A DNA stretch of 64,000 nucleotides, taken from assembly GCA_038736355.1 (NCBI GenBank), contig JAVYML010000003.1, positions 186,001-250,000 on the forward strand. Reading direction: 5' to 3'. The stretch comes from Candidatus Hadarchaeales archaeon (GTDB taxonomy: Archaea > Hadarchaeota > Hadarchaeia > Hadarchaeales > WYZ-LMO6). The notes under the pieces are model-generated. The model saw nothing but the letters and a program-made list of their open reading frames with translations. It ran no database searches and was not told the origin of the DNA. Positions 1 through 64,000 of the stretch are shown one piece after another. The translations under genes were made by a program, and so were the position numbers. Each line of letters starts with the position of its first letter. The stretch's first letter is position 1.

Positions 1-819
1 TCCAAAGATGAGTGCCACCACTTGGCCATAGATGTGATAAAAGGGTAGAAAAGCTACCACCACCTCCTTTCCTTCCTCCAAGATGGGCCAGAAGGCCCTT
101 ATTTGGGCCATGTTGGCGACTATGTTGCGATGGGGTACCATCACGCCCTTCGGAATTCCCGTGGTACCTCCAGAATAGGGAAGTGTAGCTAAATCTTCGC
201 TGGGGTTGATTTTCACTTTGGGAGGGTTGGGAGGATATTTCTTGAGCAGTTCTTGGAAGTGATAGATCCCCTCCCTTTTGGGAATTTTGGGTGAGGGGAT
301 CATAGCTTTCCTAAAGAGTTTTCCGAGAAGACTCTTTCCTATGAATTTTTTGAGGGAAGGCAAATATTCGCCGATGTTGGTGGTGATAATACGATCCAAC
401 TTCAGGCCTGTTTTCTCCACGTTTTCGAAAAGAGTATCTAGGCAAACGATGGTTTTAGCCTCGCTATCCTTTAGTTGATATGCTACCTCCTTCGAAACAT
501 ATACGGGGCTTATGGGAGTTACCGTAGCCCCCGTCTTTAGGATGCCGAAGTAAGAAATAACGAATTGAGGACAATTGGGAAGATACAGGGCAACTCTCTC
601 TCCTTTTTTCACCCCTAGGTCGTGGAGGGCAGTGGCAAATCTGTCGACATTTTCTCTCAGTTCACGGTAGCTTATCTTCCTTCCATAGAAAATCAAGGCA
701 GTTTTGTCAGCGTATTTCTCTGAGGCTTCATCAAAAATCTCCGGTATGGATTTGTTCGGAACCTCGATTTCTGCGGGCACCCCTGGGGGATAGGATTTAA
801 GCCAAGGTCTTTCAGCCAT
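1..819 (-). CDS. Acyl-CoA synthetase / AMP-forming ligase, 3'-truncated by window edge
   Basis: The first 273 residues of an ANL-superfamily adenylating enzyme, translated from the ATG at 819; the frame is open to the window edge. The AMP-binding P-loop reads YSGGTTGIPKGV near residue 220, and the N-terminal part has the usual substrate-domain blocks, such as ALYLPNCPQF and ILKTGATVTPISP. The family activates a carboxylic acid with ATP and transfers it to CoA. The order of blocks resembles long-chain fatty acid-CoA ligases (FadD-like), but the C-terminal lid and the specificity pocket lie outside the window, so the substrate is unknown. It sits 41 bases downstream of the GHMP kinase on the same strand and could share its transcript. 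Confidence 0.85.
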   Translation of the reverse strand, partial: MAERPWLKSYPPGVPAEIEVPNKSIPEIFDEASEKYADKTALIFYGRKISYRELRENVDRFATALHDLGVKKGERVALYLPNCPQFVISYFGILKTGATVTPISPVYVSKEVAYQLKDSEAKTIVCLDTLFENVEKTGLKLDRIITTNIGEYLPSLKKFIGKSLLGKLFRKAMIPSPKIPKREGIYHFQELLKKYPPNPPKVKINPSEDLATLPYSGGTTGIPKGVMVPHRNIVANMAQIRAFWPILEEGKEVVVAFLPFYHIYGQVVALIFG

Positions 820-860
820 CCTTCTTTTTTTCCTTTCTCAGTTTAAAGTATTTTGGCGGA

Positions 861-1829
861 TTACTCGCTTTCCACCAAGAGACCCTCACTACCCAAGCTC
901 ATGGGAAGGGGCTCACCACCGGCCCTTCGGATGGCTTTAGAGACCTCTTTTTCCTTACCGGGACAAAGGGCCAGCATACATCCTCCCCCTCCCCCACCCG
1001 TGAGTTTGGCTCCATAGGCCCCTGCTTCCCTACTTGCTTTGATGAGCCTTTCAAGGGCTGGGGAGCTCACCCCTAGAGCCGCTAAGCAGGCCTGATTTAT
1101 ATTCATCAAAGTTCCAGTTCTTTTTAAGTCCCCCTCCCTAAGGGAACTAAGCCCAGTATCGGCCAGTGTTCCTATGAGCCGAAAAAGGGCCTCCACTTCT
1201 TTTGGATGTTTTTCTCTCAGATTCCTAACTTTTCTTACCATAGGTCCAGTGGCGCTGAAAATCCCTGTATTTCCCACCACAAAACCCGGAACGTGGAGAT
1301 CGGAGATTCTTTCCAAGTTCTTCCCCTCTATCCTGAGAAAGCCGCCATACGTGGCTACCGAAACTCCAGCTCTACTCGCCACAGTTTGGACCTCCAACTC
1401 AGTTCTGAAAGCCAGCTCCACTACTCTTTCTAGACTGACTTTTTCCCCCAAAAGGAGAAGGGTAGCCGCCACCGAAGCAACGCTGACAGCCGAAGAGCTG
1501 GAAAGTCCTGCTCCGATGGGCAGATCTGAAGAAATCTTTACTTCCAAACCGCACCCTTCGCCGATTTCCGAGAAAACCAATTCTATGGCCTTTACCACAT
1601 AGGAAAATCTTTTTCCAGCCCTGATTTTGGGCCTTTCTTCCCTTATCACTCTCCCTTCTTCCCTTCCTAGGCCATTGGATTGGATCTCCAATCTATTGTC
1701 CTTCCTAGGTTTCATTTCCACCCTCACCCTCCCACTTACGGAAGCGTTCAAAGAAGGATATCCGTACACCACGGCGTGTTCACCGAAGAGGAAGACTGCC
1801 CCTGGAGCACTGGTTTTAACGGTACTCAT
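861..1829 (-). CDS. GHMP kinase, mevalonate-kinase-like, catalytic Lys and Asp replaced
   Basis: A 322-residue GHMP kinase closest in overall pattern to archaeal mevalonate kinase, the enzyme that phosphorylates mevalonate for isoprenoid lipids. Motif 1 is SAPGAVFLFGEHAVVYG (residues 7-23), motif 2 is PIGAGLSSSSA, and the C-terminal motif 3 is KLTGGGGGGCMLAL. Two residues are unusual. The family has APGK in motif 1, but here residue 11 is Ala. The catalytic Asp of the segment before TYGG is replaced by Gly155 (ASRAGVSVATYGG). Both substitutions are clear in the DNA. The gene overlaps the upstream DUF998 gene by ATGA. It may be a divergent mevalonate kinase, a kinase of another substrate, or a non-catalytic paralogue. 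The fold assignment is firm, the activity is not. Confidence 0.8.
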   Translation of the reverse strand: MSTVKTSAPGAVFLFGEHAVVYGYPSLNASVSGRVRVEMKPRKDNRLEIQSNGLGREEGRVIREERPKIRAGKRFSYVVKAIELVFSEIGEGCGLEVKISSDLPIGAGLSSSSAVSVASVAATLLLLGEKVSLERVVELAFRTELEVQTVASRAGVSVATYGGFLRIEGKNLERISDLHVPGFVVGNTGIFSATGPMVRKVRNLREKHPKEVEALFRLIGTLADTGLSSLREGDLKRTGTLMNINQACLAALGVSSPALERLIKASREAGAYGAKLTGGGGGGCMLALCPGKEKEVSKAIRRAGGEPLPMSLGSEGLLVESE

Positions 1830-2416
1830 TGTTCAACTCCCTCGGAGTGGTAAGGTGGTTTGCCCAAATAGAAAAGGAGGGAAAGTGCCATAACGTAGGC
1901 GGAAGCTATGCAGGAAGAGAGGGTTTCAGGGATGGCTAATCCCCTCCATCGATAGACCCAAGGTATCCCCGGAAGAAAAGAGAAGAAAAGGGAAAGAAGG
2001 GAACCCCTTTTCATCCCCTTCTTCCAAAAGAAAAGAGAGAAAGAGAGAGGAACAAAGGGGAAAAGGAGGAAGAAAAGTACGGATACCCAGAAATGAAGGT
2101 CTCCATAGCTTTCGGGGAAAAGTCCTATGCAGAAAAGGGCTAAAGAATCCAGTCCCAAAAGAAGGGAAGCAAATTGACCAGAAGATTCTCTAATCACGAA
2201 AAGAGAAGAAAGTGAAAAGATGAAAAGAAGCAAACCAGTTACCATGAGACCAAGATTGAAGAGGGGAGCTGTTTTTCCAACCCCCAAATCGCTTAGGGCA
2301 TTTTCCATCCAGCCAAAAGAAGGGGAAAGATGAACGGAGAGGAAAATACAGGTAAAAGCGAGGGGTGGAGCTATCAGTCCACAAAGCCCCAATTTCCTGA
2401 GGTTTCGCGATGACAT
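1826..2416 (-). CDS. DUF998-family membrane protein
   Basis: A 196-residue integral membrane protein with about six hydrophobic segments. The extracytoplasmic motif ENALSDLGVG after the first helix is typical of the DUF998 family, whose function is not established. Its start ATG lies about 28 bases from a TATA-like box at 2441-2448, so the mRNA is probably leaderless. The last four bases overlap the GHMP kinase start, suggesting co-transcription with it. A link to lipid metabolism is only a guess from the neighbour. Confidence 0.7.
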   Translation of the reverse strand: MSSRNLRKLGLCGLIAPPLAFTCIFLSVHLSPSFGWMENALSDLGVGKTAPLFNLGLMVTGLLLFIFSLSSLFVIRESSGQFASLLLGLDSLALFCIGLFPESYGDLHFWVSVLFFLLFPFVPLSFSLFFWKKGMKRGSLLSLFFSFLPGIPWVYRWRGLAIPETLSSCIASAYVMALSLLFYLGKPPYHSEGVEQ

Positions 2417-2440
2417 TCTCGTTTTCTTTCCGTGAAAGGA

Positions 2441-2448
2441 ATTTATAG
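2441..2448. promoter_or_regulatory. Shared bidirectional TATA-like box
   Basis: ATTTATAG on the plus strand reads TATAAAT on the minus strand. The plus-strand ATG (2470) lies 26 bases from its centre and the minus-strand ATG (2416) 28 bases away. Both distances match the archaeal TATA-to-start spacing, so one box may serve both divergent genes with leaderless transcripts. Confidence 0.55.
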
Positions 2449-2469
2449 CCCTCGCTTCCTTTTCTTTTG

Positions 2470-2856
2470 ATGAAAATAGGTGAAGTGGCTAACCGGAAAC
2501 TGGTAAAGATGGACGGTGAAAAAAGTATCCTAGAGGCTTGTAAGGTAATGGGGAAAAAGAGAATAGGAAGCGTATTGGTTACCCTCCATGGACAACCATA
2601 CGGCATCTTTACGGAAAGGGACCTTCTTTCTAAAGTACTGGCGAAAGGAGTGGATTTGAAAAGGGCCAAGCTCAAAGACTATTGCTCAAGACCACTCGTG
2701 ATGGTGGATGAAAACTATACGGTCAAAGAATGTGCCAGGATCATGTCGGAAATGAAGGTGAGGAGATTGCTTGTTTCTTCCAAGGGTGAACTGGTGGGCA
2801 TCTTCACCTCTTCCGATTTGGCGAAAGTCATCTCGAAGGCACCGCTTGACTTTTGA
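2470..2856 (+). CDS. Two-CBS-domain protein
   Basis: A stand-alone pair of CBS domains, 128 residues. Each repeat ends in the characteristic pattern: GSVLVTLHGQPYGIFTERDLL in the first and RLLVSSKGELVGIFTSSDLA in the second. Such modules bind adenosyl ligands (AMP, ATP, SAM) and act as regulatory sensors, and no effector domain is fused here. The ATG at 2470 is preferred over the TTG at 2467 because it lies 26 bases from the TATA box at 2441-2448 and no Shine-Dalgarno is visible, so a leaderless mRNA is likely. It is followed at short distance by a zinc-finger protein and MptE, probably one operon. The partner protein cannot be named. Confidence 0.85.
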   Translation: MKIGEVANRKLVKMDGEKSILEACKVMGKKRIGSVLVTLHGQPYGIFTERDLLSKVLAKGVDLKRAKLKDYCSRPLVMVDENYTVKECARIMSEMKVRRLLVSSKGELVGIFTSSDLAKVISKAPLDF

Positions 2857-2865
2857 GGTGGAAAA

Positions 2866-3057
2866 ATGCCAAAGTGTTCTTGCTGTGGGAGAGAATTGAA
2901 GGAAAAGGACAAAGAAAAGACATGGAGAGAATGCCGTTACTGCGGTTTGCCAGTATGTTTCAATTGTACCCACTATCTAGGAACCACCGTGCGTGATCTC
3001 TTTGGGGATCACATAGAAGTGGTCTGCGTTTGCGGTACTTGTAAACTCAGGAAGTGA
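2866..3057 (+). CDS. Small multi-cysteine zinc-binding protein
   Basis: A 63-residue protein with four cysteine pairs or knuckles: CSCCGREL, CRYCGLPVCFNC and VCVCGTCKLRK. The spacing suggests a treble-clef or AN1/FYVE-like fold binding two zinc ions. The start lies nine bases after the CBS gene, with a GAGGTGG Shine-Dalgarno motif, so it is very likely co-translated with it. I do not recognise a named family. It may be a protein- or nucleic-acid-binding adaptor. Confidence 0.7.
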   Translation: MPKCSCCGRELKEKDKEKTWRECRYCGLPVCFNCTHYLGTTVRDLFGDHIEVVCVCGTCKLRK

Positions 3058-3061
3058 AGGG

Positions 3062-3787
3062 ATGCGCTGGGAAGCTTGGGAACCTTGGTATTTCAGGATA
3101 GTGGAAAGGCTGAAACTGGATCCTAAGGAGGATGAAAGGGCAACCCTTTTACTTTCCCATCTTTTTCCTCCACCCGATCTTCATGGACTCAGAAAGTTAA
3201 TAAGGGGGAGAAATTGTTTGGTCTTGGGAGCCGGACCTTCTCTGGAGGAAGATCTTCATAGGTTAGAAAGGTCCGGAAAACTGGGGATGACCCTTCTTGC
3301 TGCGGATGGTGCTACTTCGGCGGTAATGAAGTTCAGGGTACCGGAAATAGTGGTTACCGACTTGGATGGGAAGGTGGAAGACCAGGAAAAGGCCTGGAGA
3401 GAGGGGGCCTGGTTGGTTATTCATGTGCATGGTGATAACTATCATAGAGTAAGGGAATTCCTGAAAGGAAGAGAGCCCGTAAGGTTGTTGGGAACTACCC
3501 AGTTAAAACCTATGGGAAACCTCCTCAACTTCGGTGGTTTCACGGATGGGGATCGAGCAGCCTTCTTAGCTTGGGAGCTCGGAGCCGAAAAAATTTTTCT
3601 GGCTGGAATGGATCTTGGGGAAAAAGTGGGAAAATACTCCGGAAAAGGGGAGAGCGAGAGGAAGAAGGAAAAATTGAGGATCTGTGGAGAACTTTTGGGA
3701 TGGTTGGCGGGAGAACTTGGTGCCCCCCTCGTGAACCTCACTTCTAGAGGTGTGGAAATCCCCAATATTCCGAGAGAAAATCCTTAA
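3062..3787 (+). CDS. mptE: 6-hydroxymethyl-7,8-dihydropterin pyrophosphokinase, MptE-like (DUF115)
   Basis: A 241-residue protein of the DUF115/MptE family. In archaea this enzyme transfers pyrophosphate from ATP to 6-hydroxymethyl-7,8-dihydropterin on the way to tetrahydromethanopterin or folate-type C1 carriers. The family blocks are visible: LVLGAGPSLEEDL (nucleotide loop), LLAADGATSAVM, VVTDLDGKVEDQ (acidic, metal-binding), NFGGFTDGDRAAFLA and KIFLAGMDLGEKVG. Length matches the family. It starts four bases after the zinc protein stop, so the CBS, zinc protein and MptE genes look like one operon. No other pterin gene is in the window. Confidence 0.85.
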   Translation: MRWEAWEPWYFRIVERLKLDPKEDERATLLLSHLFPPPDLHGLRKLIRGRNCLVLGAGPSLEEDLHRLERSGKLGMTLLAADGATSAVMKFRVPEIVVTDLDGKVEDQEKAWREGAWLVIHVHGDNYHRVREFLKGREPVRLLGTTQLKPMGNLLNFGGFTDGDRAAFLAWELGAEKIFLAGMDLGEKVGKYSGKGESERKKEKLRICGELLGWLAGELGAPLVNLTSRGVEIPNIPRENP

Positions 3788-3793
3788 GTTTCT

Positions 3794-4351
3794 TCAGAGG
3801 GGGAGGACCCTCCTTCCATAGATGGAGTTCAAAATCACACCGGCAGAAGTATACAGTGCACTAAATCCGCAGAATACGCCTTCGGCCCCCGCTATCTTTA
3901 GAAGGAGGTCTTCACCCGTAGCAAAAGCGCCGGAAAGGAGGAAGAAAAGGATGGTGAGCGTAATGAAGACCGTTTGAAGGGCCCTTCCCCCTACCTTAAA
4001 GGACCCCACCGTCATATAGAGAGTAAAGATCCCCCAAATGGCCATCCAAGCTGCAATTTCGTTGGGATCCCCTGCTACTAGGCCCTCCCACTCGAAGAGT
4101 TTGAAAAGGGAGAGTCCTATCCAGAAAAGGCCATAGGAAGTAAAAGCCGTTCCACCGAAAAGATTGCCTCTTTTGAAGTCTATAATTCCTGCTATGACTT
4201 GAGCCATTCCCCCGAAGAAAAACCCATAAGCAAAGGTGAGGGTGGCAGTTATCAGGCCCAAGTTGTGGAGGTTGAGAAGGATAGTAGTGGCTCCAAAAGC
4301 TACAAGACCGAGGGCTGCCGGATCGGCTAGGAGAGATTCCTTTTCGCTCAT
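3794..4351 (-). CDS. GPR1/FUN34/YaaH-family (SatP-like) acetate/succinate transporter
   Basis: A 185-residue membrane protein with six hydrophobic segments. The N-terminal signature DPAALGLVAFG corresponds to the family's NPAPLGL-type motif, followed by AYGFFFGGMAQVIAGI and GNLFGGTAFTSYGLFW. The family carries acetate and succinate, or related monocarboxylates, in symport or as hexameric channels. It converges on mptE with six bases between stop codons. The substrate is inferred from the family only. Confidence 0.85.
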   Translation of the reverse strand: MSEKESLLADPAALGLVAFGATTILLNLHNLGLITATLTFAYGFFFGGMAQVIAGIIDFKRGNLFGGTAFTSYGLFWIGLSLFKLFEWEGLVAGDPNEIAAWMAIWGIFTLYMTVGSFKVGGRALQTVFITLTILFFLLSGAFATGEDLLLKIAGAEGVFCGFSALYTSAGVILNSIYGRRVLPL

Positions 4352-4449
4352 GGAGGTTCTTTTCTTTTAAATTACGGTTTCCTTTTAAGTTTTTCAGAGA
4401 CCCTTCTTGTGGTCCCAACCGAGAGACCGAGAACAGGTTAATTATAGGG

Positions 4450-4653
4450 CTAGGTTTGGGATTCTTTTTTCTTGAGGATTTCCAGGTAAAGATTGCGGAG
4501 CTCTTCCTCTTTTTTCTTTTGTTCTTCAGGACTAGCTTTGGGTAACTCTAAACTTTCACCGTATTCCGCCAGCATTTGCTTGTATTTAGCGAGCTTGGCT
4601 TCCCTAGCCAATTGCCTTGCTTTTAGGGCCTTTTGTCCGGTTTTTTTGGTCAT
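4450..4653 (-). CDS. Small charged helical protein, unknown
   Basis: A 67-residue protein rich in Lys, Glu and Ala with no membrane segment, predicted to be almost entirely helical. I recognise no family. The ATG at 4653 is preceded by a GGTGG motif; a GTG three codons upstream (4662) is an alternative start. It lies alone between the transporter promoter region and a winged-helix regulator on the same strand. A nucleic-acid or ribosome-binding role would suit the composition but is not supported by a motif. Confidence 0.5.
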   Translation of the reverse strand: MTKKTGQKALKARQLAREAKLAKYKQMLAEYGESLELPKASPEEQKKKEEELRNLYLEILKKKESQT

Positions 4654-4720
4654 TCCCCCCACCCCACCTTAAGTCCTTCTTTTCTTTTCCCTTAATGGCT
4701 TCAAAAAAAGTTTTCGGAGT

Positions 4721-5083
4721 CTAGGAAGTCTTCTCTTTTTCCTCTTCTTTGAGCCAGAATTCGGCTTCTTTCCGAAGCTCCTTCAGGTATTGGGAGAAAC
4801 CATCGTAGCTGAGATGGTAAAAGGTCTTACCCCCCATCCTCCTCGTAGAGATCATACCCTTTTCTCGGAGGGGCTTCAGCAGGATATAGAAGTGCTTGCG
4901 ATGGGCTCCAGAAAGAGGATCCAGACCCAGCTCTTTCATTAGCTCCTCCATCCCCTTCGGCCCTTCTCGCAGGGACCTCAGTACCCTTCTCCCTTCTGGT
5001 TTTAGGGAGGTACTCTTAGGATGGTTGCCATACGCTAAGTCCAGAAGTCTTTCTGCACCCCCTTCCATCTTTTCACCTTCCAT
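4721..5083 (-). CDS. Winged-helix transcriptional regulator (ArsR-like)
   Basis: A 120-residue DNA-binding protein. Residues 25-95 form a winged helix: GRRVLRSLREGPKGMEEL (helices 1-2), a recognition helix around HRKHFYILLKPLREKGMI, then the wing STRRMGGKTFYHLS. The C-terminal tail is a charged helix. The upstream intergenic region holds a 26-base palindrome and a promoter-proximal half-site with the same TAGTTAC core, suggesting autoregulation. The target genes and the signal are unknown. Confidence 0.75.
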   Translation of the reverse strand: MEGEKMEGGAERLLDLAYGNHPKSTSLKPEGRRVLRSLREGPKGMEELMKELGLDPLSGAHRKHFYILLKPLREKGMISTRRMGGKTFYHLSYDGFSQYLKELRKEAEFWLKEEEKEKTS

Positions 5084-5106
5084 GAGTTATTTTTCCTTTA
5101 TGATAA

Positions 5107-5127
5107 GTAACTAAGCTTTTTAATCCT
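5107..5127 (-). promoter_or_regulatory. Putative promoter with operator half-site of the ArsR-like regulator
   Basis: On the minus strand a TATA-like GGATTAAAAAGC (5116-5127) is immediately followed by TAGTTAC (5107-5113). The same heptamer forms both arms of the palindrome at 5196-5221. A repressor bound here would cover the start of transcription. Confidence 0.4.
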
Positions 5128-5195
5128 TTTTCATGAGTATTCTAGAGAGCTTTCAAGGGGGTTTTCGTTTGTCAACCTTTTTCTCGTCCCTTTTC

Positions 5196-5221
5196 CTAGT
5201 TACCCTTTGAAAGGTAACTAG
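5196..5221. promoter_or_regulatory. 26-bp palindrome, putative operator
   Basis: Nine-base arms CTAGTTACC and GGTAACTAG match perfectly around an eight-base centre, CTTTGAAA, which is itself nearly symmetric. The element lies 113 bases upstream of the ArsR-like gene, in the 220-base gap after the MarR-like gene. It could be a dimeric regulator site or an RNA hairpin. The repeated half-site near the promoter favours the operator reading. I see no gene in the rest of this gap (5084-5303). Confidence 0.5.
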
Positions 5222-5303
5222 CCCATTCTATCCGGATGTTTTGGTCTCATTTTTCCTTTTTCTTGAAAGAAGTCCTTTCGGTAGATTACTCTTCATAAGT
5301 ACT

Positions 5304-5789
5304 TCATCCCTCCCCAACCACTAATCCCTTCACTTCTCTCTCCACTTCCTCTACCTTCTCCAAGAACTTTCTAGCCCCTTTTCCCACTTCGTCTTCTCTC
5401 TGGGCCAAACTACCCATCCTTTCCCGGAGTTCCCCCAGCCTCTTGACCACTTTTTCTTTGTTTATCTCCTCTCTCAGTTTTCCTTTCACCTCTTGGGAAT
5501 AAGTCTCCTCCAACTCAATGTAGGCGTCTATTACTTCCGTTATCCCTTTCAGTTTTTCCAACAAAATCGCTAACTCTTCCCCTCTCTCTGTTAACCTTAC
5601 CAGTCTTTTCCTTCCCTTCTCTTCGGAAATGATCAACCCCATTCTTTCCAATTTCGATAGAATATTGAAAGCATGGGCAAAGGTAGTTTCCACTTTTTTG
5701 GCTATGGCAGAGGGATAAGTCTCCCCTGTTCTTAGGGCTAATAGGATCTCAGTGGGTTTTTCTTGCACCAAGAATTTCCACGTTTTCAT
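5304..5789 (-). CDS. MarR-like winged-helix regulator with C-terminal coiled coil
   Basis: A 161-residue regulator. Residues 10-75 form a winged helix with a recognition helix in TFAHAFNILSKLERMGLI and a wing in SEEKGRKRLVRLTERGEEL, typical of MarR-type proteins. Residues 80-155 are a long Glu/Lys-rich heptad region likely to be a dimerisation coiled coil. It stands alone between pyrG and the ArsR-like gene. Its own promoter contains an inverted repeat, TGTA-N6-TACA, so autorepression is plausible. Neither effector nor regulon is evident. Confidence 0.75.
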   Translation of the reverse strand: MKTWKFLVQEKPTEILLALRTGETYPSAIAKKVETTFAHAFNILSKLERMGLIISEEKGRKRLVRLTERGEELAILLEKLKGITEVIDAYIELEETYSQEVKGKLREEINKEKVVKRLGELRERMGSLAQREDEVGKGARKFLEKVEEVEREVKGLVVGEG

Positions 5790-5800
5790 CTATTTAATTT

Positions 5801-5823
5801 TGTATACTTGTACATATATATTT
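5801..5823 (-). promoter_or_regulatory. Promoter with TGTA-N6-TACA inverted repeat
   Basis: An AT-rich box (ATATATA, about 5814-5820) is centred 28 bases before the MarR-like ATG at 5789. The inverted repeat TGTATACTTGTACA (5801-5814) lies directly downstream of it, over the likely transcription start. That is a classical repressor position in archaea. Confidence 0.45.
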
Positions 5824-5874
5824 TTCGGTAAATTTCCTTCCAATTTTTTCTACGATATTTTATATTTTAAAGTG

Positions 5875-5884
5875 TTTATATAAT
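5875..5884 (+). promoter_or_regulatory. TATA-like box reading toward pyrG antisense
   Basis: TTTATATAAT on the plus strand, pointing away from the MarR-like gene. It is followed by GGAGA (5916-5920) and an ATG at 5923. It could also be chance in a very AT-rich gap (5790-5967). Confidence 0.3.
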
Positions 5885-5922
5885 TAATTGAACATACTAA
5901 AAAATATATAGTAAAGGAGAAG

Positions 5923-6099
5923 ATGAATTACATATGTGTGAGGTCATGGGGCTTGAGAACTAAGGGTTTAAGCGTGGAGAGCCCGGCAAAGAGCAGCCTT
6001 TATGAAGGCGTCGAAGACGGGAGAGGGACGGGTAGGCCGGGATTTAAACTCTGGGTGAAATTGTGTTCCTATAAAGAAGGGATGATCTGGAAGTTCTAA
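5923..6099 (+). CDS. Possible 58-residue ORF antisense to the pyrG 3' end
   Basis: An open frame of 58 codons begins at an ATG with a well-spaced GGAGA motif and a TATA-like box about 45 bases upstream. Three quarters of it lies antisense to the pyrG C-terminal coding region. That alone can keep a frame open, and no homology is recognisable. If it is expressed at all, an antisense RNA is as likely as a peptide. Listed as speculative. Confidence 0.15.
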
Positions 6100-7578
6100 T
6101 ATTTCCATCCTTTTGCCATCCGGACTTTTTCCAGAAAAGACGAGATTCTTCTCCACCAGCAGAGGGAGATACTCGGGATTTACTTCGTATCTGTGTCGAT
6201 GTCTCTCTGAAATCCTTTCTTGACGATAAATCTGGAAAGCCTTGGTTCCCTTCTCTAGCACTACCTCCAAAGCACCCAGTCTCATGGTTCCTCCCAATTC
6301 CTTGAGACCCCTTTGTTCCGGAAGTAGATCTATAACGGGATGTGGGGTGAAGGGATCTATTTCAGTACTGTTGGCTCCTTCCAAACCTACCACATTTCTT
6401 GCAAATTCTACTACTGCAAGTTGAAAACCGAAGCAAAGCCCCAAAAAGGGGACAAGATTTTCTCTGGCCCATTTTATCGCAAGAATTTTGCCCTCGGCCC
6501 CTCTGGGACCAAAGCCTCCAGGAACAATCACCCCGTGACATTCTGAAAGTTCTCGAAGGGAAGATTCCGTTACTTTTTCTAATCTCTCAGCGTTTATCCA
6601 CTTTATCTCCAACTTGGCATCGTTTTTTGCGGCAGCATGTCTTAAGGCCTCATGGATGCTGAGATAGGTATCTGTGAATCTTATGTACTTCCCTACTATT
6701 GCTATCTTCACGGGTTTGCTTGCGTTATCCATCCTCGAGACTATTTCTATCCATTCCCCCAAATCTAGATCCCCAGGTCTGAGACCAAGCTTCTGCAATA
6801 CGATGGAACTGAGATTCTCATGTTCCAGAACCAACGGAAGCTCATAAATATTCTTTACATCTACTGCACTTATGACTTCATTTTCCCACACATTGCAGAA
6901 GAGGGAAATCTTCCTCCTAGCTTCCGTCGTTAAGGGGGTTGCGGAACGGCAGATGATAATATCGGGAGAGATTCCTAACTGTCTTAGTTCTTTTACACTG
7001 TGCTGGGTAGGTTTAGTTTTCTGTTCTCCCACTGGGCCCGAAGTGGGAACGAGTGTGACGTGAATGAAAAGAGTGTTGGTTGGCCCTTCTTCCAATCTCA
7101 TCTGCCTGGCGGCCTCGAGGAAAGGCATACTCTCCATATCTCCCACCGTTCCTCCTATTTCCACCAAACAAACATCGGCACCGCTCTTTAGGGCCGCCTG
7201 TCTTATCCTTCTCTTTATTTCGTCCACCACGTGTGGTATGATCTGCACCGTGCGGCCGAGATACTCACCCCTTCTCTCCTTTGAAATCACTTCGTAGTAA
7301 ATTTGCCCAGTGGTAATATTGTGATCCTTCGTGAGATTTATGTCTAGAAATCTCTCGTAATGTCCCATGTCTAGGTCTATTTCCCCTCCATCTTCTGTAA
7401 CGAAGATTTCTCCGTGTTCAAAGGGATTCATAGTGCCAGCATCCATGTTGAGATAGGGATCTATTTTGATAGCGGTGACCTTTAGCCCTCTAGCCTGAAG
7501 GAGCTTCCCCAGGCTGGCGGTGGTAAGCCCCTTCCCTAGACCGCTCATTACCCCTCCTGTTACCATGATGTACTTCAT
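5968..7578 (-). CDS. pyrG: CTP synthase
   Basis: A 536-residue glutamine-dependent CTP synthase that aminates UTP to CTP in the cytoplasm. The N-terminal synthetase domain opens with [15 protein letters not shown] and contains the dimer and nucleotide motifs [17 protein letters not shown] and [10 protein letters not shown]. The C-terminal class I amidotransferase has PGGFGPRG, the nucleophile Cys in [13 protein letters not shown] and His-Glu in FHPEF. Length is standard. It is the last gene of the pyr block and overlaps pyrD by ATGA, so its synthesis is probably coupled to UMP production. Confidence 0.97.
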
Positions 7579-8489
7579 TCCCGCAGTCCCCCCACCAAAT
7601 TATTTACGTTTTGGACACCTTCCCTTTTTAAATAATTCGAAAGTCCTTTGCAGATTTCGGCAAAAATCCCCAGTCCCCTTGTAATCACCGCAGATCCTAC
7701 CTGTACGGCCGTAGCCCCAGCGAGAATGAATTCCATCGCACTTTTCCAATCCTCCACCCCACCACATCCTATGATGGGTATGGAGAGGTTTCTATGGAGC
7801 TCGTATACGCATCGAAGGGCTACAGGTCGAATGGCAGGACCCGAGAGACCGCCCACAATATTTGAGAGAACGGCCCTTTTGCTATAAACGTCAACTACCA
7901 TCGCAGGAAGGGTGTTGATGGCGACTATTCCATCTGCCTCCTCCCGCTCAGCGGAAAGAGCGGAAGCTACGAGCTTATCCGAAAATCCAAGTTTCACGAA
8001 AAGGGGAATGGAAAGACATTCTCTAGTCTTTTTCACAACTTCCCGAACGAGTTTGGGATCCTTGCCTATCTCTAATCCATGACTTTTTACATGGGGACAG
8101 GAGAGGTTAAGTTCTATGGCGTCTGCCCCTGCCTCCTCGGCTTTGGATGCTATAAGTGCGAACTCTTCACTTTTTTCTCCAGCCACGCTCACGATGACTG
8201 GCCCACCCCCTCTTTTTGCCTTGGGAAGTTCTTCCCTCAGATATTCTTCATAGCCTGGATTGGTTAAACCCACCGCATTCACCAATCCTCCTTCCACTCC
8301 TACCACCACAGGGGTCTTGTATCCCTCCCGTCTTTCCAACGTTAGGCTCTTCGTTACCACTCCTCCTGCACCTTCCCTCAGGGCACGACAAAGAAGGGAC
8401 CCAGCGGAAAGAACCCCGGAAGCCAGAATAGTGGGGTTAGGCAGTTTCAGTTTTCCCAACCTCACCATAAGTCTTGACATTTTTTCCAC
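7575..8489 (-). CDS. pyrD: Dihydroorotate dehydrogenase, class 1B catalytic subunit
   Basis: A 304-residue FMN-dependent TIM-barrel enzyme that oxidises dihydroorotate to orotate. The catalytic Cys of class 1 enzymes is in [10 protein letters not shown], the substrate block is AVGLTNPG, and the FMN phosphate site is [10 protein letters not shown] followed by [11 protein letters not shown]. The presence of pyrK places it in class 1B, which uses NAD through the Fe-S/FAD partner. The GTG at 8489 is preceded by GGAGG with six-base spacing. The resulting N-terminus overlaps pyrC by 53 bases. ATG codons at 8480 and 8468 are alternatives. Confidence 0.95.
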
Positions 8490-9690
8490 CCAAATCCTCC
8501 ATTATTTCTCCATCTAAAAACACGGGTCTCCCTCTTACGATGGTACAGACAGGGGCTCCCACCACCATCCTTCCCTCGAAGGGACTGTGTTTGGCCTTAC
8601 TTTCGAACTCGGAAGGATTTATCTTGAAGCTCTTTTTTAAATCCACTACTGTGAGGTTGCCCACGTAGCCACGTTCTATTCTTCCTGCAGGTAGTTTCAG
8701 AAGGGAAGCAGGTGCCTCACTACACGCCCTTACTACCTCCCTCAGTCCTAATTTACCCTTTTTAACTAGGGTGAGAAGGAGAGGAAGTTCCGTTTCTAAT
8801 CCCGGGAAACCTCCAGGACCGGCCGGGTCCTCCTTTTCCTCCAGCAGATGGGGGGCATGATCCGAAGTAACGGCTTCTATTCTCCCCGTTCTCAGTGCCA
8901 AGAGAAGAGCGATTCTGTCCTCTTCAAGGCGAAGAGGGGGAAAAACCCTGAAAAGGGGATGCTCCTTACGGGTTAAAAGAAGATAGTGCGGACAAGTATC
9001 GGCAGAGACTTTTATCTTTTCCCTCCACTTTTCCAATTCTCCGAGACCTGCCGAAGAAGAGAGGTGAGTGATATGAAGTCTGAAGTGGTGTTTCAAGGAG
9101 AGCTCCGCCATCTTCCTTATTCCCATCACTTCTGCTTCTACAGGTCTCTCTCCATCTCTGAAGAAGGCAGGATCCTCGGCATGTGATATTACCAATAGTC
9201 TTTCCTTGGCTGCGAATCGGAGAGTTTCTTCTAGGATTTCCTTCTCACCATCTTCCGGTAGGTAAACCTTGATGCCAAGACATCTTCTTTTTACTTCTTT
9301 TCCGAGTTCACTTCTTTTCTCTGGTACTCCAAAGTACAAACCGAAGTCCACCACAGCCTTCCTTTTCCCCAGTTCCTCCCTTTTCCTCAACACCGAGATT
9401 TTGTTGACTTTGGGAAGGGTGTTGGGCATGTCCACGACTACAGTATACCCTCCCCTAGCGGCAGCCCGGGTCCCCGTTCTGAAGTCTTCTTTGTAGGAGA
9501 GTCTAAAGTCCCTTAGATGTACGTGCATATCGATCAGACCCGGAAGAATTATTTTTCCTCTGAAGTCCAACATTTCTCCACTGGGAGAAATCTTTTCGCC
9601 AACTTCCTCTATTCTTCCCCCCGAAATCCTGACGCTTCCCTCCTTTATTCCGGTGGGAGTGAAGATTTTTCCCTTTACCGTTAGCTCCAA
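8437..9690 (-). CDS. pyrC: Dihydroorotase
   Basis: A 417-residue amidohydrolase that cyclises carbamoyl-aspartate to dihydroorotate. The zinc ligands are all visible: DMHVHLRD, the carboxylated Lys in GIKVYLP, His in VISHAED and HITHLSS, and Asp in TSDHAPH. It is the long, class I type common in archaea and Gram-positives. The start is TTG at 9690, following a GAGGGGGA Shine-Dalgarno. The 56-base gap after pyrK carries TATAATTAAA (about 9704-9713), a possible internal promoter. Confidence 0.95.
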   Translation of the reverse strand: MELTVKGKIFTPTGIKEGSVRISGGRIEEVGEKISPSGEMLDFRGKIILPGLIDMHVHLRDFRLSYKEDFRTGTRAAARGGYTVVVDMPNTLPKVNKISVLRKREELGKRKAVVDFGLYFGVPEKRSELGKEVKRRCLGIKVYLPEDGEKEILEETLRFAAKERLLVISHAEDPAFFRDGERPVEAEVMGIRKMAELSLKHHFRLHITHLSSSAGLGELEKWREKIKVSADTCPHYLLLTRKEHPLFRVFPPLRLEEDRIALLLALRTGRIEAVTSDHAPHLLEEKEDPAGPGGFPGLETELPLLLTLVKKGKLGLREVVRACSEAPASLLKLPAGRIERGYVGNLTVVDLKKSFKINPSEFESKAKHSPFEGRMVVGAPVCTIVRGRPVFLDGEIMEDLGGKNVKTYGEVGKTETA

Positions 9691-9746
9691 GTCTCCCCCT
9701 CTTTAATTATAGGGGGGGATAGGAAAAAAGGGAAATGCTGAGGGGT

Positions 9747-10550
9747 TTAAATTATTGGAAGTCTTCGACCCGCGGGATCCCTCACGAACTTTCCAAAGTC
9801 GGTGTTGAGCAATTTTTTTCCATCGAATACTGGGCCTTCCGTGCATACCCTCCATCCTACTGGATCGAGTACACATGAACCACATGCACCTACACCGCAC
9901 CTCATGTACCTCTCCAGCGAAACCTGTACTTTTCTCCCTTTCCTCACGCATTCTTTAACGATCCTCACCAGCATTTTCTCTGGACCGCAAGCTAAGATCT
10001 TCCAAGTTCTTTTGGAAAGTTCTCTCTCGAATAACTTCGTTACCAATCCTTTCTCACCTTTTGAACCATCTTCCGTGGTGACTTCTACTTCCGCCCCCAT
10101 CTTTTCAGCCTCTTCAACGAAAAGGAGTTCGGAACTCGTTTTTGCCCCTATCAGCATCTTTACCTCTTCCCCTCTTTTCCGGAGCTTTTCGCAAGCAAAA
10201 ATAAGGGGTGCCACTCCCGTCCCCCCTCCTACTAGTAGATACGGTCCCTTTTCCAAGTGGAATCCCTTACCCAACGGTCCTTTTATTCCCAAGTATTCTC
10301 CCTTTCCTATTTTTTGTAACTTGGAAGTGGTTTCACCCACTTTAGCCACTGAAATTCTGAATCTCCTTCCATACCACCCTGAGACGCTCATGGGAATCTC
10401 CTCTTCTCCAGGCAACCATACCATGACGAATTGTCCGGGCACGGGTTCATGAGGGAAAGGGGAAGAAAGGTGAATGGAAACGACTTCCGGAGTCTCACGC
10501 ACCACCTTCTCCACCCTGGTCGGGTACATTCCGAGTTCTTCAAACTTCAA
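9747..10550 (-). CDS. pyrK: Dihydroorotate dehydrogenase electron-transfer subunit
   Basis: A 267-residue FAD/[2Fe-2S] protein that passes electrons from PyrD to NAD. The ferredoxin-reductase-like part has an FAD segment around RRFRISVAKVGETTS and the NAD-binding block LLVGGGTGVAPLIF. The C-terminal cluster motif is CGVGACGSC followed by a fourth Cys in RVCTEGPVF. Length and order match the class 1B family. It lies four bases after pyrI. Confidence 0.95.
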   Translation of the reverse strand: MKFEELGMYPTRVEKVVRETPEVVSIHLSSPFPHEPVPGQFVMVWLPGEEEIPMSVSGWYGRRFRISVAKVGETTSKLQKIGKGEYLGIKGPLGKGFHLEKGPYLLVGGGTGVAPLIFACEKLRKRGEEVKMLIGAKTSSELLFVEEAEKMGAEVEVTTEDGSKGEKGLVTKLFERELSKRTWKILACGPEKMLVRIVKECVRKGRKVQVSLERYMRCGVGACGSCVLDPVGWRVCTEGPVFDGKKLLNTDFGKFVRDPAGRRLPII

Positions 10551-10554
10551 GCTC

Positions 10555-11034
10555 CTACCCCGTGAACTGCTTTACTATCTCTTCTTGGGAAATCCTGTTT
10601 CCACAATACTCGCAAAGGAGAAGGAGGGGAGAACGTGAATAGACCTTGAAGGTAGGAACCACGGGTTCTCTTGGCTTGTTGGTGATACAACTGGGATTGG
10701 TACATCTCACTATACCTTGGACACGTTCAGGAAGCTTCACCTTGTTTTTCTTCACCACTTTGTACTCTTGGATCACGTTGATGGTGGCTTCTGGAGCAAC
10801 GAGTGCTATTCTGTTCACTTCTACGGGAGAAAGTTCCTTGCCCTCTACTTTTACTATATCTTTCCTTCCATATTTTTTACTATCCACGTTCATTACCACG
10901 GCAACTGTATGTTTTCCCCCTCCTACTCCTAAAATCTTTATCACGTTGAGGGCCTGACCCGCCGGGATATGGTCTATCACCGTGCCCTTCTCTATTTTCC
11001 TCACGACCAGTTCTTGTGAACTTCCCGACATCAT
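10555..11034 (-). CDS. pyrI: Aspartate carbamoyltransferase regulatory chain
   Basis: A 159-residue regulatory subunit of aspartate transcarbamoylase, which binds CTP or ATP allosterically and links catalytic trimers. The N-terminal allosteric domain begins near [19 protein letters not shown]. The C-terminal zinc site has CTNPSC and CEYCG, giving the four cysteines. It overlaps pyrB by four bases, the usual catalytic-regulatory pairing, so the holoenzyme is expected to be feedback-controlled. Confidence 0.96.
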
Positions 11035-11936
11035 TCCACTCCCAACAGGAGAGAAAGTAAAGCCATTCTCACTGGCACAGCATAGGCAGCTTGTTGGAAA
11101 TACCTAGCACGTTTATTCTCATCCACCTTTAGGTCTATTTCATCTACCTTGGGTAGGGGATGGAGGATGATGGCATCCTCTCTCATTTTTTCCACCAATT
11201 CTGATGTAAGCCTATAGCTTCCTTTTACTTTTTCGAACTCAGAAGGATCCGGAAACCTTTCTTTTTGGATCCTCGTGATATAAAGTACTTCTATCTCTCC
11301 AATTACCTTGTCCAAATCTTGGGTGAGTTCAAATTCCGTTCCAGAGGCTTTCAAAAAGTCCAGTACCTCTTCCCTAGGCTTGAGGGGTGGAGGAGATACC
11401 AGAAAAAGTTTTTCCACTCCGAACTTGCATATTCCGTAGAGGAAAGAGGTAACGGCTCTTCCGTATCTCAAATCCCCCACCGCCGCTATGGTTAGATTTT
11501 CTATCTTCCCCATCTCCTTTTTTATGGTGTAGAGATCCACCATAGCCTGAGTAGGATGATGTTGTTTTCCATCCCCCCCGTTTATCACGGGAACTTCTGC
11601 TACCTCCGCCGCCAACTTGGCCGCACCTTCCAAGGGATGCCTGATCACTATCACGTCAGCATAGGAATCCAACATTCTCACAGTATCCGCTAGGTTTTCC
11701 CCCTTTGCCAGGGAAGTAGCTTCCTCCCCTCCCACCCCTATTACACTTCCCCCCAACTTCAGCATGGCGGTTTCAAAACTCAACCTCGTACGAGTACTTG
11801 GTTCAAAGAAAGCCGTGGCAAGGATTTTTCCCCTGAGTTTTTCCCCCGGTTTGATGGCAGAGGCCTTTTTAAAGAGTTGTTCCAATTCTGAAGCAGAAAA
11901 ATCTAGAATAGAAAGCACATCCCTTCCTTTAAACAT
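11031..11936 (-). CDS. pyrB: Aspartate carbamoyltransferase catalytic chain
   Basis: A 301-residue catalytic chain that condenses carbamoyl phosphate with aspartate. The carbamoyl-phosphate loop is [13 protein letters not shown]. Further sites are HPTQAMVDL and the aspartate-binding HPLPKVDEI. Standard length. It overlaps pyrE by eight bases on one side and pyrI by four on the other. It is distinguished from the ornithine enzyme at 33271 by HPLPKVDEI in place of HCLPAHRG. Confidence 0.96.
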
Positions 11937-12537
11937 TCTTTCTTCCCTCCATGTATCTCATGATCTCTCCATACTCTTTCTCTGTAATCTTTTTGCAAGT
12001 ATAAAGCTCTTGAAAGATTTCTCTTGCTGTCATCACGGAAAGAAGCTTTACTCCTTCCCTCTTCAGGAGTTCTTTGGCCCCTTGTTCTCTATCCACAAGT
12101 ACCGCCGCTGCTTCCACCCTTCCTCCCTCTCCCCTTACCACTTGTACGGCCCGTTTGAGACTTCCTCCAGTGGTAGCCACATCGTCCACAAGCAAAACCC
12201 TCTCCCCTTCCCTCAATTCACCTTCCAATAGACGCTCAGTTCCATGGGTTTTACTTTCCATACGGAGATAAAGGAAGGGTTTACCTAGTTCGTGGGCTAC
12301 TAACACACCTAGGGGTATACCTGCTGTGGGGACACCGAGCACCCTCTCGAATTCCACTCTTTCTTCTCTCAAGAGGATCAGGTAAGCTCTCACCACTTCT
12401 CGAAAAAGTTGGGGAAAGGAAGGAACCATGCGCAAATCTATGTAATAGGGACTGAAGCTGCCAGAGGTGAGCTTATAATGTCCCACCTTAATGCATCCAC
12501 AATCCATTAGGGCTTGGGCTAATGCTCTTTTATCCAT
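11929..12537 (-). CDS. pyrE: Orotate phosphoribosyltransferase
   Basis: A 202-residue type I phosphoribosyltransferase that joins orotate to PRPP, giving OMP. The PRPP-binding signature is VLLVDDVATTGGSL, and the flexible catalytic loop region is MESKTHGTERL. The start ATG lies 19 bases inside the end of pyrF, so the two are translated as a tightly coupled pair. The PRPP synthetase gene at 43532 supplies the co-substrate. Confidence 0.95.
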   Translation of the reverse strand: MDKRALAQALMDCGCIKVGHYKLTSGSFSPYYIDLRMVPSFPQLFREVVRAYLILLREERVEFERVLGVPTAGIPLGVLVAHELGKPFLYLRMESKTHGTERLLEGELREGERVLLVDDVATTGGSLKRAVQVVRGEGGRVEAAAVLVDREQGAKELLKREGVKLLSVMTAREIFQELYTCKKITEKEYGEIMRYMEGRKNV

Positions 12538-13238
12538 ACTTTCATCTCTTTCTTTATCTCTTCTGCCTTTTCTCTGGGAGAGGAAGAAAGAACAATGGAT
12601 CTTCCTACTATTTCGAAATCAGCTCCAGCTTTGAGTGCGGAACCAAAGGGTGAACCTTGTGCCCCAACGCCTGGGGAGAGGATGAGGATTTCTGGATATC
12701 TTTTTCTAGCCTCTCCCAAGAGTTCTGGAAAAGTGGCCGGTAGAATGAAACCATCTACACCTGCTAGACGAGAAGCCTCCATTAATTCTAGGTAATGTTT
12801 GTTCAGATATTCCTCCGCACCCCTATGACTCATCGCACAAACGGCTAGTACTCCCTTTCTTTTTTCCCTTGCCAATCTCACCACTTCTTCCAAACCTTCT
12901 TTTACCCCCACGAAAGCATGGGCAATGAGGGCTTCAAATCCTAAATCGAAGACTTCTTCTGCCACCATCCTGTTGACATAGCCTATGTCTGCCATCTTCA
13001 AATCGCAAATAAAAGGACCTTCCACCTCCTGTAAAAGCTTCTCCAACCCCTTGGGACCGTAGATGAGGAGGGAGGGAAGACCAAGCTTCACCCCCGCTAC
13101 CTCGTCCGAGAGTAAATGAAGAAGATCCGTGGCTTTTTCCAATTTTCGATATTCTCCGATGGGGTCAAAGGCTAAGATAATCCTTGAAGCCGTTTTTCGG
13201 GCTTTTTCCCACAGTTTGGAGGCAAAGTCTTTCAACAA
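12519..13238 (-). CDS. pyrF: Orotidine 5'-phosphate decarboxylase
   Basis: A 239-residue TIM-barrel enzyme converting OMP to UMP. It opens with IILAFDPIGEY and carries the catalytic Asp-Lys-Asp array in CDLKMADIG. The phosphate end is the loop near ILSPGVGAQGS and EIVGRSIV. The start appears to be one of two consecutive TTG codons (13238 or 13235). It is the first pyrimidine gene of the block, 36 bases after the amidase, with no obvious separate promoter. Confidence 0.92.
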   Translation of the reverse strand: MLKDFASKLWEKARKTASRIILAFDPIGEYRKLEKATDLLHLLSDEVAGVKLGLPSLLIYGPKGLEKLLQEVEGPFICDLKMADIGYVNRMVAEEVFDLGFEALIAHAFVGVKEGLEEVVRLAREKRKGVLAVCAMSHRGAEEYLNKHYLELMEASRLAGVDGFILPATFPELLGEARKRYPEILILSPGVGAQGSPFGSALKAGADFEIVGRSIVLSSSPREKAEEIKKEMKVWIKEH

Positions 13239-13274
13239 GCCTTACTCTTTTTCCCATGTTTCACAAAAACTTTT

Positions 13275-14705
13275 CTACTCCAATGGTGGTAAGCGATGGG
13301 TCCAAGGCCTCAGGTTTTCAAAAGCGAGACAGACTTTGAGGATAAGCTTTTCCGAAAAACGCTTACCAATCACCTGCATCCCTATCGGAAGTCCTTCCAC
13401 CCATCCACATGGAACGGAAGCAGCGGGGTGTCCGGTGAGGTTGAAAGGATAGGTAAGAATCCATCCCAGGAGAGGATTTACTTCTTTGCCATTTATCTCG
13501 GTAGGGCCAAGTTGGTTCACCGGAAAGGGAGGAACCGCCAAGGTGGGGGTGAGAAGGAAATCGAATTCTTTGAAGAGTTCTTGGATGCCAAGCCAGACTT
13601 TTCCCCTAGTCATCTCTGCGCGCTTGTACTCTACGGCCGAGATCCCCTTTCCCAATTCTGAAAGCGCTTGAACTTCTGGAGTCAGTTTTTCCTTCTCTTC
13701 CTTTGAAAGATCGCCAAGTATGGAACTAAAAGCCACTACCCAAAGTGTTTGGAAGGCCCCTTCTATTTCCTCTTTGTTGGGAAGGACGGGGTTCTTTTCT
13801 ACCACCTCCATTCCAAGCTCTTCAAAAGACCAAGCAGCTTCCTCCACTACCTTTCTTACCCTTTCATCCACCTCAAAGTATCCCAAGTTGGGGCTGTAAG
13901 CAATCTTCAAGCCTTTTACTTCACCTTCGAGTTCTGTATAATCCTTTTCGGGAGAAGGAAGGCTAAAGGGATCCACGTCATGGTAGCCTACCATGACCGA
14001 AAGGAGAAGGGCCGCATCCTTCACGCTCCTAGCGATAGGGCCATGGGTTATAAAAGGGGAAACATGACCGAAGGGTCCCGGACCTAACTCCACCATGAGG
14101 TCCATGGGAATGAGCCCGGAGGTGGGCTTCAGACCGAAAACACCACAGGCGCTTGAAGGTATTCTAATGGAACCACCCCCATCACTTCCCTCCGCGAAGG
14201 GAGCCATTCCTGCAGCCACGGCAGCCGCTGATCCACCACTGGATCCTCCAGCCGTTCTTTCCAGATTCCAAGGATTGCGGGTAGCCCCAAAAAGGGCATT
14301 CACCGTATTTCCCATCCAGCCGAACTCCGGAGTATTGGTCTTTCCTAGGGGAATGGCTCCAGCTTTTTTCAACCTTTCTACTACCACGGCATCTCTTGAT
14401 GGAACAAAGTTCTCGAAAAGCCTGGATCCAAAGGTGGTCTTTACTCCATGCATGGGGGTGAGGTCCTTAATGGCTATAGGTATTCCGTGTAGAGGTCCTA
14501 ACTTTTTTCCCTCCTTCAAGGCTCTTTCTGCTTCTTCTGCCTTCTTTCTAGCCTCTTTTTCCAAAACCAAACAGTAGGCATTTACTTTTGGGTTAAGTCT
14601 TCTTATCCTCTCCAAAAAGGTCTCCACCACTTCCACGGGAGAAAGAACTCCATCTCTGATTCTGGAAGAAAGTTCTGTAACGGGCAAAAAGCATAGCTCC
14701 TTCAT
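13275..14705 (-). CDS. Amidase-signature hydrolase
   Basis: A 476-residue member of the amidase signature family (Ser-cisSer-Lys triad). The Lys is in GIPIAIKDL, the cis-Ser in TAGGSSGGSAAAVAAG and the nucleophile in GSDGGGSIRIPSSACG. The block reads GGGSIR rather than the DTGGSIR of GatA, and no gatB or gatC is adjacent. It is therefore more likely an amide hydrolase of unknown substrate than the tRNA amidotransferase subunit. It overlaps EF-1A by four bases, an unexpected operon partner. Confidence 0.85.
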   Translation of the reverse strand: MKELCFLPVTELSSRIRDGVLSPVEVVETFLERIRRLNPKVNAYCLVLEKEARKKAEEAERALKEGKKLGPLHGIPIAIKDLTPMHGVKTTFGSRLFENFVPSRDAVVVERLKKAGAIPLGKTNTPEFGWMGNTVNALFGATRNPWNLERTAGGSSGGSAAAVAAGMAPFAEGSDGGGSIRIPSSACGVFGLKPTSGLIPMDLMVELGPGPFGHVSPFITHGPIARSVKDAALLLSVMVGYHDVDPFSLPSPEKDYTELEGEVKGLKIAYSPNLGYFEVDERVRKVVEEAAWSFEELGMEVVEKNPVLPNKEEIEGAFQTLWVVAFSSILGDLSKEEKEKLTPEVQALSELGKGISAVEYKRAEMTRGKVWLGIQELFKEFDFLLTPTLAVPPFPVNQLGPTEINGKEVNPLLGWILTYPFNLTGHPAASVPCGWVEGLPIGMQVIGKRFSEKLILKVCLAFENLRPWTHRLPPLE

Positions 14706-15943
14706 TCTCTCTTAACCACCTCTACGCACACCCCAGCCCCTATGGTTTGTCCCCCGTGTCTCATCGCAAACCTTGAAAGATGGGGGATATCCACCGCTCT
14801 TTCTATTACGAGGGGCTTGAGAGGTTCTACTTCTATTACTCCGACTTCTCCCTTCTTCAGTCCTTCTGGACTTTCCTCCAAAGTTTCCCCCGTTCTGGGA
14901 TCCACCTTTTTAAGCACGGAAAGGATTTTGCCGGGAACACTGGCGGTATGGCAGTGAAAGGTGGGAACAAAACCTGGCTTTAGTTGGTGAGGGACATTGA
15001 GAACCACTACTTTGGCGGTGAACCTCTGGGCAACACTGGGCGGATGGTCTGGATGACCTACCACATCTCCTCTTTTTATCTCGTCTTTAGAAACACCCCT
15101 TACGTTGAAACCTATGTTATCCCCGGGTAAGGCCCTTTCTACAGGCTGATGATGGACTTCTATGGATCTCACCTCTCCCTTCTTACCAGACGGTTCAAAA
15201 ACAACGGTATCTCCCACTTTGAGGATCCCTGTTTCCACCTTCCCTATGGGCACAGTTCCCACTCCCGTTATGGAAAAAACGTTCTGGAGGGGGATGCGTA
15301 GGGGTTTGTCTATGGGTTTTTCCCCTTCCTGTAAAGAATCTAAGGCTTCGAGCAGGGTAGGTCCTTTGTACCAGGGCATCTTAGGGCTCGGTTTGATGAT
15401 GTTTTCTCCAAGCCAGGCCGAAACGGGCACGTAATGAAAGGTAGAACTGGGGTATCCCAAGCTTTTCAGGAGAGAGGAGACTTCCTGTTTTAGCTTAAGA
15501 TAAGTTTTCTCATCGAATCCCACCAAGTCCATCTTGTTTATGGCTACCACTAGCTGGTTTACTCCCAGCGTGAAGGCCAAGGCCGCATGTTCTTTGGTCT
15601 GGGGCATGATTCCATCGTCTGCCGCTACCACCAATACCGCAGCATCGGCCTGACTTGCTCCCGTGATCATGTTTTTCACAAAATCCCTATGTCCTGGGGC
15701 ATCGATGATGGTTAGGATGGTATTGGGTGTCTCTATTTTCTGATAGGAGATTTCTATGGTTACCCCTCTTTCCCTTTCTTCCTTAAGTTTGTCCATGAGC
15801 CAAGCGAATTTGAAGCTTCCAGCTTCCGAGGGCAAATCCTTTTCCGATACTATCCCGAGGTCGAAAAGGGTTCTCCCCACCAGGGTGGATTTTCCGTGAT
15901 CCACATGTCCCATGAAAAGCAGATTTATGTGTTTTTTAGACAG
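14702..15943 (-). CDS. tuf: Translation elongation factor EF-1A, apparent CTG start
   Basis: A 413-residue GTPase delivering aminoacyl-tRNA to the ribosome. G motifs are GHVDHGKST, DAPGH and NKMD, followed by the two beta-barrel domains ending in RHGGQTIGAGVCVEVV. The first in-frame ATG (15913) would begin at MGHVDHG and delete strand beta-1. Upstream codons encode SKKHINLLF, which matches the conserved N-terminus, and the frame begins plausibly at CTG 15943 preceded by GGAGG with seven-base spacing. No ATG, GTG or TTG lies in frame between. It follows an unknown membrane protein gene by 11 bases and overlaps the amidase gene. Confidence 0.95.
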   Translation of the reverse strand: MSKKHINLLFMGHVDHGKSTLVGRTLFDLGIVSEKDLPSEAGSFKFAWLMDKLKEERERGVTIEISYQKIETPNTILTIIDAPGHRDFVKNMITGASQADAAVLVVAADDGIMPQTKEHAALAFTLGVNQLVVAINKMDLVGFDEKTYLKLKQEVSSLLKSLGYPSSTFHYVPVSAWLGENIIKPSPKMPWYKGPTLLEALDSLQEGEKPIDKPLRIPLQNVFSITGVGTVPIGKVETGILKVGDTVVFEPSGKKGEVRSIEVHHQPVERALPGDNIGFNVRGVSKDEIKRGDVVGHPDHPPSVAQRFTAKVVVLNVPHQLKPGFVPTFHCHTASVPGKILSVLKKVDPRTGETLEESPEGLKKGEVGVIEVEPLKPLVIERAVDIPHLSRFAMRHGGQTIGAGVCVEVVKRE

Positions 15944-15950
15944 AACGGAC

Positions 15951-15955
15951 CCTCC
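15951..15955 (-). promoter_or_regulatory. Shine-Dalgarno GGAGG for the EF-1A CTG start
   Basis: GGAGG on the minus strand lies seven bases before the CTG at 15943. It is the only strong ribosome-binding motif near the EF-1A N-terminus and decides the start. Confidence 0.7.
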
Positions 15956-16656
15956 TAACTAGAAGGAGCCGTGCTTCCTCCTGTGGAGGAGAGGAGGAAA
16001 AGGCGTACATAACTTTCAGTGTTGGATTTGAGCTCCCTCAAATCCCTCACCATCCTATCCGTGGCCCTTCTCAAAGGAAGAAGATAGGCCTCGCCAACTC
16101 CCCGCTTGGCCAAAGAAATCCCTTCCAAGTCCCTGAGAATGGTTTCAGCCATGGTAGCCGCCCTTTCCACGGAGGATACCAGACTCATTAAGATTTCTTG
16201 GGATGGCTTTTCTGAGAGGCTTACAATAACTCCCTTCAAAAAGTTTGAAAGTTCTTTGGCACGGGCTTCGAGCTTAAACTTAACCAAATCTTGAAGTTCT
16301 GGCTTAGCAAGTGCTATGGAAAGCCTAGAGCTGAGGAGATCGGCGTTGGAAACGATGGATCCCAAATCGGCTCTAAGTATCATCGTAGCCAAGGAAAGAT
16401 CAGAAGGACCAAGCTTCTGGAGTTCCTTGGCCGGTTCCCCCGCGTCCACCCAAAGGGAGAAGTCTTCTATGGGCACTTCCAACGGTCGGTGGGGAGAGGA
16501 AGTAAGGTAAAGAGTTAAAACGGAAAGGGCTACAAGGCAAGCAGAAGCAGAAATAAAAATCATCCAAGGAGTTGTCCCTCCTATGTCAAGACCCACCAAA
16601 AGAAGGGCTACAATAGAGGCCAAGAGGGAAAGGACGGGTAAAGGATGGATTCTCAT
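15955..16656 (-). CDS. Unknown protein with two N-terminal membrane helices and helical cytoplasmic domain
   Basis: About 233 residues. Two hydrophobic segments near the N-terminus (PVLSLLASIVALLLVGL and MIFISASACLVALSVLTLYL) form a hairpin, and the rest is a soluble, helix-rich domain with several Leu/Arg heptads. I recognise no family. The ATG at 16656 follows a TTG at 16659. It lies 11 bases upstream of the EF-1A CTG on the same strand, and its first bases are close to the divergent PPS promoter. A role tied to translation is only suggested by position. Confidence 0.6.
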   Translation of the reverse strand: MRIHPLPVLSLLASIVALLLVGLDIGGTTPWMIFISASACLVALSVLTLYLTSSPHRPLEVPIEDFSLWVDAGEPAKELQKLGPSDLSLATMILRADLGSIVSNADLLSSRLSIALAKPELQDLVKFKLEARAKELSNFLKGVIVSLSEKPSQEILMSLVSSVERAATMAETILRDLEGISLAKRGVGEAYLLPLRRATDRMVRDLRELKSNTESYVRLFLLSSTGGSTAPSS

Positions 16657-16666
16657 CAAGGGAAAT

Positions 16667-16676
16667 GGTTTTATCC
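16667..16676 (+). promoter_or_regulatory. TATA-like box of the PPS-panB operon
   Basis: GGTTTTATCC is centred about 29 bases before the ATG at 16701, consistent with a leaderless mRNA starting at or next to that ATG. This argues against the further-upstream ATG at 16665. Confidence 0.5.
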
Positions 16677-16684
16677 ACCAAAAA

Positions 16685-16700
16685 GCCTTTCGGAAAAGGC
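16685..16700. promoter_or_regulatory. Inverted repeat GCCTTT-N4-AAAGGC before the PPS start
   Basis: Perfect six-base arms around CGGA end one base before the ATG at 16701, downstream of the TATA-like box. The position would suit an operator controlling coenzyme A precursor synthesis, or a 5' hairpin if the mRNA has a leader. Confidence 0.4.
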
Positions 16701-17468
16701 ATGGACGAGATTTTCCCCAACCACCCTAGGGCCGAATCCCTCCGGATAAGGAAAAGGCTTGCCGAGGGGATGAAGATGGGACTGGTGGTACCGGAAGGAT
16801 TGGCAGCCCATGGGAGGGGCGAAGCCTTTGACTATTTGTTGGGAGAGAGGACTACAGAAGTGGCTAGGGAGGCCATCGAAGCCGCCTCTGCAGCCCTTCT
16901 CTTGGCTTCCTATCCCGTAATTTCCGTAAACGGTAATACTGCCTGTCTAGTTCCCGAGGCTATAGCAGAACTTTCGGAAATTACTGGGGCTAAGGTGGAA
17001 GTGAACTTATTTCATAGGATACCTGGACGTGAACTCCTCATAGCTGAATACCTGAGAAAACATGGATGCAAGGAAATTCTGGGAACGAGGGAAGAAGATG
17101 CTGTCAAAATTCCAGAGGTTCAGAGCGAGAGGAGAAGGGTAGACAAAAGGGGTATCTTCTCCGCCGATGTAGTCTTGGTACCTCTGGAAGATGGTGACAG
17201 GACGGAAGCCCTTCGTGCTTTGGGAAAAATGGTGGTAGCCATAGACCTCAATCCCCTTTCGAGGACGGCTAGGGCAGCCCATATTACCGTGGTGGACAAC
17301 GTGGTGCGTGCTCTTCCCTTACTGGTACAAGAATGCAAGAGGATGAAGGGAAAATCTAGAGAGGAACTCAAGAAAAAGGTGGAGGAATTCGATAACCTCA
17401 AAAACCTCAGAGAGAGTTTGAGAATCATGTGTGAACGTCTCGACGAGCTAGGTAGGGGAGTTATTTAA
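16701..17468 (+). CDS. 4-phosphopantoate--beta-alanine ligase (archaeal PPS, DUF137)
   Basis: A 255-residue archaeal phosphopantothenate synthetase. Archaea make 4'-phosphopantothenate by pantoate kinase plus this ligase instead of the bacterial PanC/PanK route. The N-terminus MDEIFPNHPRAESLRIRKR is the usual start of the family, so ATG 16701 is preferred over ATG 16665, which also leaves no room for a promoter. Further blocks are HGRGEAFDYLLGE, VISVNGNTACLVPEA, EVNLFHRIPGRE and VVAIDLNPLSRTARAA. It is followed after five bases by panB, so the two pathway genes form an operon. Confidence 0.92.
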   Translation: MDEIFPNHPRAESLRIRKRLAEGMKMGLVVPEGLAAHGRGEAFDYLLGERTTEVAREAIEAASAALLLASYPVISVNGNTACLVPEAIAELSEITGAKVEVNLFHRIPGRELLIAEYLRKHGCKEILGTREEDAVKIPEVQSERRRVDKRGIFSADVVLVPLEDGDRTEALRALGKMVVAIDLNPLSRTARAAHITVVDNVVRALPLLVQECKRMKGKSREELKKKVEEFDNLKNLRESLRIMCERLDELGRGVI

Positions 17469-17473
17469 GCGGA

Positions 17474-18334
17474 GTGGGAAAAAGAAAAATAGTGGAGGGC
17501 AAAATAACCACCGTTACGCTTGCAGAAATGAAGGCCCGCGGAGAAAAAATTTGCATGCTTACCGCCTATGATTTTCCTACCGCGCGTCTGCTAGATGAAG
17601 CCGGCGTGGAAGTTATTTTGGTGGGGGACTCGGTAGGTAATGTCCTGTTGGGCTATCCCAGTACCCTTCCCGTTACTATGGAAGAAATGTTGCACCATAC
17701 TAGGGCTGTGGCTAGGGGGGTGAAAAGGGCTCTGGTGGTGGGGGACATGCCTTTTCTTTCCTACCAACCAAGCAACTCTGAAGGGGTACTCAACGCAGGA
17801 AAATTCATCAAGGCCGGGGCGGAGGCCGTGAAGGTGGAGGGCGGAACCTCCATGATGGAAAGGATTGAGGCTATGCTGGATGCCGGCATTCCGGTGATGG
17901 GACATCTAGGACTCACCCCCCAGTGGATTCACCAGTTCGGGGGATACAGGGTTAGAGCCAAAACGGCAGAGGCTGCCAAGCTCCTCCTAAGGGAAGCCAA
18001 GGAGCTGGAAAAGCTAGGAGTTTTCAGCCTAGTGTTGGAGGGGATACCTTGGCAAGTGGCTAAGCTGATCACGGAAAGGTTAAAAATACCCACCATAGGT
18101 ATAGGTGCCGGGCCCTATTGCGATGGACAAGTTCTGGTCCTCCACGATATGCTTGGAATATCGGAACGCGTCCCCAAGTTCGTGAAGAGGTATGCGAGGT
18201 TGGGGGAGGAAATGAGGAGGGCCGTTCTAGAGTTCTGTAAGGAGGTGAAAGAGGGGAAGTTCCCAACCCTTGAGTTCAGCTATGAAATGCCCAAAGAGGA
18301 GGAGGAAAAGCTGGGAAAAGCGGAGGATTTTTAA
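17474..18334 (+). CDS. panB: 3-methyl-2-oxobutanoate hydroxymethyltransferase
   Basis: A 286-residue TIM-barrel enzyme adding a C1 unit from methylene-tetrahydrofolate or methylene-tetrahydromethanopterin to ketoisovalerate to give ketopantoate. Motifs include MLTAYDFPTARLLDEAG, ILVGDSVGNV and VVGDMPFLSYQ (Mg ligands), and GHLGLTPQ. The conserved C-terminal GIGAGPYCDGQVLVLHD is intact. The start is GTG at 17474. It is co-transcribed with PPS, and its substrate comes from the ilv pathway encoded at 48.8-53.7 kb. Confidence 0.95.
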   Translation: MGKRKIVEGKITTVTLAEMKARGEKICMLTAYDFPTARLLDEAGVEVILVGDSVGNVLLGYPSTLPVTMEEMLHHTRAVARGVKRALVVGDMPFLSYQPSNSEGVLNAGKFIKAGAEAVKVEGGTSMMERIEAMLDAGIPVMGHLGLTPQWIHQFGGYRVRAKTAEAAKLLLREAKELEKLGVFSLVLEGIPWQVAKLITERLKIPTIGIGAGPYCDGQVLVLHDMLGISERVPKFVKRYARLGEEMRRAVLEFCKEVKEGKFPTLEFSYEMPKEEEEKLGKAEDF

Positions 18335-18335
18335 G

Positions 18336-18343
18336 TTTATAAA
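18336..18343 (+). promoter_or_regulatory. Promoter of the first histone gene
   Basis: TTTATAAA lies about 45 bases before the histone ATG. With transcription starting about 26 bases on, it leaves a short leader holding GGAGGTG (18373-18379). This leadered, Shine-Dalgarno architecture differs from the many leaderless starts nearby. Confidence 0.55.
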
Positions 18344-18384
18344 CTGGGTATTGTTGGTCAAAAAGGAAAAAAGGAGGTGAAGAA

Positions 18385-18591
18385 ATGGGAGATGTTAAGA
18401 CCAAGTTGCCTAAAGCCACCATTATAAGACTTTTCAAGGACGCTGGTGCTGAAAGGGTTTCGGCTGACGTGGCAGACGCTGTCAATAAAATCCTCTTGGA
18501 GATAGCGAAAGGTGCTGTGAAAGCAGCCAAAGCCGAAGGAAAGAAAACGGTGTCCGCTGATAACCTCAAGATGGTGGTAGTGGTAACCTGA
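18385..18591 (+). CDS. Archaeal histone A
   Basis: A 68-residue histone-fold protein that dimerises and wraps DNA. The three helices are visible: LPKATIIRLFKDAGAERVS, ADVADAVNKILLEIAKGAV and the C-terminal KTVSADNLKMVV. The conserved Arg-Thr pair elements (AERVS and KKTVS) are present. It ends in VVVVT, unlike the second histone in the window, which ends in a basic tail. A strong Shine-Dalgarno suggests high expression. Confidence 0.95.
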   Translation: MGDVKTKLPKATIIRLFKDAGAERVSADVADAVNKILLEIAKGAVKAAKAEGKKTVSADNLKMVVVVT

Positions 18592-18633
18592 AGGAGAAAA
18601 ACTCATCCTAATTTTAAAATTGAATTTTTGCTT

Positions 18634-19230
18634 TCATCCGTGTTTAGAGAGGATAAGCTCCCCCCTAGTCCTTTCTATGAGACCTCTTACCACATCTTGT
18701 TTTCTCTTCATCCCTGGGAGAACTGCATCTGGATAGTCGAATTCCACTAAAAATTCGTAAACCCTTTCCATGAGGGAAAAAAGCTCTTCGGCGGGTTTGA
18801 GTTCTCCTCTCCTTAGGAGATCCAGAACCGCTCTCCTGAGTTCACCCACCGCGTCCGCCAGTCCCAGAAGATAGGGCTCGTATGGAATTCCCACCTCTTC
18901 CGGTTCGGGTAACCTCCTCTCCTCCAAAAGGGTCCTTGTCAGGAAGGCCTCTCCATATTCTTGCTGTGCGGACTTAATTACTCCGGAAGCCTCGAGAGTA
19001 GGATTTCCCCGACAAAGGGAAAGCATTTCTCCAAGAAGCTTTTTGGCCTCTTCCAGCAATTCTTTAGCCTTTTCTCCTTCTTCTCTATGAAGGGCGAAAA
19101 TGGATCTGGCAGAAAGTCTCACCACCTCCCTTGAGAGCTTCGAGAGCCTTTCCCTAAGCTCCATTTCCCTATCGAGATGATCTCTCAGTCTTTCCAACAA
19201 CTCCTTTTCCTTCGATGTTGGAAAGGACAT
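18634..19230 (-). CDS. Translin-family protein
   Basis: A 198-residue all-helical protein of the translin/TRAX family, which binds single-stranded nucleic acid and in some members cleaves RNA. The C-terminal signature FDYPDAVLPGMKRKQDVVRG and the following IERTRGEL are diagnostic, and EPYLLGLADAVGELRR corresponds to the central conserved helix. Archaeal homologues form octameric shells, and their substrate is not settled. The ATG at 19230 overlaps the stop of the membrane regulator as TGATG, so the two are translationally coupled. Confidence 0.85.
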   Translation of the reverse strand: MSFPTSKEKELLERLRDHLDREMELRERLSKLSREVVRLSARSIFALHREEGEKAKELLEEAKKLLGEMLSLCRGNPTLEASGVIKSAQQEYGEAFLTRTLLEERRLPEPEEVGIPYEPYLLGLADAVGELRRAVLDLLRRGELKPAEELFSLMERVYEFLVEFDYPDAVLPGMKRKQDVVRGLIERTRGELILSKHG

Positions 19231-19652
19231 CAAGAAAATTCTTTGGTTGGGCGTAAAAGGTTAGTCTTGTGGTGTCTTATCTTTAATATCATCCCCTTCT
19301 TTTCCAAATTATTCACCAGGGCACTAAGCTTGGCTTTGGAGAAATCCATTCTCCTACGGAGATCGTCCTGCCTTATTTCCTTGCATCTCAGGATTTCTTC
19401 GAACACCTTTCTTTCATCATCTGTAAGGCTCATCATGGCGACCTTCATGGTTCTTTCCCTAGCATACTTCCTGAAAAGGAAAGCGAGCACCGTAGATATA
19501 GATCCTGCAACCGTCACCATGATGAGCACGGCTAGAAAGAGGGAAGAGAATTCAAAGTATCTGGTCGGGGAAAGAAGGACGAGCAGGACGGCCAATGTGA
19601 GTTGTAAGATGAGGGTTAGAAGGATGAGACCAAACATCTCTTTCAGCGTCAT
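19230..19652 (-). CDS. Membrane-anchored winged-helix regulator
   Basis: A 140-residue protein with two N-terminal membrane helices (residues about 7-28 and 38-60). A cytoplasmic winged-helix domain follows: LTDDERKVFEEILRCKEI, RQDDLRRRMDFSKAKLSALV and NNLEKKGMILK. This resembles archaeal membrane-tethered HTH proteins suspected to sense envelope conditions. It is coupled to translin by TGATG and is divergent, across a 192-base AT-rich gap, from a secreted helical protein gene that is a candidate target. Confidence 0.75.
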   Translation of the reverse strand: MTLKEMFGLILLTLILQLTLAVLLVLLSPTRYFEFSSLFLAVLIMVTVAGSISTVLAFLFRKYARERTMKVAMMSLTDDERKVFEEILRCKEIRQDDLRRRMDFSKAKLSALVNNLEKKGMILKIRHHKTNLLRPTKEFS

Positions 19653-19844
19653 TCAAAAAAAGAAGAAAACTGGTCTTAAAAAATTATTCGTCAAAAGAAA
19701 AAAATTTTGAACGATTAGGAGCTCAAAAAAAAGCCTTTTTTTTAAAGAAAAAGAAAAATTTTTCCCTTTTTCTTTTTCAGTTGAACCGTTTTGGGAGAAT
19801 TTTCAAATATTACTTTTGGGTGAAGAAAAATTGGAGGTGATAAA
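19653..19844. other. 192-base AT-rich divergent intergenic region
   Basis: This gap separates the membrane-anchored regulator from the secreted helical protein. It contains long A and T runs, including complementary runs around AAGCC at 19727-19742 that could form a hairpin, and CAAATATTAC (about 19805-19814) as a possible TATA element. GGAGGTG precedes the plus-strand ATG. No gene or RNA was recognised. Confidence 0.4.
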
Positions 19845-20864
19845 ATGGAAAGCCGTGGAATAGCCCCTCTAATAGCAGTGGCGGTGATAGTGACAGCCTT
19901 AGGGACTTCAACCGCGATACCAGTGGCTGCCTCAGTCGCTAACGTAGATCCTGACCACCCCCTGTATTCTCTGAAAAGGATAGGGGAAAGAATAAGGGGG
20001 CTCAGCGATGTTGAGCAAATGAAGCTGAGATGGCAGGAATATCAAAAAATGGTGGAAAAGGGCAAGGGGCTTCAATACCAATCAATCCTGAGGGAATTCG
20101 TGGATAAGCTGAACTCGGTGGCGCCTTACGACGTGAAGACCAAGCAGGAAATCATAGCTTGGATGCAGCAGCAAATGCCTGGTATAGGAGAGATCAGGCT
20201 TAAATTGGCAGAAAAAATCGCGGCAGAAAATGAGCAATGGGATAACGAGGTAAGACAAATAAGGGCTTGCTGGGAAAGAGAAAGAGACTTGGGGAGTCTG
20301 AATGCAGGAATGCTTCATTTGAGGGAAAGAATAAGAGAAAGGGAAAGAGTAATGGAACGGTACTTGAAGACAGAAAACTTATTGGAGAATCTCTGCTTGA
20401 GGATAAGAGTACATGAAAACTTGGCTCTTACTTGGCAAGAGGCTAGAGAGAAAGGAGAAAACATTCTACGCACAAAGTTCAACCAACTGTTGGGATTCTT
20501 TGAGAACAAATATCCAGAAGTGGAAGCCATGTTAATGATTGCCCCTGAGAACTCTCCTGGGAAAAAAGCAGCACAAAGACTTGTGGACCTAGCTTTGAGG
20601 GAAAACAAGTTGGCTCTGTACGCTTACGATGAAAATTTGCTCGGTAGGGCAGTAGGACTCATGACTTCGGCAGTGATGCATCTCAGAAATGCGGAACATA
20701 TCCTAGAACACGCACAGGAATGGGAACCCCAATACGTCCAGCAATGGTACCAATGGCGGGAAAGGTGGATGGAACTCAAGGAAGAGTTCAAAGAATTGTG
20801 GGAAAACGTGCAGCAAAACCTAGAACAGTTCAGAAACCGTATAAAGGAGAGATGGGGGAAATAA
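19845..20864 (+). CDS. Secreted helical protein (DUF5667-like)
   Basis: A 339-residue protein with an N-terminal signal or anchor segment (GIAPLIAVAVIVTALGTSTA). It continues with NVDPDHPLYSLKRIGERIR, the pattern that opens DUF5667-type extracytoplasmic domains. The remainder is Glu/Arg/Gln-rich and nearly all helix, ending in Trp- and Gln-rich heptads (EWEPQYVQQWYQWRERW). Function is unknown; a surface or stress-related scaffold is possible. It has a strong Shine-Dalgarno and stands as a single gene opposite a membrane-bound regulator. Confidence 0.65.
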   Translation: MESRGIAPLIAVAVIVTALGTSTAIPVAASVANVDPDHPLYSLKRIGERIRGLSDVEQMKLRWQEYQKMVEKGKGLQYQSILREFVDKLNSVAPYDVKTKQEIIAWMQQQMPGIGEIRLKLAEKIAAENEQWDNEVRQIRACWERERDLGSLNAGMLHLRERIRERERVMERYLKTENLLENLCLRIRVHENLALTWQEAREKGENILRTKFNQLLGFFENKYPEVEAMLMIAPENSPGKKAAQRLVDLALRENKLALYAYDENLLGRAVGLMTSAVMHLRNAEHILEHAQEWEPQYVQQWYQWRERWMELKEEFKELWENVQQNLEQFRNRIKERWGK

Positions 20865-20885
20865 TTTTTCCTTCTTTTTCTTTTT
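20864..20885 (+). terminator. Oligo-T transcription terminator
   Basis: Three T runs separated by C follow directly on the stop codon in the short gap before the convergent taw1 gene. Archaeal RNA polymerase terminates at such T tracts without a hairpin. Confidence 0.5.
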
Positions 20886-20891
20886 AGAGAA

Positions 20892-21821
20892 TTACCTTTT
20901 CATCAAAACCACGGAGCTCACAGGTACTTCGTCTGCGATCCTATAATTTGTTAATTTTTCGAGTTCCTCGGCGAAAGATCTTATTTCCTGGTGGGTGGGC
21001 ATTAGGGAGGGCCCCAACCTCTGTCTGGAATATCCTACCGGAAAGTACCCTTTGGGTTCTACGTAATCAGGGCTTGCTTTTTCTATCAACTTGGCATAAC
21101 CTTCAGGATCTTTTAAATTCAGACCCCTCACGAGGGTTAGTCTCAGTACTTTTCTACAAGAAAAAGAAGAAAGTAACTCTAGGCTCAAATTAAGTTTTTT
21201 CCATCCATCGGGTATTCTGGGTCTACAAACCATCGAATAGGTGGCTTCGTCTGGGGCGGGAAGGGTTAGATAGAGTTGGGTGGGTTCTACTCCCAACTCT
21301 TTTAATCTTTCAGGCATAGTCCCGTTACTTACCAGAAAAGTGGTAAAGCCCCTTCGATGGAATTCTTCCAGTAGGGGGGTGAGTAGGGGATAGAGGGTAG
21401 GCTCCCCTGCCAAGCTTATAGCAGCGTGCCTTGGGAGTTGTGCTTCCTCCCACTTGGAAAGGTTCACTTTTGGATTACCCTTGAAACCACTCAGAAGTTC
21501 CCTCTGGGCTAGGATAGCCCTCTCCACAACTTCTCTTGGATCGTCTGGAGGAAGCTCTTCGTGCGGCTCGAGGGTAGCTTCCACCTTTCTCCAGCAAAAG
21601 AGGCACTGATGGGTGCAGTGGAAGAGGGAGGGGGTAAACTGAAGACAGCGCCAAGAAGAAATGCCGTAAAACTTGGACTTATAACATTCGCCTTTTCCCA
21701 GCAGGCTCTTTTTGGTCCACAAACAAATCTTCACGGCAGAATTCCTGCCTACGAGCCTGTAACCCTGCCTCAGATAGAGCTCTTCAAACCTTTTGAGCCT
21801 TTCCTGCAGGGATCCCTGCAT
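20892..21821 (-). CDS. taw1: tRNA 4-demethylwyosine synthase (Taw1/TYW1)
   Basis: A 309-residue radical-SAM enzyme that condenses pyruvate carbons onto N1-methylguanosine-37 of tRNA-Phe to form the tricyclic base. The radical-SAM cluster is in CTHQCLFCWR, with SLAGEPTLYP and FLVSNGTMPERL downstream. The archaeal form lacks the flavodoxin domain of yeast TYW1, as here. The ATG at 21821 overlaps the upstream stop as TGATG and is preferred to an upstream in-frame codon at 21878, which would overlap the NifB-like gene by 58 bases. The substrate-making Trm5 is divergently encoded 0.9 kb away. Confidence 0.93.
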   Translation of the reverse strand: MQGSLQERLKRFEELYLRQGYRLVGRNSAVKICLWTKKSLLGKGECYKSKFYGISSWRCLQFTPSLFHCTHQCLFCWRKVEATLEPHEELPPDDPREVVERAILAQRELLSGFKGNPKVNLSKWEEAQLPRHAAISLAGEPTLYPLLTPLLEEFHRRGFTTFLVSNGTMPERLKELGVEPTQLYLTLPAPDEATYSMVCRPRIPDGWKKLNLSLELLSSFSCRKVLRLTLVRGLNLKDPEGYAKLIEKASPDYVEPKGYFPVGYSRQRLGPSLMPTHQEIRSFAEELEKLTNYRIADEVPVSSVVLMKR

Positions 21822-22675
21822 CACTTCATGTAGCACTTCAAGTCTTTTCCAAGTTTTCCTACCGCGTCTGCCCTGCATTGTCTACAATGGATCATTTGAT
21901 CCACATACCTAGAGCAGAGCTTCTGCAGCCTGGCTTTCTCCTGTGGAGAAGGAGGGGAGAGATGGGAGAATTTGAATTGTGGGATGAGGGGGATGAGGTT
22001 CTGCTTATAGACACCCATCCTCCCTATCCTTTTGGCCACTTCCATTACATGCTGGTCGTTCACGGTAGGAATGATGACCGTGTTCACCTTTACCACTATC
22101 CCGTTTTTCACGGCTTCCTCCACCCCTTTGAGCTGATTCCTTATGAGCAACCTAGCACCCTCTTCTCCAGTATATTTCTTGCCCTCGTACAGTACCCAGG
22201 CGTAAATCTCCGCCCCTATCTTGGGATCTAAGGCGTTGATGGTCACGGTGAGGGTCCCTATCCCCACCTCCATCAGATCCCCCATCCTATCGGGCAGAAG
22301 AAGACCATTCGTGCTGAGGCAACGATGTAAGCGTGGGAACCTTCTTTTCACCAATCTGAAGGTCTTGAAGGTTTCCTCGTTGAAAAGGGGTTCCCCTGGC
22401 CCTGCTATCGCCACCACCTTTATCCAGGGATGCCTCTTAACCACCTCCTCCAATCTTTGAAGGGCCTGTCTGGGGGTGAGTACTTTACTCGCTACTCCTG
22501 GCCTTGATTCGTTGACACAATCGAACTCCCTTACACAGTAGTTACATTGTATGTTACATCTGGGTGCCACGGGGAGATGGATTCTCCCGAAAAGGTGAAG
22601 GGCCTCCTTGCTGAAACAAGGATGCTCCTTGATCCTGCGTAGCTGGGATGGATCCCAGGAGACCTTTTCCCCCAT
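21821..22675 (-). CDS. NifB-like radical SAM protein
   Basis: A 284-residue protein with the full NifB core. It has the segment HPCFSKEALHLFGRIHLPVA, the radical-SAM motif CNIQCNYC, the family element FDCVNESRPGV, AIAGPGEPL and CLSTNGLLL. The C-terminal Cys motif HCRQCRADAVG, used by NifB to hold precursor Fe-S clusters, is present. NifB builds the 8Fe-9S-C core of nitrogenase cofactors. It is the stand-alone archaeal length without a NifX domain. No nifH, D, K or E is in the window. The gene is coupled to taw1 by TGATG. One change from the usual pattern is CVREF in place of CNRKF. Biochemical role here unproven. Confidence 0.85.
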   Translation of the reverse strand: MGEKVSWDPSQLRRIKEHPCFSKEALHLFGRIHLPVAPRCNIQCNYCVREFDCVNESRPGVASKVLTPRQALQRLEEVVKRHPWIKVVAIAGPGEPLFNEETFKTFRLVKRRFPRLHRCLSTNGLLLPDRMGDLMEVGIGTLTVTINALDPKIGAEIYAWVLYEGKKYTGEEGARLLIRNQLKGVEEAVKNGIVVKVNTVIIPTVNDQHVMEVAKRIGRMGVYKQNLIPLIPQFKFSHLSPPSPQEKARLQKLCSRYVDQMIHCRQCRADAVGKLGKDLKCYMK

Positions 22676-22728
22676 CCTCCCCCTTCCACCTCCCCTTTTT
22701 TTAGCCTTCCCCGTCCACGGGCTAGGAG

Positions 22729-23571
22729 ATGGGTAGCCTAAGGGAGGAGTTGAGGGAAATCCTCACGGAAGAAGAATTGGCGAAGCTCAGGGCTTTCGAC
22801 TTGGTGGGAGACATCGGGATCCTCAGGTTACCTCCCGAACTCCTTCCAAAGAAAAGGGAAATAGGGGAGGCCCTCTTGAGGGTTCACCGTCATCTGAAAA
22901 CAGTGCTTCTCCAGGTCTCTCCCGTCAGGGGAGAGTTTAGGACCAGGAGGCTAGAAGTGATTGCCGGGGAGCCCAAGACGGAGACCGTATACAGGGAGAG
23001 TGGATGCATCTTCAAGGTGGACTTGGACAAGGTTTACTTTTCTCCCCGCTTGGCATACGAAAGGATGAGGATAGCCAAACAGGTGAGGGAAGGAGAAGAA
23101 GTAACCAATCTTTTCGCCGGAGTGGGATGTTATTCTATCGTCATCGCGAAACACTCCGGTGCGAGGAGGATATATTCCATAGATAAGAATCCTGAGGCCT
23201 TCAAGCTCATGTGTGAGAACATCAGAATGAATAGGGTTGGGGAAAAAGTCCTCCCCTTCCTCGGGGATGCCAGGGAAGTGGTTTCCTCGCATCTTCGGAG
23301 GAGGGCCGATAGGGTGCTCATGCCCTTGCCCGAGGGTGCCAGGGGGTTCTTGGATACGGCCTTGGAGGCCCTGAAGGAAGAAGGGGGGATCGTTCATTTC
23401 TATGACATGGGAGAGGAACCCGATCCCTTCTCCCCTTCCCTCAAGTTCTTGGAGGAAGAGGTGGGAAAAAGGGGGTGGGAGTTGGAAGTACTTGACAAGC
23501 GCCGGATAAGATCCTATGGGGTAAGACTCTACCATGTGGTCTTGGACCTCCTCCTTCGCCCGAAGAGATAA
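22729..23571 (+). CDS. trm5: tRNA (guanine-37-N1)-methyltransferase, Trm5 family
   Basis: A 280-residue class I methyltransferase. The N-terminal Trm5 domain includes YRESGCIFKVDLDKVYFSPR. The SAM-binding core is NLFAGVGCYSIVIAK and IYSIDKNPEA, and the catalytic-loop equivalent is DRVLMPLPEGA. The enzyme makes m1G37, which prevents frameshifting and is the substrate of Taw1. It is somewhat shorter than the longest Trm5 types, so subtype cannot be assigned. A related Taw2-type role is less likely because of the MPLP loop. Confidence 0.85.
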   Translation: MGSLREELREILTEEELAKLRAFDLVGDIGILRLPPELLPKKREIGEALLRVHRHLKTVLLQVSPVRGEFRTRRLEVIAGEPKTETVYRESGCIFKVDLDKVYFSPRLAYERMRIAKQVREGEEVTNLFAGVGCYSIVIAKHSGARRIYSIDKNPEAFKLMCENIRMNRVGEKVLPFLGDAREVVSSHLRRRADRVLMPLPEGARGFLDTALEALKEEGGIVHFYDMGEEPDPFSPSLKFLEEEVGKRGWELEVLDKRRIRSYGVRLYHVVLDLLLRPKR

Positions 23572-23598
23572 AATTCTGGGTTTTTTGGGAAAAAAGAA

Positions 23599-23608
23599 GG
23601 TTAATAAA
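23599..23608 (+). promoter_or_regulatory. Promoter of the second histone gene
   Basis: GGTTAATAAA is centred about 27 bases before the ATG at 23632, with no Shine-Dalgarno, indicating a leaderless transcript. Confidence 0.5.
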
Positions 23609-23631
23609 GGGAGAAATAGAAATAAAAACGT

Positions 23632-23835
23632 ATGGAAATTCCCCTAGCCACGGCTGACAGACTGATAAGGAAGGCGGGAGCAAAAAGGGTAAGTGAGGAG
23701 GCTGCCAAAGCCTTGGCGGAGGTTTTGGAGGAATACGCCCTTTCGGTGGCCTCCGAGGCCGTTAAGTTGGCTGAGCATGCGGGTAGGAGAACCGTGAGAG
23801 ATGAGGATATCCGCCTGGCAAGCAGGCGCGCCTAG
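23632..23835 (+). CDS. Archaeal histone B
   Basis: A 67-residue histone fold: LATADRLIRKAGAKRVS, a long central helix AAKALAEVLEEYALSVASEA, and RRTVRDEDIRLASRRA. It matches the classical HMf-like pattern better than the first histone and ends in a basic tail. The two paralogues can form hetero-oligomers. It has a leaderless-type promoter and a convergent four-base overlap with the nuclease gene. Confidence 0.95.
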   Translation: MEIPLATADRLIRKAGAKRVSEEAAKALAEVLEEYALSVASEAVKLAEHAGRRTVRDEDIRLASRRA

Positions 23836-24239
23836 GTCCATCTCCTGGCTAGCCCCCTTTTCAATAATTCTTCTTGGACATCTATCCACTTCCCCTCCCG
23901 GCGGAGGTAAACATAGGCTAGGAGTCTTCCATAGGAGTCGCGGGCCCTCCTCCCCTTCCTGCAGTAAATCCTCTCACCCGGGGGACAGAGGGAATCCAAA
24001 AAGGCCTTGGCTAGGACTCCCCTACTTTCGTGAAGTTCGAAGGCGTCGATTCCAGCTAGCCTAAGTTTTTCCAGCCTTCCCACTTCCGGCCAACCATGGC
24101 TTTCCAAGATCCTGACTTCCATGGTGTCCCCGTCGATAGTTCTTATCACCTCGGCGGAGAAATGGAAGCGATTCTCTTCTGGGAACAAAAAGAGTGGCAG
24201 GAGAAGGAATAAGAACACCAATGGCCAAACCCTCATTTC
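23832..24239 (-). CDS. Secreted thermonuclease-like (SNase) protein
   Basis: A 135-residue protein with an N-terminal signal segment (VWPLVFLFLLLPLFLFP), followed by a staphylococcal-nuclease OB fold. The start is VIRTIDGDTMEV with the metal-binding Asp. Catalytic Arg candidates are in LRLAGIDAFE and SYGRLLAYV, with Glu in HESRGVLA. The ATG at 24239 is chosen because it places the signal sequence at the N-terminus and follows AGAGGA; an open extension to 24455 lacks similarity. It probably degrades external nucleic acid for salvage. Confidence 0.8.
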   Translation of the reverse strand, partial: EMRVWPLVFLFLLLPLFLFPEENRFHFSAEVIRTIDGDTMEVRILESHGWPEVGRLEKLRLAGIDAFELHESRGVLAKAFLDSLCPPGERIYCRKGRRARDSYGRLLAYVYLRREGKWIDVQEELLKRGLARRWT

Positions 24240-24325
24240 CTCTTTCTGGGAGAGAAGGAATTGATAAGGGGAAAAGAGATTCGAGGAAGATTTCACGTTT
24301 GAAACCGGCAAACTGGAAAAAACTT

Positions 24326-24333
24326 TTTTATAT
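24326..24333 (+). promoter_or_regulatory. TATA box of deoxyhypusine synthase
   Basis: TTTTATAT-type sequence centred about 25 bases before ATG 24354. It supports a leaderless start there rather than the GTG codons at 24342 or 24351. Confidence 0.5.
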
Positions 24334-24353
24334 TTTTCACTGTGAAAAAAGTG

Positions 24354-25355
24354 ATGCGCAAAACTCCCTATTTCAAAGAAAAACTCGAGACCATAGAGGT
24401 AAAGAAGAAGAGTCTCTCCCAACTGCTCCAAGAAATGGCCAAAACAGGTTTTCAAGGGAGGAAATTGGGGGAAGCTGCGCTCCTGTGGGAAGAAATGTTG
24501 AAAGAGAAGGACCTGGCCATTTTCTTCGGATATACCGGTTCCATGAGCACCACTGGGATGTGGAAAATCGTATGCTGGCTCATAGAGAAAAGATTCATAG
24601 ATGTTCTCGTTTCCACTGGAGCCAACATTTCCGAAGACCTCCTAGAGGCCATGGGCGGGACCTATTGGAGGGGAACGGATTTGGTAGACGATGCCGACCT
24701 TTTGAAGCATAAAATCGACAGGTTTTATGATGTTTATGTCGACGAATTGGAATACAGAAAAATGGAAGGGTTAATAGCGGAATTCATCGAAACGCTGGAT
24801 GAAAACCACTCTTATTCTTCCAGAGAGTTCTTATGGGAGTTTGGCAAGTGGTTGAACAAAAAGGGAATAAATTGTATCGTTTCAACCGCCTACAGGAAAA
24901 AAGTTCCCATTTTTTGCCCAGCTATAGTGGACAGCGGTTATGGAATAGCATACCTCCAAGCAAAGAAGAAAATTTGCTTGGATCAGGGAAAAGACTTCGT
25001 CGAGCTCCTCGAGATAGGGGAGAAGCTGGGAAGAAGGGGGGTAATCTACATTGGAGGGGGAGTACCCAAGGATTTCGTCCAGCTCCTGGCAGTAGCCATC
25101 GATCTCATGAAGGGGGGAGAAAAACCTTACCCGCACGAGTATGCCATCCAGATTACCACCGATCAACCCGTCTGGGGGGGACTCAGTGGATGCACCCTTA
25201 GGGAGGCCATCAGCTGGGGTAAGATTTCTGCCAAAGGTAAATACGTGACTTGCTACTGTGACGCCACCATAGCCCTTCCACTTCTTTCCCACTACCTGAA
25301 CGAGAGGATAGAAAGCAGGAAGAATTATCCGGACTTCTCTTGGCTCTTGAAGTAG
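24354..25355 (+). CDS. dys: Deoxyhypusine synthase
   Basis: A 333-residue NAD-dependent enzyme that moves the aminobutyl group of spermidine to a lysine of aIF5A. The NAD-binding and active-site blocks are visible: FFGYTGSMSTTGMWK, LVSTGANISEDLLEAMGG and YIGGGVPKDF with the catalytic Lys. ITTDQPVWGGLSGCTLREA near the C-terminus is characteristic. The ATG at 24354 fits the TATA box spacing. Its substrate gene aIF5A is not in the window. Confidence 0.95.
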   Translation: MRKTPYFKEKLETIEVKKKSLSQLLQEMAKTGFQGRKLGEAALLWEEMLKEKDLAIFFGYTGSMSTTGMWKIVCWLIEKRFIDVLVSTGANISEDLLEAMGGTYWRGTDLVDDADLLKHKIDRFYDVYVDELEYRKMEGLIAEFIETLDENHSYSSREFLWEFGKWLNKKGINCIVSTAYRKKVPIFCPAIVDSGYGIAYLQAKKKICLDQGKDFVELLEIGEKLGRRGVIYIGGGVPKDFVQLLAVAIDLMKGGEKPYPHEYAIQITTDQPVWGGLSGCTLREAISWGKISAKGKYVTCYCDATIALPLLSHYLNERIESRKNYPDFSWLLK

Positions 25356-25377
25356 ATTTTTATCTTCCCTTAGGGAA

Positions 25378-28300
25378 ATGAAAAAGATGCCAGAGAGGGA
25401 GGTAAAACTAACGGTAGCCGAAAATTCCCATCAACCAGATGTTGGGAGAGGACTCGCCCGTATCCCGGACCACGTGGCCGAGAGGCTTGGGATAAGCCCG
25501 GGAGATGTGGTGGAAATCCAAGGAACGAAGACCACTGGTGTAATTGCCATGAAAGGTTTTGCAGAAGACAGAGGGCTGGATATCATAAGGATAGACGGTA
25601 TTATCAGGCACAATGCCGGGACTTCCATAGGAGAGAAGGTTCTGGTTAGGAAAGCGGAAGTGAAGGAGGCCAAAAAGGTTACCTTGGCCCCGGCCAGCCC
25701 AGGTATAAGAATTTCCGTTCCTGGGGAGGTGATGAGACGCAACCTGCTCGGAAGGCCCCTCACGAGGGGGGATCTCATCACCACGGCTTCCATGAGGAGA
25801 GGGTTCGGTGAACCCTTCATCGAACAGATTTTCGGTTCTTTCTTGGAGGAGACCCCTCTGGGTTTGGGAGAGATGAGGTTCATCGTGGTCTCCACCATTC
25901 CCCTAGGAATAGTTTTGGTGGTGGATTCCACCGAAATAGAAGTGCTTCCTGAAGCCGTAGCGGTTAAGGAAACCAGAGTACCTGCCGTGACTTATGAGGA
26001 CATCGGTGGTTTGAAGGAAGAATTGAAGAGGGTGAGGGAGATGATCGAACTTCCCCTCAAACATCCTGAGCTTTTCGACAGGCTTGGCATAGAACCTCCC
26101 AAAGGAGTATTGCTCTACGGACCGCCTGGAACCGGAAAAACCCTCATAGCGAAGGCAGTGGCCAACGAATCGGGGGCCAATTTCATTTCCATCAATGGGC
26201 CCGAGGTCATGAGCAAATGGTATGGAGAATCGGAGGCACGTCTGAGGAAAATCTTTGAGGACGCGGAAAAGAATGCTCCCTCCATCGTGTTCATAGACGA
26301 GCTGGACGCCATAGCACCTAAGAGAGAAGAGGTGACGGGAGAAGTGGAGAGAAGGGTAGTGGCCACTCTGTGTACAGCTTTGGATGGTTTGAAGTCGAGG
26401 GGAAGGGTTATCGTAATAGGGGCCACTAACCGTCCCAATGCGCTGGATCCCGCCATAAGAAGGCCGGGAAGATTCGATAGGGAAATCGAGATAGGAGTAC
26501 CGGACAGGGAAGGGAGGAAGGAAATCCTGCAAATACACACCAGGGGCATGCCTCTGGCCAAAGATGTGGATTTGGATCGTCTTGCGGATATTACCCATGG
26601 CTTTGTGGGCGCAGACCTAGAGGCCCTGTGCAAGGAGGCCGCCATGAGTGCCCTCAGGAGGATTCTTCCCAAAATCAACTTGGAGGAAAAGACCATTCCG
26701 CCAGAAATCCTAGAAGAGCTCCAGGTCACCAAAGAGGACTTCGAGAATGCCCTAAAGGTAGTGGAGCCTTCGGCCATGAGGGAAGTGATGTTGGAGGTTC
26801 CCAATGTTCATTGGTCTGACATAGGGGGTTTGGAGGAGGCCAAGAGGGAGCTGAGGGAAGCCGTGGAATGGCCCCTGAAGTATCCAGACGCTTTCAAGAG
26901 GATGGGGATCGAGCCCCCAAAGGGTATCCTGCTTTTCGGCCCTCCAGGGACAGGGAAGACCCTCCTTGCTAGGGCGGTAGCCACGGAGAGTGAGGCCAAC
27001 TTCATTGCAGTGAAGGGACCAGAGCTCCTCTGTATCTCGGGTGAAACCCCCGTTCTAACGAGCTTCTGCGGACTCATGCCCGTGAAGGAACTCTATGAAA
27101 ACCTGATGCCGTTCACTCAGTTGGAGTTCAGGAAAGAGGGGATGGAAAGCAGAAGGCTTACGGTTCCCGTGTATACCTTCGCCTTGGGTGATGGGGGCAA
27201 GATGGTAAAGACCAGGATACAGCGAATTTACAAGCTATATGTAAGGGAGGCCTACAGGCTGAAGTTCTCGAATGGGGTGGAAATGTGTGTTTCCGCCAAC
27301 CAGCCCTTCTTGGTCCTGAGGGGGGATGGAGTAGAGTGGGTCAAAACCTCCTCCCTAAGGACAGGGGAGTATGTGGCTGTGCCGGCACGCACCGGAACCT
27401 TCGATATGGAAATCCCGATAGGACTTCCCAAGAACCGCTATCTCAAGCTCGTTTCCGAAGACGGGGAAGCCTACACGGTGAGGATTTTCAACACGAAGAT
27501 CTCGACGCGCCTGCCTAAGCGGATGACCCCCGAGCTGGCGGAATTCCTGGGCTGGTTCGCGGCGGAGGGCTGCATCTCCAGGGAGGGGGTGACCCTGTGT
27601 GACTCGGACTCAGAAAAGAGGAAGAGGATAGTGGAGCTCTTCCAGCTCTTCGTTTCGAGGGAGAGGATCTCGGAAAGCAAGGACGGGATGAGGATTACCG
27701 TCTCTTCCACCCCCCTGATGCTCTATCTCCAAGACCTGTTTGGGATGTCCCTTTGCAAGAAGTCTCATTCTATTGGGGTTCCTCCGCTGATCTTCAAATC
27801 CTCCCCGAGGGTGATGGCAGGCTTCCTCCGGGGGCTTTACGAGGGAGATGGAAACATGGACGACAAGAAAATCGAGTACGGCACCATGAACAGAAAGCTT
27901 GCGGAGGGAGTATCTTACCTTCTCACGGCCCTGGGTATAAAGCACAGGTTCTGGAGGAGGAAGGACGGGATGTACCTCCTGACGGTCTCCGGGAGGCTGG
28001 AGATGCAAAAGTTCATGCGGGTGGTTTATGGGGAAACCCAGGCAGGGGAAATCAGGCACCTCTACAACGGCAGTCTTCCAGACCTTTCCGGTTTACTCAA
28101 GAGAACCAAGGAGACCCTTCACCTCCGGTACGGTAAGGAACTCCCCGAGGGACTCTTCAAGGGGGTGAGCGGGAGGATAAGGTTGCAGCGCGTGCTCGAG
28201 TACATAGAGGAATACGCCCCAGAGTTCAAGGCATCCACCCTTTACCAGACCCTCAGAATACTGGCTGGGGGAGACCTGAGCTGGGTGAGGGTGGAGGAGA

Positions 28301-29004
28301 AGAAACGTGCGAGCCCCAGGTGGATGTACGACCTAGAGACGGAACACTCCTCCTTCGTAGGTGGGAACCTGCCCATGCTCCTCCACAACTCGAAGTGGGT
28401 GGGAGAATCCGAAAAAGGTGTGAGGGAGGTCTTCAGGAGGGCCAAAACCGCAGCCCCCGCCATCATCTTCTTCGATGAGCTCGATGCCTTGGTACCGAGA
28501 AGGGGGTCGGGCTTCGGTGACGCCCATGTAACGGAGAGGGTGATAAGCCAGCTCTTAACGGAGATGGATGGATTGGAAAAGCTGGAAAATGTGGTGGTAA
28601 TAGGGGCCACCAACCGTCCCGACTTAATAGATCCTGCTCTCCTACGTCCCGGAAGGTTCGATAGGTTGGTTTATGTGCCCCCGCCGGACGAAAAGGCTAG
28701 ATTGGAAATCCTAAAGATTCACACCAGGAAGATGCCTTTGGCCAAGGATGTAGATCTAGAGCAACTGGCCAAGGAAACGGAGGGCTATTCCGGTTCTGAC
28801 CTAGCGGCCCTCTGCAGGGAAGCTGCCATGCTTGCCCTCAGGGAAGATATCAACGCAAAAGAGGTGACCATGAAACACTTCCGTGAAACCATGAAAAAGA
28901 TCAGACCCTCCATACTCCCGGAAATGGAGGAGGCCTATCGCTCCTTCCTCTCCCGCTCCAAGAGCGAGGTGAAGAAGGAGATCACACCCAGAATCTTCTA
29001 TTGA
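25378..29004 (+). CDS. cdc48: CDC48/VCP-type AAA ATPase precursor with intein
   Basis: A 1208-codon precursor; removing the intein leaves about 755 residues, normal for archaeal CDC48. Residues 1-190 form the double-psi-barrel N domain ([15 protein letters not shown]). D1 has Walker A GPPGTGKT at residue 248 and Walker [11 protein letters not shown]2 has Walker A near residue 521 and, after the intein, [10 protein letters not shown] and an Arg-finger region. The protein is a hexameric unfoldase acting with proteasome and other partners; psmA lies at 61388. The second in-frame ATG (25387) fits a TATA-like element at 25357 and may be the true start. The C-terminus ends RIFY. Confidence 0.97.
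27031..28389 (+). mobile_element. Intein with LAGLIDADG homing endonuclease in CDC48 D2
   Basis: A 453-residue intein (precursor residues 552-1004) splits the D2 pore-loop motif [13 protein letters not shown]. The N-terminal splice block begins [10 protein letters not shown] and the C-terminal block ends MLLHN before Ser1005, so Cys1, the penultimate His, the terminal Asn and Ser+1 are in place. Block F reads [14 protein letters not shown]. The endonuclease has two LAGLIDADG helices, [10 protein letters not shown] (722-731) and [13 protein letters not shown] (813-825), with acidic residues present. Block B reads [10 protein letters not shown]: the usual His is replaced by Gln642. The ATPase cannot be functional without splicing. 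Confidence 0.95.
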
Positions 29005-29009
29005 GGAAG

Positions 29010-29564
29010 ATGAGAACCTTCTTGGCCTTGGAAATAAACGAAGAGGTGCGAGAGAGGTTGGTGAAGTTCCAGCGAAAACTCTTGCAGGGATGGGCCTCTT
29101 TGAAGCTCGTGGAACCGGAGAACCTACACCTAACCCTGAAGTTTCTTGGGGAGGTGGAGGAGGGAAGACTGGGGGAAATAGAGGAAGCGGTGCGTAAGGG
29201 TTGCGCCGGCTCTTCCCCCTTTATCATGGAAGTGAAGGGAACGGGAGTTTTTCCCAATCCTCACTATGTAAGGGTAGTATGGGCGGGGGTGGGGGAGGGT
29301 TGGGAAAAGGTTTCGTCCCTTCAGAGGAATGTGGATAGGGAACTGGGAAGGTTGGGTTTTCCCAGGGAAACCGAGTTCGTTCCCCACCTTACGCTGGCGA
29401 GGGTGAAGAGTGTGAGGGATAGGGAAAGGTTCCTGAAGGTGGTGGAGGAAGGGAGAGGGGAGGAGTTCGGAAAAACGGAGGTAAGGGAAGTACATTTGAA
29501 GAAGAGCCTGCTGACCCCCAAAGGCCCCATTTATGAGGACCTTAGGGTTTTGCCCCTGAAGTAG
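29010..29564 (+). CDS. thpR: RNA 2',3'-cyclic phosphodiesterase (ThpR/LigT family)
   Basis: A 184-residue 2H phosphoesterase with both His motifs, HLTLKFLG and HLTLARVK. Members open 2',3'-cyclic phosphates and can ligate tRNA halves in vitro. The natural role in archaea is uncertain. The ATG at 29010 gives the standard N-terminus MRTFLALEI; an upstream TTG overlaps the cdc48 stop. It is probably read through from cdc48. Confidence 0.93.
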   Translation: MRTFLALEINEEVRERLVKFQRKLLQGWASLKLVEPENLHLTLKFLGEVEEGRLGEIEEAVRKGCAGSSPFIMEVKGTGVFPNPHYVRVVWAGVGEGWEKVSSLQRNVDRELGRLGFPRETEFVPHLTLARVKSVRDRERFLKVVEEGRGEEFGKTEVREVHLKKSLLTPKGPIYEDLRVLPLK

Positions 29565-29572
29565 TTTTTGAA

Positions 29573-29650
29573 TGGTGGGCCCGCTGGGATTTGAACCCAG
29601 GACCTCCCGGTTATCAGCCGAGCGCTCTAACCATGCTAAGCTACGGGCCC
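29573..29650 (-). tRNA. tRNA-Ile (GAT), 3' CCA encoded
   Basis: A complete cloverleaf on the minus strand. The acceptor stem GGGCCCG pairs with CGGGCCC, with a D arm near GCTTAGCATGGTTAGAGC and an anticodon loop CTGATAA with anticodon GAT (29613-29615). The T arm is CTGGGTTCAAATCCCAG, discriminator A, then CCA at 29573-29575. No intron is seen. It lies between the ThpR and ribokinase genes. Confidence 0.95.
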
Positions 29651-29681
29651 CATCTTTCCTCTTCTTTTTCCCTTAAATTTT

Positions 29682-30587
29682 TCACCCAAGGATTCTCCTG
29701 AAGAGGTTTTCCACTTCCTCACGTGAGGGCATGGCTTCTTGAGCTCCCACCCTAGTGGTGGCCAAGGCACCTGCACAGTTGGCCCAAAGAACGGCCTCTT
29801 CCAGAGGTCTTTGGGAAGCCAGTGCCACCGCCAAGGCCCCGCAAAAAGCATCCCCAGCCCCAGTTGTATCCTTCACCGCCACCCTCACTCCCCTTATCCT
29901 CTTCCCCACCCTTTCCGTCTTCACATAAGCCCCCTTACTTCCCAGGGTGATAACAACCGTCTTTGGACCCTTTCTCAGGAGTCTCTCCGCTACTCCTTCT
30001 ATACCTCCCTCCCCCACCGCCTGGCAGGCCTCTCTCTCGTTGGCCACGAGGACCCAAGTCCTCCATGCGGCTGGAGAAAGGGGCTTGAAAGGAGCGAGGT
30101 TCAGCATCGTTTTTGTTCCTTCCTCCTTTGCCATCTTCAAAGCCGCTTCTACCGTCCGTGAGGGAAGCTCGAGCTGGGTAAGGAGCAAATCTGCTCCCCT
30201 CACCACTCCCCTCGCCCTTTCCACATCCTCCTCACTACACTTTTCATCCGCCCCGGAATACACTCCTATCAAATTCTCGCCTTCCTCATCCACGAAGATG
30301 AAAGCCTTTCCCGAGGGTGTTTCGTCCCATCTCAGATAAGAAGTGTTTATTCCCTCCCTTTTCAGCGCCTCCACCATTTTTCTTCCATACTCATCCTTTC
30401 CCACCCTCCCCACCATCCAAACCTTTGCTCCCAGTCTGGCGGCGGCCACGGCCTGATTCGCCCCCTTTCCCCCCATTCCCACCCTGAGTTCCTTTCCCAA
30501 CACCGTCTCCCCCCTCTCGGGCAACCTTTTCGTCTTTAGTAGAAAATCCACGTGGAGACTTCCAACCACCACTATCTTGGGGATCAT
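29682..30587 (-). CDS. PfkB-family ribokinase-like sugar kinase
   Basis: A 301-residue kinase with family signatures GMGGKGANQAVAAARLGA and DTTGAGDAFCGALAVAL, including the catalytic Asp. The overall pattern is closest to ribokinase, which makes ribose 5-phosphate. The ATG at 30587 overlaps the nucleoside hydrolase stop by ATGA, so the upstream extension to 30644 is rejected. Pairing with the hydrolase supports ribose from nucleosides as substrate. A nucleoside kinase role remains possible. Confidence 0.88.
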   Translation of the reverse strand: MIPKIVVVGSLHVDFLLKTKRLPERGETVLGKELRVGMGGKGANQAVAAARLGAKVWMVGRVGKDEYGRKMVEALKREGINTSYLRWDETPSGKAFIFVDEEGENLIGVYSGADEKCSEEDVERARGVVRGADLLLTQLELPSRTVEAALKMAKEEGTKTMLNLAPFKPLSPAAWRTWVLVANEREACQAVGEGGIEGVAERLLRKGPKTVVITLGSKGAYVKTERVGKRIRGVRVAVKDTTGAGDAFCGALAVALASQRPLEEAVLWANCAGALATTRVGAQEAMPSREEVENLFRRILG

Positions 30588-31525
30588 TCCAACAACCTCT
30601 CCAGGAAAAACCTGAGAAAACCCTCCCCATCCACACCCTCGCAAATCCTTATTTCCCTACCTTTCCATTCCTCGCCGGGCAGGATGAAAGGTCTCCTATC
30701 CACCACTACTTGTCCCCTCGTGAGTTCCCCTTTGGTCTCCACCCTCACATGATATCTACCGATTTTGAAGAGTTCAGGTTTCAAAAGGGAAACCAGGGCC
30801 ATGGGGTCATGGAGGGCCACCTTTCCAAACCTTTCCAAAAGGGGTTTCACGAGCTCAGCCGCCAATCTTGCCTCTTTCGTCCTGCCTTTCCTTAATTCTT
30901 CGTATTCTTCTTTCGAGAGCATGGCGGTAGGATCCATGGTTACATCCAGTCCCACCGCGAGCAAAGGTAGACCTGAATCCACGACCATCTCGGCCGCCTC
31001 CGGATCCACGTAAAAGTTATACTCAGCCACGGGGGTGATGTTCCCATGTCCATAAGGGGTGAGACCATACGCTCCCCCCATCACTATCACTCCTTCCACC
31101 TTTCCCATCGTCTCCGGATAATCCCTCAGAGCGGAGGCAAGGTTGGTAAGGGGACCTGTGCACACGAACACGATCCTACCGCCGCTCCTCTCAACCTCTT
31201 CCACCATCACCTCCACAGCATGTTTGGTCAAAGGATGGAGCTTAGGTTCGGGGAGAAAAAGACCACCCAATCCATCCTCTCCATGTATGTGTTTGGCCGT
31301 ACAGAGCTCCCTGAAAAGGGGTTTGGAACATCCCATGGCTACCGGGGGGGTCTTCAAACCCAAGAATTCTAAGACCTTCAGGGCATTTTTAGCGGTCTTC
31401 TCCACCTCCACATTCCCCGCCACCGTGGTAATGGCCCTGATCTCCAATTCAGGAGAACGCAGGGCCAAGAGGAGGGCGAGGGCATCATCTATCCCCGGAT
31501 CCATGTCCAAAAGGACCCTTCTCAC
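30584..31525 (-). CDS. Inosine-uridine-type nucleoside hydrolase
   Basis: A 313-residue Ca-dependent N-ribohydrolase with the metal-binding cluster DMDPGIDDALALLLAL and a second substrate block GAYGLTPYGHGNITPVAEYN. The family splits nucleosides to free base and ribose. It is coupled by four bases to the ribokinase, forming a salvage pair. Base specificity cannot be read from sequence. It follows the small 59-residue gene by nine bases. Confidence 0.9.
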   Translation of the reverse strand: MRRVLLDMDPGIDDALALLLALRSPELEIRAITTVAGNVEVEKTAKNALKVLEFLGLKTPPVAMGCSKPLFRELCTAKHIHGEDGLGGLFLPEPKLHPLTKHAVEVMVEEVERSGGRIVFVCTGPLTNLASALRDYPETMGKVEGVIVMGGAYGLTPYGHGNITPVAEYNFYVDPEAAEMVVDSGLPLLAVGLDVTMDPTAMLSKEEYEELRKGRTKEARLAAELVKPLLERFGKVALHDPMALVSLLKPELFKIGRYHVRVETKGELTRGQVVVDRRPFILPGEEWKGREIRICEGVDGEGFLRFFLERLLE

Positions 31526-31534
31526 TCCTATCCC

Positions 31535-31714
31535 CTACTTCTTGCCGCAATACCTGAGGAACTCTTCCCAAATTTCCTTTCTCTTTTCTTCCCCCAGCTG
31601 CTCGTAATCTTCTATCGTTAATCCGTACTTCTCCCTCAGAAACCTGGAGAATCTCACCCCCTGAAGAACTTGGTAGATGAGATGGCTCCTGTAACTCTCA
31701 GGTATGCCTGCCAC
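31535..31714 (-). CDS. Small helical protein, unknown
   Basis: A 59-residue, charged protein including SRFLREKYGLTIEDYEQLGE, with no membrane segment or cysteine motif. The GTG at 31714 is preceded by GGAGGGG with six-base spacing. A longer frame to 31804 would overlap the DUF1616-like gene further and lacks a ribosome-binding motif. I recognise no family. It overlaps the upstream membrane gene by 17 bases. Confidence 0.45.
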   Translation of the reverse strand: MAGIPESYRSHLIYQVLQGVRFSRFLREKYGLTIEDYEQLGEEKRKEIWEEFLRYCGKK

Positions 31715-32060
31715 TCGCTTCCCCTCCTTTGGATCCTTCTCCTTGCGCGGGAACTTTCTTTTTGATCCAAAAGAACCTAAAGGATGAAAAGGGATAGGCA
31801 CCACGCACCCATGCTACCAAGCTCAAGCCCAGACATAGAAGGAGGGAAGAAAGGAGAAAAGGAGAGAGGGAGAGGAGGTCCACCCTAGCTAAGAAAAAAC
31901 CTATGTATAGCTGGAGGAGGATACCCAGCCCAAAGCTCACCATCAGCCTAGAGGAGAGCTCCAACTGGTCTTTTTTGGGATAAACCACTAGACTCAATAG
32001 AAAGCCTGGAAGGAACAGGATCATAAAGCCAAACAGGCCGTAGAGGATGGCTCCTATCAC
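31698..32060 (-). CDS. DUF1616-like membrane protein
   Basis: A 120-residue protein with three hydrophobic segments. The opening pattern LFGFMILFLPGFLLSLVVYP followed by KKDQLELSSRLMVSFGLG resembles DUF1616-type archaeal membrane proteins. The GTG at 32060 is preceded by GGAGG-type sequence; an extension to 32216 would run antisense into the reductase gene. Short for the family, and its C-terminal tail is basic. Function unknown. Confidence 0.5.
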   Translation of the reverse strand: MIGAILYGLFGFMILFLPGFLLSLVVYPKKDQLELSSRLMVSFGLGILLQLYIGFFLARVDLLSLSPFLLSSLLLCLGLSLVAWVRGAYPFSSFRFFWIKKKVPAQGEGSKGGEASGRHT

Positions 32061-32114
32061 ATCCTTCCTCCCTCCGAGTTCCTTCTTAAGGTTTGGGGTT
32101 GAAAAAACGATGAG

Positions 32115-33308
32115 ATGAGGAAGGATTTGGTGGTGGTGGGTGGTGGACCCTCGGGCTGTTTTCTGGCCCAGAGAGTGGCCCAAAGGGGTTTCGAGGTACT
32201 TTTGGTAGAGGAACACCCGCAGATAGGGAAGCCAGTCTCCTGTGCTGGGGTGGTAGGGGTGAAGGGGATGAAGGAAGTGGGGGTGAAAGCTGAGAAATTT
32301 GCACTCAACAAGGTTAGGAGGGGGTTGGTCTTCTCCCCCTCTGGAGAGGTCTTGGAGCTAGAGAGGGGAAGGACAGAGGCCCTCGTACTAGATCGGGAAG
32401 CCTTCGACAAACATTTGGCGGAGCTAGCCGTTGAGGAGGGGGTGGAGCTCCGGCTCCAAACGAGGTGTGTGGAGGTAAGAAACACGAAGAGACCTACCAC
32501 CCTCCTAACGGGAAAGGGGGAGGGGGAAATCAAGACGAGAATGTTGGTAGGGGCCGACGGACCCACTTCGCTCGTGGCAAGGAAGAGCGGAATGATGGGA
32601 AGGAGGAGGTTCATCAGGTGCGTACAGGCTGAAGTGAAAACAGAGGTGGAACCCGATACGGTAGAGGTCTATCTGGGAAGCTCCAGCATAGGGCTTTTCG
32701 GATGGGTAGTCCCAGCGGGAGAAGTGGCTAGGATAGGGATAGGGACCCTCAAGGGGGATCCGGGGGAAGGTCTACGTTCCCTCCTCAAGTTCCTCTCCCC
32801 GCGCCTTAGAGGGGAACCAAAAAAGCTCTCCTTCGGTCTCATTCCCTATGACCCTCCCAGACACTTAGTTAAGGGCTCGGTCCTTTTGGTGGGTGACGCC
32901 GCCTGTCAAGTCAAACCCCTCACTGGGGGAGGAATCTATTTGGGGCTTTCCTGTGCCCTAAAGGCCTCGGAAGCTCTCTTCCATTCCTTAGAAAGGGAAG
33001 ACCCAACTTTCTTGAAACTTTACCCCAAGGAGGTGAAAAGAACCTTTGGAAGGGAACTCATGCTGGGTAGAAAGCTGAGGGAATTCATGTCTGTCCTCTC
33101 GGATGAGGAACTGGATGCCTTGGTCAAATGCCTCAACGAACCCAAGCTCAGGGAAGAAATTCTCAAAAAAGCCGATTTCGATCACCACTCCAGTCTCTTG
33201 GAGGTTATCTTTTCCAATCTTCCCCGTCTACTAACTTCCCTCGGGCCCAGGGCATTGACGAGAATGGCCCTTAAGGGGATGGTCGGACTCGACCTGAGAG
33301 GAATTTGA
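32115..33308 (+). CDS. Geranylgeranyl reductase family flavoprotein
   Basis: A 397-residue FAD enzyme. The dinucleotide fold DLVVVGGGPSGCFLAQRVAQ opens the protein, followed by KPVSCAGVVG, LVGADGPTSLVAR and LLVGDAACQVKPLTGGGIYLGL. All of these are hallmarks of geranylgeranyl reductases that saturate isoprenoid chains of archaeal lipids or quinones. It converges on argF, and the two coding regions overlap by 38 bases at their 3' ends. Exact substrate cannot be told from sequence. Confidence 0.88.
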   Translation: MRKDLVVVGGGPSGCFLAQRVAQRGFEVLLVEEHPQIGKPVSCAGVVGVKGMKEVGVKAEKFALNKVRRGLVFSPSGEVLELERGRTEALVLDREAFDKHLAELAVEEGVELRLQTRCVEVRNTKRPTTLLTGKGEGEIKTRMLVGADGPTSLVARKSGMMGRRRFIRCVQAEVKTEVEPDTVEVYLGSSSIGLFGWVVPAGEVARIGIGTLKGDPGEGLRSLLKFLSPRLRGEPKKLSFGLIPYDPPRHLVKGSVLLVGDAACQVKPLTGGGIYLGLSCALKASEALFHSLEREDPTFLKLYPKEVKRTFGRELMLGRKLREFMSVLSDEELDALVKCLNEPKLREEILKKADFDHHSSLLEVIFSNLPRLLTSLGPRALTRMALKGMVGLDLRGI

Positions 33309-34209
33309 AAAGCACGGCCTTTTGGGCGTGCAACCTGTTCTCCGCCTGATCGAAAACCACGGAATGTGGCCCATCGATGACTTCATCGGTGACCTCTTCC
33401 CCCCTATGGGCAGGTAGACAGTGCATGAAAATCACTCCTTCATCCGCCAGGGAAAGGAGCTGAGAAGTCACTTGGAAATTCTTGAAGTCCTTCTTCCTTT
33501 TCTCCCTTTCCTCTTCCATACCCATCGAGACGAAAACATCAGTGTATACCACTTCTGCTCCCGAAACCGCTTCCTTAGGATCATGTCCTATCTCCACCTT
33601 ACCACCACTCTTTTCGGCTCTCTCCCTCGCCAACTTCACCAAGTCTTTCGGGGGTTCGTAACCAGGGGGAACAGCTATGCGGATATGGCTGCCCATCGTG
33701 GCACATCCAAGCATGAGGGAAGTGCACACGTTGTTGCCATCTCCCACCCAGGCCACCCTAAGACCCTCCAGTTTCCCTTTGTATTCCTTCATGGTCAGCA
33801 AATCCGCAAGGGTTTGACATGGATGCTGGAGGGGACTCAAAGCGTTGATCACGGGAACGGTGCTGTATTTGGCCAGCTCCACCAAGTTGGGATGGGAAGA
33901 GACCCTCGCCACTATTCCATGAACATAGCGACTCAAGGTTCTAGCCGTGTCCGCCACCGTCTCCCCCCTGCTGAGCTGGAGTTCTTGGGAACTCAGGAAG
34001 AGGGGATTTCCACCCATCTCGTGGATGGCCACCTCGAAGGAGACCCTCGTCCTGGTGGAAGGTCTTTCGAAAATCAAGGCAACCGTTTTGTTTCTGAGTT
34101 CGGAAGAAGTTTTCCTGCCTCTTTCCTTTTTATATTTGGAGGCTAGCCTCAAGAGTTCTTCTATTTCCTTTCTACTCAGGTCCTCTATCCCCAGCAAATC
34201 CTTCTTCAT
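33271..34209 (-). CDS. argF: Ornithine carbamoyltransferase
   Basis: A 312-residue enzyme making citrulline from ornithine and carbamoyl phosphate. The carbamoyl-phosphate site is FERPSTRTRVSFE, then HPCQTLADLLT, and the ornithine site HCLPAHRGEEVTDEVIDG. Standard length. Last gene of the first arg operon, overlapping argD by four bases. The 3' end overlaps the reductase gene tail to tail. Confidence 0.96.
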   Translation of the reverse strand: MKKDLLGIEDLSRKEIEELLRLASKYKKERGRKTSSELRNKTVALIFERPSTRTRVSFEVAIHEMGGNPLFLSSQELQLSRGETVADTARTLSRYVHGIVARVSSHPNLVELAKYSTVPVINALSPLQHPCQTLADLLTMKEYKGKLEGLRVAWVGDGNNVCTSLMLGCATMGSHIRIAVPPGYEPPKDLVKLARERAEKSGGKVEIGHDPKEAVSGAEVVYTDVFVSMGMEEEREKRKKDFKNFQVTSQLLSLADEGVIFMHCLPAHRGEEVTDEVIDGPHSVVFDQAENRLHAQKAVLFKFLSGRVRPSP

Positions 34210-35393
34210 CCCTCCACCTTCCTGAGCAATCCATCCAACGTGGAGACCAGGGCATCTATATGGGCTTCCTCCACCACCAAGGGGGGTAGGAATCTAAGCA
34301 CCTTACCAGCCGTAACGTTGATGAGGAACCCTTCCTCTAAGGCCCCCATGACCACCTTCTCCGCCTTATCCTCCCCGTCTAATTCCATGCCCAACATGAG
34401 ACCCTTTCCCCTCACCTCCCTAACCGAGGGATGATCCCTTTTCAGTTCTTCCAGCGCTTTCATGAAATACTTCCCCCTCCTTTCCGCTTTTTTCACCAAT
34501 CCCCTTTTCCTTATCTCCCTTATGACGGTAAGGGCGGCTACACAGGCAAGCGGATTACCCCCAAAGGTAGCCCCATGATCTCCGGGCTGGAAGCTTTCCA
34601 TGACTTCAGGTCTGGCCCCCGTACATCCTATGGGTATCCCTCCCCCCAGGGCTTTGGCCAACGTGATGATATCGGGTTCCACCCCCCAGTGTTCACTGGC
34701 AAACCATTTTCCCGTCCTTCCCATTCCCGTTTGTATCTCATCGATGATGAGAAGAGCACCCCTCTCTTCACAAAGTTCTTTCAACCCTTTCAAGAACTCC
34801 TGCGAAGCTACCCTCACCCCTCCTTCTCCTTGGATGGGCTCCAATATCACCGCTGCCGTATCCTCATCTACCGCCTTCTCCGCTGAGGAAAGATCGTTGA
34901 AAGGAATGAACTGAACATTGGAAAGGAGGAAGGACTGGAAGGGTTCTCTGTAAGAAGGTTTCCAAGTAGCGGAGAGGGCCCCCAAGGTCCTTCCATGAAA
35001 GGAATGTTCCATGGCCACGATCTTCTTTCTCCCCGTGTGCTTTATGGAAAGCTTTAGGGCGGCCTCTACACTTTCTGCTCCAGAGTTGGAGAAGAAGAAC
35101 TTGTTTATCTTCCCCGGCGTTATGCGTGCCAGCTCTCTAGCCAACTCCACCTGTTCTTTGATATACACCAGGTTGGTCATGTGGATGAGCTTGCCAGCCT
35201 GTTTTGAGAGGGCTTTGCGGAGCTCGGGGTCGGCATGACCGAGCACACTCACGGCTACCCCTGCCACAAAATCCAGGTATCTCTTTCCCTCAAGATCCCA
35301 GAGGAAGATTCCCTTTCCTCTACTGAAGACCACGGGAAGTCTCCGATAGGTTTGGGCCAGATATTTTTTGTCCAGCCTGAAAATTTCCTCCAT
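34206..35393 (-). CDS. argD: Acetylornithine aminotransferase
   Basis: A 395-residue PLP class III transaminase. It has the substrate and cofactor blocks NSGAESVEAALKLS and LLIIDEIQTGMGRTG, and the PLP-binding Lys in ITLAKALGGGIPIG. It converts N-acetylglutamate semialdehyde to N-acetylornithine. A second role in lysine synthesis is possible, as in some prokaryotes. One base separates it from argB. Confidence 0.95.
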   Translation of the reverse strand: MEEIFRLDKKYLAQTYRRLPVVFSRGKGIFLWDLEGKRYLDFVAGVAVSVLGHADPELRKALSKQAGKLIHMTNLVYIKEQVELARELARITPGKINKFFFSNSGAESVEAALKLSIKHTGRKKIVAMEHSFHGRTLGALSATWKPSYREPFQSFLLSNVQFIPFNDLSSAEKAVDEDTAAVILEPIQGEGGVRVASQEFLKGLKELCEERGALLIIDEIQTGMGRTGKWFASEHWGVEPDIITLAKALGGGIPIGCTGARPEVMESFQPGDHGATFGGNPLACVAALTVIREIRKRGLVKKAERRGKYFMKALEELKRDHPSVREVRGKGLMLGMELDGEDKAEKVVMGALEEGFLINVTAGKVLRFLPPLVVEEAHIDALVSTLDGLLRKVEG

Positions 35394-35394
35394 C

Positions 35395-36303
35395 TCACTT
35401 CCCTTTCTCTATCATTGTTCCCGCTCCCTTGTCCGTGAGGAGCTCTAGGAGAAGGGCGTGGGGCATCGTTCCCTGGAGGATGTGTGCCCTCTCCACTCCC
35501 CCTTCCACCGCCCTGATACAGGCTTTCAACTTGGGAATCATACCTCCACTGACCACCCCTGAGGCCAGGAGTGTCTTCGCCTCCTCGACCGTGAGCTGAG
35601 AGATCAGCGTACTCTCGTCCTTGGGATCCCTGAGCACCCCTTTCACATTGGTGAGAACAATGAGCTTTTTAGCCCCCATCACGATGGCCAATTCTGCCGC
35701 CACCGTGTCAGCGTTTAGGTTGAGGCTCCTTCCCTCCTCGTCAACCCCCAAGGGTGAGAGGACGGGAATGTATCCATTGGAGAGGAGGAAGCTCACCATG
35801 TGGGGATCTATCCTCTCGATCTCTCCCACGAACCCCAAATCCACATGCAGTTTTTCCCCATTGGGCGTAGTTACTTCTCTTATCTTTTTGGCCAAGATAA
35901 TTTTTCCATCCACTCCTGAAATCCCCACCGCCCTTCCCCCGTACTTGTTTATACCCAGCACGATCTCGGTGTTGAGTTTTCCTACCAGATACTTATGCAG
36001 GATTTCTATGGTTTCCTTATCGGTCACGCGCAACCCAGCCACAAATTCGGGTTCCTTGCCCGCCTTTTTCATCTCCCTCGTGATTTCCGGTCCCCCCCCA
36101 TGTACCAAGACAGGTTTCATCCCCACATAGTGGAGGAGTACCACATCCTGGAGGAGGGAATCGAGGGTTTTCTTCTTCTCTATCACTTCCCCCCCAAGCT
36201 TGATTACCATGGTCTGACCATGAAACTTCCTGATGTAAGGAAGGGCCTCAAGCAAAACACTTGCCGGTTCCTGCAGTTCATCACCCGGTTTTCCTCTACT
36301 CAT
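35395..36303 (-). CDS. argB: Acetylglutamate kinase
   Basis: A 302-residue amino-acid kinase with VIKLGGEVIEKKK (ATP site), VLVHGGGPEIT and the acetylglutamate block VAGLRVTDKET. LSPLGVDEEGRSLNLNADTVAAELA follows. It carries an N-terminal helix of about 20 residues of the kind found in arginine-inhibited hexameric kinases, so feedback control is plausible. Confidence 0.95.
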   Translation of the reverse strand: MSRGKPGDELQEPASVLLEALPYIRKFHGQTMVIKLGGEVIEKKKTLDSLLQDVVLLHYVGMKPVLVHGGGPEITREMKKAGKEPEFVAGLRVTDKETIEILHKYLVGKLNTEIVLGINKYGGRAVGISGVDGKIILAKKIREVTTPNGEKLHVDLGFVGEIERIDPHMVSFLLSNGYIPVLSPLGVDEEGRSLNLNADTVAAELAIVMGAKKLIVLTNVKGVLRDPKDESTLISQLTVEEAKTLLASGVVSGGMIPKLKACIRAVEGGVERAHILQGTMPHALLLELLTDKGAGTMIEKGK

Positions 36304-36330
36304 TTTCCCATATTTAACTCCATCGAAAGA

Positions 36331-37557
36331 CTAAGTTCTATATCTAGAATTGATCCTTACGTAATCGTAACTCAAATCACAACCCCACGCCGTGGCCTCG
36401 TCCCTTCCTTCCCCCAAATCTATTTCAAAGAGGATCTCATCAGCCTTCATAATTTCTGCTGCCTCCGGTAGGTCGGGTCCTCCGATGGGTCTCCCCCTTT
36501 CCACAAGTGTGACCTCCCCCCTCTCGCTTTTCACCTTGAGTGTGAGCCTTCTCGGATCGAAGCGTGCGCCCGAATACCCGAGGGCGGCGATTATCCTTCC
36601 CCAGTTGGGGTCTCCCCCAAAAAGTGCTGCCTTGAGCAGGTTGGAACCGGCTACGGCCAGGGCCGCTTTCTTGGCCTCCCCTTCCCTAGCGTTTTTTACC
36701 TTCACCTCCATCATGCGGGTAGCCCCTTCCGCCCCCTTCACGATCATCTTAGCCAGCTCCGTGAGAACGAAATCCAAGCCGTGTTGGAAACCTGCATCCT
36801 TCTTGAGCTCCTCGTTTTCCGCCTTACCACTTGCCATCATCAAAACCATATCGTTAGTGCTGGTATCGTTGTCCACCGTGATCATGTTGAGGGTCCTGTC
36901 CACAGAGGCCTGTAGGGAGGTCTTGAGGGAGAGGGGATCCACCCTGGCATCGGTTGTTAGAAAGACGAGCATGGTAGCCGTCTTTAGCCTGGGACGGATC
37001 ATACCAGCCCCCTTGGCCATTCCGGCAATGGTTATTGGTGTTCCCTCCTCCGTTTCCACTCTTACGGCCACCTCTTTTGGAAAGCGATCCGTGGTGAGGA
37101 TGGCTTGGGCAGCCAAATGGGAGGCCCGCCTAGAAGGGGAGAGTTTTTTCACGGCTTCCCTTATCCCCGCTTCTACCTTCTCCATGGGAAGATAGGTTCC
37201 TATCATGCCTGTGGAGGCCACGCCCACCTGATGGGTCTTGAGGCCCAGTAGTTCTGCCGTGAGTTCTGCCATCCTCTTGGCATCCCTCATCCCCCTCTCA
37301 CCGGTAAAGGAGTTGGCACAGCCTGAGTTGGCCACTATGGCCCCGAGCCTCCTTTCCTTGCGTAGATGCCTCATCGTGAGGATTACGGGAGGAGCCCTAG
37401 TCCTACTGGTGGTGAAGGCCCCTGCAGCAGGAACAGGTCCTTCTTCACAGCTCAGGAGGGCGAGGTCTAGACCCTTGGAGCGTATCCCGGCCCTCACCCC
37501 GGCCGCAAGAAAACCTTCAGGTTCCGTTATTCCCCCCTTCAATCTTTTCAGTTCCAT
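36331..37557 (-). CDS. argJ: Glutamate N-acetyltransferase / ornithine acetyltransferase
   Basis: A 408-residue Ntn hydrolase-like enzyme that autocleaves at Thr in KTATMLVFLTTDA. The oxyanion pair lies in VASTGMIGTYLPM. It recycles the acetyl group from acetylornithine to glutamate, so no argA or argE is needed. Whether it is mono- or bifunctional cannot be judged. 27 bases before argB. Confidence 0.95.
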   Translation of the reverse strand: MELKRLKGGITEPEGFLAAGVRAGIRSKGLDLALLSCEEGPVPAAGAFTTSRTRAPPVILTMRHLRKERRLGAIVANSGCANSFTGERGMRDAKRMAELTAELLGLKTHQVGVASTGMIGTYLPMEKVEAGIREAVKKLSPSRRASHLAAQAILTTDRFPKEVAVRVETEEGTPITIAGMAKGAGMIRPRLKTATMLVFLTTDARVDPLSLKTSLQASVDRTLNMITVDNDTSTNDMVLMMASGKAENEELKKDAGFQHGLDFVLTELAKMIVKGAEGATRMMEVKVKNAREGEAKKAALAVAGSNLLKAALFGGDPNWGRIIAALGYSGARFDPRRLTLKVKSERGEVTLVERGRPIGGPDLPEAAEIMKADEILFEIDLGEGRDEATAWGCDLSYDYVRINSRYRT

Positions 37558-37561
37558 CCTC

Positions 37562-38590
37562 TCACGGACGCATGGGGAGGACTTCCAATCCCATCGTCTC
37601 TTTTAGCCCGAACCTGAGGTTCATGTTTTGAACCGCTTGTCCGGAACCCCCTTTGAGGAGGTTATCGATAGCAGAAACTATCACTACCCATTTTCCGTCC
37701 TCCGAGACTTCGAGACCGATATCGCAGTAGTTGGAGCCAACTACGTAGTTTAGCTCGGGAAGCCCTTCTACCACTCTAACGAAAGGCTCTCCCGAATAGA
37801 ATCTTTTGTAAACGCTGAGGAGTTCCTCCTTCGACCTTTCTTCCCTCAGGAAAGCGTGGGCCGTGCAGAGGATCCCCCTGACCACTGGGATTAGGTGTGG
37901 AGTGAAATAAAGACCAACTTTCCCATTCGCCAGCCTTTCCAATTCCTGTTTTATCTCAGGGAGGTGCCTGTGCGTGGTGACGGAATAGGCACTGGCATTC
38001 TCGCCACAAACGGGATGATGCAGACCCTCCCTCAATCCCCTGCCAGCCCCCGAAGTGCCACTCAGAGCGTCCACCACTAGCCGATCCAATTCCACCAGTC
38101 TTTCTTTTACGAGAGGGGCTAGAGCCAGGATGGCGGCGGTGGGATAACAACCGGGGTTGGCAATCAGGGTGGCCTTTTTTATTTCTTCCCTGTAGAGCTC
38201 CGGAAGACCATAGACTCCCTGGATGTGTGGACTTTCGTGTTTGGTGTAATATTTCTCGTACACCCTTACATCTTTAAACCTGTAGTCCGCGCTGAGATCC
38301 ACTACCTTTGCTCCTCCCTCCAAAATCTTGGGAACAGCTTTCATCGCCACACCGTTGGGAGTAGCCATGAAGACTACATCGGACTCCGAGCCTATCTTTC
38401 CATAATCTGGTTTTTCCACCCTTCTTTCTCCCACCACTCCAGAAAGCTGAGGATGAAGGGAAGCAAGGCGGGCACCTACATGCTCTTCCCCGAAAATTCC
38501 CACTACCTCTGTCTCCGGATGTCTTAGTAGAATTCTGAGGAGTTCTCCCCCAGTGTAACCTGCCACGCCCACGATGGAAACCTTAATCAT
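37562..38590 (-). CDS. argC: N-acetyl-gamma-glutamyl-phosphate reductase
   Basis: A 342-residue dehydrogenase with NADP fold VSIVGVAGYTGGELLRIL, the catalytic Cys in ANPGCYPTAA and a His block around HRHLPEIKQEL. It reduces acetylglutamyl phosphate. A LysY-type role is possible in archaea that use LysW, but no lysW is present here. Overlaps argG by four bases and precedes argJ by four. Confidence 0.93.
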   Translation of the reverse strand: MIKVSIVGVAGYTGGELLRILLRHPETEVVGIFGEEHVGARLASLHPQLSGVVGERRVEKPDYGKIGSESDVVFMATPNGVAMKAVPKILEGGAKVVDLSADYRFKDVRVYEKYYTKHESPHIQGVYGLPELYREEIKKATLIANPGCYPTAAILALAPLVKERLVELDRLVVDALSGTSGAGRGLREGLHHPVCGENASAYSVTTHRHLPEIKQELERLANGKVGLYFTPHLIPVVRGILCTAHAFLREERSKEELLSVYKRFYSGEPFVRVVEGLPELNYVVGSNYCDIGLEVSEDGKWVVIVSAIDNLLKGGSGQAVQNMNLRFGLKETMGLEVLPMRP

Positions 38591-39756
38591 CCTCTCATTC
38601 CTACTAACCTACCGTCCAAACCGTAGAACTTGGTTAGAGAGGCGGACATCCTTTGATCGAAGCCCCTCAAATGGAAGGAAACTATTTCCCTCTCATAGAG
38701 GGAGTAAGGTGAGGACCTACCCACCACCATGGCCCTTCCTGGTAAGAATTCCATTTTCACTTCTCCGGTAACCCTCTTTTGGGTGGCGTCGATGAAAGCC
38801 TCCAAATCTTCCCTCAGCGGATCGAACCATCTTCCCACATATACCATCTCGCTCCACTTTCTGTCTATCCTCTCCTTAACCATCAGCTCCTCCCGTGTAA
38901 GGACCAAGGCCTCCAAGGCTTTATGGGCCTCAAGGAGGACCGTGGCGGCTGGAGCTTCGTAAACCTCCCTGACCTTGAGGCCCAAAACCCTATCTTCCAT
39001 TATATCTATGCGTCCTATCCCATATTTTCCGGCCAATTGGTTGAGTTCCCTTATCAACTTCACCCCATCCATGTACTCCCCGTTCATGGAAACGGGGATT
39101 CCCTCCTCGAACCCCAAGGAAACGATCAGGGGTTCCCTTGGGGCTTTCAGAGGACTTTGGGTGAGCTGAAAGGCCTCCTCGGGAGGGGATTGGAGGGGAT
39201 CCTCTAACTCCCTGCCTTCGATCGATCTTCCCCATAGGTTCTCATCCACGCTATAGGGGGTGGAGGAAAAAGTGATGCCATGTTTGGCCAGGTATTCTAT
39301 TTCTTCCTCCCTGGTTAGACTGAACTCCCTTATGGGGGCGATGATACGTAAATGCGGAACCTTGGCGGAAAGGGTTAGGTCAAACCTGAACTGATCGTTG
39401 CCCTTTCCCGTGCATCCATGGGCCACGGCTTCTGCCCCTTCTTCCATGGCTATTTTCGCTAGCCAACTGGCGGTGGGATACCTGGCGAGGGAAATGGAGA
39501 GGGGATAACCTTCATAGCATCCGTTAGCCTTCACGCTCCTGAAAATATATTCTTTGACGAACTCCTCCTTCGCATCCACGTAGATATGTTTGGAAGCCCC
39601 GAGCCTTCTCGCCCTCTCCTCCGCTATGCGGAACTGGTCTGGTCTTTGCCCCACATCCACCATAACGGTGATGACCTCCGCTCCGTACTTCTCCTGTAGG
39701 AGCTTCAGACAGGTACAGGTATCGAGTCCTCCGCTGAACCCCAGCACCACTTTCAT
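38587..39756 (-). CDS. argG: Argininosuccinate synthase, canonical copy
   Basis: A 389-residue ligase joining citrulline and aspartate. The ATP pyrophosphatase loop is GFSGGLDTCTCLKLL, then HGCTGKGNDQFRFD and the citrulline-binding segment YSVDENLWGRSIEGRELEDP in conserved form. VLGLKVREVYEAPAA follows. The ATG at 39756 lies about 30 bases from a TATA element; the open frame upstream to 40026 has no similarity. First gene of the operon argG-C-J-B-D-F. A second, divergent copy lies at 58068. Confidence 0.95.
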   Translation of the reverse strand: MKVVLGFSGGLDTCTCLKLLQEKYGAEVITVMVDVGQRPDQFRIAEERARRLGASKHIYVDAKEEFVKEYIFRSVKANGCYEGYPLSISLARYPTASWLAKIAMEEGAEAVAHGCTGKGNDQFRFDLTLSAKVPHLRIIAPIREFSLTREEEIEYLAKHGITFSSTPYSVDENLWGRSIEGRELEDPLQSPPEEAFQLTQSPLKAPREPLIVSLGFEEGIPVSMNGEYMDGVKLIRELNQLAGKYGIGRIDIMEDRVLGLKVREVYEAPAATVLLEAHKALEALVLTREELMVKERIDRKWSEMVYVGRWFDPLREDLEAFIDATQKRVTGEVKMEFLPGRAMVVGRSSPYSLYEREIVSFHLRGFDQRMSASLTKFYGLDGRLVGMRG

Positions 39757-39782
39757 GTAAATGAAATTTTTGGTCGTTCCCT

Positions 39783-39790
39783 CATATAGG
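39783..39790 (-). promoter_or_regulatory. TATA element of the argG-C-J-B-D-F operon
   Basis: CCTATATG on the minus strand, about 30 bases before the argG ATG, implying a nearly leaderless mRNA. The 147-base divergent gap to the MoaD-like gene holds no recognised gene and no convincing operator. Confidence 0.5.
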
Positions 39791-39903
39791 TTTTGGGGAT
39801 ATCCTGAAAGGTTTTTATGGCTCGGAAAATTACTCTCAACTGTACAAAAAATCGAAAAGGGAGTGTCTAGACGAAAAAGCGTTCCAAAATCACGGGCGAC
39901 AAG

Positions 39904-40203
39904 ATGTATGTGATGGTTAACCTGCAGGGAGATCTCGGCAAGAGAGCTGGAACTGGAAGTGTGAGGGTACCCATCGAAGAAGAAGAAACGCTGGACTCCC
40001 TTTTCATGAAGCTGAGCAGGAGACATCCCCAGGTGGTGGAGAGCATTTTGGATCCCACGACCGGTGAACTAAGCGAGAACTGTCAAGTGCTACTAAACAA
40101 TAGACCCGTGAAACGCACGTTGGGGATCCACACCAAACTCAAACACAAGGACGAAATAACGATTTTACCCCTTGAGAAGGAGCAGGATCCACAAGTCGTG
40201 TGA
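39904..40203 (+). CDS. MoaD/ThiS-like beta-grasp protein without C-terminal Gly-Gly
   Basis: A 99-residue ubiquitin-like protein. The pattern VLLNNRPVKR, then LKHKDEITILP, is that of MoaD-family sulfur carriers, and the N-terminal half has the first two strands and helix. The family needs a C-terminal Gly-Gly for adenylation and thiocarboxylate formation; here the chain continues PLEKEQDPQVV instead. It may be a non-conjugating relative with a regulatory or scaffold role. It overlaps the next gene by four bases. Confidence 0.65.
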   Translation: MYVMVNLQGDLGKRAGTGSVRVPIEEEETLDSLFMKLSRRHPQVVESILDPTTGELSENCQVLLNNRPVKRTLGIHTKLKHKDEITILPLEKEQDPQVV

Positions 40204-40781
40204 GGATCTTGAAAGTGGTGGGTCTGGTAGGATTACAAGGTGCTGGGAAAACTGAGGTGGCGAAAGTGGCCCTTTCCTTGGGCATTCCCTGTATTAGGAT
40301 GGGGGAGGTGGTGCTCACAGAAATCAGAAAAAGGGGGTTGGAGATCAACGAAGAAAATGTGGGAAAGGTAGCCAACGAACTGAGAGAGAAGGGTGGGAAG
40401 GGAATAGTGGCCCGTCTCTGTCTTCCCCTCATCAGGGAAAAACTGGAGGAAAAAGGGATGGTGGTCGTGGATGGTATCAGGGCGATGGAAGAGGTGGAAG
40501 AACTCAGAAAAGCCTTTGGGAAGGATGTGGTAATCGTGGGGATTTGGGCTAGCCCTTCCCTGAGGTATTCGAGAATAGCCTCGAGGAGGAGGGAAGATGA
40601 TGCAGAAGATTACGAGGGTTTTATACGGAAGGAAAAAAGGGAGTTGGAATGGGGGGTGGGCAATGCCCTTTCCCTCGCCGACTTTCTCCTCATCAACGAG
40701 GGAACTTTGGAAGAACTGAGGGAAAAAGCCATGGAATTTTTCAGGAGGTTGATGAGGGATGAGGGTTTGGGTAGAAGCTGA
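40200..40781 (+). CDS. UPF0200-family P-loop kinase, dephospho-CoA-kinase-like
   Basis: A 193-residue P-loop protein with Walker A GLQGAGKTEVAKVA, GIPCIRMGEVV, and a lid region around IASRRREDDAEDYEGFIRKE. It resembles archaeal UPF0200 proteins annotated as nucleotide or dephospho-CoA kinase-like. The substrate is not established. The GTG start overlaps the MoaD-like stop by four bases, and its own 3' end overlaps the next gene by 23 bases. Confidence 0.8.
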   Translation: MRILKVVGLVGLQGAGKTEVAKVALSLGIPCIRMGEVVLTEIRKRGLEINEENVGKVANELREKGGKGIVARLCLPLIREKLEEKGMVVVDGIRAMEEVEELRKAFGKDVVIVGIWASPSLRYSRIASRRREDDAEDYEGFIRKEKRELEWGVGNALSLADFLLINEGTLEELREKAMEFFRRLMRDEGLGRS

Positions 40782-41181
40782 AGTAAAGCCGAGCGAGGAT
40801 CCACAGAAGGTAGAAAAAGCCGTGAAGAATCTTTTCCCCCTTCTTTTCCTGAAAAGGGAGAGCGGAAAGGTAGAAGGTACCTCAGAGGACCCGGAAGTTC
40901 TCTCCCGCTTGAGGGACCTCCTACGCCTTCAAGCCATCAGGGATGCTGCCAGGAATCAGCTCCTTAGGGGTAAAGGGGAGGGGAAGTTGGAGTTTTGGCT
41001 CAATAAGCAGGCGGCTTTCATGGGGAAGGTCAGCTTCACAGAGGGTGAAGCCCCTTTAGGACCCATCAAGGTAGTAGTGGAAACTAGGGATCCCGATCTC
41101 CTCCTCGATTTTTTGGCCCCCAAGACCAAAGAAGGTAAAGCCCTTAGAGAAGTTTCCCTTGAAGAAATAAAGAGAGTTTAG
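40759..41181 (+). CDS. UPF0201-family protein
   Basis: A 140-residue protein with an N-terminal ferredoxin-like fold (VWVEAEVKPSEDPQKVEKAV), a helical middle (RLQAIRDAARNQLLRG) and a second strand-rich part (FWLNKQAAFMGKVSF). This is the pattern of archaeal UPF0201 proteins, structurally similar to RNA-binding domains. It is commonly found after UPF0200 genes, as here. Function unknown. Confidence 0.8.
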   Translation: MRVWVEAEVKPSEDPQKVEKAVKNLFPLLFLKRESGKVEGTSEDPEVLSRLRDLLRLQAIRDAARNQLLRGKGEGKLEFWLNKQAAFMGKVSFTEGEAPLGPIKVVVETRDPDLLLDFLAPKTKEGKALREVSLEEIKRV

Positions 41182-41558
41182 AGAATGCCCAGCATTGCAC
41201 CGAACATGAAATATCCCAGCGCGTTATAACCTTCGAGCAAAAAGACCTCCATCAACAACCCTTTCCCTTTTCCGCGCAGGAAATGCCAAGGGGCTTTACC
41301 CCTGCTCATCAATAGGACTTCCAGGGGTCCCGCAAGGAGCATGGCGAGGAGGAAAATGGAAAAAGCCTTGAGGGGCCCCAACCACCTCCCGAGCAAGAAA
41401 CCCGCTGGTAAGTAGCCAGCCCATCTTTCGAAGGTGGCCAAGAAGACATGGGAGCGGGGAATGAAGATCCCCTTTCCGGCATAGTATTCCAGAATCTTTC
41501 CCATGGCAATTAAATCCACGAGGGGAAGAAACCAGAAGAGAAGACGACCTTTTGACAA
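41178..41558 (-). CDS. Small integral membrane protein, unknown
   Basis: A 126-residue protein with three or four hydrophobic segments (LLFWFLPLVDLIAMG, LPAGFLLGRWLGPL and the segment around FSIFLLAMLLAGP). The start is a TTG directly after the RNase Z stop, giving TAGTTG, so it probably depends on translation of rnz. It converges on the UPF0201 gene with a four-base overlap. No family recognised. Confidence 0.55.
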   Translation of the reverse strand: MSKGRLLFWFLPLVDLIAMGKILEYYAGKGIFIPRSHVFLATFERWAGYLPAGFLLGRWLGPLKAFSIFLLAMLLAGPLEVLLMSRGKAPWHFLRGKGKGLLMEVFLLEGYNALGYFMFGAMLGIL

Positions 41559-42479
41559 CTAACCACCGGCTAAGGGAACCTCCAGCACCATGAGATCTTC
41601 GGCTACTACGGTATTGGGGAAAATTTTCCTAGCCTGTTCCAAAAGGGTAGAAACTTCCCGATACCTTGGACTGAGATGGGTGAGGACCAAAAGTTTTACT
41701 CCTGCCTCCTTCGCCACCCAAGCTGCTTCCGATGAGGTGGAATGTCCTCCTTCCTTGGCCCTTTCGAGAAGCTCCTCTCCGAACATGGAATCATGGATCA
41801 AAACATCTGCTCCTTGGGCTAAGGCAATGATTTCTTCACAGGGTCTTGTGTCCACCGCGTATACCACTTTCCTTCCAGGAAGGGGAGGACCCAACACTTC
41901 CTCTGGCCTTACCTCTCTACCTCCAGGAAGGAAAATCGGTTGACCAGCTTTGAGAAGAGAGAAGGCCGGTCCTGGTGTTACTCCCAATCCGACCGCCTTC
42001 TCCGGGTCCAGTTTCCCAGGTCTGGGAAATTCCTCTAGGGAAAAGGCCAAACCCACTACCCCATGTTTGGTGGAAGAAGTGAGGATTCTATAGCCCGTCC
42101 TTTCCACTTTTTCTCCTCCCTTCAATCCCCTTACCTTTACTTCGAATTCTAGAGTATAGTGGGGGAGTCGAAGAAGGGTCTCAATTTTTTCTTCCTCTCC
42201 CACTGGAACATAGACTTCCAGCGGACGGGTTCTACCAAAGAGGGACATCGTTTGTACCAATCCTGCCAGACCCAGGAAGTGATCTCCATGGAGATGGGAG
42301 ATGAAAACGGCATCTACCTTGAGGGGGCTGAGACCGACCCTTACCATTTGCCCCTGTGTTCCCTCACCACAATCGAAGAGGAGGAGTTCTCCACCCCTCT
42401 TGATGGCCAAAGAAGGAAGGGATCTAGAGGGGGAGGGAATGCTTCCTCCTGTTCCCAAAAAAGTTAGCGTGAGGTTCAG
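41559..42479 (-). CDS. rnz: Ribonuclease Z, apparent CTG start
   Basis: A 306-residue metallo-beta-lactamase endonuclease that trims tRNA 3' trailers. Metal ligands are in ISHLHGDHFLG, TKHGVVG, VYAVDTRPCEE, VLIHDSMFGE and VLTHLSPRY. The exosite arm GVTPGPAFSLLK is present. The first strand, encoded as NLTLTFLGTGG, extends seven codons upstream of the first TTG (42458). The frame begins at CTG 42479, eight bases after AGGGG, with no ATG, GTG or TTG between. It follows the Trm-G10 stop by four bases. Confidence 0.93.
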   Translation of the reverse strand: MNLTLTFLGTGGSIPSPSRSLPSLAIKRGGELLLFDCGEGTQGQMVRVGLSPLKVDAVFISHLHGDHFLGLAGLVQTMSLFGRTRPLEVYVPVGEEEKIETLLRLPHYTLEFEVKVRGLKGGEKVERTGYRILTSSTKHGVVGLAFSLEEFPRPGKLDPEKAVGLGVTPGPAFSLLKAGQPIFLPGGREVRPEEVLGPPLPGRKVVYAVDTRPCEEIIALAQGADVLIHDSMFGEELLERAKEGGHSTSSEAAWVAKEAGVKLLVLTHLSPRYREVSTLLEQARKIFPNTVVAEDLMVLEVPLAGG

Positions 42480-42483
42480 CTTC

Positions 42484-43503
42484 TCAACCCCTGAAAACGT
42501 AAATCCTTCTAGTTAAGCTCCGGTGGACCCTCTGCTCGTATCTCTCCCTCTCCTCCAGTCCCACCTCTGCTGCCATTTCCCCCAAGTCGACTTCTGAGGG
42601 GGAAGTCAAACACATGTATTTTCCCCTTTTGAGAGCCCTCACCAGCGAAGGAAGGGCCCTTCTATAGAGTTCCTCTTTTGACCTCTTCCAAGTACTGGCC
42701 TGTCTTCCATAAGGAGGATCGGTGACTATAGCGTCCACCCTTCTACCCTTCCATTGACAGGCATCACCTACTTCCAGTCTGAAGTTTTCTATTCCATAGT
42801 TTTCTAAGTTGATTCTAGCCCTTTCCACCATCTTGGGATCCAAATCTATTCCCCACACTTTCATTCCCATTAGTCCCGCTTCTATGAGAATTCCCCCCAC
42901 GCCACAGAAGGGATCCAGAATAGTTCCTCCTCTGGGTGCTCTAGCGAGGTTTACCATGCATCTTGCTAGGGAAGGGAAAAGGGTACTGGGATGAAAGGCC
43001 TTGCGGAACTTTGGTCTGCGGCTTCCCATCTCTTTTCTGGCAGTATCGCCCACTTTCATTCCCACTATTCCCATTCCATCCGTGAGGGCTATGCAGACTT
43101 CCACCTCTGGTTTCTCCAGATCGACCTCAAACTTCACTTCTCCCCTTATCAGGTCTGCTATTCTCTTCGAAAGTTCTTCTCTTTTTATCTCAGGTGAATA
43201 TCTCTTTATACGCACCGTTCTAACCGCGAAAGTTTTTCCATGCGGTATCAGGTCCACCACATCGGTACTCCCCACGGCTTCCAAGAGCTCTTCCACCCTA
43301 GAAGTACAAAGATGGGTCCAAACCTCGTGTGACATGCCAAGCCTAGAGGCTAGGAGAGAAGGATTCACTTCGGTTTCCACCACCAGTACTTGATCGAACT
43401 CCTCCAATACCTTCCCCGTACCCCCTTCGGCTTGGATGGCTGCCAAAACTTCTGCCCTGGGAAGATAAGGATGTTCCCCTGAAAGAAGGAAGACCAGCCT
43501 CAC
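42484..43503 (-). CDS. tRNA (guanine-10-N2)-methyltransferase, Trm-G10 family
   Basis: A 339-residue protein: an N-terminal ferredoxin-like/THUMP domain of about 155 residues followed by a Rossmann methyltransferase. The SAM motif is ILDPFCGVGGILIEAGLMG and the catalytic motif VTDPPYGRQAS. Archaeal Trm-G10 makes m2G or m22G at tRNA position 10. Start is GTG at 43503. Immediately upstream of rnz, so a small tRNA-processing operon. Confidence 0.92.
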   Translation of the reverse strand: MRLVFLLSGEHPYLPRAEVLAAIQAEGGTGKVLEEFDQVLVVETEVNPSLLASRLGMSHEVWTHLCTSRVEELLEAVGSTDVVDLIPHGKTFAVRTVRIKRYSPEIKREELSKRIADLIRGEVKFEVDLEKPEVEVCIALTDGMGIVGMKVGDTARKEMGSRRPKFRKAFHPSTLFPSLARCMVNLARAPRGGTILDPFCGVGGILIEAGLMGMKVWGIDLDPKMVERARINLENYGIENFRLEVGDACQWKGRRVDAIVTDPPYGRQASTWKRSKEELYRRALPSLVRALKRGKYMCLTSPSEVDLGEMAAEVGLEERERYEQRVHRSLTRRIYVFRG

Positions 43504-43531
43504 ATTCTATCCATGGATAGCCAATTAAAAT

Positions 43532-44413
43532 TTATAAAAGGACGGACTGCCTGAGCCCCTCCACGATAACTGGGGCCACGGAAACCAAACTATGGGAATT
43601 CTCTATGGTATTGGTCCCCACCACCCCCTCTACACCAGCTGCCTTCATTTTTTCAAGGGCGTTTCCAGAAAGCACGGGATGCGTACATGCAGCAAAGATT
43701 CTTCTTGCCCCTTCCTTCTTGAGGATTTTGGCTGCTTCCGCTATAGTTCCACCCGTGCTTATGATATCATCGATGATCACGGCATCCCTATCCTTCACCC
43801 TTAGTTCCTTACTCGAAGTTACCACGAGTTCTGGAGTAATCCTTTCCTTTTCCAGAGAATCGAAGGAAGCGCCCAATTCCTTCGCAGCCCTACTGGCCTG
43901 CTGGGCGGCTTTTTCATCCGGGCCCAAGAAGAGAGGATCTTTAAGCCCCATTCCCTTGAAGTATCTACCCAAAAGAGGGGCTGCCGTGACGTTTTTCACA
44001 GGTATAGAGAAATAAGAAAGGGATTCTCTTTCGTGGATGTCCACTACCACCAACTCCTCCGCCCCCGCCTCTTCTATGAAGGAAGAAATGAGTTTGAGGC
44101 TCAGGGCTTCCCCTTTCTTAAAGATTTTGTCCTGGCGTGCATATGCCAAGTAGGGAACCACGGCTTTGAGGCTCTTAGGTCCTTGTTCAGAGGCCGCCTC
44201 CAAAAGTAAAAAGAGCTCCATGAGATTTTCATTCTGGGGAGGGGGAGTGGATTGAACTATTACCACCTCTTCCCCAGAAAGGTCATCCGGTATCCTCACG
44301 TAAAGTTCTCCATCTGGAAAGGATTTAACCTCCGGTTGAGAAAACTTACAGTTCAGTTCTTTGGCAATTTCCCAAGATAGCTTGCGGGAAGCAGAACCCC
44401 CTATTACTATCAT
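43532..44413 (-). CDS. prs: Ribose-phosphate pyrophosphokinase
   Basis: A 293-residue PRPP synthetase. Signatures: SFPDGELYVRI, VVPYLAYARQDKIF, VVDIHERESL (metal) and the ribose phosphate loop AVIIDDIISTGGT. The archaeal two-domain form has the usual length. ATG 44413 gives the normal N-terminus MIVIGGSAS; the open frame upstream to 44878 runs antisense into the radical-SAM gene and is rejected. It supplies PRPP to pyrE. Confidence 0.95.
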   Translation of the reverse strand: MIVIGGSASRKLSWEIAKELNCKFSQPEVKSFPDGELYVRIPDDLSGEEVVIVQSTPPPQNENLMELFLLLEAASEQGPKSLKAVVPYLAYARQDKIFKKGEALSLKLISSFIEEAGAEELVVVDIHERESLSYFSIPVKNVTAAPLLGRYFKGMGLKDPLFLGPDEKAAQQASRAAKELGASFDSLEKERITPELVVTSSKELRVKDRDAVIIDDIISTGGTIAEAAKILKKEGARRIFAACTHPVLSGNALEKMKAAGVEGVVGTNTIENSHSLVSVAPVIVEGLRQSVLL

Positions 44414-44440
44414 TTTTCTCCCGAAGTTTTTTCTTGAGGA

Positions 44441-44452
44441 GGATTTTATAAT
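44441..44452. promoter_or_regulatory. Shared bidirectional TATA element, prs / radical SAM
   Basis: GGATTTTATAAT reads as ATTATAAAATCC on the minus strand. It is centred about 22 bases from the plus-strand ATG (44469) and 34 bases from the minus-strand ATG (44413). It is the only TATA candidate in the 55-base divergent gap. Confidence 0.5.
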
Positions 44453-44468
44453 GTTTTGGTAGGATGAA

Positions 44469-45554
44469 ATGTGGAGGATTCTAAGACCAGATGCTTTCAC
44501 GGTGCTAGGGAATGAAAGGGCCAAAAAATCCTTTGCTAGGTATTTCAGGGTCCTGAGGGGGGAAGTACCGCCCAGGTTCCAAATCTGTAAAAGGATACCC
44601 GCATCCTTCGAGCCTTCCTGGGAAACGGAGGAACTCTGGAAAATCCACGACCTCTCCTTGAGGGAGTTCAAAAAGACCTTGGAACTGGTAGACAAGGGAA
44701 AAATGAAACTGGACGAGCTTGAAAAACCTAAATCCTCCCTGCTGGACCTCAAGATAGAACTGGCCCGTCGCCTCCTTTCTTCCTGCCAACTCTGCGAACA
44801 CAAGTGCGGTGTTAACAGGTTAAAGGGGGAAAAGGGCTTCTGCAGGGTGGGAAAGACGAAGGTAGCTTCCGAATTCATGCATTATGGGGAGGAAAGCGTG
44901 CTCGTTCCCTCCTATACCGTCTTTTTTTCGGGCTGTTCCTTCAAGTGTTGTTTTTGCCAGAATTGGGACATCTCACAATTCCCTGACGAAGGAGAAGAAT
45001 TCTCCCCAGCGGAACTCTCTTTCCTCATCTCCGAAGCCGAAAAACACGGGGCCAGGAATGTGAACTTTGTGGGTGGAAACCCAGACCCGCACCTTCTCTT
45101 CATCCTCGAGACCCTCAGGGAATATGGTGGACGCCTTAGCTCTGTTTGGAACTCCAACATGTACTACAGCTCCTCGAGTGCGGAGCTCCTCAAGGGAACC
45201 CAAGATATTTATCTAACAGATTTCAAGTGGGGGAACGACAGATGCGCCCGAAAATATTCAGGTATCTCGAGATACTGGGAAACCGTAACGAGAAATCATC
45301 TCACAGCCTTCTCGGATGCAGAGCTCATCATCCGCCATTTGGTAATGCCGGGTCATCTCGAGTGCTGTACCTTCCCTGTGCTCCGGTGGATAGCCGAAAA
45401 CCTTGGAGAAAAAGTATGGGTGAACGTGATGGCGCAATATCGTCCATGCTATAGAGCTGCGGAATATCCTGAGATAAACCGTGCCCTTTCTCCACAAGAA
45501 TTCAGAAAAGCCTTGGAGGAAGCTGAGAGACTTGGGCTGAGCTTGGAACCTTAG
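44469..45554 (+). CDS. PflX-type radical SAM protein (COG1313-like)
   Basis: A 361-residue protein. Residues 1-100 are a family-specific N-terminal region. A Cys-rich block CQLCEHKCGVNRL with GFCRVG follows, then the radical-SAM motif CSFKCCFCQNW and the SAM-binding NFVGGNPDPHL. It resembles pyruvate-formate-lyase-activating-enzyme homologues of unknown substrate widespread in anaerobes. A leaderless start fits the shared TATA box. The 37-base gap to the PhoU/TrkA gene suggests separate translation with GAAGGA. Confidence 0.85.
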   Translation: MWRILRPDAFTVLGNERAKKSFARYFRVLRGEVPPRFQICKRIPASFEPSWETEELWKIHDLSLREFKKTLELVDKGKMKLDELEKPKSSLLDLKIELARRLLSSCQLCEHKCGVNRLKGEKGFCRVGKTKVASEFMHYGEESVLVPSYTVFFSGCSFKCCFCQNWDISQFPDEGEEFSPAELSFLISEAEKHGARNVNFVGGNPDPHLLFILETLREYGGRLSSVWNSNMYYSSSSAELLKGTQDIYLTDFKWGNDRCARKYSGISRYWETVTRNHLTAFSDAELIIRHLVMPGHLECCTFPVLRWIAENLGEKVWVNVMAQYRPCYRAAEYPEINRALSPQEFRKALEEAERLGLSLEP

Positions 45555-45591
45555 CCTTCGAAACGCTTATTTTTTCCTGAAGGAATTTTTA

Positions 45592-46824
45592 ATGAATATG
45601 GCAGAAAGCAAAGAACCACGTAATGTTAGAGAGCTACTCACCGAGATGAAGAACACTTCCGATTGGATGATGGATCTTGCACGTGTCTCTCTACTCTTCG
45701 AAAACAAAGAGTTGGCAAAAAAGGTTAGGGAACTCGAACTAAAGATGGATCACCTCATGTATGAAATTTGGACTGTGGCTGTCCTAGCCGCACGCAGCGA
45801 GGAAGATGCAAGAAAAATTGCAGGGGTGCTCCAAATAGCGAGTGCGGCTGAAGCCATTTCAAACTCCACGGGAGACATGGTGGACCTAGTCCTGAGAGGA
45901 ATGGAAATACATCCTCTGGTGAAAAATGCCCTTCTCAGATGTGAAGAGAAGCTCACCCAGCTGAGAGTGGGTGAGGGCTCAGCCCTTTTGCACAAAAGAT
46001 TGGAGGAGCTGGAACTTCCCTCCAGAATTGGCGTAAAGATCCTAGCTATAAGAAGGGATAAGGAATGGATAGTTCCTCCCTCTTCGAGTACGGAGCTGAG
46101 GGAAGGGGATCTGCTCGTGGTGAGGGGACCGGAGGAAGGGATTTCGGTCTTGCATAAATTAACAGGTTCAAATGTGGAGGAAGGGAGGGAGAAAAAACCC
46201 TCCAAGCTAGAGCTGGAGTTGGCCCAAATGTACGATTTGAGCAGCATGATGGTCGATCTCGCTTACTCCTCCGTTCTCTTGGCCTCAAAGGAGCTGGGAA
46301 AAGAGGTGAGGAGATTGGAGGAGAAGTTCGACAAGCTGAATTATCAACTCTGGCTGGAAACTCTAAAAGCGAGCAGGGAGGAAGAAGATCCAAGAAAGCT
46401 GAACAGCCTTTTGCAAGTCGTGAAATGTCTAGAAAAGATTTCGGATGCTGCAGACACCATTGCAGATGTAATATTGAGGGGTGAGGAGCTACATCCTGTC
46501 TTTGCAGAGGCTCTTTCAAAGGCGGATGAACAAGTAGCAAGGATCAAAGTAGAAGCGGGCTCGACATTAGAAGGTAAAACTCTCGAGCAGCTCAATCTTG
46601 AAACAAGTGTTGGAGTGGATGTGATGGTAATAGAGCGCAGGGGAAAATTCTTCTTCGAGCCAAACCGAGGGAAAAAGATCATGGGGGGAGATCGGTTGGT
46701 GGTGAGGGGAACCTATCGGGCTCTCCGCAAGTTGGCACAAATGTGTAAGTCCAAAAAAGTCACTTCTCAAGAGCCAGAAGGGCTATCCTCTCCAGTACCA
46801 GCTTCTGAACCCCAAGCTTCCTGA
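45592..46824 (+). CDS. Tandem PhoU-TrkA_C regulatory protein
   Basis: A 410-residue soluble protein built from two copies of the same unit. Unit 1 is a PhoU-like helical domain (about 10-110) plus an RCK/TrkA C-terminal domain (about 120-200). Unit 2 repeats both (about 205-305 and 310-395). Parallel motifs are LRGMEIHPLVKNAL and LRGEELHPVFAEAL, and REGDLLVVRGPEEGI and MGGDRLVVRGTYRAL. RCK_C domains bind ligands that gate K+ or anion transport; no transporter is adjacent. The 3' end overlaps cgi121 tail to tail by 65 bases. Confidence 0.85.
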   Translation: MNMAESKEPRNVRELLTEMKNTSDWMMDLARVSLLFENKELAKKVRELELKMDHLMYEIWTVAVLAARSEEDARKIAGVLQIASAAEAISNSTGDMVDLVLRGMEIHPLVKNALLRCEEKLTQLRVGEGSALLHKRLEELELPSRIGVKILAIRRDKEWIVPPSSSTELREGDLLVVRGPEEGISVLHKLTGSNVEEGREKKPSKLELELAQMYDLSSMMVDLAYSSVLLASKELGKEVRRLEEKFDKLNYQLWLETLKASREEEDPRKLNSLLQVVKCLEKISDAADTIADVILRGEELHPVFAEALSKADEQVARIKVEAGSTLEGKTLEQLNLETSVGVDVMVIERRGKFFFEPNRGKKIMGGDRLVVRGTYRALRKLAQMCKSKKVTSQEPEGLSSPVPASEPQAS

Positions 46825-47326
46825 CCATCTTTTTGGGAAGATAGAACTTTTCTAGGAGTAGCCTTGCCTTGGAAGGTGAAAGATTCAGCACTTCATCCTC
46901 CCTTTCTATTTCCGTTTCCCTTAGAATTTCCTCCAACGCTCTTTCCACCGTTTTCTTTTCCTCCCCCACTGAAACGAGCCCTATAGCCACTGAGTCTTCT
47001 TTCAAACCCATCTTTTCCAATGCCCTAGAAATCTGCCTCTCCGCTGCCGCCCAACAAATCAACTCCAAAGCCAGGGAATCTGCAAACCCCATTCCTCTGG
47101 AATGGGCGAGAAGGGCCAGCCTGCTGGCATGCGCGAGGTGAGCCTTTCCAGCCACCAACCTCGCGTCGAAGGCTTGGGTGGTTGTCCCCATTTTCTGATC
47201 CACCCTTCTTATCCTTTCCAGTATCTCCCCCACTCCCAGCTTACCTTTCCTCTTTCCTCCTGTAAGCCCTACCCACTTCTGGAGCTCCGGAAGTTCGAAA
47301 AGGACAGGGGCCATCACAAACATCAA
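46760..47326 (-). CDS. KEOPS complex subunit Cgi121
   Basis: A 188-residue protein of the CGI-121/TPRKB family. The diagnostic stretch is TTTQAFDARLVAGKAHLAHA, followed by SLALELICWAAAERQISRA. Cgi121 binds Bud32 and tRNA 3' ends in the KEOPS complex, which makes t6A37. The N-terminal start is uncertain: ATG at 47326, 47323 or 47314. Other KEOPS subunits are not in the window. Confidence 0.85.
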   Translation of the reverse strand: MMFVMAPVLFELPELQKWVGLTGGKRKGKLGVGEILERIRRVDQKMGTTTQAFDARLVAGKAHLAHASRLALLAHSRGMGFADSLALELICWAAAERQISRALEKMGLKEDSVAIGLVSVGEEKKTVERALEEILRETEIEREDEVLNLSPSKARLLLEKFYLPKKMVRKLGVQKLVLERIALLALEK

Positions 47327-47351
47327 ATATAGCCTCGCAGATGGTTTAAGA

Positions 47352-48035
47352 ATGGCAGCGGCCCGTAAAGTAAAAGTAGAGGAACTCCTTCAGGGCGAAT
47401 ACCTTCTTTCCGAAGAGGGTTTTCCTTATCTGATTACTCCTTGGGGAGAGAAGGTTTCGAGGGTTAGGGTGATGGGTACGGTGGTTGAGAAATGGCTGAG
47501 GGAAGATGGAGAATATTGCACTGTTTACCTAGATGACGGCACTGGTGTCATCTCCTTGAGGGGGTGGAGAGAAGGGGCAAAGGAGCTGAATGAGTTGAAA
47601 GTGGGGGATCTAATAGACGTGATAGGAAGAATGAGGGAATACCTAGGGGAAAGGTATCTAGTGCCCCAGCTTATCTTGAGGATAAAAGATCCGAATTGGG
47701 AAGTGGTGAGGGAGTTGGAAATCCTCTTGGCCAAAAAAAAGGCCTTAGCCAAGGGTATTCGACCCAAGAGGTTTATGGAAGTAAAAGCCGAGACCCCACC
47801 CGAAGAGGTGGAGATAGAGGTGGAGGAATTGGAGCTCCCACAGGTTCCGGAGGAACTCAAAAGGAGGGCTTTGCTGGTTTTCGAGAAACTTGACAGGGGA
47901 GAAGGGGTCAGGGAAGAAGAGCTGGCAAGGGAATTGGGGCTGGGAAAGAAAGAAGTAGAAGACCTCCTACTCGTCTTGATGGACGAAGGAGAAATATTTG
48001 AAGCAAAAACGGGAAGGTATCGGAGAGTGAGATGA
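47352..48035 (+). CDS. RPA-like OB-fold protein with C-terminal winged helix
   Basis: A 227-residue protein. Residues about 35-115 form an OB fold (VRVMGTVVEKWLREDGEYC, LKVGDLIDVIGRMREYLGE). An acidic linker leads to a winged helix (VREEELARELGLGKKEVEDL). This matches the archaeal RPA32-like subunits of the single-strand binding complex. It directly precedes aIF2-beta with no gap. A replication or repair role is inferred from family. Confidence 0.8.
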   Translation: MAAARKVKVEELLQGEYLLSEEGFPYLITPWGEKVSRVRVMGTVVEKWLREDGEYCTVYLDDGTGVISLRGWREGAKELNELKVGDLIDVIGRMREYLGERYLVPQLILRIKDPNWEVVRELEILLAKKKALAKGIRPKRFMEVKAETPPEEVEIEVEELELPQVPEELKRRALLVFEKLDRGEGVREEELARELGLGKKEVEDLLLVLMDEGEIFEAKTGRYRRVR

Positions 48036-48443
48036 ATGGAAAAATACCAAGAATGGTTGGAAAAGGCTTTACAAGTTTTGCCCAAGGTGGAATCGGATCG
48101 TGAAAGACTAAAAGTACCGGAACCAGAAGTGGTAACCGCGGGAAACCGGACCGTGCTCAAGAACCTCAAGGCCATTGCTTCTGCCCTCAATAGGGATCCC
48201 CAGCACCTCATGAAATTCTTGCTGAGAGAGCTAGGGGCGGCGGGGAGTTCCGACGGTTCCCAGGCTTTCTTTCAAGGAAGATTCACTCCTTCGGTGATAA
48301 AGGGAAGGATAGACAGGTACATGGAAGAGTTTGTGAAATGCAAGAGCTGTAACAGACCTGATACCAAACTCGTAAAACAAGGGAGGATCTATATGATGAG
48401 ATGCGAAGCCTGTGGAGCTAGATCCTCCGTGAGGAATATCTGA
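48036..48443 (+). CDS. Translation initiation factor aIF2 beta subunit
   Basis: A 135-residue protein with N-terminal helix (YQEWLEKALQVLP), central alpha-beta domain (RTVLKNLKAIASALNRDPQHL) and C-terminal zinc ribbon CKSC...CEAC. As part of the aIF2 heterotrimer it helps deliver initiator tRNA. Length is typical. The ATG lies one base after the RPA-like stop. Confidence 0.95.
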   Translation: MEKYQEWLEKALQVLPKVESDRERLKVPEPEVVTAGNRTVLKNLKAIASALNRDPQHLMKFLLRELGAAGSSDGSQAFFQGRFTPSVIKGRIDRYMEEFVKCKSCNRPDTKLVKQGRIYMMRCEACGARSSVRNI

Positions 48444-48733
48444 TGCTTGAACTTAGAGTAAGGAGGGTGGGAGAAGAAGTACTGGTTACGGTATGTGATA
48501 CCGAGCTACTCGGAAAGGAGTTTAAAGAGGGAGAGATAAAACTAAAAGTGAGTGAGGAATTCTATCGAGGGAAAAAAGCTACCATTCCGGAGTGTTTGCA
48601 GGCTATGAGAGAGGCTACTATAGCTAACCTGGTGGGTTCCATCGTAGAGGAGGCAATAAAGGAAGGCCTCATCGACCCCAGTTGTGTGCTCAGAATACAG
48701 GGGGTTCCCCACGCTCAATTCGTAAGGATGTAA
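48443..48733 (+). CDS. DUF424-family protein
   Basis: A 96-residue archaeal protein of DUF424, with REATIANLVGSIVEEAIKEG followed by IDPSCVLRIQGVPHAQFVRM. It overlaps the aIF2-beta stop as TGATG, a linkage seen repeatedly in archaea and suggesting a translation-related role. Function is not established. Confidence 0.85.
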   Translation: MLELRVRRVGEEVLVTVCDTELLGKEFKEGEIKLKVSEEFYRGKKATIPECLQAMREATIANLVGSIVEEAIKEGLIDPSCVLRIQGVPHAQFVRM

Positions 48734-48734
48734 A

Positions 48735-48744
48735 AATTAATAAC
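48735..48744 (+). promoter_or_regulatory. TATA element of ilvB
   Basis: AATTAATAA-type sequence centred about 29 bases before ATG 48767. Between them lies the inverted repeat CTATC-N5-GATAG (48748-48762), a possible operator for branched-chain amino acid control. Confidence 0.45.
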
Positions 48745-48766
48745 CAGCTATCTGGGGGATAGAAGC

Positions 48767-50452
48767 ATGGAGGAAATAACTGGCGCGGCTGCTCTCGTTT
48801 CAGCCCTCAAGAAAGAAGGAGTGAGGCACATCTTTGGAATTCCTGGAGGAGCCATCATTCCCGTTTACGATGTACTTTACGAAGAACCTTCCATAAAGCA
48901 TATCCTCGTAAGGCATGAACAGGCTGCCGCTCATGCTGCCGATGGATACGCTAGGGCTTTAGGAAGACCAGGTGTGTGCATGGCTACCTCAGGACCTGGG
49001 GCATGCAACTTGGTGACGGGGATTCTCAATGCCTATATGGATAGCTCACCCGTAATAGCCATCACGGGACAGGTCTCCACCTCTCTCCTGGGTACTGATG
49101 CTTTCCAAGAAGCAGATTTGTTGAGTATCATGCTCCCCATCACAAAACATAACTTCCTAGTCAAGAACGTGAAGGAACTGGTTGAGGCGGTCAGGAAGGC
49201 CTTTGTCATAGCCATGGCTGGAAGACCTGGACCCGTTCATATAGACATTCCCAGGGACGTACAGATTTCCAAGGCCAAGGTTAAGATACCTGCAGAAATC
49301 GTGAGAAGAGAAAAGGAAAGGTATGATCCAGATCCAAGAAGAATAGAAGAAGCCGTAAAACTTATCGAAGAAGCAGAACGTCCTGTCCTGTTTGCTGGAG
49401 GAGGAGTAATTTGGTCTGGAGCTTCCCCTGAACTGATCGAACTGGCAGAACTCCTAGGAGCTCCGGTAGTGACTTCCTTGATGGGGAAGGGAAGCATACC
49501 GGAAGATCATCCCCTTTCTCTGGGGATGCTTGGAATGCATGGAAGAAAGGCTGCCAACTTGGCCGTAACGGAATGCGATCTCCTTATAGGAGTGGGGGTA
49601 AGATTCAGCGACAGATCGACCGGTGACGCCCGGTACTTCGCTCCCAAAGCCAAGATCATCCACATAGACATCGATCCCGTAGAGATAGGAAAACTGGTTA
49701 GGGTAGATGTTCCCATTGTAGGGGATGCCAAGCGCTCCCTTCAACAGATCCTGAGAGCACTGAAGGAAAGAAGCAGGAGAGGGGTAAGATCGGAGTGGAA
49801 GGAGAGAGTCCTACAGATGCGTAAAGACTTTGCCCCGAAAATGGATTACGACGACATTCCCTTGAAGCCTCAAAGAGTAATAAAAGAGATAATGGAAGTA
49901 TTGGATGACGACTCCATCGTGGTAACGGAAGTAGGACAGTGTCAAATGTGGGCGGCCCATTATTGTACCATCAAAGGTCCTAGGAGGTTCATTTCCTCTG
50001 GAGGATTGGGAACCATGGGGTTCGGTTTTCCCGCTTCTTTGGGAGTAAAAACTGCCCTACCGGATAAAAAGGTGATAGACATAGCTGGGGATGGTAGTTT
50101 CCTCATGAATTCCCAAGAATTGGCTACTGCAGTGGAAAATGGAATAGAGGTAGTCTGTTGTATCTTTAATAATTCTTATCTGGGGATGGTGAAGCAGTGG
50201 CAGGATCTCTTTTATGGCGGGAGGAGATCCCAAACCTATCTCGGAAAGAGTCCCGATTTCGTCAAACTTGCAGAAGCTTATGGGGCATGGGGAGACAGAG
50301 TTACCAGACCAGGTGAAATGGCACCCAAGCTGAGGGAAGCCTTGAAGTGTGGAAAACCAGCCGTCTTGGACGTAGTTATAGACCCGGAGGAACATGTGTT
50401 GCCCATGGTCCCTGCTGGAGGAAAATTGGACCAAATGATCACGGGGGATTAG
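48767..50452 (+). CDS. ilvB: Acetolactate synthase large subunit
   Basis: A 561-residue thiamine-diphosphate enzyme making acetolactate or acetohydroxybutyrate. The catalytic Glu lies in RHEQAAAHAADGYARA. FAD/structural blocks include GLGTMGFGFPASLG, and the ThDP-binding motif is GDGSFLMNSQELATAVENG with NN in FNNSYLGMV. Start of the ilv operon; the small subunit follows after one base. Confidence 0.95.
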   Translation: MEEITGAAALVSALKKEGVRHIFGIPGGAIIPVYDVLYEEPSIKHILVRHEQAAAHAADGYARALGRPGVCMATSGPGACNLVTGILNAYMDSSPVIAITGQVSTSLLGTDAFQEADLLSIMLPITKHNFLVKNVKELVEAVRKAFVIAMAGRPGPVHIDIPRDVQISKAKVKIPAEIVRREKERYDPDPRRIEEAVKLIEEAERPVLFAGGGVIWSGASPELIELAELLGAPVVTSLMGKGSIPEDHPLSLGMLGMHGRKAANLAVTECDLLIGVGVRFSDRSTGDARYFAPKAKIIHIDIDPVEIGKLVRVDVPIVGDAKRSLQQILRALKERSRRGVRSEWKERVLQMRKDFAPKMDYDDIPLKPQRVIKEIMEVLDDDSIVVTEVGQCQMWAAHYCTIKGPRRFISSGGLGTMGFGFPASLGVKTALPDKKVIDIAGDGSFLMNSQELATAVENGIEVVCCIFNNSYLGMVKQWQDLFYGGRRSQTYLGKSPDFVKLAEAYGAWGDRVTRPGEMAPKLREALKCGKPAVLDVVIDPEEHVLPMVPAGGKLDQMITGD

Positions 50453-50453
50453 A

Positions 50454-50960
50454 ATGAAAACCAGAATTTTCTCCGTGCTTTGCGAAAACGTGGCAGGAGT
50501 AATGATGAGAGTCTCTAGGTGCTTCACGCGAAGACAAATCAACATGGACTCCATTACCGTGGGTATAGAACCCTCGGGTTTGGCTAGGATGATCATCCTC
50601 TTTCAGGCAGACGACAAAATGGCCTCCTTCATGAGGAAGGTTCTCCTCAGACTCGAACCCATCGTGGAGGTACAGATGTTAGAGCCTGAAAACAGTATAG
50701 CCAGAGAGATTTGTCTTTTCAGGACTAGGAAGCTCAAGGAAGAGGAAATGTCCGAGACCATAAGGCTCATTCAATCTGCGGGGGGAAAGGTACTGGAAGT
50801 GCGGGAGGGTACTCTCATAGGAGAAATAGGGGGAAGTCACGAAGAGGTAGAACATCTCCTTTCCTCGCTGGGTCCGGATCTTCTGAAGGAAGTAGCACGG
50901 TCAGGACAGGTTTATCTTTCCAAGAACAAAGGGCCAGACCAGGCTTCCGGTGGTATTTAA
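50454..50960 (+). CDS. ilvN: Acetolactate synthase small (regulatory) subunit
   Basis: A 168-residue subunit with an N-terminal ACT domain (IFSVLCENVAGVMMRVSRCF, NMDSITVG) that binds valine, and the C-terminal domain SAGGKVLEVREGTLIGEIGG. It stimulates and confers feedback control on IlvB. The usual GV(L)xRV motif reads GVMMRV. Its stop codon lies inside the ilvC TATA element. Confidence 0.93.
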   Translation: MKTRIFSVLCENVAGVMMRVSRCFTRRQINMDSITVGIEPSGLARMIILFQADDKMASFMRKVLLRLEPIVEVQMLEPENSIAREICLFRTRKLKEEEMSETIRLIQSAGGKVLEVREGTLIGEIGGSHEEVEHLLSSLGPDLLKEVARSGQVYLSKNKGPDQASGGI

Positions 50961-50962
50961 AA
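50954..50962 (+). promoter_or_regulatory. TATA element of ilvC
   Basis: TATTTAAAA overlaps the ilvN stop codon and is centred 28 bases before the ilvC ATG (50986). It implies an internal promoter and a leaderless ilvC transcript. Confidence 0.5.
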
Positions 50963-50985
50963 CTTTGCCATCCTAAAACTATGAC

Positions 50986-51972
50986 ATGGCAAAAGTTTAC
51001 TTGGACAAGGATGCCGATCTCTCTTGGGTAAAGGATAGAACTATAGCCGTGATAGGATACGGAAACCAAGGTCATGCCCAAGCACAGAATTTACGGGATT
51101 CTGGATGCAAGGTCATTATCGGAGCCAGAAAGGGGCCGAGCTGGGAGAGAGCGGAAAGGGATGGGTTCGAGGTTTATGAAGTGGGAGAAGCCTCCAAAAG
51201 GGCAGAAATCCTTCATATCCTCGTACCCGATGAACAACAAGCCTTCCTCTATCGAGAAGCCATTTCATCCCATCTAAGGGAAGGCAAAACCCTAGGTTTC
51301 AGCCATGGTTTTAACATCCACTTCAAGCAAATCGTTCCGCCGCCCTATGTGGATGTCATCTTGGTAGCGCCAAAAGCCCCGGGAGCCATGCTCAGGAAGA
51401 TGTATCTTCAGGGGTCCGGGACCCCGGGTTTGGTGGCGGTCTTTCAAGATGCCTCTGGGAGAGCTTTGGAAACGGCTCTTGGTATGGCGAAAGGAATAGG
51501 ACTCACCAGAGTGGGAGTCCTCCAAACTACCTTCAAAGAGGAAACGGAGACCGACCTTTTCGGAGAACAGGCCGTGTTGGTTGGAGGAGTTTCCGAGCTA
51601 ATCAAAGCTGGATTTGAGACCCTTGTGGAAGCAGGATATCAACCAGAAAATGCATACTTCGAATGCTTGCACGAGCTGAAACTCATCGTGGATCTCATCT
51701 ATGAAAGGGGAATAGAGGGTATGATGGCTGCTGTAAGCAATACTGCAGAGTACGGGGGAAGGACCAGGGGACCAAGACTGATAGGGGAAGAGACAAGAAA
51801 AGTCATGAAAGAGCTTCTTCGAGACATCCAAAACGGAAGTTTTGCGAGGGAATGGATAGAAGAAAACCGAAAGGGGCTTCCACACCTCAAAGAAATGAGG
51901 GAGAAGGGAAAGGAACACCTTATAGAAAAGGTGGGAAGGGAACTCAGGAAGTGGGCGGGGATAGAAAAGTAG
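50986..51972 (+). CDS. ilvC: Ketol-acid reductoisomerase
   Basis: A 328-residue class I enzyme isomerising and reducing acetolactate. The Rossmann motif is [18 protein letters not shown], with the cofactor loop [12 protein letters not shown] suggesting NADPH preference. Metal and catalytic residues lie in [12 protein letters not shown] and [16 protein letters not shown]. Standard length. Confidence 0.96.
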
Positions 51973-51980
51973 TGGTGAAG

Positions 51981-51988
51981 GTTTTAAG
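51981..51988 (+). promoter_or_regulatory. TATA element of ilvD
   Basis: GTTTTAAG centred about 31 bases before ATG 52016, with no Shine-Dalgarno. Probably a nearly leaderless internal start. Confidence 0.4.
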
Positions 51989-52015
51989 TCACTAAAAGAA
52001 CCTTTGTAGACCTCG

Positions 52016-53665
52016 ATGAAACTCAGGAGCCGAGAGGTGGTGGGGGGGATAGAGGGCCTGCCCAAAAGAGCCCTTCTGAAAGCCTGTGGATACAACGATA
52101 CAGATCTCAACCGTCCCTTCATTGCCATTGCCAATTCTTGGAGTAAGATAGTACCTGGACACGTTCATCTGAGAACAATCGCCGAGGCTGTGGCCGAGGG
52201 GATAAGGTCTGCAGGAGGAACTCCGATGGAGTTTAACACCATTGCCATCTGCGATGGGATTTGCATGGGTACCGATGGTATGCGTTATTCCTTACCTTCT
52301 CGAGAACTCATAGCCGATAGTCTCGAACTCATGCTCAGGGCTTATCCCTTCGATGCCGTTGTAGCCATCGCCAGCTGCGATAAGATAGAACCAGGCATGC
52401 TTATGGGTTTGGCAAGAGTGGATCTTCCTTCCATCATGTTCACGGGTGGTCCCATGCTCCCGGGAGAGTGGAAGGGAAAAAGGGTGGACATCATCACGGC
52501 CTTCGAAGCCATAGGTGAGGTGAAGAGCGGGAGACTGAAAGAGCATGAAGCTCTAGAGATAGAAGACAGGTGTTGCCCTACCCCTGGTTCCTGTGCCGGC
52601 ATGTTCACTGCCAATACCATGGCCTGTCTCATAGAAGCTCTGGGAATGTCCCTTCCGAGGGTATCCACCTGTCCGGCCGTCAGCTCCGAGAAACTTAAGT
52701 TGGCAAGAAAAACAGGAGAGCAAATAGTAGAGTTGCTCAGGAGGGGGATAAGGCCGAGCAAAATCCTAACCAGAAGTGCCTTCGAAAACGCGATCGTGGT
52801 GGACATGGCCTTGGGAGGTTCCACCAACACCATACTCCACCTTCCAGCCATTGCTAGAGAGGTGGGGATCAATCTCCCTCTAGAAGTTTTCGATAGGCTG
52901 AGTAAGAAAGTTCCACAACTCTGCAGTCTTAGGCCAGGCGGTGAACATATGGTAGTTGACTTACACGAAGCTGGCGGAATTCCTGCTTTGATGAAACAAC
53001 TGGGGAAGTTGATAAAGGGAACTCCCCTCACCGTGACGGGAAAGACGGTGGCTTCCAACTTGAAGGGTGTGAGGGTAATAGAGAGCGAGGTGATAAGACC
53101 TCTTTCCCGACCTTATAGGAAAAAGGGAGGAATAGCGATACTCTACGGAAATCTCGCTCCGGAAGGTGCCGTCTTGAAAATAGCGGGAATAAAGAGCCTA
53201 AAGTTCTTGGGTAAAGCAAGGGTTTTCGACGGGGAAGAAGCTGCAGTGAGGGCTATCTCCGAAGGGAGGATCAGAAAGGGTGAAGTGGTGGTAATAAGGT
53301 ACGAAGGTCCTAAAGGTGGTCCTGGTATGAGGGAGATGCTTTCTGCCACTTCCCTGCTCGCCGGTATGAACATGCTGGAAGAAGTAGCCTTGGTGACCGA
53401 TGGTAGGTTCTCTGGAGGTACGAGGGGGATATGTGTGGGACATGTTTCTCCTGAAGCGGCGGAGGGAGGACCCATAGCGTTTGTTGAGGATGGAGATAAA
53501 ATTCTTATCGACGCAAGAGAGGGCAAGCTCGAATTGCTCGTGGAAAAAGAAGTGTTGGAAGAAAGAAAAAAGAGTTTCAAGCCCAGAAGATTACCCCTTT
53601 CCGGCTATCTGAAGTTCTACGCCGAACATGCCAGTTCGGCTGCCACCGGTGCCGTGAGAAGGTGA
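52016..53665 (+). CDS. ilvD: Dihydroxy-acid dehydratase
   Basis: A 549-residue Fe-S dehydratase producing the 2-keto acids for valine and isoleucine. Cluster cysteines are in ASCDKIEPGMLMG and CCPTPGSCAGMFTANTM, and the C-terminal DGRFSGGTRGICVGHVSPEA is conserved. The product ketoisovalerate also feeds PanB (17474). LeuC begins four bases later. Confidence 0.96.
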   Translation: MKLRSREVVGGIEGLPKRALLKACGYNDTDLNRPFIAIANSWSKIVPGHVHLRTIAEAVAEGIRSAGGTPMEFNTIAICDGICMGTDGMRYSLPSRELIADSLELMLRAYPFDAVVAIASCDKIEPGMLMGLARVDLPSIMFTGGPMLPGEWKGKRVDIITAFEAIGEVKSGRLKEHEALEIEDRCCPTPGSCAGMFTANTMACLIEALGMSLPRVSTCPAVSSEKLKLARKTGEQIVELLRRGIRPSKILTRSAFENAIVVDMALGGSTNTILHLPAIAREVGINLPLEVFDRLSKKVPQLCSLRPGGEHMVVDLHEAGGIPALMKQLGKLIKGTPLTVTGKTVASNLKGVRVIESEVIRPLSRPYRKKGGIAILYGNLAPEGAVLKIAGIKSLKFLGKARVFDGEEAAVRAISEGRIRKGEVVVIRYEGPKGGPGMREMLSATSLLAGMNMLEEVALVTDGRFSGGTRGICVGHVSPEAAEGGPIAFVEDGDKILIDAREGKLELLVEKEVLEERKKSFKPRRLPLSGYLKFYAEHASSAATGAVRR

Positions 53666-53669
53666 GAAC

Positions 53670-54917
53670 TTGGGAAAGTGTTTAGCGGAGAAATTGTTGG
53701 CCAAAAAAGCGGGGAAGGAAAGGGTAGAACCTGGAGAAATCGTGGAAGCTAGGGTGGATGTGGTAATGATGAACGATATCACGGGTCCGCTCGCCATAGA
53801 GAGCTTCAGGGAGATAGCTGATAGAGTATGGGATCCCAAAAGGGTCGTGATGATCCTCGACCATCAAATGCCTCCGAATTCCATAGAAATAGCCCGAGAC
53901 CACGTCATGATGAGGAATTTCGCAAAAGAACAGGGGATAGAAAACTTTTTTGCGGAAGGGGTTTGCCATCAGGTACTTCCGGAAAAGGGCTTCGCCCTTC
54001 CTGGTTTCCTGATTTTGGGAGCAGATTCCCACACCTGTACCTACGGGGCCTTCGGAAGTTTCGCTACGGGAATTGGATCCACGGATTTAGCTGCCGCCAT
54101 GGCTTTTGGAAAGCTTTGGTTGAGAGTCCCCGAAAGCGTGAAGATAGTGCTGGAGGGAAGACTAGGGAGAAGAGTATATCCTAAGGACGTTATCCTGTAC
54201 TTGGTAGGGGAAATTGGAGCAGATGGGGCTACTTACCAAGCTCTGGAATTTCATGGAGAAATAGTGAAGAAAATGAGCATTGGGGGCAGAATGACCCTTT
54301 GCAACATGGGAGTGGAAATGGGGGCCAAGACGGCCATAGTTCCTCCCGATACCTTGACTAGGAAATACGTGGAAGGGAGAGCCAGATTCCCCTTCGAAGA
54401 GATAAGAAGCGACCCGGACGCTGAATACGCGGAGGAAAGGATTTATTCCCTATCGAAGTTGGAACCACAAGTGGCCTGTCCTCACAGGGTGGACAACGTA
54501 AAACCCGTAAGGGAAGTGGAGGGAAAAGAAATAGATCAAGCTTTCCTGGGAAGCTGTACCAACGGTAGGACCGAAGACCTATTAGAAGCAGCCAAAATTC
54601 TCAAGGGAAGAAAAATCCACCCGCGCGTGAGGATGCTGGTCGTTCCCGCATCCAGGGAAACCTATCTGGAAGCCTTGAAATTGGGAATAATAGAGAGGTT
54701 GGTTAAAGCAGGAGCCATCCTTGGTCCACCGGGTTGCGGGGCTTGTATGGGGAGCTACATAGGAGTGTTGGGTCCAGGAGAAGTCTGCGTGTCGTCCTCC
54801 AATCGCAACTTCTTGGGCAGGATGGGAAGTCCTGAGGCCGAAATTTATTTGGCCTCCCCTGCCACCGTTGCCGCTTCCGCCTTGAAGGGCAGACTGACCG
54901 ATCCGAGGGATGTATGA
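53670..54917 (+). CDS. leuC: 3-isopropylmalate dehydratase large subunit (aconitase family)
   Basis: A 415-residue [4Fe-4S] hydro-lyase with LGADSHTCTYGAFG and cluster cysteines in FLGSCTNGR and PPGCGACMG. The start is TTG at 53670 giving GKCLAEKLLAKKAG. In archaea this family serves isopropylmalate, citramalate or homoaconitate chemistry. Location between ilvD and leuB favours leucine/isoleucine synthesis. No leuA or cimA is in the window. Confidence 0.92.
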   Translation: MGKCLAEKLLAKKAGKERVEPGEIVEARVDVVMMNDITGPLAIESFREIADRVWDPKRVVMILDHQMPPNSIEIARDHVMMRNFAKEQGIENFFAEGVCHQVLPEKGFALPGFLILGADSHTCTYGAFGSFATGIGSTDLAAAMAFGKLWLRVPESVKIVLEGRLGRRVYPKDVILYLVGEIGADGATYQALEFHGEIVKKMSIGGRMTLCNMGVEMGAKTAIVPPDTLTRKYVEGRARFPFEEIRSDPDAEYAEERIYSLSKLEPQVACPHRVDNVKPVREVEGKEIDQAFLGSCTNGRTEDLLEAAKILKGRKIHPRVRMLVVPASRETYLEALKLGIIERLVKAGAILGPPGCGACMGSYIGVLGPGEVCVSSSNRNFLGRMGSPEAEIYLASPATVAASALKGRLTDPRDV

Positions 54918-55399
54918 TGGCTAGGGCCTGGGTATTGGGAGATAACATATCCACAGATGATATCATTCCTGGCAGATATCTGGTCAAAAGGGATCCGCAT
55001 GAGCTTGGAAAGCACGTTTTCGAGAACCTCATACCTGGATTTTCCTCTAAGGTCAGAAAGGGAGATGTCATCATAGCGGGTAAGAACTTCGGTTGCGGTT
55101 CTAGCAGGGAACAAGCCCCCTTGGCCTTAAAAGGAGCAGGAATAGGAGCGGTAATAGCCGAATCCTTCGCCCGAATCTTCTTCAGGAATGCCGTGAACCA
55201 AGGCCTTCCCGTGATGGTTTGCAAGGGTGTGAGGACTTCCTTTTCCACCGGAGAAGAAGTGGAATACGATTTGGCCAAGGGAGTGGTAAGGAACCTTACC
55301 AGGAACCTGGAAATGAAGGCCGAACCCCTCCCAGACTTCATTCTTTCCATCCTTCAAGCTGGTGGTCTCCTATCCTACCTCAAATCCAAGGGGAAATAA
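54914..55399 (+). CDS. leuD: 3-isopropylmalate dehydratase small subunit
   Basis: A 161-residue swivel-domain subunit with DNISTDDIIPGRYL and GKNFGCGSSREQAP, followed by ESFARIFFRNAVNQGLP. It pairs with LeuC and overlaps it by four bases. The short specificity loop is consistent with archaeal isopropylmalate isomerases. Confidence 0.93.
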   Translation: MMARAWVLGDNISTDDIIPGRYLVKRDPHELGKHVFENLIPGFSSKVRKGDVIIAGKNFGCGSSREQAPLALKGAGIGAVIAESFARIFFRNAVNQGLPVMVCKGVRTSFSTGEEVEYDLAKGVVRNLTRNLEMKAEPLPDFILSILQAGGLLSYLKSKGK

Positions 55400-55403
55400 A
55401 GGA

Positions 55404-55412
55404 GTTATAATG
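55404..55412 (+). promoter_or_regulatory. TATA element of leuB
   Basis: GTTATAATG centred about 30 bases before ATG 55438. It supports that ATG over the in-frame TTG at 55429. Confidence 0.4.
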
Positions 55413-55437
55413 GAGTCTCACCAAATAATTGAGACCC

Positions 55438-56568
55438 ATGGGATACAAGATTGCCGTTATACCGGGCGATGGCATAGGGCCAGAGGTAATAAGAGAGGGG
55501 ATAAAGGTCCTCCAAGCCGTTTCGGAACTGAAGGGGATAGAACTTTCCTTCGAAGAGTTTCCCTATGGTGGAGAATACTATCTCAAGACGGGGAAGTTAT
55601 TGGAGGAAGAGGATCTGAAGGAACTTTCCAAGTTCGATGCCATCTATTTGGGAGCGGTAGGAGATCCCAGAATCCCCCCGGGAGTGTTGGAAAAGGGTCT
55701 CCTCCTCACTCTGAGGTTTTATTTTGATCAATATATCAATCTCAGACCCGTCAAGCTTTATCCGGGTGTTCCTTGTCCCCTCAGGGACAAAAAACCGGAG
55801 GATATAGACTTCTATGTAGTAAGGGAGAACACCGAAGATTTCTACGTGGGACTGGGGGGGAGGGGAAGGGGAAAATGGAGAGAAGAACATCTGATGGTGA
55901 GGGAACTCTACCAACTCAAGCTTGGAATAGACTTAGAAAGTGACGAAGAGGAAATAGCCTATCAACTTGGAGTGATGAGCCGGAGAGGGGCGGAAAGGGT
56001 CATAAGGTATGCCTTCGAGCTGGCCAGGAAGGAAAAGAGAAAAAGGGTAACGGCGGTGGATAAAGCCAACGTCCTCACCCATCTGTATGGTCTCTGGAGG
56101 GAGGTCTTTCAGAAGGTGGCTGAAGATTATAAGGAAATAGAAACGGAAATGGCTTTCGTAGATGCCATGACCATGTGGATGGTGAAGAATCCCGAGTGGT
56201 ACGAAGTGATAGTGACACCCAACATGTTCGGTGATATCATAACTGATTTGGGTGCCATGCTGCAGGGAGGAATGGGCTTGGCACCGGGAGGGAACCTGAA
56301 TCCAGAGGGAATAAGCATGTTCGAACCCATCCACGGATCCGCCCCCAAGTATGCTGGAAAGGGAGTTGCCAATCCCCTGGCCACCATCTTGGCCGGAAAA
56401 ATGATGTTGGAAGAACTGGGAGAGGAAGAGGCTTCTCGTGCCGTGGAAGAGGCGGTGAAGGAAGTGCTTAGGGAAGGAAAATGTTTGACCTACGATCTGG
56501 GTGGTAGCTCCAAAACCCATGAGGTAGGGGATGCGGTGGTAAGAAAGTTGAGGGAACTACATGGATGA
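55438..56568 (+). CDS. leuB: 3-isopropylmalate / isocitrate-type dehydrogenase
   Basis: A 376-residue beta-decarboxylating dehydrogenase: [71 protein letters not shown] and [16 protein letters not shown]. Isocitrate and isopropylmalate enzymes share these blocks. The neighbours leuC and leuD favour isopropylmalate. The loop [14 protein letters not shown] is longer than in bacterial LeuB, so a homoisocitrate or broader substrate remains possible. Confidence 0.88.
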
Positions 56569-58066
56569 AAAGGGGATTTACAGGGCCAGGGTATCCAGAG
56601 GACTTCCCGAAGAAGTATGGAGGTTCGTCTCTTCATTGAAAGAGGATGAAAGAATAGTGGAAGAGGATATTGATGGAACGGAAGCCCACGAAATCATGCT
56701 CTACGAGAAGGGAATTCTCTCCGCAGAAGAGCTGGGGAAGATCCTTTCTTCCTTGGAGAAGATAAGGAAGGAATACAGGGAAGGAAAGTTGAGGATAGAG
56801 GGCAAGTTCGAAGACATCCACGAGTTCTTGGAAAGCAGGGTAATAGCAGAGGTTGGGATGGAAATAGGGGGAAAACTCCATACGGGAAGGTCTAGAAACG
56901 ATCAGGTGGCCTTAGATTTACGGCTAAGGCTAAGAAAGGAACTGAACTTCCTTTCCTCCCATCTTCTGGACCTTATGGAAGTCCTTTTGAAAAGGGCTGA
57001 AGAAAACTTGGAGACCCCCATCATCTTCCTCACGCATACTCAACATGCCCAGGTAGGAACCTTCGGGCATTACCTCTTAGCCCAACTTGATGCCCTCCTG
57101 AGAGATTTCGATAGAATAGAGGAGTGTTATCATCGGGTGAACCTTTCCCCGCTGGGAGGAGGAGCGGTAGGTGGTTCCACCTTTCCCCTCGATAGGAAGA
57201 GGACCGCTTCCCTGTTGGGCTTTGAAGGGCTCGTAGAGAATTCTCTGGATGCTGTGAGCTCCAGGGATGTGGTGATAGAAGCTGTCGCCTGCATGAGCCT
57301 CCTGATGGTCCATCTGAGCAGGATGGCGGAAGATCTCATCCTTTGGTCCACGAAAGAGTTTGGGTATGTGGAACTTTCCGATGAATACTCTTCCACCTCC
57401 AGCGCCATGCCCCAGAAAAAGAATCCATGTACCCTAGAACTCATAAGGGGAAAGGTCGGAGAAGTCCATGGAGCCCTTCTTTCCCTCCTGACCCTCTTAA
57501 AGGGTATACCCAGTGGGTACAACAGGGATTTGCAGCAGGTAAAACCTCCTCTGTGGAGAAGCCTGGACGAAACAAGGGAGTGTCTGAGGATCATGAAGGG
57601 TGTAATAGGGACGATGAAGGTAAAGGAGGAAATGGTTTCCTCAACTTCCTCCAGCTGGGCCTTGGCTTGGGATCTGGCCGAAGGTCTGGTAAGGGAAGCC
57701 AGGCTCTCCTTCAGGCAGGCCCATGCGGTGGTGGGAGAGGCGGTAAGGGAAGCCCTCTCCTCCGGACTCACCGTAAGGGAACTCTCCAAGGATTTGTTGG
57801 AAAAAGCTGCCGAAAGGGTGCTGGGCAAAAAGATAGAAATCGACCCCCAGCTCCTCAGATATCTGGATCCTCTCTTTTCCCTGAAGATGAGGAGGACCCT
57901 GGGAAGTCCCTCCCCCAGAGAGACCGCTAGGATGTTGAGGAATAGGAAGCGAGAAGTGAGAAAAAGGAGGGCCCTGCTGAAAAGAAGGGAGAAAAAGGTG
58001 GAGGAAGCCCACAGAAAGTTGGTCGAGCTGGTAAAGGCTTATATATCGAAAGTGGAAAAAGGGTAA
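56561..58066 (+). CDS. argH: Argininosuccinate lyase
   Basis: A 501-residue fumarase-superfamily lyase releasing arginine and fumarate. Signatures: [17 protein letters not shown], the His region [17 protein letters not shown] and the catalytic Ser loop [15 protein letters not shown]. The C-terminus carries about 40 extra Lys/Arg/Glu-rich residues. It overlaps leuB by eight bases and precedes the second argG by one base, separated by 17 kb from the main arg operon. Confidence 0.95.
58038..58047 (+). promoter_or_regulatory. Possible internal TATA element for the second argG
   Basis: CTTATATATC within the 3' end of argH, centred about 25 bases before ATG 58068. It could give a leaderless transcript of the second argG independent of argH. 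Confidence 0.35.
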
Positions 58067-58067
58067 A

Positions 58068-59249
58068 ATGTCCGCCAAAAAAGTAGCCTTGGCCTATTCC
58101 GGTGGCTTGGATTCCACCCTTCTCATTCCCCTCCTGAGGGAAAGGTATGGGTACGATGAAGTTATCCCCGTGCTAGTTGATGTGGGGCAGGGAGAAGAGG
58201 AAATAAAGCTGGGCTTTGAAAGGGCGGAAAAACTTGGGGCCAAGGTAAGGTTTATCGACGCCAAAAGGGAATTCGTTACCGAGTACATCCATAGGTGTAT
58301 CAAGGCCAATGGAAGTTATGAGGGATACCCCATAGGCACTTCGATGAGCAGGGTATTGATAGCCACCAAGGTAGCCGAAGTGGCGAAAAAGGAAGGTGCA
58401 GAGGCGGTGGCTCATGGGTGTACGGGGAAGGGCAACGACCAGTTTAGGGTGGAATCCGTTTTCAGATATTATCTCCCTAACACCAGGGTCATCGCTCCTG
58501 TGAGGGAACTCAATCTTTCAAGGGCTGAGGAGGAAGAAATGTTAAGGAAATATGGGGTGGAGCCCAAAAGACCCAAAGGAAAGCTGGGTGGGGACATCAA
58601 CATGTGGTCCCATTCCATAGGGAGCGGACAGGTTGAGGATCTGGTTTCACAATTCCCGGAGGACTATCTTTGGGTGGTACCACCAGAAAAGGCCCCTGAC
58701 AAGCCCACGTTGGTTACCATTACCTATGAAAGGGGAGTCCCGGTGGAAGTGGATGGAATAAAGGATCCCGTAGAAATGATTTTCTATCTCAACGAAGTGG
58801 GCGGAAAGAATGGCATAGGAATCATCGACATTCTAGAAGACGGCATGTTGGGACTAAAATCTAGAGAACTTTACGAAGCCCCCGCTGCGACCATCCTCCT
58901 CTACACTCATGCGGATTTGGAGCACCTTACCCTAACCAAAGAGCAGTTGAGGGTGAAGAGGGAAATAGACAAGCTTTGGGCCGACCTAGTTTATCATGCT
59001 TCTTGGTTGCATCCCCTGAAAAAAGATCTGGATGCCTTCATCGATTCCACTCAAAGAAATGTAAACGGTACAATCCAAGTAGAACTTTACAAGGGAGGAA
59101 TGAGGATAGTGAAGAGAGAGTCCCCCTCTTCCCTCTTCTTGCCCCAGCTCAGATCGGTGAAACAGAAAGGTCTAGATCAAAGGGAAGCTGAAGGAATGGT
59201 CAGGCTCTTCACCCTCCAATATCAAATCTTTGGAGAAAGAGGTCTCTGA
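58068..59249 (+). CDS. Argininosuccinate synthase paralogue, divergent
   Basis: A 393-residue ATP-pyrophosphatase of the argininosuccinate synthase family. The P-loop AYSGGLDSTLLIPLL, HGCTGKGNDQFRVE and MLGLKSRELYEAPAA are conserved. The segment corresponding to the canonical SxDENLWGRSIE of the copy at 38587 reads GGDINMWSHSIG, changing residues expected to contact citrulline, and the following LEDP is VEDL. Adjacent to argH, it may still act in arginine synthesis, perhaps as the main enzyme or with altered substrate use. Followed by serA after 12 bases. Confidence 0.85.
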   Translation: MSAKKVALAYSGGLDSTLLIPLLRERYGYDEVIPVLVDVGQGEEEIKLGFERAEKLGAKVRFIDAKREFVTEYIHRCIKANGSYEGYPIGTSMSRVLIATKVAEVAKKEGAEAVAHGCTGKGNDQFRVESVFRYYLPNTRVIAPVRELNLSRAEEEEMLRKYGVEPKRPKGKLGGDINMWSHSIGSGQVEDLVSQFPEDYLWVVPPEKAPDKPTLVTITYERGVPVEVDGIKDPVEMIFYLNEVGGKNGIGIIDILEDGMLGLKSRELYEAPAATILLYTHADLEHLTLTKEQLRVKREIDKLWADLVYHASWLHPLKKDLDAFIDSTQRNVNGTIQVELYKGGMRIVKRESPSSLFLPQLRSVKQKGLDQREAEGMVRLFTLQYQIFGERGL

Positions 59250-59255
59250 AGGTGA
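59250..59255 (+). promoter_or_regulatory. Shine-Dalgarno AGGTGA for the serA CTG start
   Basis: AGGTGA, fully complementary to the archaeal 16S tail, lies six bases before the CTG at 59262. It points to that codon rather than to the TTG 39 bases further on. Confidence 0.65.
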
Positions 59256-59261
59256 GCAACT

Positions 59262-60176
59262 CTGAAAATTCTAATCACCGATCACGTTTCTGAGGAATTT
59301 TTGAAAGAAATAGAAAAATTGGGAGAGATAGTAGTCAAGCCAGGACTCTCTGAAGAAGAGCTCTGCAGGGAGATTGAAGACTATGAAGTTTTGATAGTGA
59401 GGAGTGCTACCAAGGTAACAAGGAAAGTGATCGAAGCGGGAAAGAAACTCAAAATCGTGGCGAGGGCAGGAGTAGGAATAGACAACATCGACGTGAAAGC
59501 TGCAGAGGAAAAAGGTGTCAGGGTGATTTACGCCCCAGAAGCCTCCAAAACTGCCGTGGCCGAACTGGTGATAGGCCTCATGCTCTGCTGGGCTAGGAAG
59601 ATTCCTCAAGCCTACAAGGAAATGAAGGAAGGAAAATGGGATAGAGAGAAATTCATAGGCACTGAGCTGAAGGGAAAAACCCTTGGAGTGATAGGGGTGG
59701 GAAGGATAGGGGGGGAAGTGGCCTTGAAGGCTTTAGCTTTTGGCATGAGGGTCTTGGGATACGACTTGGTGAGAAGAGAAGAAATGGAAAGAGCTGGGGT
59801 AAGATATGTGGATCTTCCCACCCTCCTCAAAGAAGCAGACTTTGTGAGCATTCACGTACCCCTGAATTCACAAACGGAAAGGATGATAGGAGAAAAAGAG
59901 CTTTCCCTCATGAAACCCACTGCTGTTCTGATAAATACCTCGAGAGGGAAAATCGTGGATGAAAGGGCCTTGGTCAAAGCCCTCAAGGAAAGAAAGATTG
60001 CAGGAGCTTGCTTGGACGTTTTCGAAGAAGAACCCACCAAAAACCTCGAGCTCCTTTCCCTTGAGCAGGTAATCCCCACCCCCCATTTGGGAGCCTCTAC
60101 GGTTGAATCCCAAAGGAATATAGCTCTTATCCTCTCTCAGAAACTAAAGGAGTTGATGGGGGTAGAAAGGGGATGA
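59262..60176 (+). CDS. serA: D-3-phosphoglycerate dehydrogenase, short form, apparent CTG start
   Basis: A 304-residue NAD-dependent dehydrogenase. Signatures: [13 protein letters not shown] at the N-terminus, the Rossmann motif [20 protein letters not shown], catalytic Arg in [14 protein letters not shown], and His in PTPHLGAS. No C-terminal ACT domain, so serine feedback is not expected. The conserved first strand is encoded only if translation begins at CTG 59262, which has a well-placed AGGTGA. No ATG, GTG or TTG lies in frame before the TTG at 59301, which would remove that strand. Overlaps L15e by four bases. Confidence 0.92.
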
Positions 60177-60601
60177 AAGAAAAAGAGCCTTCAGTGGTAA
60201 GACTTCGCAAGCCTACCAAGATAAAAAGGGCTAGGGCCTTGGGCTATAAGGCCAAACAGGGTGTGATAGTAGTCAGGGTAAGGGTAAGAAAGGGAGGAAG
60301 GAGGAAACCCCGACCCTCCAGGGGTAGGAAGCCCAGTAAGATGGGAGTTCTAAAATTCACTCCACGCAAAAGCCTTCAATGGATAGCCGAGGAAAGAGCA
60401 GCCAGAAAATACCCCAACTTGGAGGTCCTCAACTCCTATTGGGTGGATTCCGATGGAAAGAACGAGTATTTCGAGGTGATATTGATCGATCCCCACCATC
60501 CTGCAATTAAAAGCGATCCACAACTCTCACAGATAAAAGCTAGGGGAAGAGTCTTCAGAGGACTTACCGCGGCAGGGAGGAAGGCTAGGGGACTCCTTTG
60601 A
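60173..60601 (+). CDS. rpl15e: Ribosomal protein L15e, N-terminally short
   Basis: A 142-residue large-subunit ribosomal protein. From [20 protein letters not shown] onward it matches archaeal/eukaryotic L15e, including [19 protein letters not shown] and [17 protein letters not shown]. The family normally has about 185-195 residues and begins some 45 residues earlier with a Tyr/Trp-rich helical segment. That part is absent, and the upstream codons belong to serA or, in the L15e frame, encode nothing similar. It overlaps serA by ATGA. Confidence 0.9.
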
Positions 60602-60621
60602 AAGGGATCAGTAGGGATGGG

Positions 60622-61068
60622 ATGAAGCCTCCCATTAGGGAAGTGACCGTAAAGGTACTGGTACATGCCACGGAAGACGAAAACAAAATCATGGAAGCCT
60701 TGAAGAACTTTCTTCCCGCCAAGATAAGGGTGGAGAGGGTCGAATTGGAAGGGCATTATGGTAATCCCTTGGTGCTTCTGAAGGCTAGGGTGAAGGGGAA
60801 GGAGATGGAGGAGGTATTATCCTTCTTCTTGGATAAGATCGAAAATCTAGCTTCCCTCTTTCCTAAGTTTGACCAACACTTGGATAAGGAGGGAAACCTC
60901 TACCTGAGGCTGGACAAACAGGAAGCCTGTAGGGGAAGGTGGGTACTAAAGGGGGGAGATGAGGTAATACACTTGACTTTGAAAAGCGGAAGTTTGAAGA
61001 AAAAGGAGCTTTTGGAGTTTCTCAGGACCAAGGGAGGAAAATGGAAAGGGTCAGGAGAAGATACATAG
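60622..61068 (+). CDS. RNA-binding protein of the exosome superoperon (COG1325-like)
   Basis: A 148-residue protein beginning REVTVKVLVHATEDENKIM and containing RVELEGHYGNPLVLLKARV. This is the archaeal family predicted to be an exosome-associated RNA-binding subunit. ATG 60622 is preferred to the TTG at 60598 that overlaps the L15e stop. Between L15e and Pop5, as in other archaea. Confidence 0.8.
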   Translation: MKPPIREVTVKVLVHATEDENKIMEALKNFLPAKIRVERVELEGHYGNPLVLLKARVKGKEMEEVLSFFLDKIENLASLFPKFDQHLDKEGNLYLRLDKQEACRGRWVLKGGDEVIHLTLKSGSLKKKELLEFLRTKGGKWKGSGEDT

Positions 61069-61328
61069 TTTTGGAACTAAAGAATCAGGGGGAAAAATCT
61101 TGGCATGAAGGATGGAGGATCCTACTGGAAAAAAACCCCAGCTTAAAGCATCCCCTTCTAAAACTGATCCCCATTCATCCACGCTGGGTACTCCTGCGTT
61201 GTGGTCATAAGCAGGTGGGGGAACTCAAACGACTTCTGGCCTCTTGGGAAGGGGTGAAAGTATTGGGGGTTTCAGGCACTATGAAGAGTGCGAAGAGAAA
61301 GTTCCTACGAGATAAGGGATATTCATGA
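61041..61328 (+). CDS. rnp2: Ribonuclease P protein component 2 (Pop5)
   Basis: A 95-residue protein with the Pop5 pattern RRRYIVLELKNQG, LLKLIPIHPRWVLLRCGHKQ and VLGVSGTMKSAKRKFL. It is part of archaeal RNase P, which matures tRNA 5' ends. The start lies 28 bases inside the COG1325 gene. The Rpp30 gene that commonly accompanies it is not present in this operon. Confidence 0.88.
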   Translation: MERVRRRYIVLELKNQGEKSWHEGWRILLEKNPSLKHPLLKLIPIHPRWVLLRCGHKQVGELKRLLASWEGVKVLGVSGTMKSAKRKFLRDKGYS

Positions 61329-61350
61329 GCGCTAAACGTGGGACGATGGG

Positions 61351-61359
61351 GTTAAATAT
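61351..61359 (+). promoter_or_regulatory. TATA element of psmA
   Basis: GTTAAATAT centred about 33 bases before ATG 61388, the only clear promoter in this block, likely driving psmA-SBDS-rrp4-rrp41. Confidence 0.5.
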
Positions 61360-61387
61360 GAACTCATCTGATTAAATAAGACCTGAT

Positions 61388-62110
61388 ATGGTTTTCCCAC
61401 CCCCAGGAGCGGGATACGACCGGGCCATAACGGTCTTCAGCCCCGACGGAAAGCTCTTCCAAGTGCAGTATGCCCAAGAAGCCGTAAAGAAGGGATTAAC
61501 CGCCCTCGGGATAAAAGCCAAGGATGGGATCGTTTTGGCGGCGGAAAGAAGGCTGAGGAACAAACTTGCCGAGGAATATTCCATCGAGAAGATCTTTCAA
61601 ATAGACGAACACGTGGGGGCGGCAGCCTCCGGTCTGATAGCAGATGCCAGGGTCCTTATCGAAAATGCGAGAATAGAAGCCCAAATAAATAGACTGAGGT
61701 ACGATGAACCTATCAGTGTACAGTCCATAGCCAAACATATAGGGGACTTAAAGCAGCTCTACACCCAACACGGAGGAGTAAGACCTTTCGGGGTCAGGCT
61801 TCTCATAGGTGGAATAGATAGGGATGGCCCCCACCTTTTTGAAACGGATCCAAGTGGCGTGGTGGCAGCTTACAAGGCCCAAGCCATAGGAGGGGGTGCA
61901 CCAACCGTCTTGGAATTCCTGGAAAAGGAATACGTAGAAAAAATTAGTTTGGAAGAAGCGGTGCTTTTAGCCTTTAGAGCCCTTCGGCTAGTGGTGGAAG
62001 GAGAGCTTGAGCCTTCCAAGCTAGAAGCCGCCATCATCCCCCTCAAAACCAGGAAATTCCAAAAGCTCACCAATGAAGAGATTGCCGAATATCTCTCCAA
62101 GTTGAAGTAG
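61388..62110 (+). CDS. psmA: Proteasome subunit alpha
   Basis: A 240-residue alpha subunit of the 20S proteasome. The N-terminal gate helix GYDRAITVFSPDGKLFQVQYA is the family signature, followed by AQEAVKKGLTALGIKAKDG and GGVRPFGVRLLIGGID. Alpha rings gate substrate entry and dock AAA unfoldases; the CDC48 at 25378 is a candidate partner. The beta subunit is elsewhere. Confidence 0.96.
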   Translation: MVFPPPGAGYDRAITVFSPDGKLFQVQYAQEAVKKGLTALGIKAKDGIVLAAERRLRNKLAEEYSIEKIFQIDEHVGAAASGLIADARVLIENARIEAQINRLRYDEPISVQSIAKHIGDLKQLYTQHGGVRPFGVRLLIGGIDRDGPHLFETDPSGVVAAYKAQAIGGGAPTVLEFLEKEYVEKISLEEAVLLAFRALRLVVEGELEPSKLEAAIIPLKTRKFQKLTNEEIAEYLSKLK

Positions 62111-62120
62111 TGGGGAGAAA

Positions 62121-62813
62121 ATGGTAAAGCTGGAAGAAGCCGTCGTGGCCAGACTTTCCATTCAAGGGATGAATTTTGAGATACTAGTGGATCCAAGGTT
62201 GGTGGAGGTCTTCAAGGAGGGTAAACCCGTGGAAATGAGTGAGCTTTTGGCCGTGGAAAAGGTCTTTAAAGATGCCAGTAAAGGGGAAACGGCTTCGAGA
62301 GAGGCTCTGCTGAAGGCTTTCGGAACCGACGATGTGAGAAAAATAACTGAACAAATCCTCCAGAAGGGAAAGATCCAGCTCACCACCGAACAAAGGAAGA
62401 AAATGAGGGAGGAAAAATTGAAGCAAATAGCTTCCATCATCGCCAAGAGGGCCATCAATCCACAAACGGGTCTCCCCCATCCACCTACAAGGGTAGAAGA
62501 GGCCATAAGGCAAGCTAAGGTGGGGATAGACGAGTTCAAAAAAGCTGAGGATCAACTTCCCGCCGTGTTGAAAGCCATTCAATCCATTCTTCCCCTTAAG
62601 TTCGAGACGAGAAGAATAGCTATCAAAATCCCACCAGCCTATGCGGGTAAGTCTTTACATGCCATCAGAAACATGGCTGAGGTGAAGAAGGAGGAATGGC
62701 TCTCCGATGGTTCTTTGGTACTACTGGTGGAAATTCCAGCAGGTTTCCAACCAGAGTTTTTCGACAGACTGAACGATCTCACCAGGGGAGAAGCCCAGAC
62801 TAAGGTGTTGTGA
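62121..62813 (+). CDS. Ribosome maturation protein SBDS
   Basis: A 230-residue SBDS homologue with the FYSH domain (EILVDPRLVEVFKEGK, AVEKVFKDASKGE), then GRIQLTTEQRKK-type segment read here as KGKIQLTTEQRKKMREE, and RAINPQTGLPHPPTRVEEA. It promotes release of aIF6 from 50S subunits. It is embedded in the exosome superoperon as in many archaea. The last base of its stop is the first base of the rrp4 ATG. Confidence 0.95.
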   Translation: MVKLEEAVVARLSIQGMNFEILVDPRLVEVFKEGKPVEMSELLAVEKVFKDASKGETASREALLKAFGTDDVRKITEQILQKGKIQLTTEQRKKMREEKLKQIASIIAKRAINPQTGLPHPPTRVEEAIRQAKVGIDEFKKAEDQLPAVLKAIQSILPLKFETRRIAIKIPPAYAGKSLHAIRNMAEVKKEEWLSDGSLVLLVEIPAGFQPEFFDRLNDLTRGEAQTKVL

Positions 62814-63493
62814 TGCTCTTTGTAAGTAACCGTGAATTGGTAGTTCCAGGCAAGCTACTGGCCGACGAGGAATACCAAGCTGGGGAAGGTACCTTCATAG
62901 AAAATGGGAAGATTTTCTCTGCCGTGGTGGGGTTAGCAGAAGTGAGGGATAAAAGCGTTGGTGTGATCTCCCTCCAAGGTAGGTACATACCCAGACAGGG
63001 TGATAAGGTGATTGGTATTGTCATAGACACCCATCCCTTTGGGTGGATTGTGGACCTGAACTCCCCTTATACGGGCAACCTCATGGTATCCGACTTGGTG
63101 GGAAGGAAAGTGGATGTCTTCAAAGAAGACCTGGGGAAGTTCTTGAAGATTGGTGATGCCGTAATAGCTGAGGTGAGAAAAGTGGACGAAAGATGGAGGG
63201 TACAGCTAATTGCCTCAGAAAGAGGACTGGGAAAAATAAGGGGGGGAAGACTGGTAGAAATAAGCCCTGCTAAGGTCCCAAGGGTAATAGGAAGGAGAGG
63301 TTCTATGCTCAAGGTATTGGAAGAAACCACGGGTTGCAAGTTGGAGGTGGGGCTCAACGGGAGGATATTGGTTAGGGGAAAGGATCCCAAAAAAATCAAC
63401 TCGGTGGTGGAAGCTATATTGTTAATAGAAAGAGAAGCACATTTATCTGGACTTACGGATAGAATAAAAGCCAAACTGGAGAAGGAAAGATGA
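62813..63493 (+). CDS. rrp4: Exosome RNA-binding subunit Rrp4
   Basis: A 226-residue cap protein with N-terminal domain ([20 protein letters not shown]), S1 domain ([20 protein letters not shown]) and KH domain ([20 protein letters not shown]). It recruits RNA to the Rrp41/Rrp42 ring. ATG 62813 overlaps the SBDS stop as TGATG; a GTG one codon upstream is less likely. Confidence 0.95.
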
Positions 63494-64000
63494 TGACGGG
63501 AAAACCCGAAAGGCTAATAGTGGATGGAAGGAGGCTAGACGGGAGGTTACCCGACGAGCTTAGACCACTACGCATTAAAGCAGGGATTTTGAAGCGTGCC
63601 GATGGCTCAGCGTACATAGAACTGGGAAAAAACAAGATCTTAGCCGCCGTTTATGGTCCCAAAGAAATGCATCCAAGACACCTTCAACAGGCTGACGTGG
63701 CCGTACTCCGTTGCAGGTATAACATGGCACCTTTCTCCGTAGAGGAGAGGAAAAGGCCAGGACCTGATAGGAGGTCCATGGAAATCTCCAAAGTGATAAG
63801 GGAGGCCCTAGAGCCAGTACTCTTCCTTCACCTCTATCCCAGGGCGGTGATAGACGTCTTTATCGAAATCCTCCAGGCAGATGCTGGAACCAGAACGGCA
63901 GGGATCACTGCTGCCTCGGTTGCCCTTGCCGATGCGGGTATTCCCATGAGGGATTTAGTAGCGGGGATTTCAGCCGGAAAGGTGGATGGCGTGGTGGTTT
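63490..64000 (+). CDS. rrp41: Exosome catalytic subunit Rrp41, truncated by window edge
   Basis: The first 170 residues of an RNase PH-fold exosome subunit: [20 protein letters not shown], the conserved [12 protein letters not shown] and the phosphate/RNA-binding Arg region [37 protein letters not shown] completes the active-site part visible. It overlaps rrp4 by four bases. Rrp42 is expected just beyond the edge. Confidence 0.95.

Follow-up and report, generated by a model that had tools for sequence, protein, structure and literature searches.

CUG accounts for 0.024% of bacterial initiation codons, a value that rests on annotation rarely allowing CTG and is therefore biased against it. In E. 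coli it has 0.86% of the activity of AUG; CUG initiation complexes from this organism have been solved by cryo-EM, and the rarity of CUG among the NUG start codons is still termed unexplained (PMC11497404). A study of start-codon switches between close prokaryotes found a change to CUG at 2 of 61,358 ancestral AUG starts, 1 of 5,080 GUG starts and 1 of 2,468 UUG starts, which makes four gains of CUG among about 69,000 starts in all, with the same bias of annotated starts against CTG (PMC5622118). Archaeal reviews name AUG, GUG and UUG as start codons (PMC7531240), and in Methanosarcina mazei CTG was assigned by Ribo-seq to 5% of 314 unannotated sORFs (PMC11456600).

Our analysis of a 64,000-nucleotide stretch of Hadarchaeales DNA (the window) indicates that a duplicated EF-1A copy, EF-1A-B, almost certainly starts at the rare codon CTG. 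The features of this locus, and of three other window genes with CTG starts, are collected in Table 1. The genome to which the window belongs (G000), which its closest named relatives mark as a Hadesarchaea/Hadarchaeota MAG, was compared mainly with two congeners (G001 and G002), a genome of the same order (G005) and a distant archaeon (G029).

Table 1. Coordinates (window numbering) of the EF-1A-B locus and of further genes with CTG starts.
Feature	Position	Strand	Evidence and remarks
EF-1A paralogue (EF-1A-B), 413 aa if from CTG 15943	14702..15943	-	TIGR00483 and NF008969 matches; second of two EF-1A genes
CTG start codon (predicted)	15941..15943	-	Aligned codon: TTG in G001, GTG in G002; ATG/GTG at or near it in other Hadarchaeales
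Shine-Dalgarno (SD) GGAGG	15951..15955	-	7 nt between GGAGG and CTG; genome spacing peak 7 nt
Upstream 234-aa protein, conserved partner of EF-1A-B	15955..16659	-	Hydrophobic N-terminus
TAG stop of upstream gene, overlapping SD (TAGGAGG)	15955..15957	-	Sequence
RNase Z gene, CTG start 42479-42477	41559..42479	-	CTG in G001 with GGAGGTGA 7 nt upstream; ATG in G005; TIGR02651 334 bits
SerA/D-2-hydroxyacid dehydrogenase gene, CTG start 59262-59264	59262..60176	+	CTG in G001; ATG in G005; SD AAGGTGA
argB (acetylglutamate kinase) gene, probable CTG start 36276-36274	35395..36276	-	SD GGTGAT, spacing 7; CTG in G001; ATG in G005; TIGR00761 253 bits

On the minus strand, the leader and start of EF-1A-B read CCTTCTAGTTAGGAGGGTCCGTT-CTG-TCT-AAA-AAA-CAC-ATA-AAT-CTG-CTT-TTC-ATG-GGA-CAT-GTG-GAT-CAC, and in the frame of the gene the CTG is preceded by TAG-TTA-GGA-GGG-TCC-GTT, the TAG being an in-frame stop at 15961-15959. 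The peptide encoded from CTG 15943 is L-SKKHINLLF-MGHVDHGKST, so that every detail we checked of the start proposed in a preliminary description of this DNA (a CTG at 15943, 7 nt after GGAGG, followed by SKKHINLLF) holds. The frame contains no ATG, GTG or TTG between TAG 15961 and ATG 15913, the codon that opens MGHVDHG, as that description had also said; the sole further in-frame NTG ahead of this ATG is the CTG within 'NLLF', which lacks an SD. Genome-wide, the spacing of SDs upstream of ATG codons near gene starts peaks at 7 nt (84 cases, vs 36 at 6 nt and 32 at 8 nt), and chance alone places an equally strong SD at a spacing of 6-8 nt before about 2% of the in-frame positions around gene starts; the EF-1A-B SD thus sits at the modal spacing. 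HMMER alignments of the rebuilt N-terminus begin with its residue 3 against residue 5 of the EF-1A structure 3wy9, and with its residue 2 against residue 3 of structure 1jny, so that a product started anywhere but at or close to the CTG would lack the strand that precedes GHVDHG. As judged from these alignments and the leader, no reading other than a start at CTG 15943 gives both the conserved N-terminus and a normally spaced SD.

The start codons of relatives point to the same position. In the congener G001 (91% identical), a GTG directly follows the TTG aligned with CTG 15943 and might serve as the start in its place. Family and order relatives among the other Hadarchaeales open the same N-terminus with ATG or GTG, shifted by at most two codons, and the EF-1A-B of every readable relative starts upstream of the first beta-strand (beta-1). 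Among 58 EF-1A loci from other archaea and Hadarchaea, the start is ATG everywhere except for two GTG codons, both in the EF-1A-B paralogue, and this assembly alone has CTG in the EF-1A-B start column of the relatives compared. Since TTG, GTG or ATG occupies the homologous codon in relatives, the EF-1A-B start appears to be an NTG start that has turned into CTG. The alignment of this codon in close relatives, suggested in the preliminary description as a check, thus confirms the position; the accompanying proposal that an ATG in relatives would reveal a sequencing error fails as worded, as the ATG, GTG and TTG codons of relatives mark where the start lies.

EF-1A-B scores 600.9 bits against the TIGR00483 equivalog (residues 2-412), above the curated cut-off of 540.1 bits and over its full length, and 631 bits against NF008969. 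Its frame is open throughout, and the GTPase motifs GHVDHGKST, DAPGHRDF and NKMD are intact and align to 3wy9. It is not, as had been assumed, "the" EF-1A of the cell: the genome has two EF-1A genes, and the canonical copy (686 bits vs 601 bits for EF-1A-B) is encoded elsewhere, on contig C2, where it starts MAKPHLNLVTMGHVDHG with an ATG and adjoins rpsG (ribosomal protein S7). It is this copy beside S7 that is housekeeping-like, EF-1A-B lying outside the str-operon context. In our tree, the window-type EF-1A copies of this order group together on a longer stem (support 100/100), with the canonical-type copies as their sister clade. Judged from this topology, the duplication is older than the Hadarchaeales, and EF-1A-B is the faster-evolving of the two paralogues. 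Most of the same-order genomes searched hold a relative of it, 63-91% identical. EF-1A-B resembles canonical archaeal EF-1A (TIGR00483; PDB 3wy9 and 1jny) in its domain order, GTPase motifs and N-terminal strand, and differs in being specific to the Hadarchaeales, in lying beside an uncharacterised conserved gene and in its CTG start here; this conserved duplicate is easily taken for the housekeeping factor. The earlier view of the gene product as among the most highly expressed proteins of the cell is accordingly unsupported, and the argument drawn from high expression does not apply as stated, since the window gene is a paralogue with a separate canonical copy. A codon-adaptation comparison of the two copies was dropped because the reference set (S7 and uL13 only) was too small.

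To estimate how common CTG starts are, genes were called and the codon aligned to the start of the orthologue was examined in about 850 kb of G000, 880 kb of G001, 400 kb of G005 and 400 kb of G029. As TTG and CTG are synonymous leucine codons, weight was given to columns with ATG or GTG in the orthologue (G005 and G029 serving as anchors). At such columns in the three Hadarchaeales genomes, an SD preceded 11/18 CTG codons vs 54/208 other non-start codons (Fisher p = 0.003); in G001, when an SD was also required in the homologue and TTG anchors were included, the counts were 10/10 vs 10/55 (p = 1e-6). SD-backed CTG starts were found at none of 93 genes in G029 and none of 131 genes in mixed archaeal loci. 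CTG makes up about 2% of checkable starts in G000 and about 3% in G001, and when every CTG codon close to a gene start was scanned in bulk, an SD was about as frequent as before other codons (10.2% vs 10.2% in G000, 14.2% vs 14.0% in G001), implying that CTG starts are few. The predicted CTG starts are thus recurrent and conserved, yet a minority in this lineage: the idea that CTG initiation is routine stands insofar as RNase Z, SerA and others recur, and overstates its frequency, and the genome scan proposed as a check yields an SD enrichment at anchored columns without a genome-wide excess. Two other approaches were abandoned, an unconstrained EM with 61 codons as candidate starts, which drifted to rare codons, and a pairwise scan for conserved SDs between G000 and G001, in which CTG/CTG columns were equally numerous at wrong and right spacings; at such divergence the upstream DNA is still alignable and TTG and CTG are synonymous, hence the reliance on ATG and GTG anchors. 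GC content, which is 55% and 63% for the congeneric pair G000 and G001, 46% for G005 and 39% for G029, may contribute to the frequency of CTG, both outgroups being GC-poorer. The window itself (1-64000) has a GC content of 49.6%, lower than most of the genome (54-57% in contigs C1 and C2); GC dips gradually along this part of contig C3. It also holds, at 25378-29004 (+), an ORF of 1208 aa for a VCP/Cdc48-type AAA ATPase whose second ATPase domain is seemingly split by an intein-like insert.

Clear CTG starts with little or no alternative are found in G000 for RNase Z, SerA, ArgB, ProC and a CBS-domain protein, in G001 for the same set plus LeuC and a B3/4-like protein, and in G005 for thymidylate kinase. 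When TTG anchors are excluded, the CTG starts that align with an ATG or GTG of G005 are those of argB, serA, proC, RNase Z and the CBS protein in G000, and of CBS, leuC, argB, serA, RNase Z and the B3/4-like protein in G001. The use of CTG by RNase Z and SerA, reported in the preliminary description, is borne out by this sharing with G001 and by the ATG aligned in the outgroup. Pairs of CTG in one congener and TTG in the other include EF-1A-B and a CooC/MinD-like ATPase (CTG in G000), and PurA and others (CTG in G001). For argB, an in-frame ATG at 36303 lies 27 nt upstream of CTG 36276; G001 reads AGG there, which, with the conserved and SD-placed CTG, indicates that the longer ORF (35395-36303) probably has a misread start. 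At the leuC-like gene at window position 53670 (+), the start column shows all four NTG codons across four genomes: TTG here, CTG in G001 (GGAGGTGAAACC-CTG), ATG in G005 and GTG in G029. A CTG may also open the gene for ribosomal protein uL5 in G001, although this gene has an ATG three codons further on; a CTG start for uL13 was ruled out, as an ATG directly precedes the CTG.

The components of the initiation machinery that we inspected look ordinary. The 16S tail ends GATCACCTCCT, with an apparently standard anti-SD, and aIF1 (SUI1) was found in 40/41 genomes, so its loss as a cause of relaxed initiation was rejected. The initiator tRNA (CAU) of G000 and G001 has a standard anticodon arm, GGGCTCATAA^ACCC, with a loop intron, and splices to GGGCTCATAACCC; neither a changed anticodon nor a changed GGG:CCC stem was found in these two genomes, and an altered initiator anticodon was likewise rejected. 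Both genes (G000:C3:93214-93304 and G001:C7:35491-35584), in which the short intron lies in the anticodon loop, are misread by ARAGORN as tRNA-Ser. With the initiator tRNA, 16S tail and aIF1 all ordinary, a new initiator is not indicated, and we infer that Met-tRNAi is used on CUG with the help of the SD. The mRNA would have a leader, would probably be common to EF-1A-B and the gene directly upstream, and would offer GGAGG 7 nt before the CUG; the ordinary initiator Met-tRNA (CAU) would accept this codon through a C-U mismatch at the first position, giving methionine as the first residue. The strong SD, perhaps together with ribosomes terminating at the overlapping upstream UAG, would offset the weak codon. 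Within the genus, NTG would have changed to CTG at a few percent of starts, and other members of the order would show at least occasional cases.

The upstream gene adjoins EF-1A-B in 18/19 loci of relatives, throughout the Hadarchaeales, suggesting that its product, which has no NCBIfam match, and the EF-1A duplicate have a linked function. Its UAG ends 11 nt before the CUG and overlaps the SD (UAGGAGG), a detail absent from the preliminary description; this overlap and the conserved adjacency make termination-reinitiation plausible, and translational coupling from the upstream gene to EF-1A-B is thus possible. In the lowest-energy fold, part of the SD pairs with the end of the upstream gene (z = -1.45, not significant); such pairing would hinder initiation unless the genes are coupled, in which case translation of the upstream gene would open the fold.

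Three other explanations were weighed against a CTG start. The EF-1A-B codon might in truth be TTG, GTG or ATG with one base wrong in the assembly, as could be suspected from the codons of relatives and from the CTG being seen in a single sequence of this species. CTG recurs at other starts, however, and those of RNase Z, SerA, ArgB, ProC and the CBS protein are common to the independent genome G001, so that errors are not needed to explain CTG starts; moreover, the window genes that we aligned to G001 showed no broken frames, and we regard an error as very improbable. We give an equally slim chance to a protein that lacks beta-1 because translation begins at ATG 15913, inside the frame, or to EF-1A-B being a decaying duplicate. 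ATG far surpasses CTG as a start codon and would be the choice of gene finders restricted to ATG, GTG and TTG, but ATG 15913 has no SD upstream and no readable relative starts so far downstream, and the retention of the paralogue across the order, with its full-length frame and intact GTPase motifs, argues against decay.

Less probable still is another non-standard start, for which ATA 15928 and a second CTG at 15922 are available in frame upstream of ATG 15913, or read-through or reinitiation from the upstream frame. Both codons are off the SD spacing (22 and 28 nt from GGAGG) and their use would cut the conserved KxHxN segment, while the in-frame TAG at 15961 rules out a fusion by read-through in the EF-1A-B frame. 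The position of the SD, the conservation of beta-1 and the start codons of relatives all support the original proposal of CTG over ATG 15913. We therefore favour the CTG start, and the explanation as a whole, a second EF-1A paralogue with an SD-led CUG start, an ordinary Met-tRNAi, perhaps coupling, and recurrent NTG-to-CTG change, seems to us very likely on the comparative evidence. Initiation at CUG, methionine as the first residue, coupling and a reduced output are the parts of it that we infer from sequence.

CUG starts were already known, and what the comparison supports as new is their predicted recurrence at conserved genes within one archaeal lineage. One could go further and propose, tentatively and with somewhat more doubt than confidence, that CUG is a normal fourth start codon in Hadarchaeota, used at a few percent of conserved genes, about 100x the annotated bacterial frequency, through a machinery whose tolerance of the C-U mismatch lies elsewhere than in the anticodon arm of the initiator tRNA. 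With CUG retained at conserved starts, this lineage would open the rarity of the codon to testing. There is also a practical side, in that annotation limited to ATG, GTG and TTG would truncate N-termini in these archaea and standard gene finders would miss CTG starts. The Hadarchaeota starts resemble the bacterial CUG starts in being NUG codons read by initiator tRNA(CAU), with a first-position mismatch and help from the SD, and differ in making up about 2-3% of checkable genes, several of them common to species, the bacterial values not being archaeal ones. As in the study of start-codon switches (PMC5622118), AUG, GUG and UUG interchange at fixed start positions, whereas the Hadarchaeota starts that we checked include CUG far more often. 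The M. mazei sORFs likewise represent archaeal translation from CTG; those sORFs are short and unannotated, whereas in Hadarchaeota CTG opens conserved housekeeping genes.
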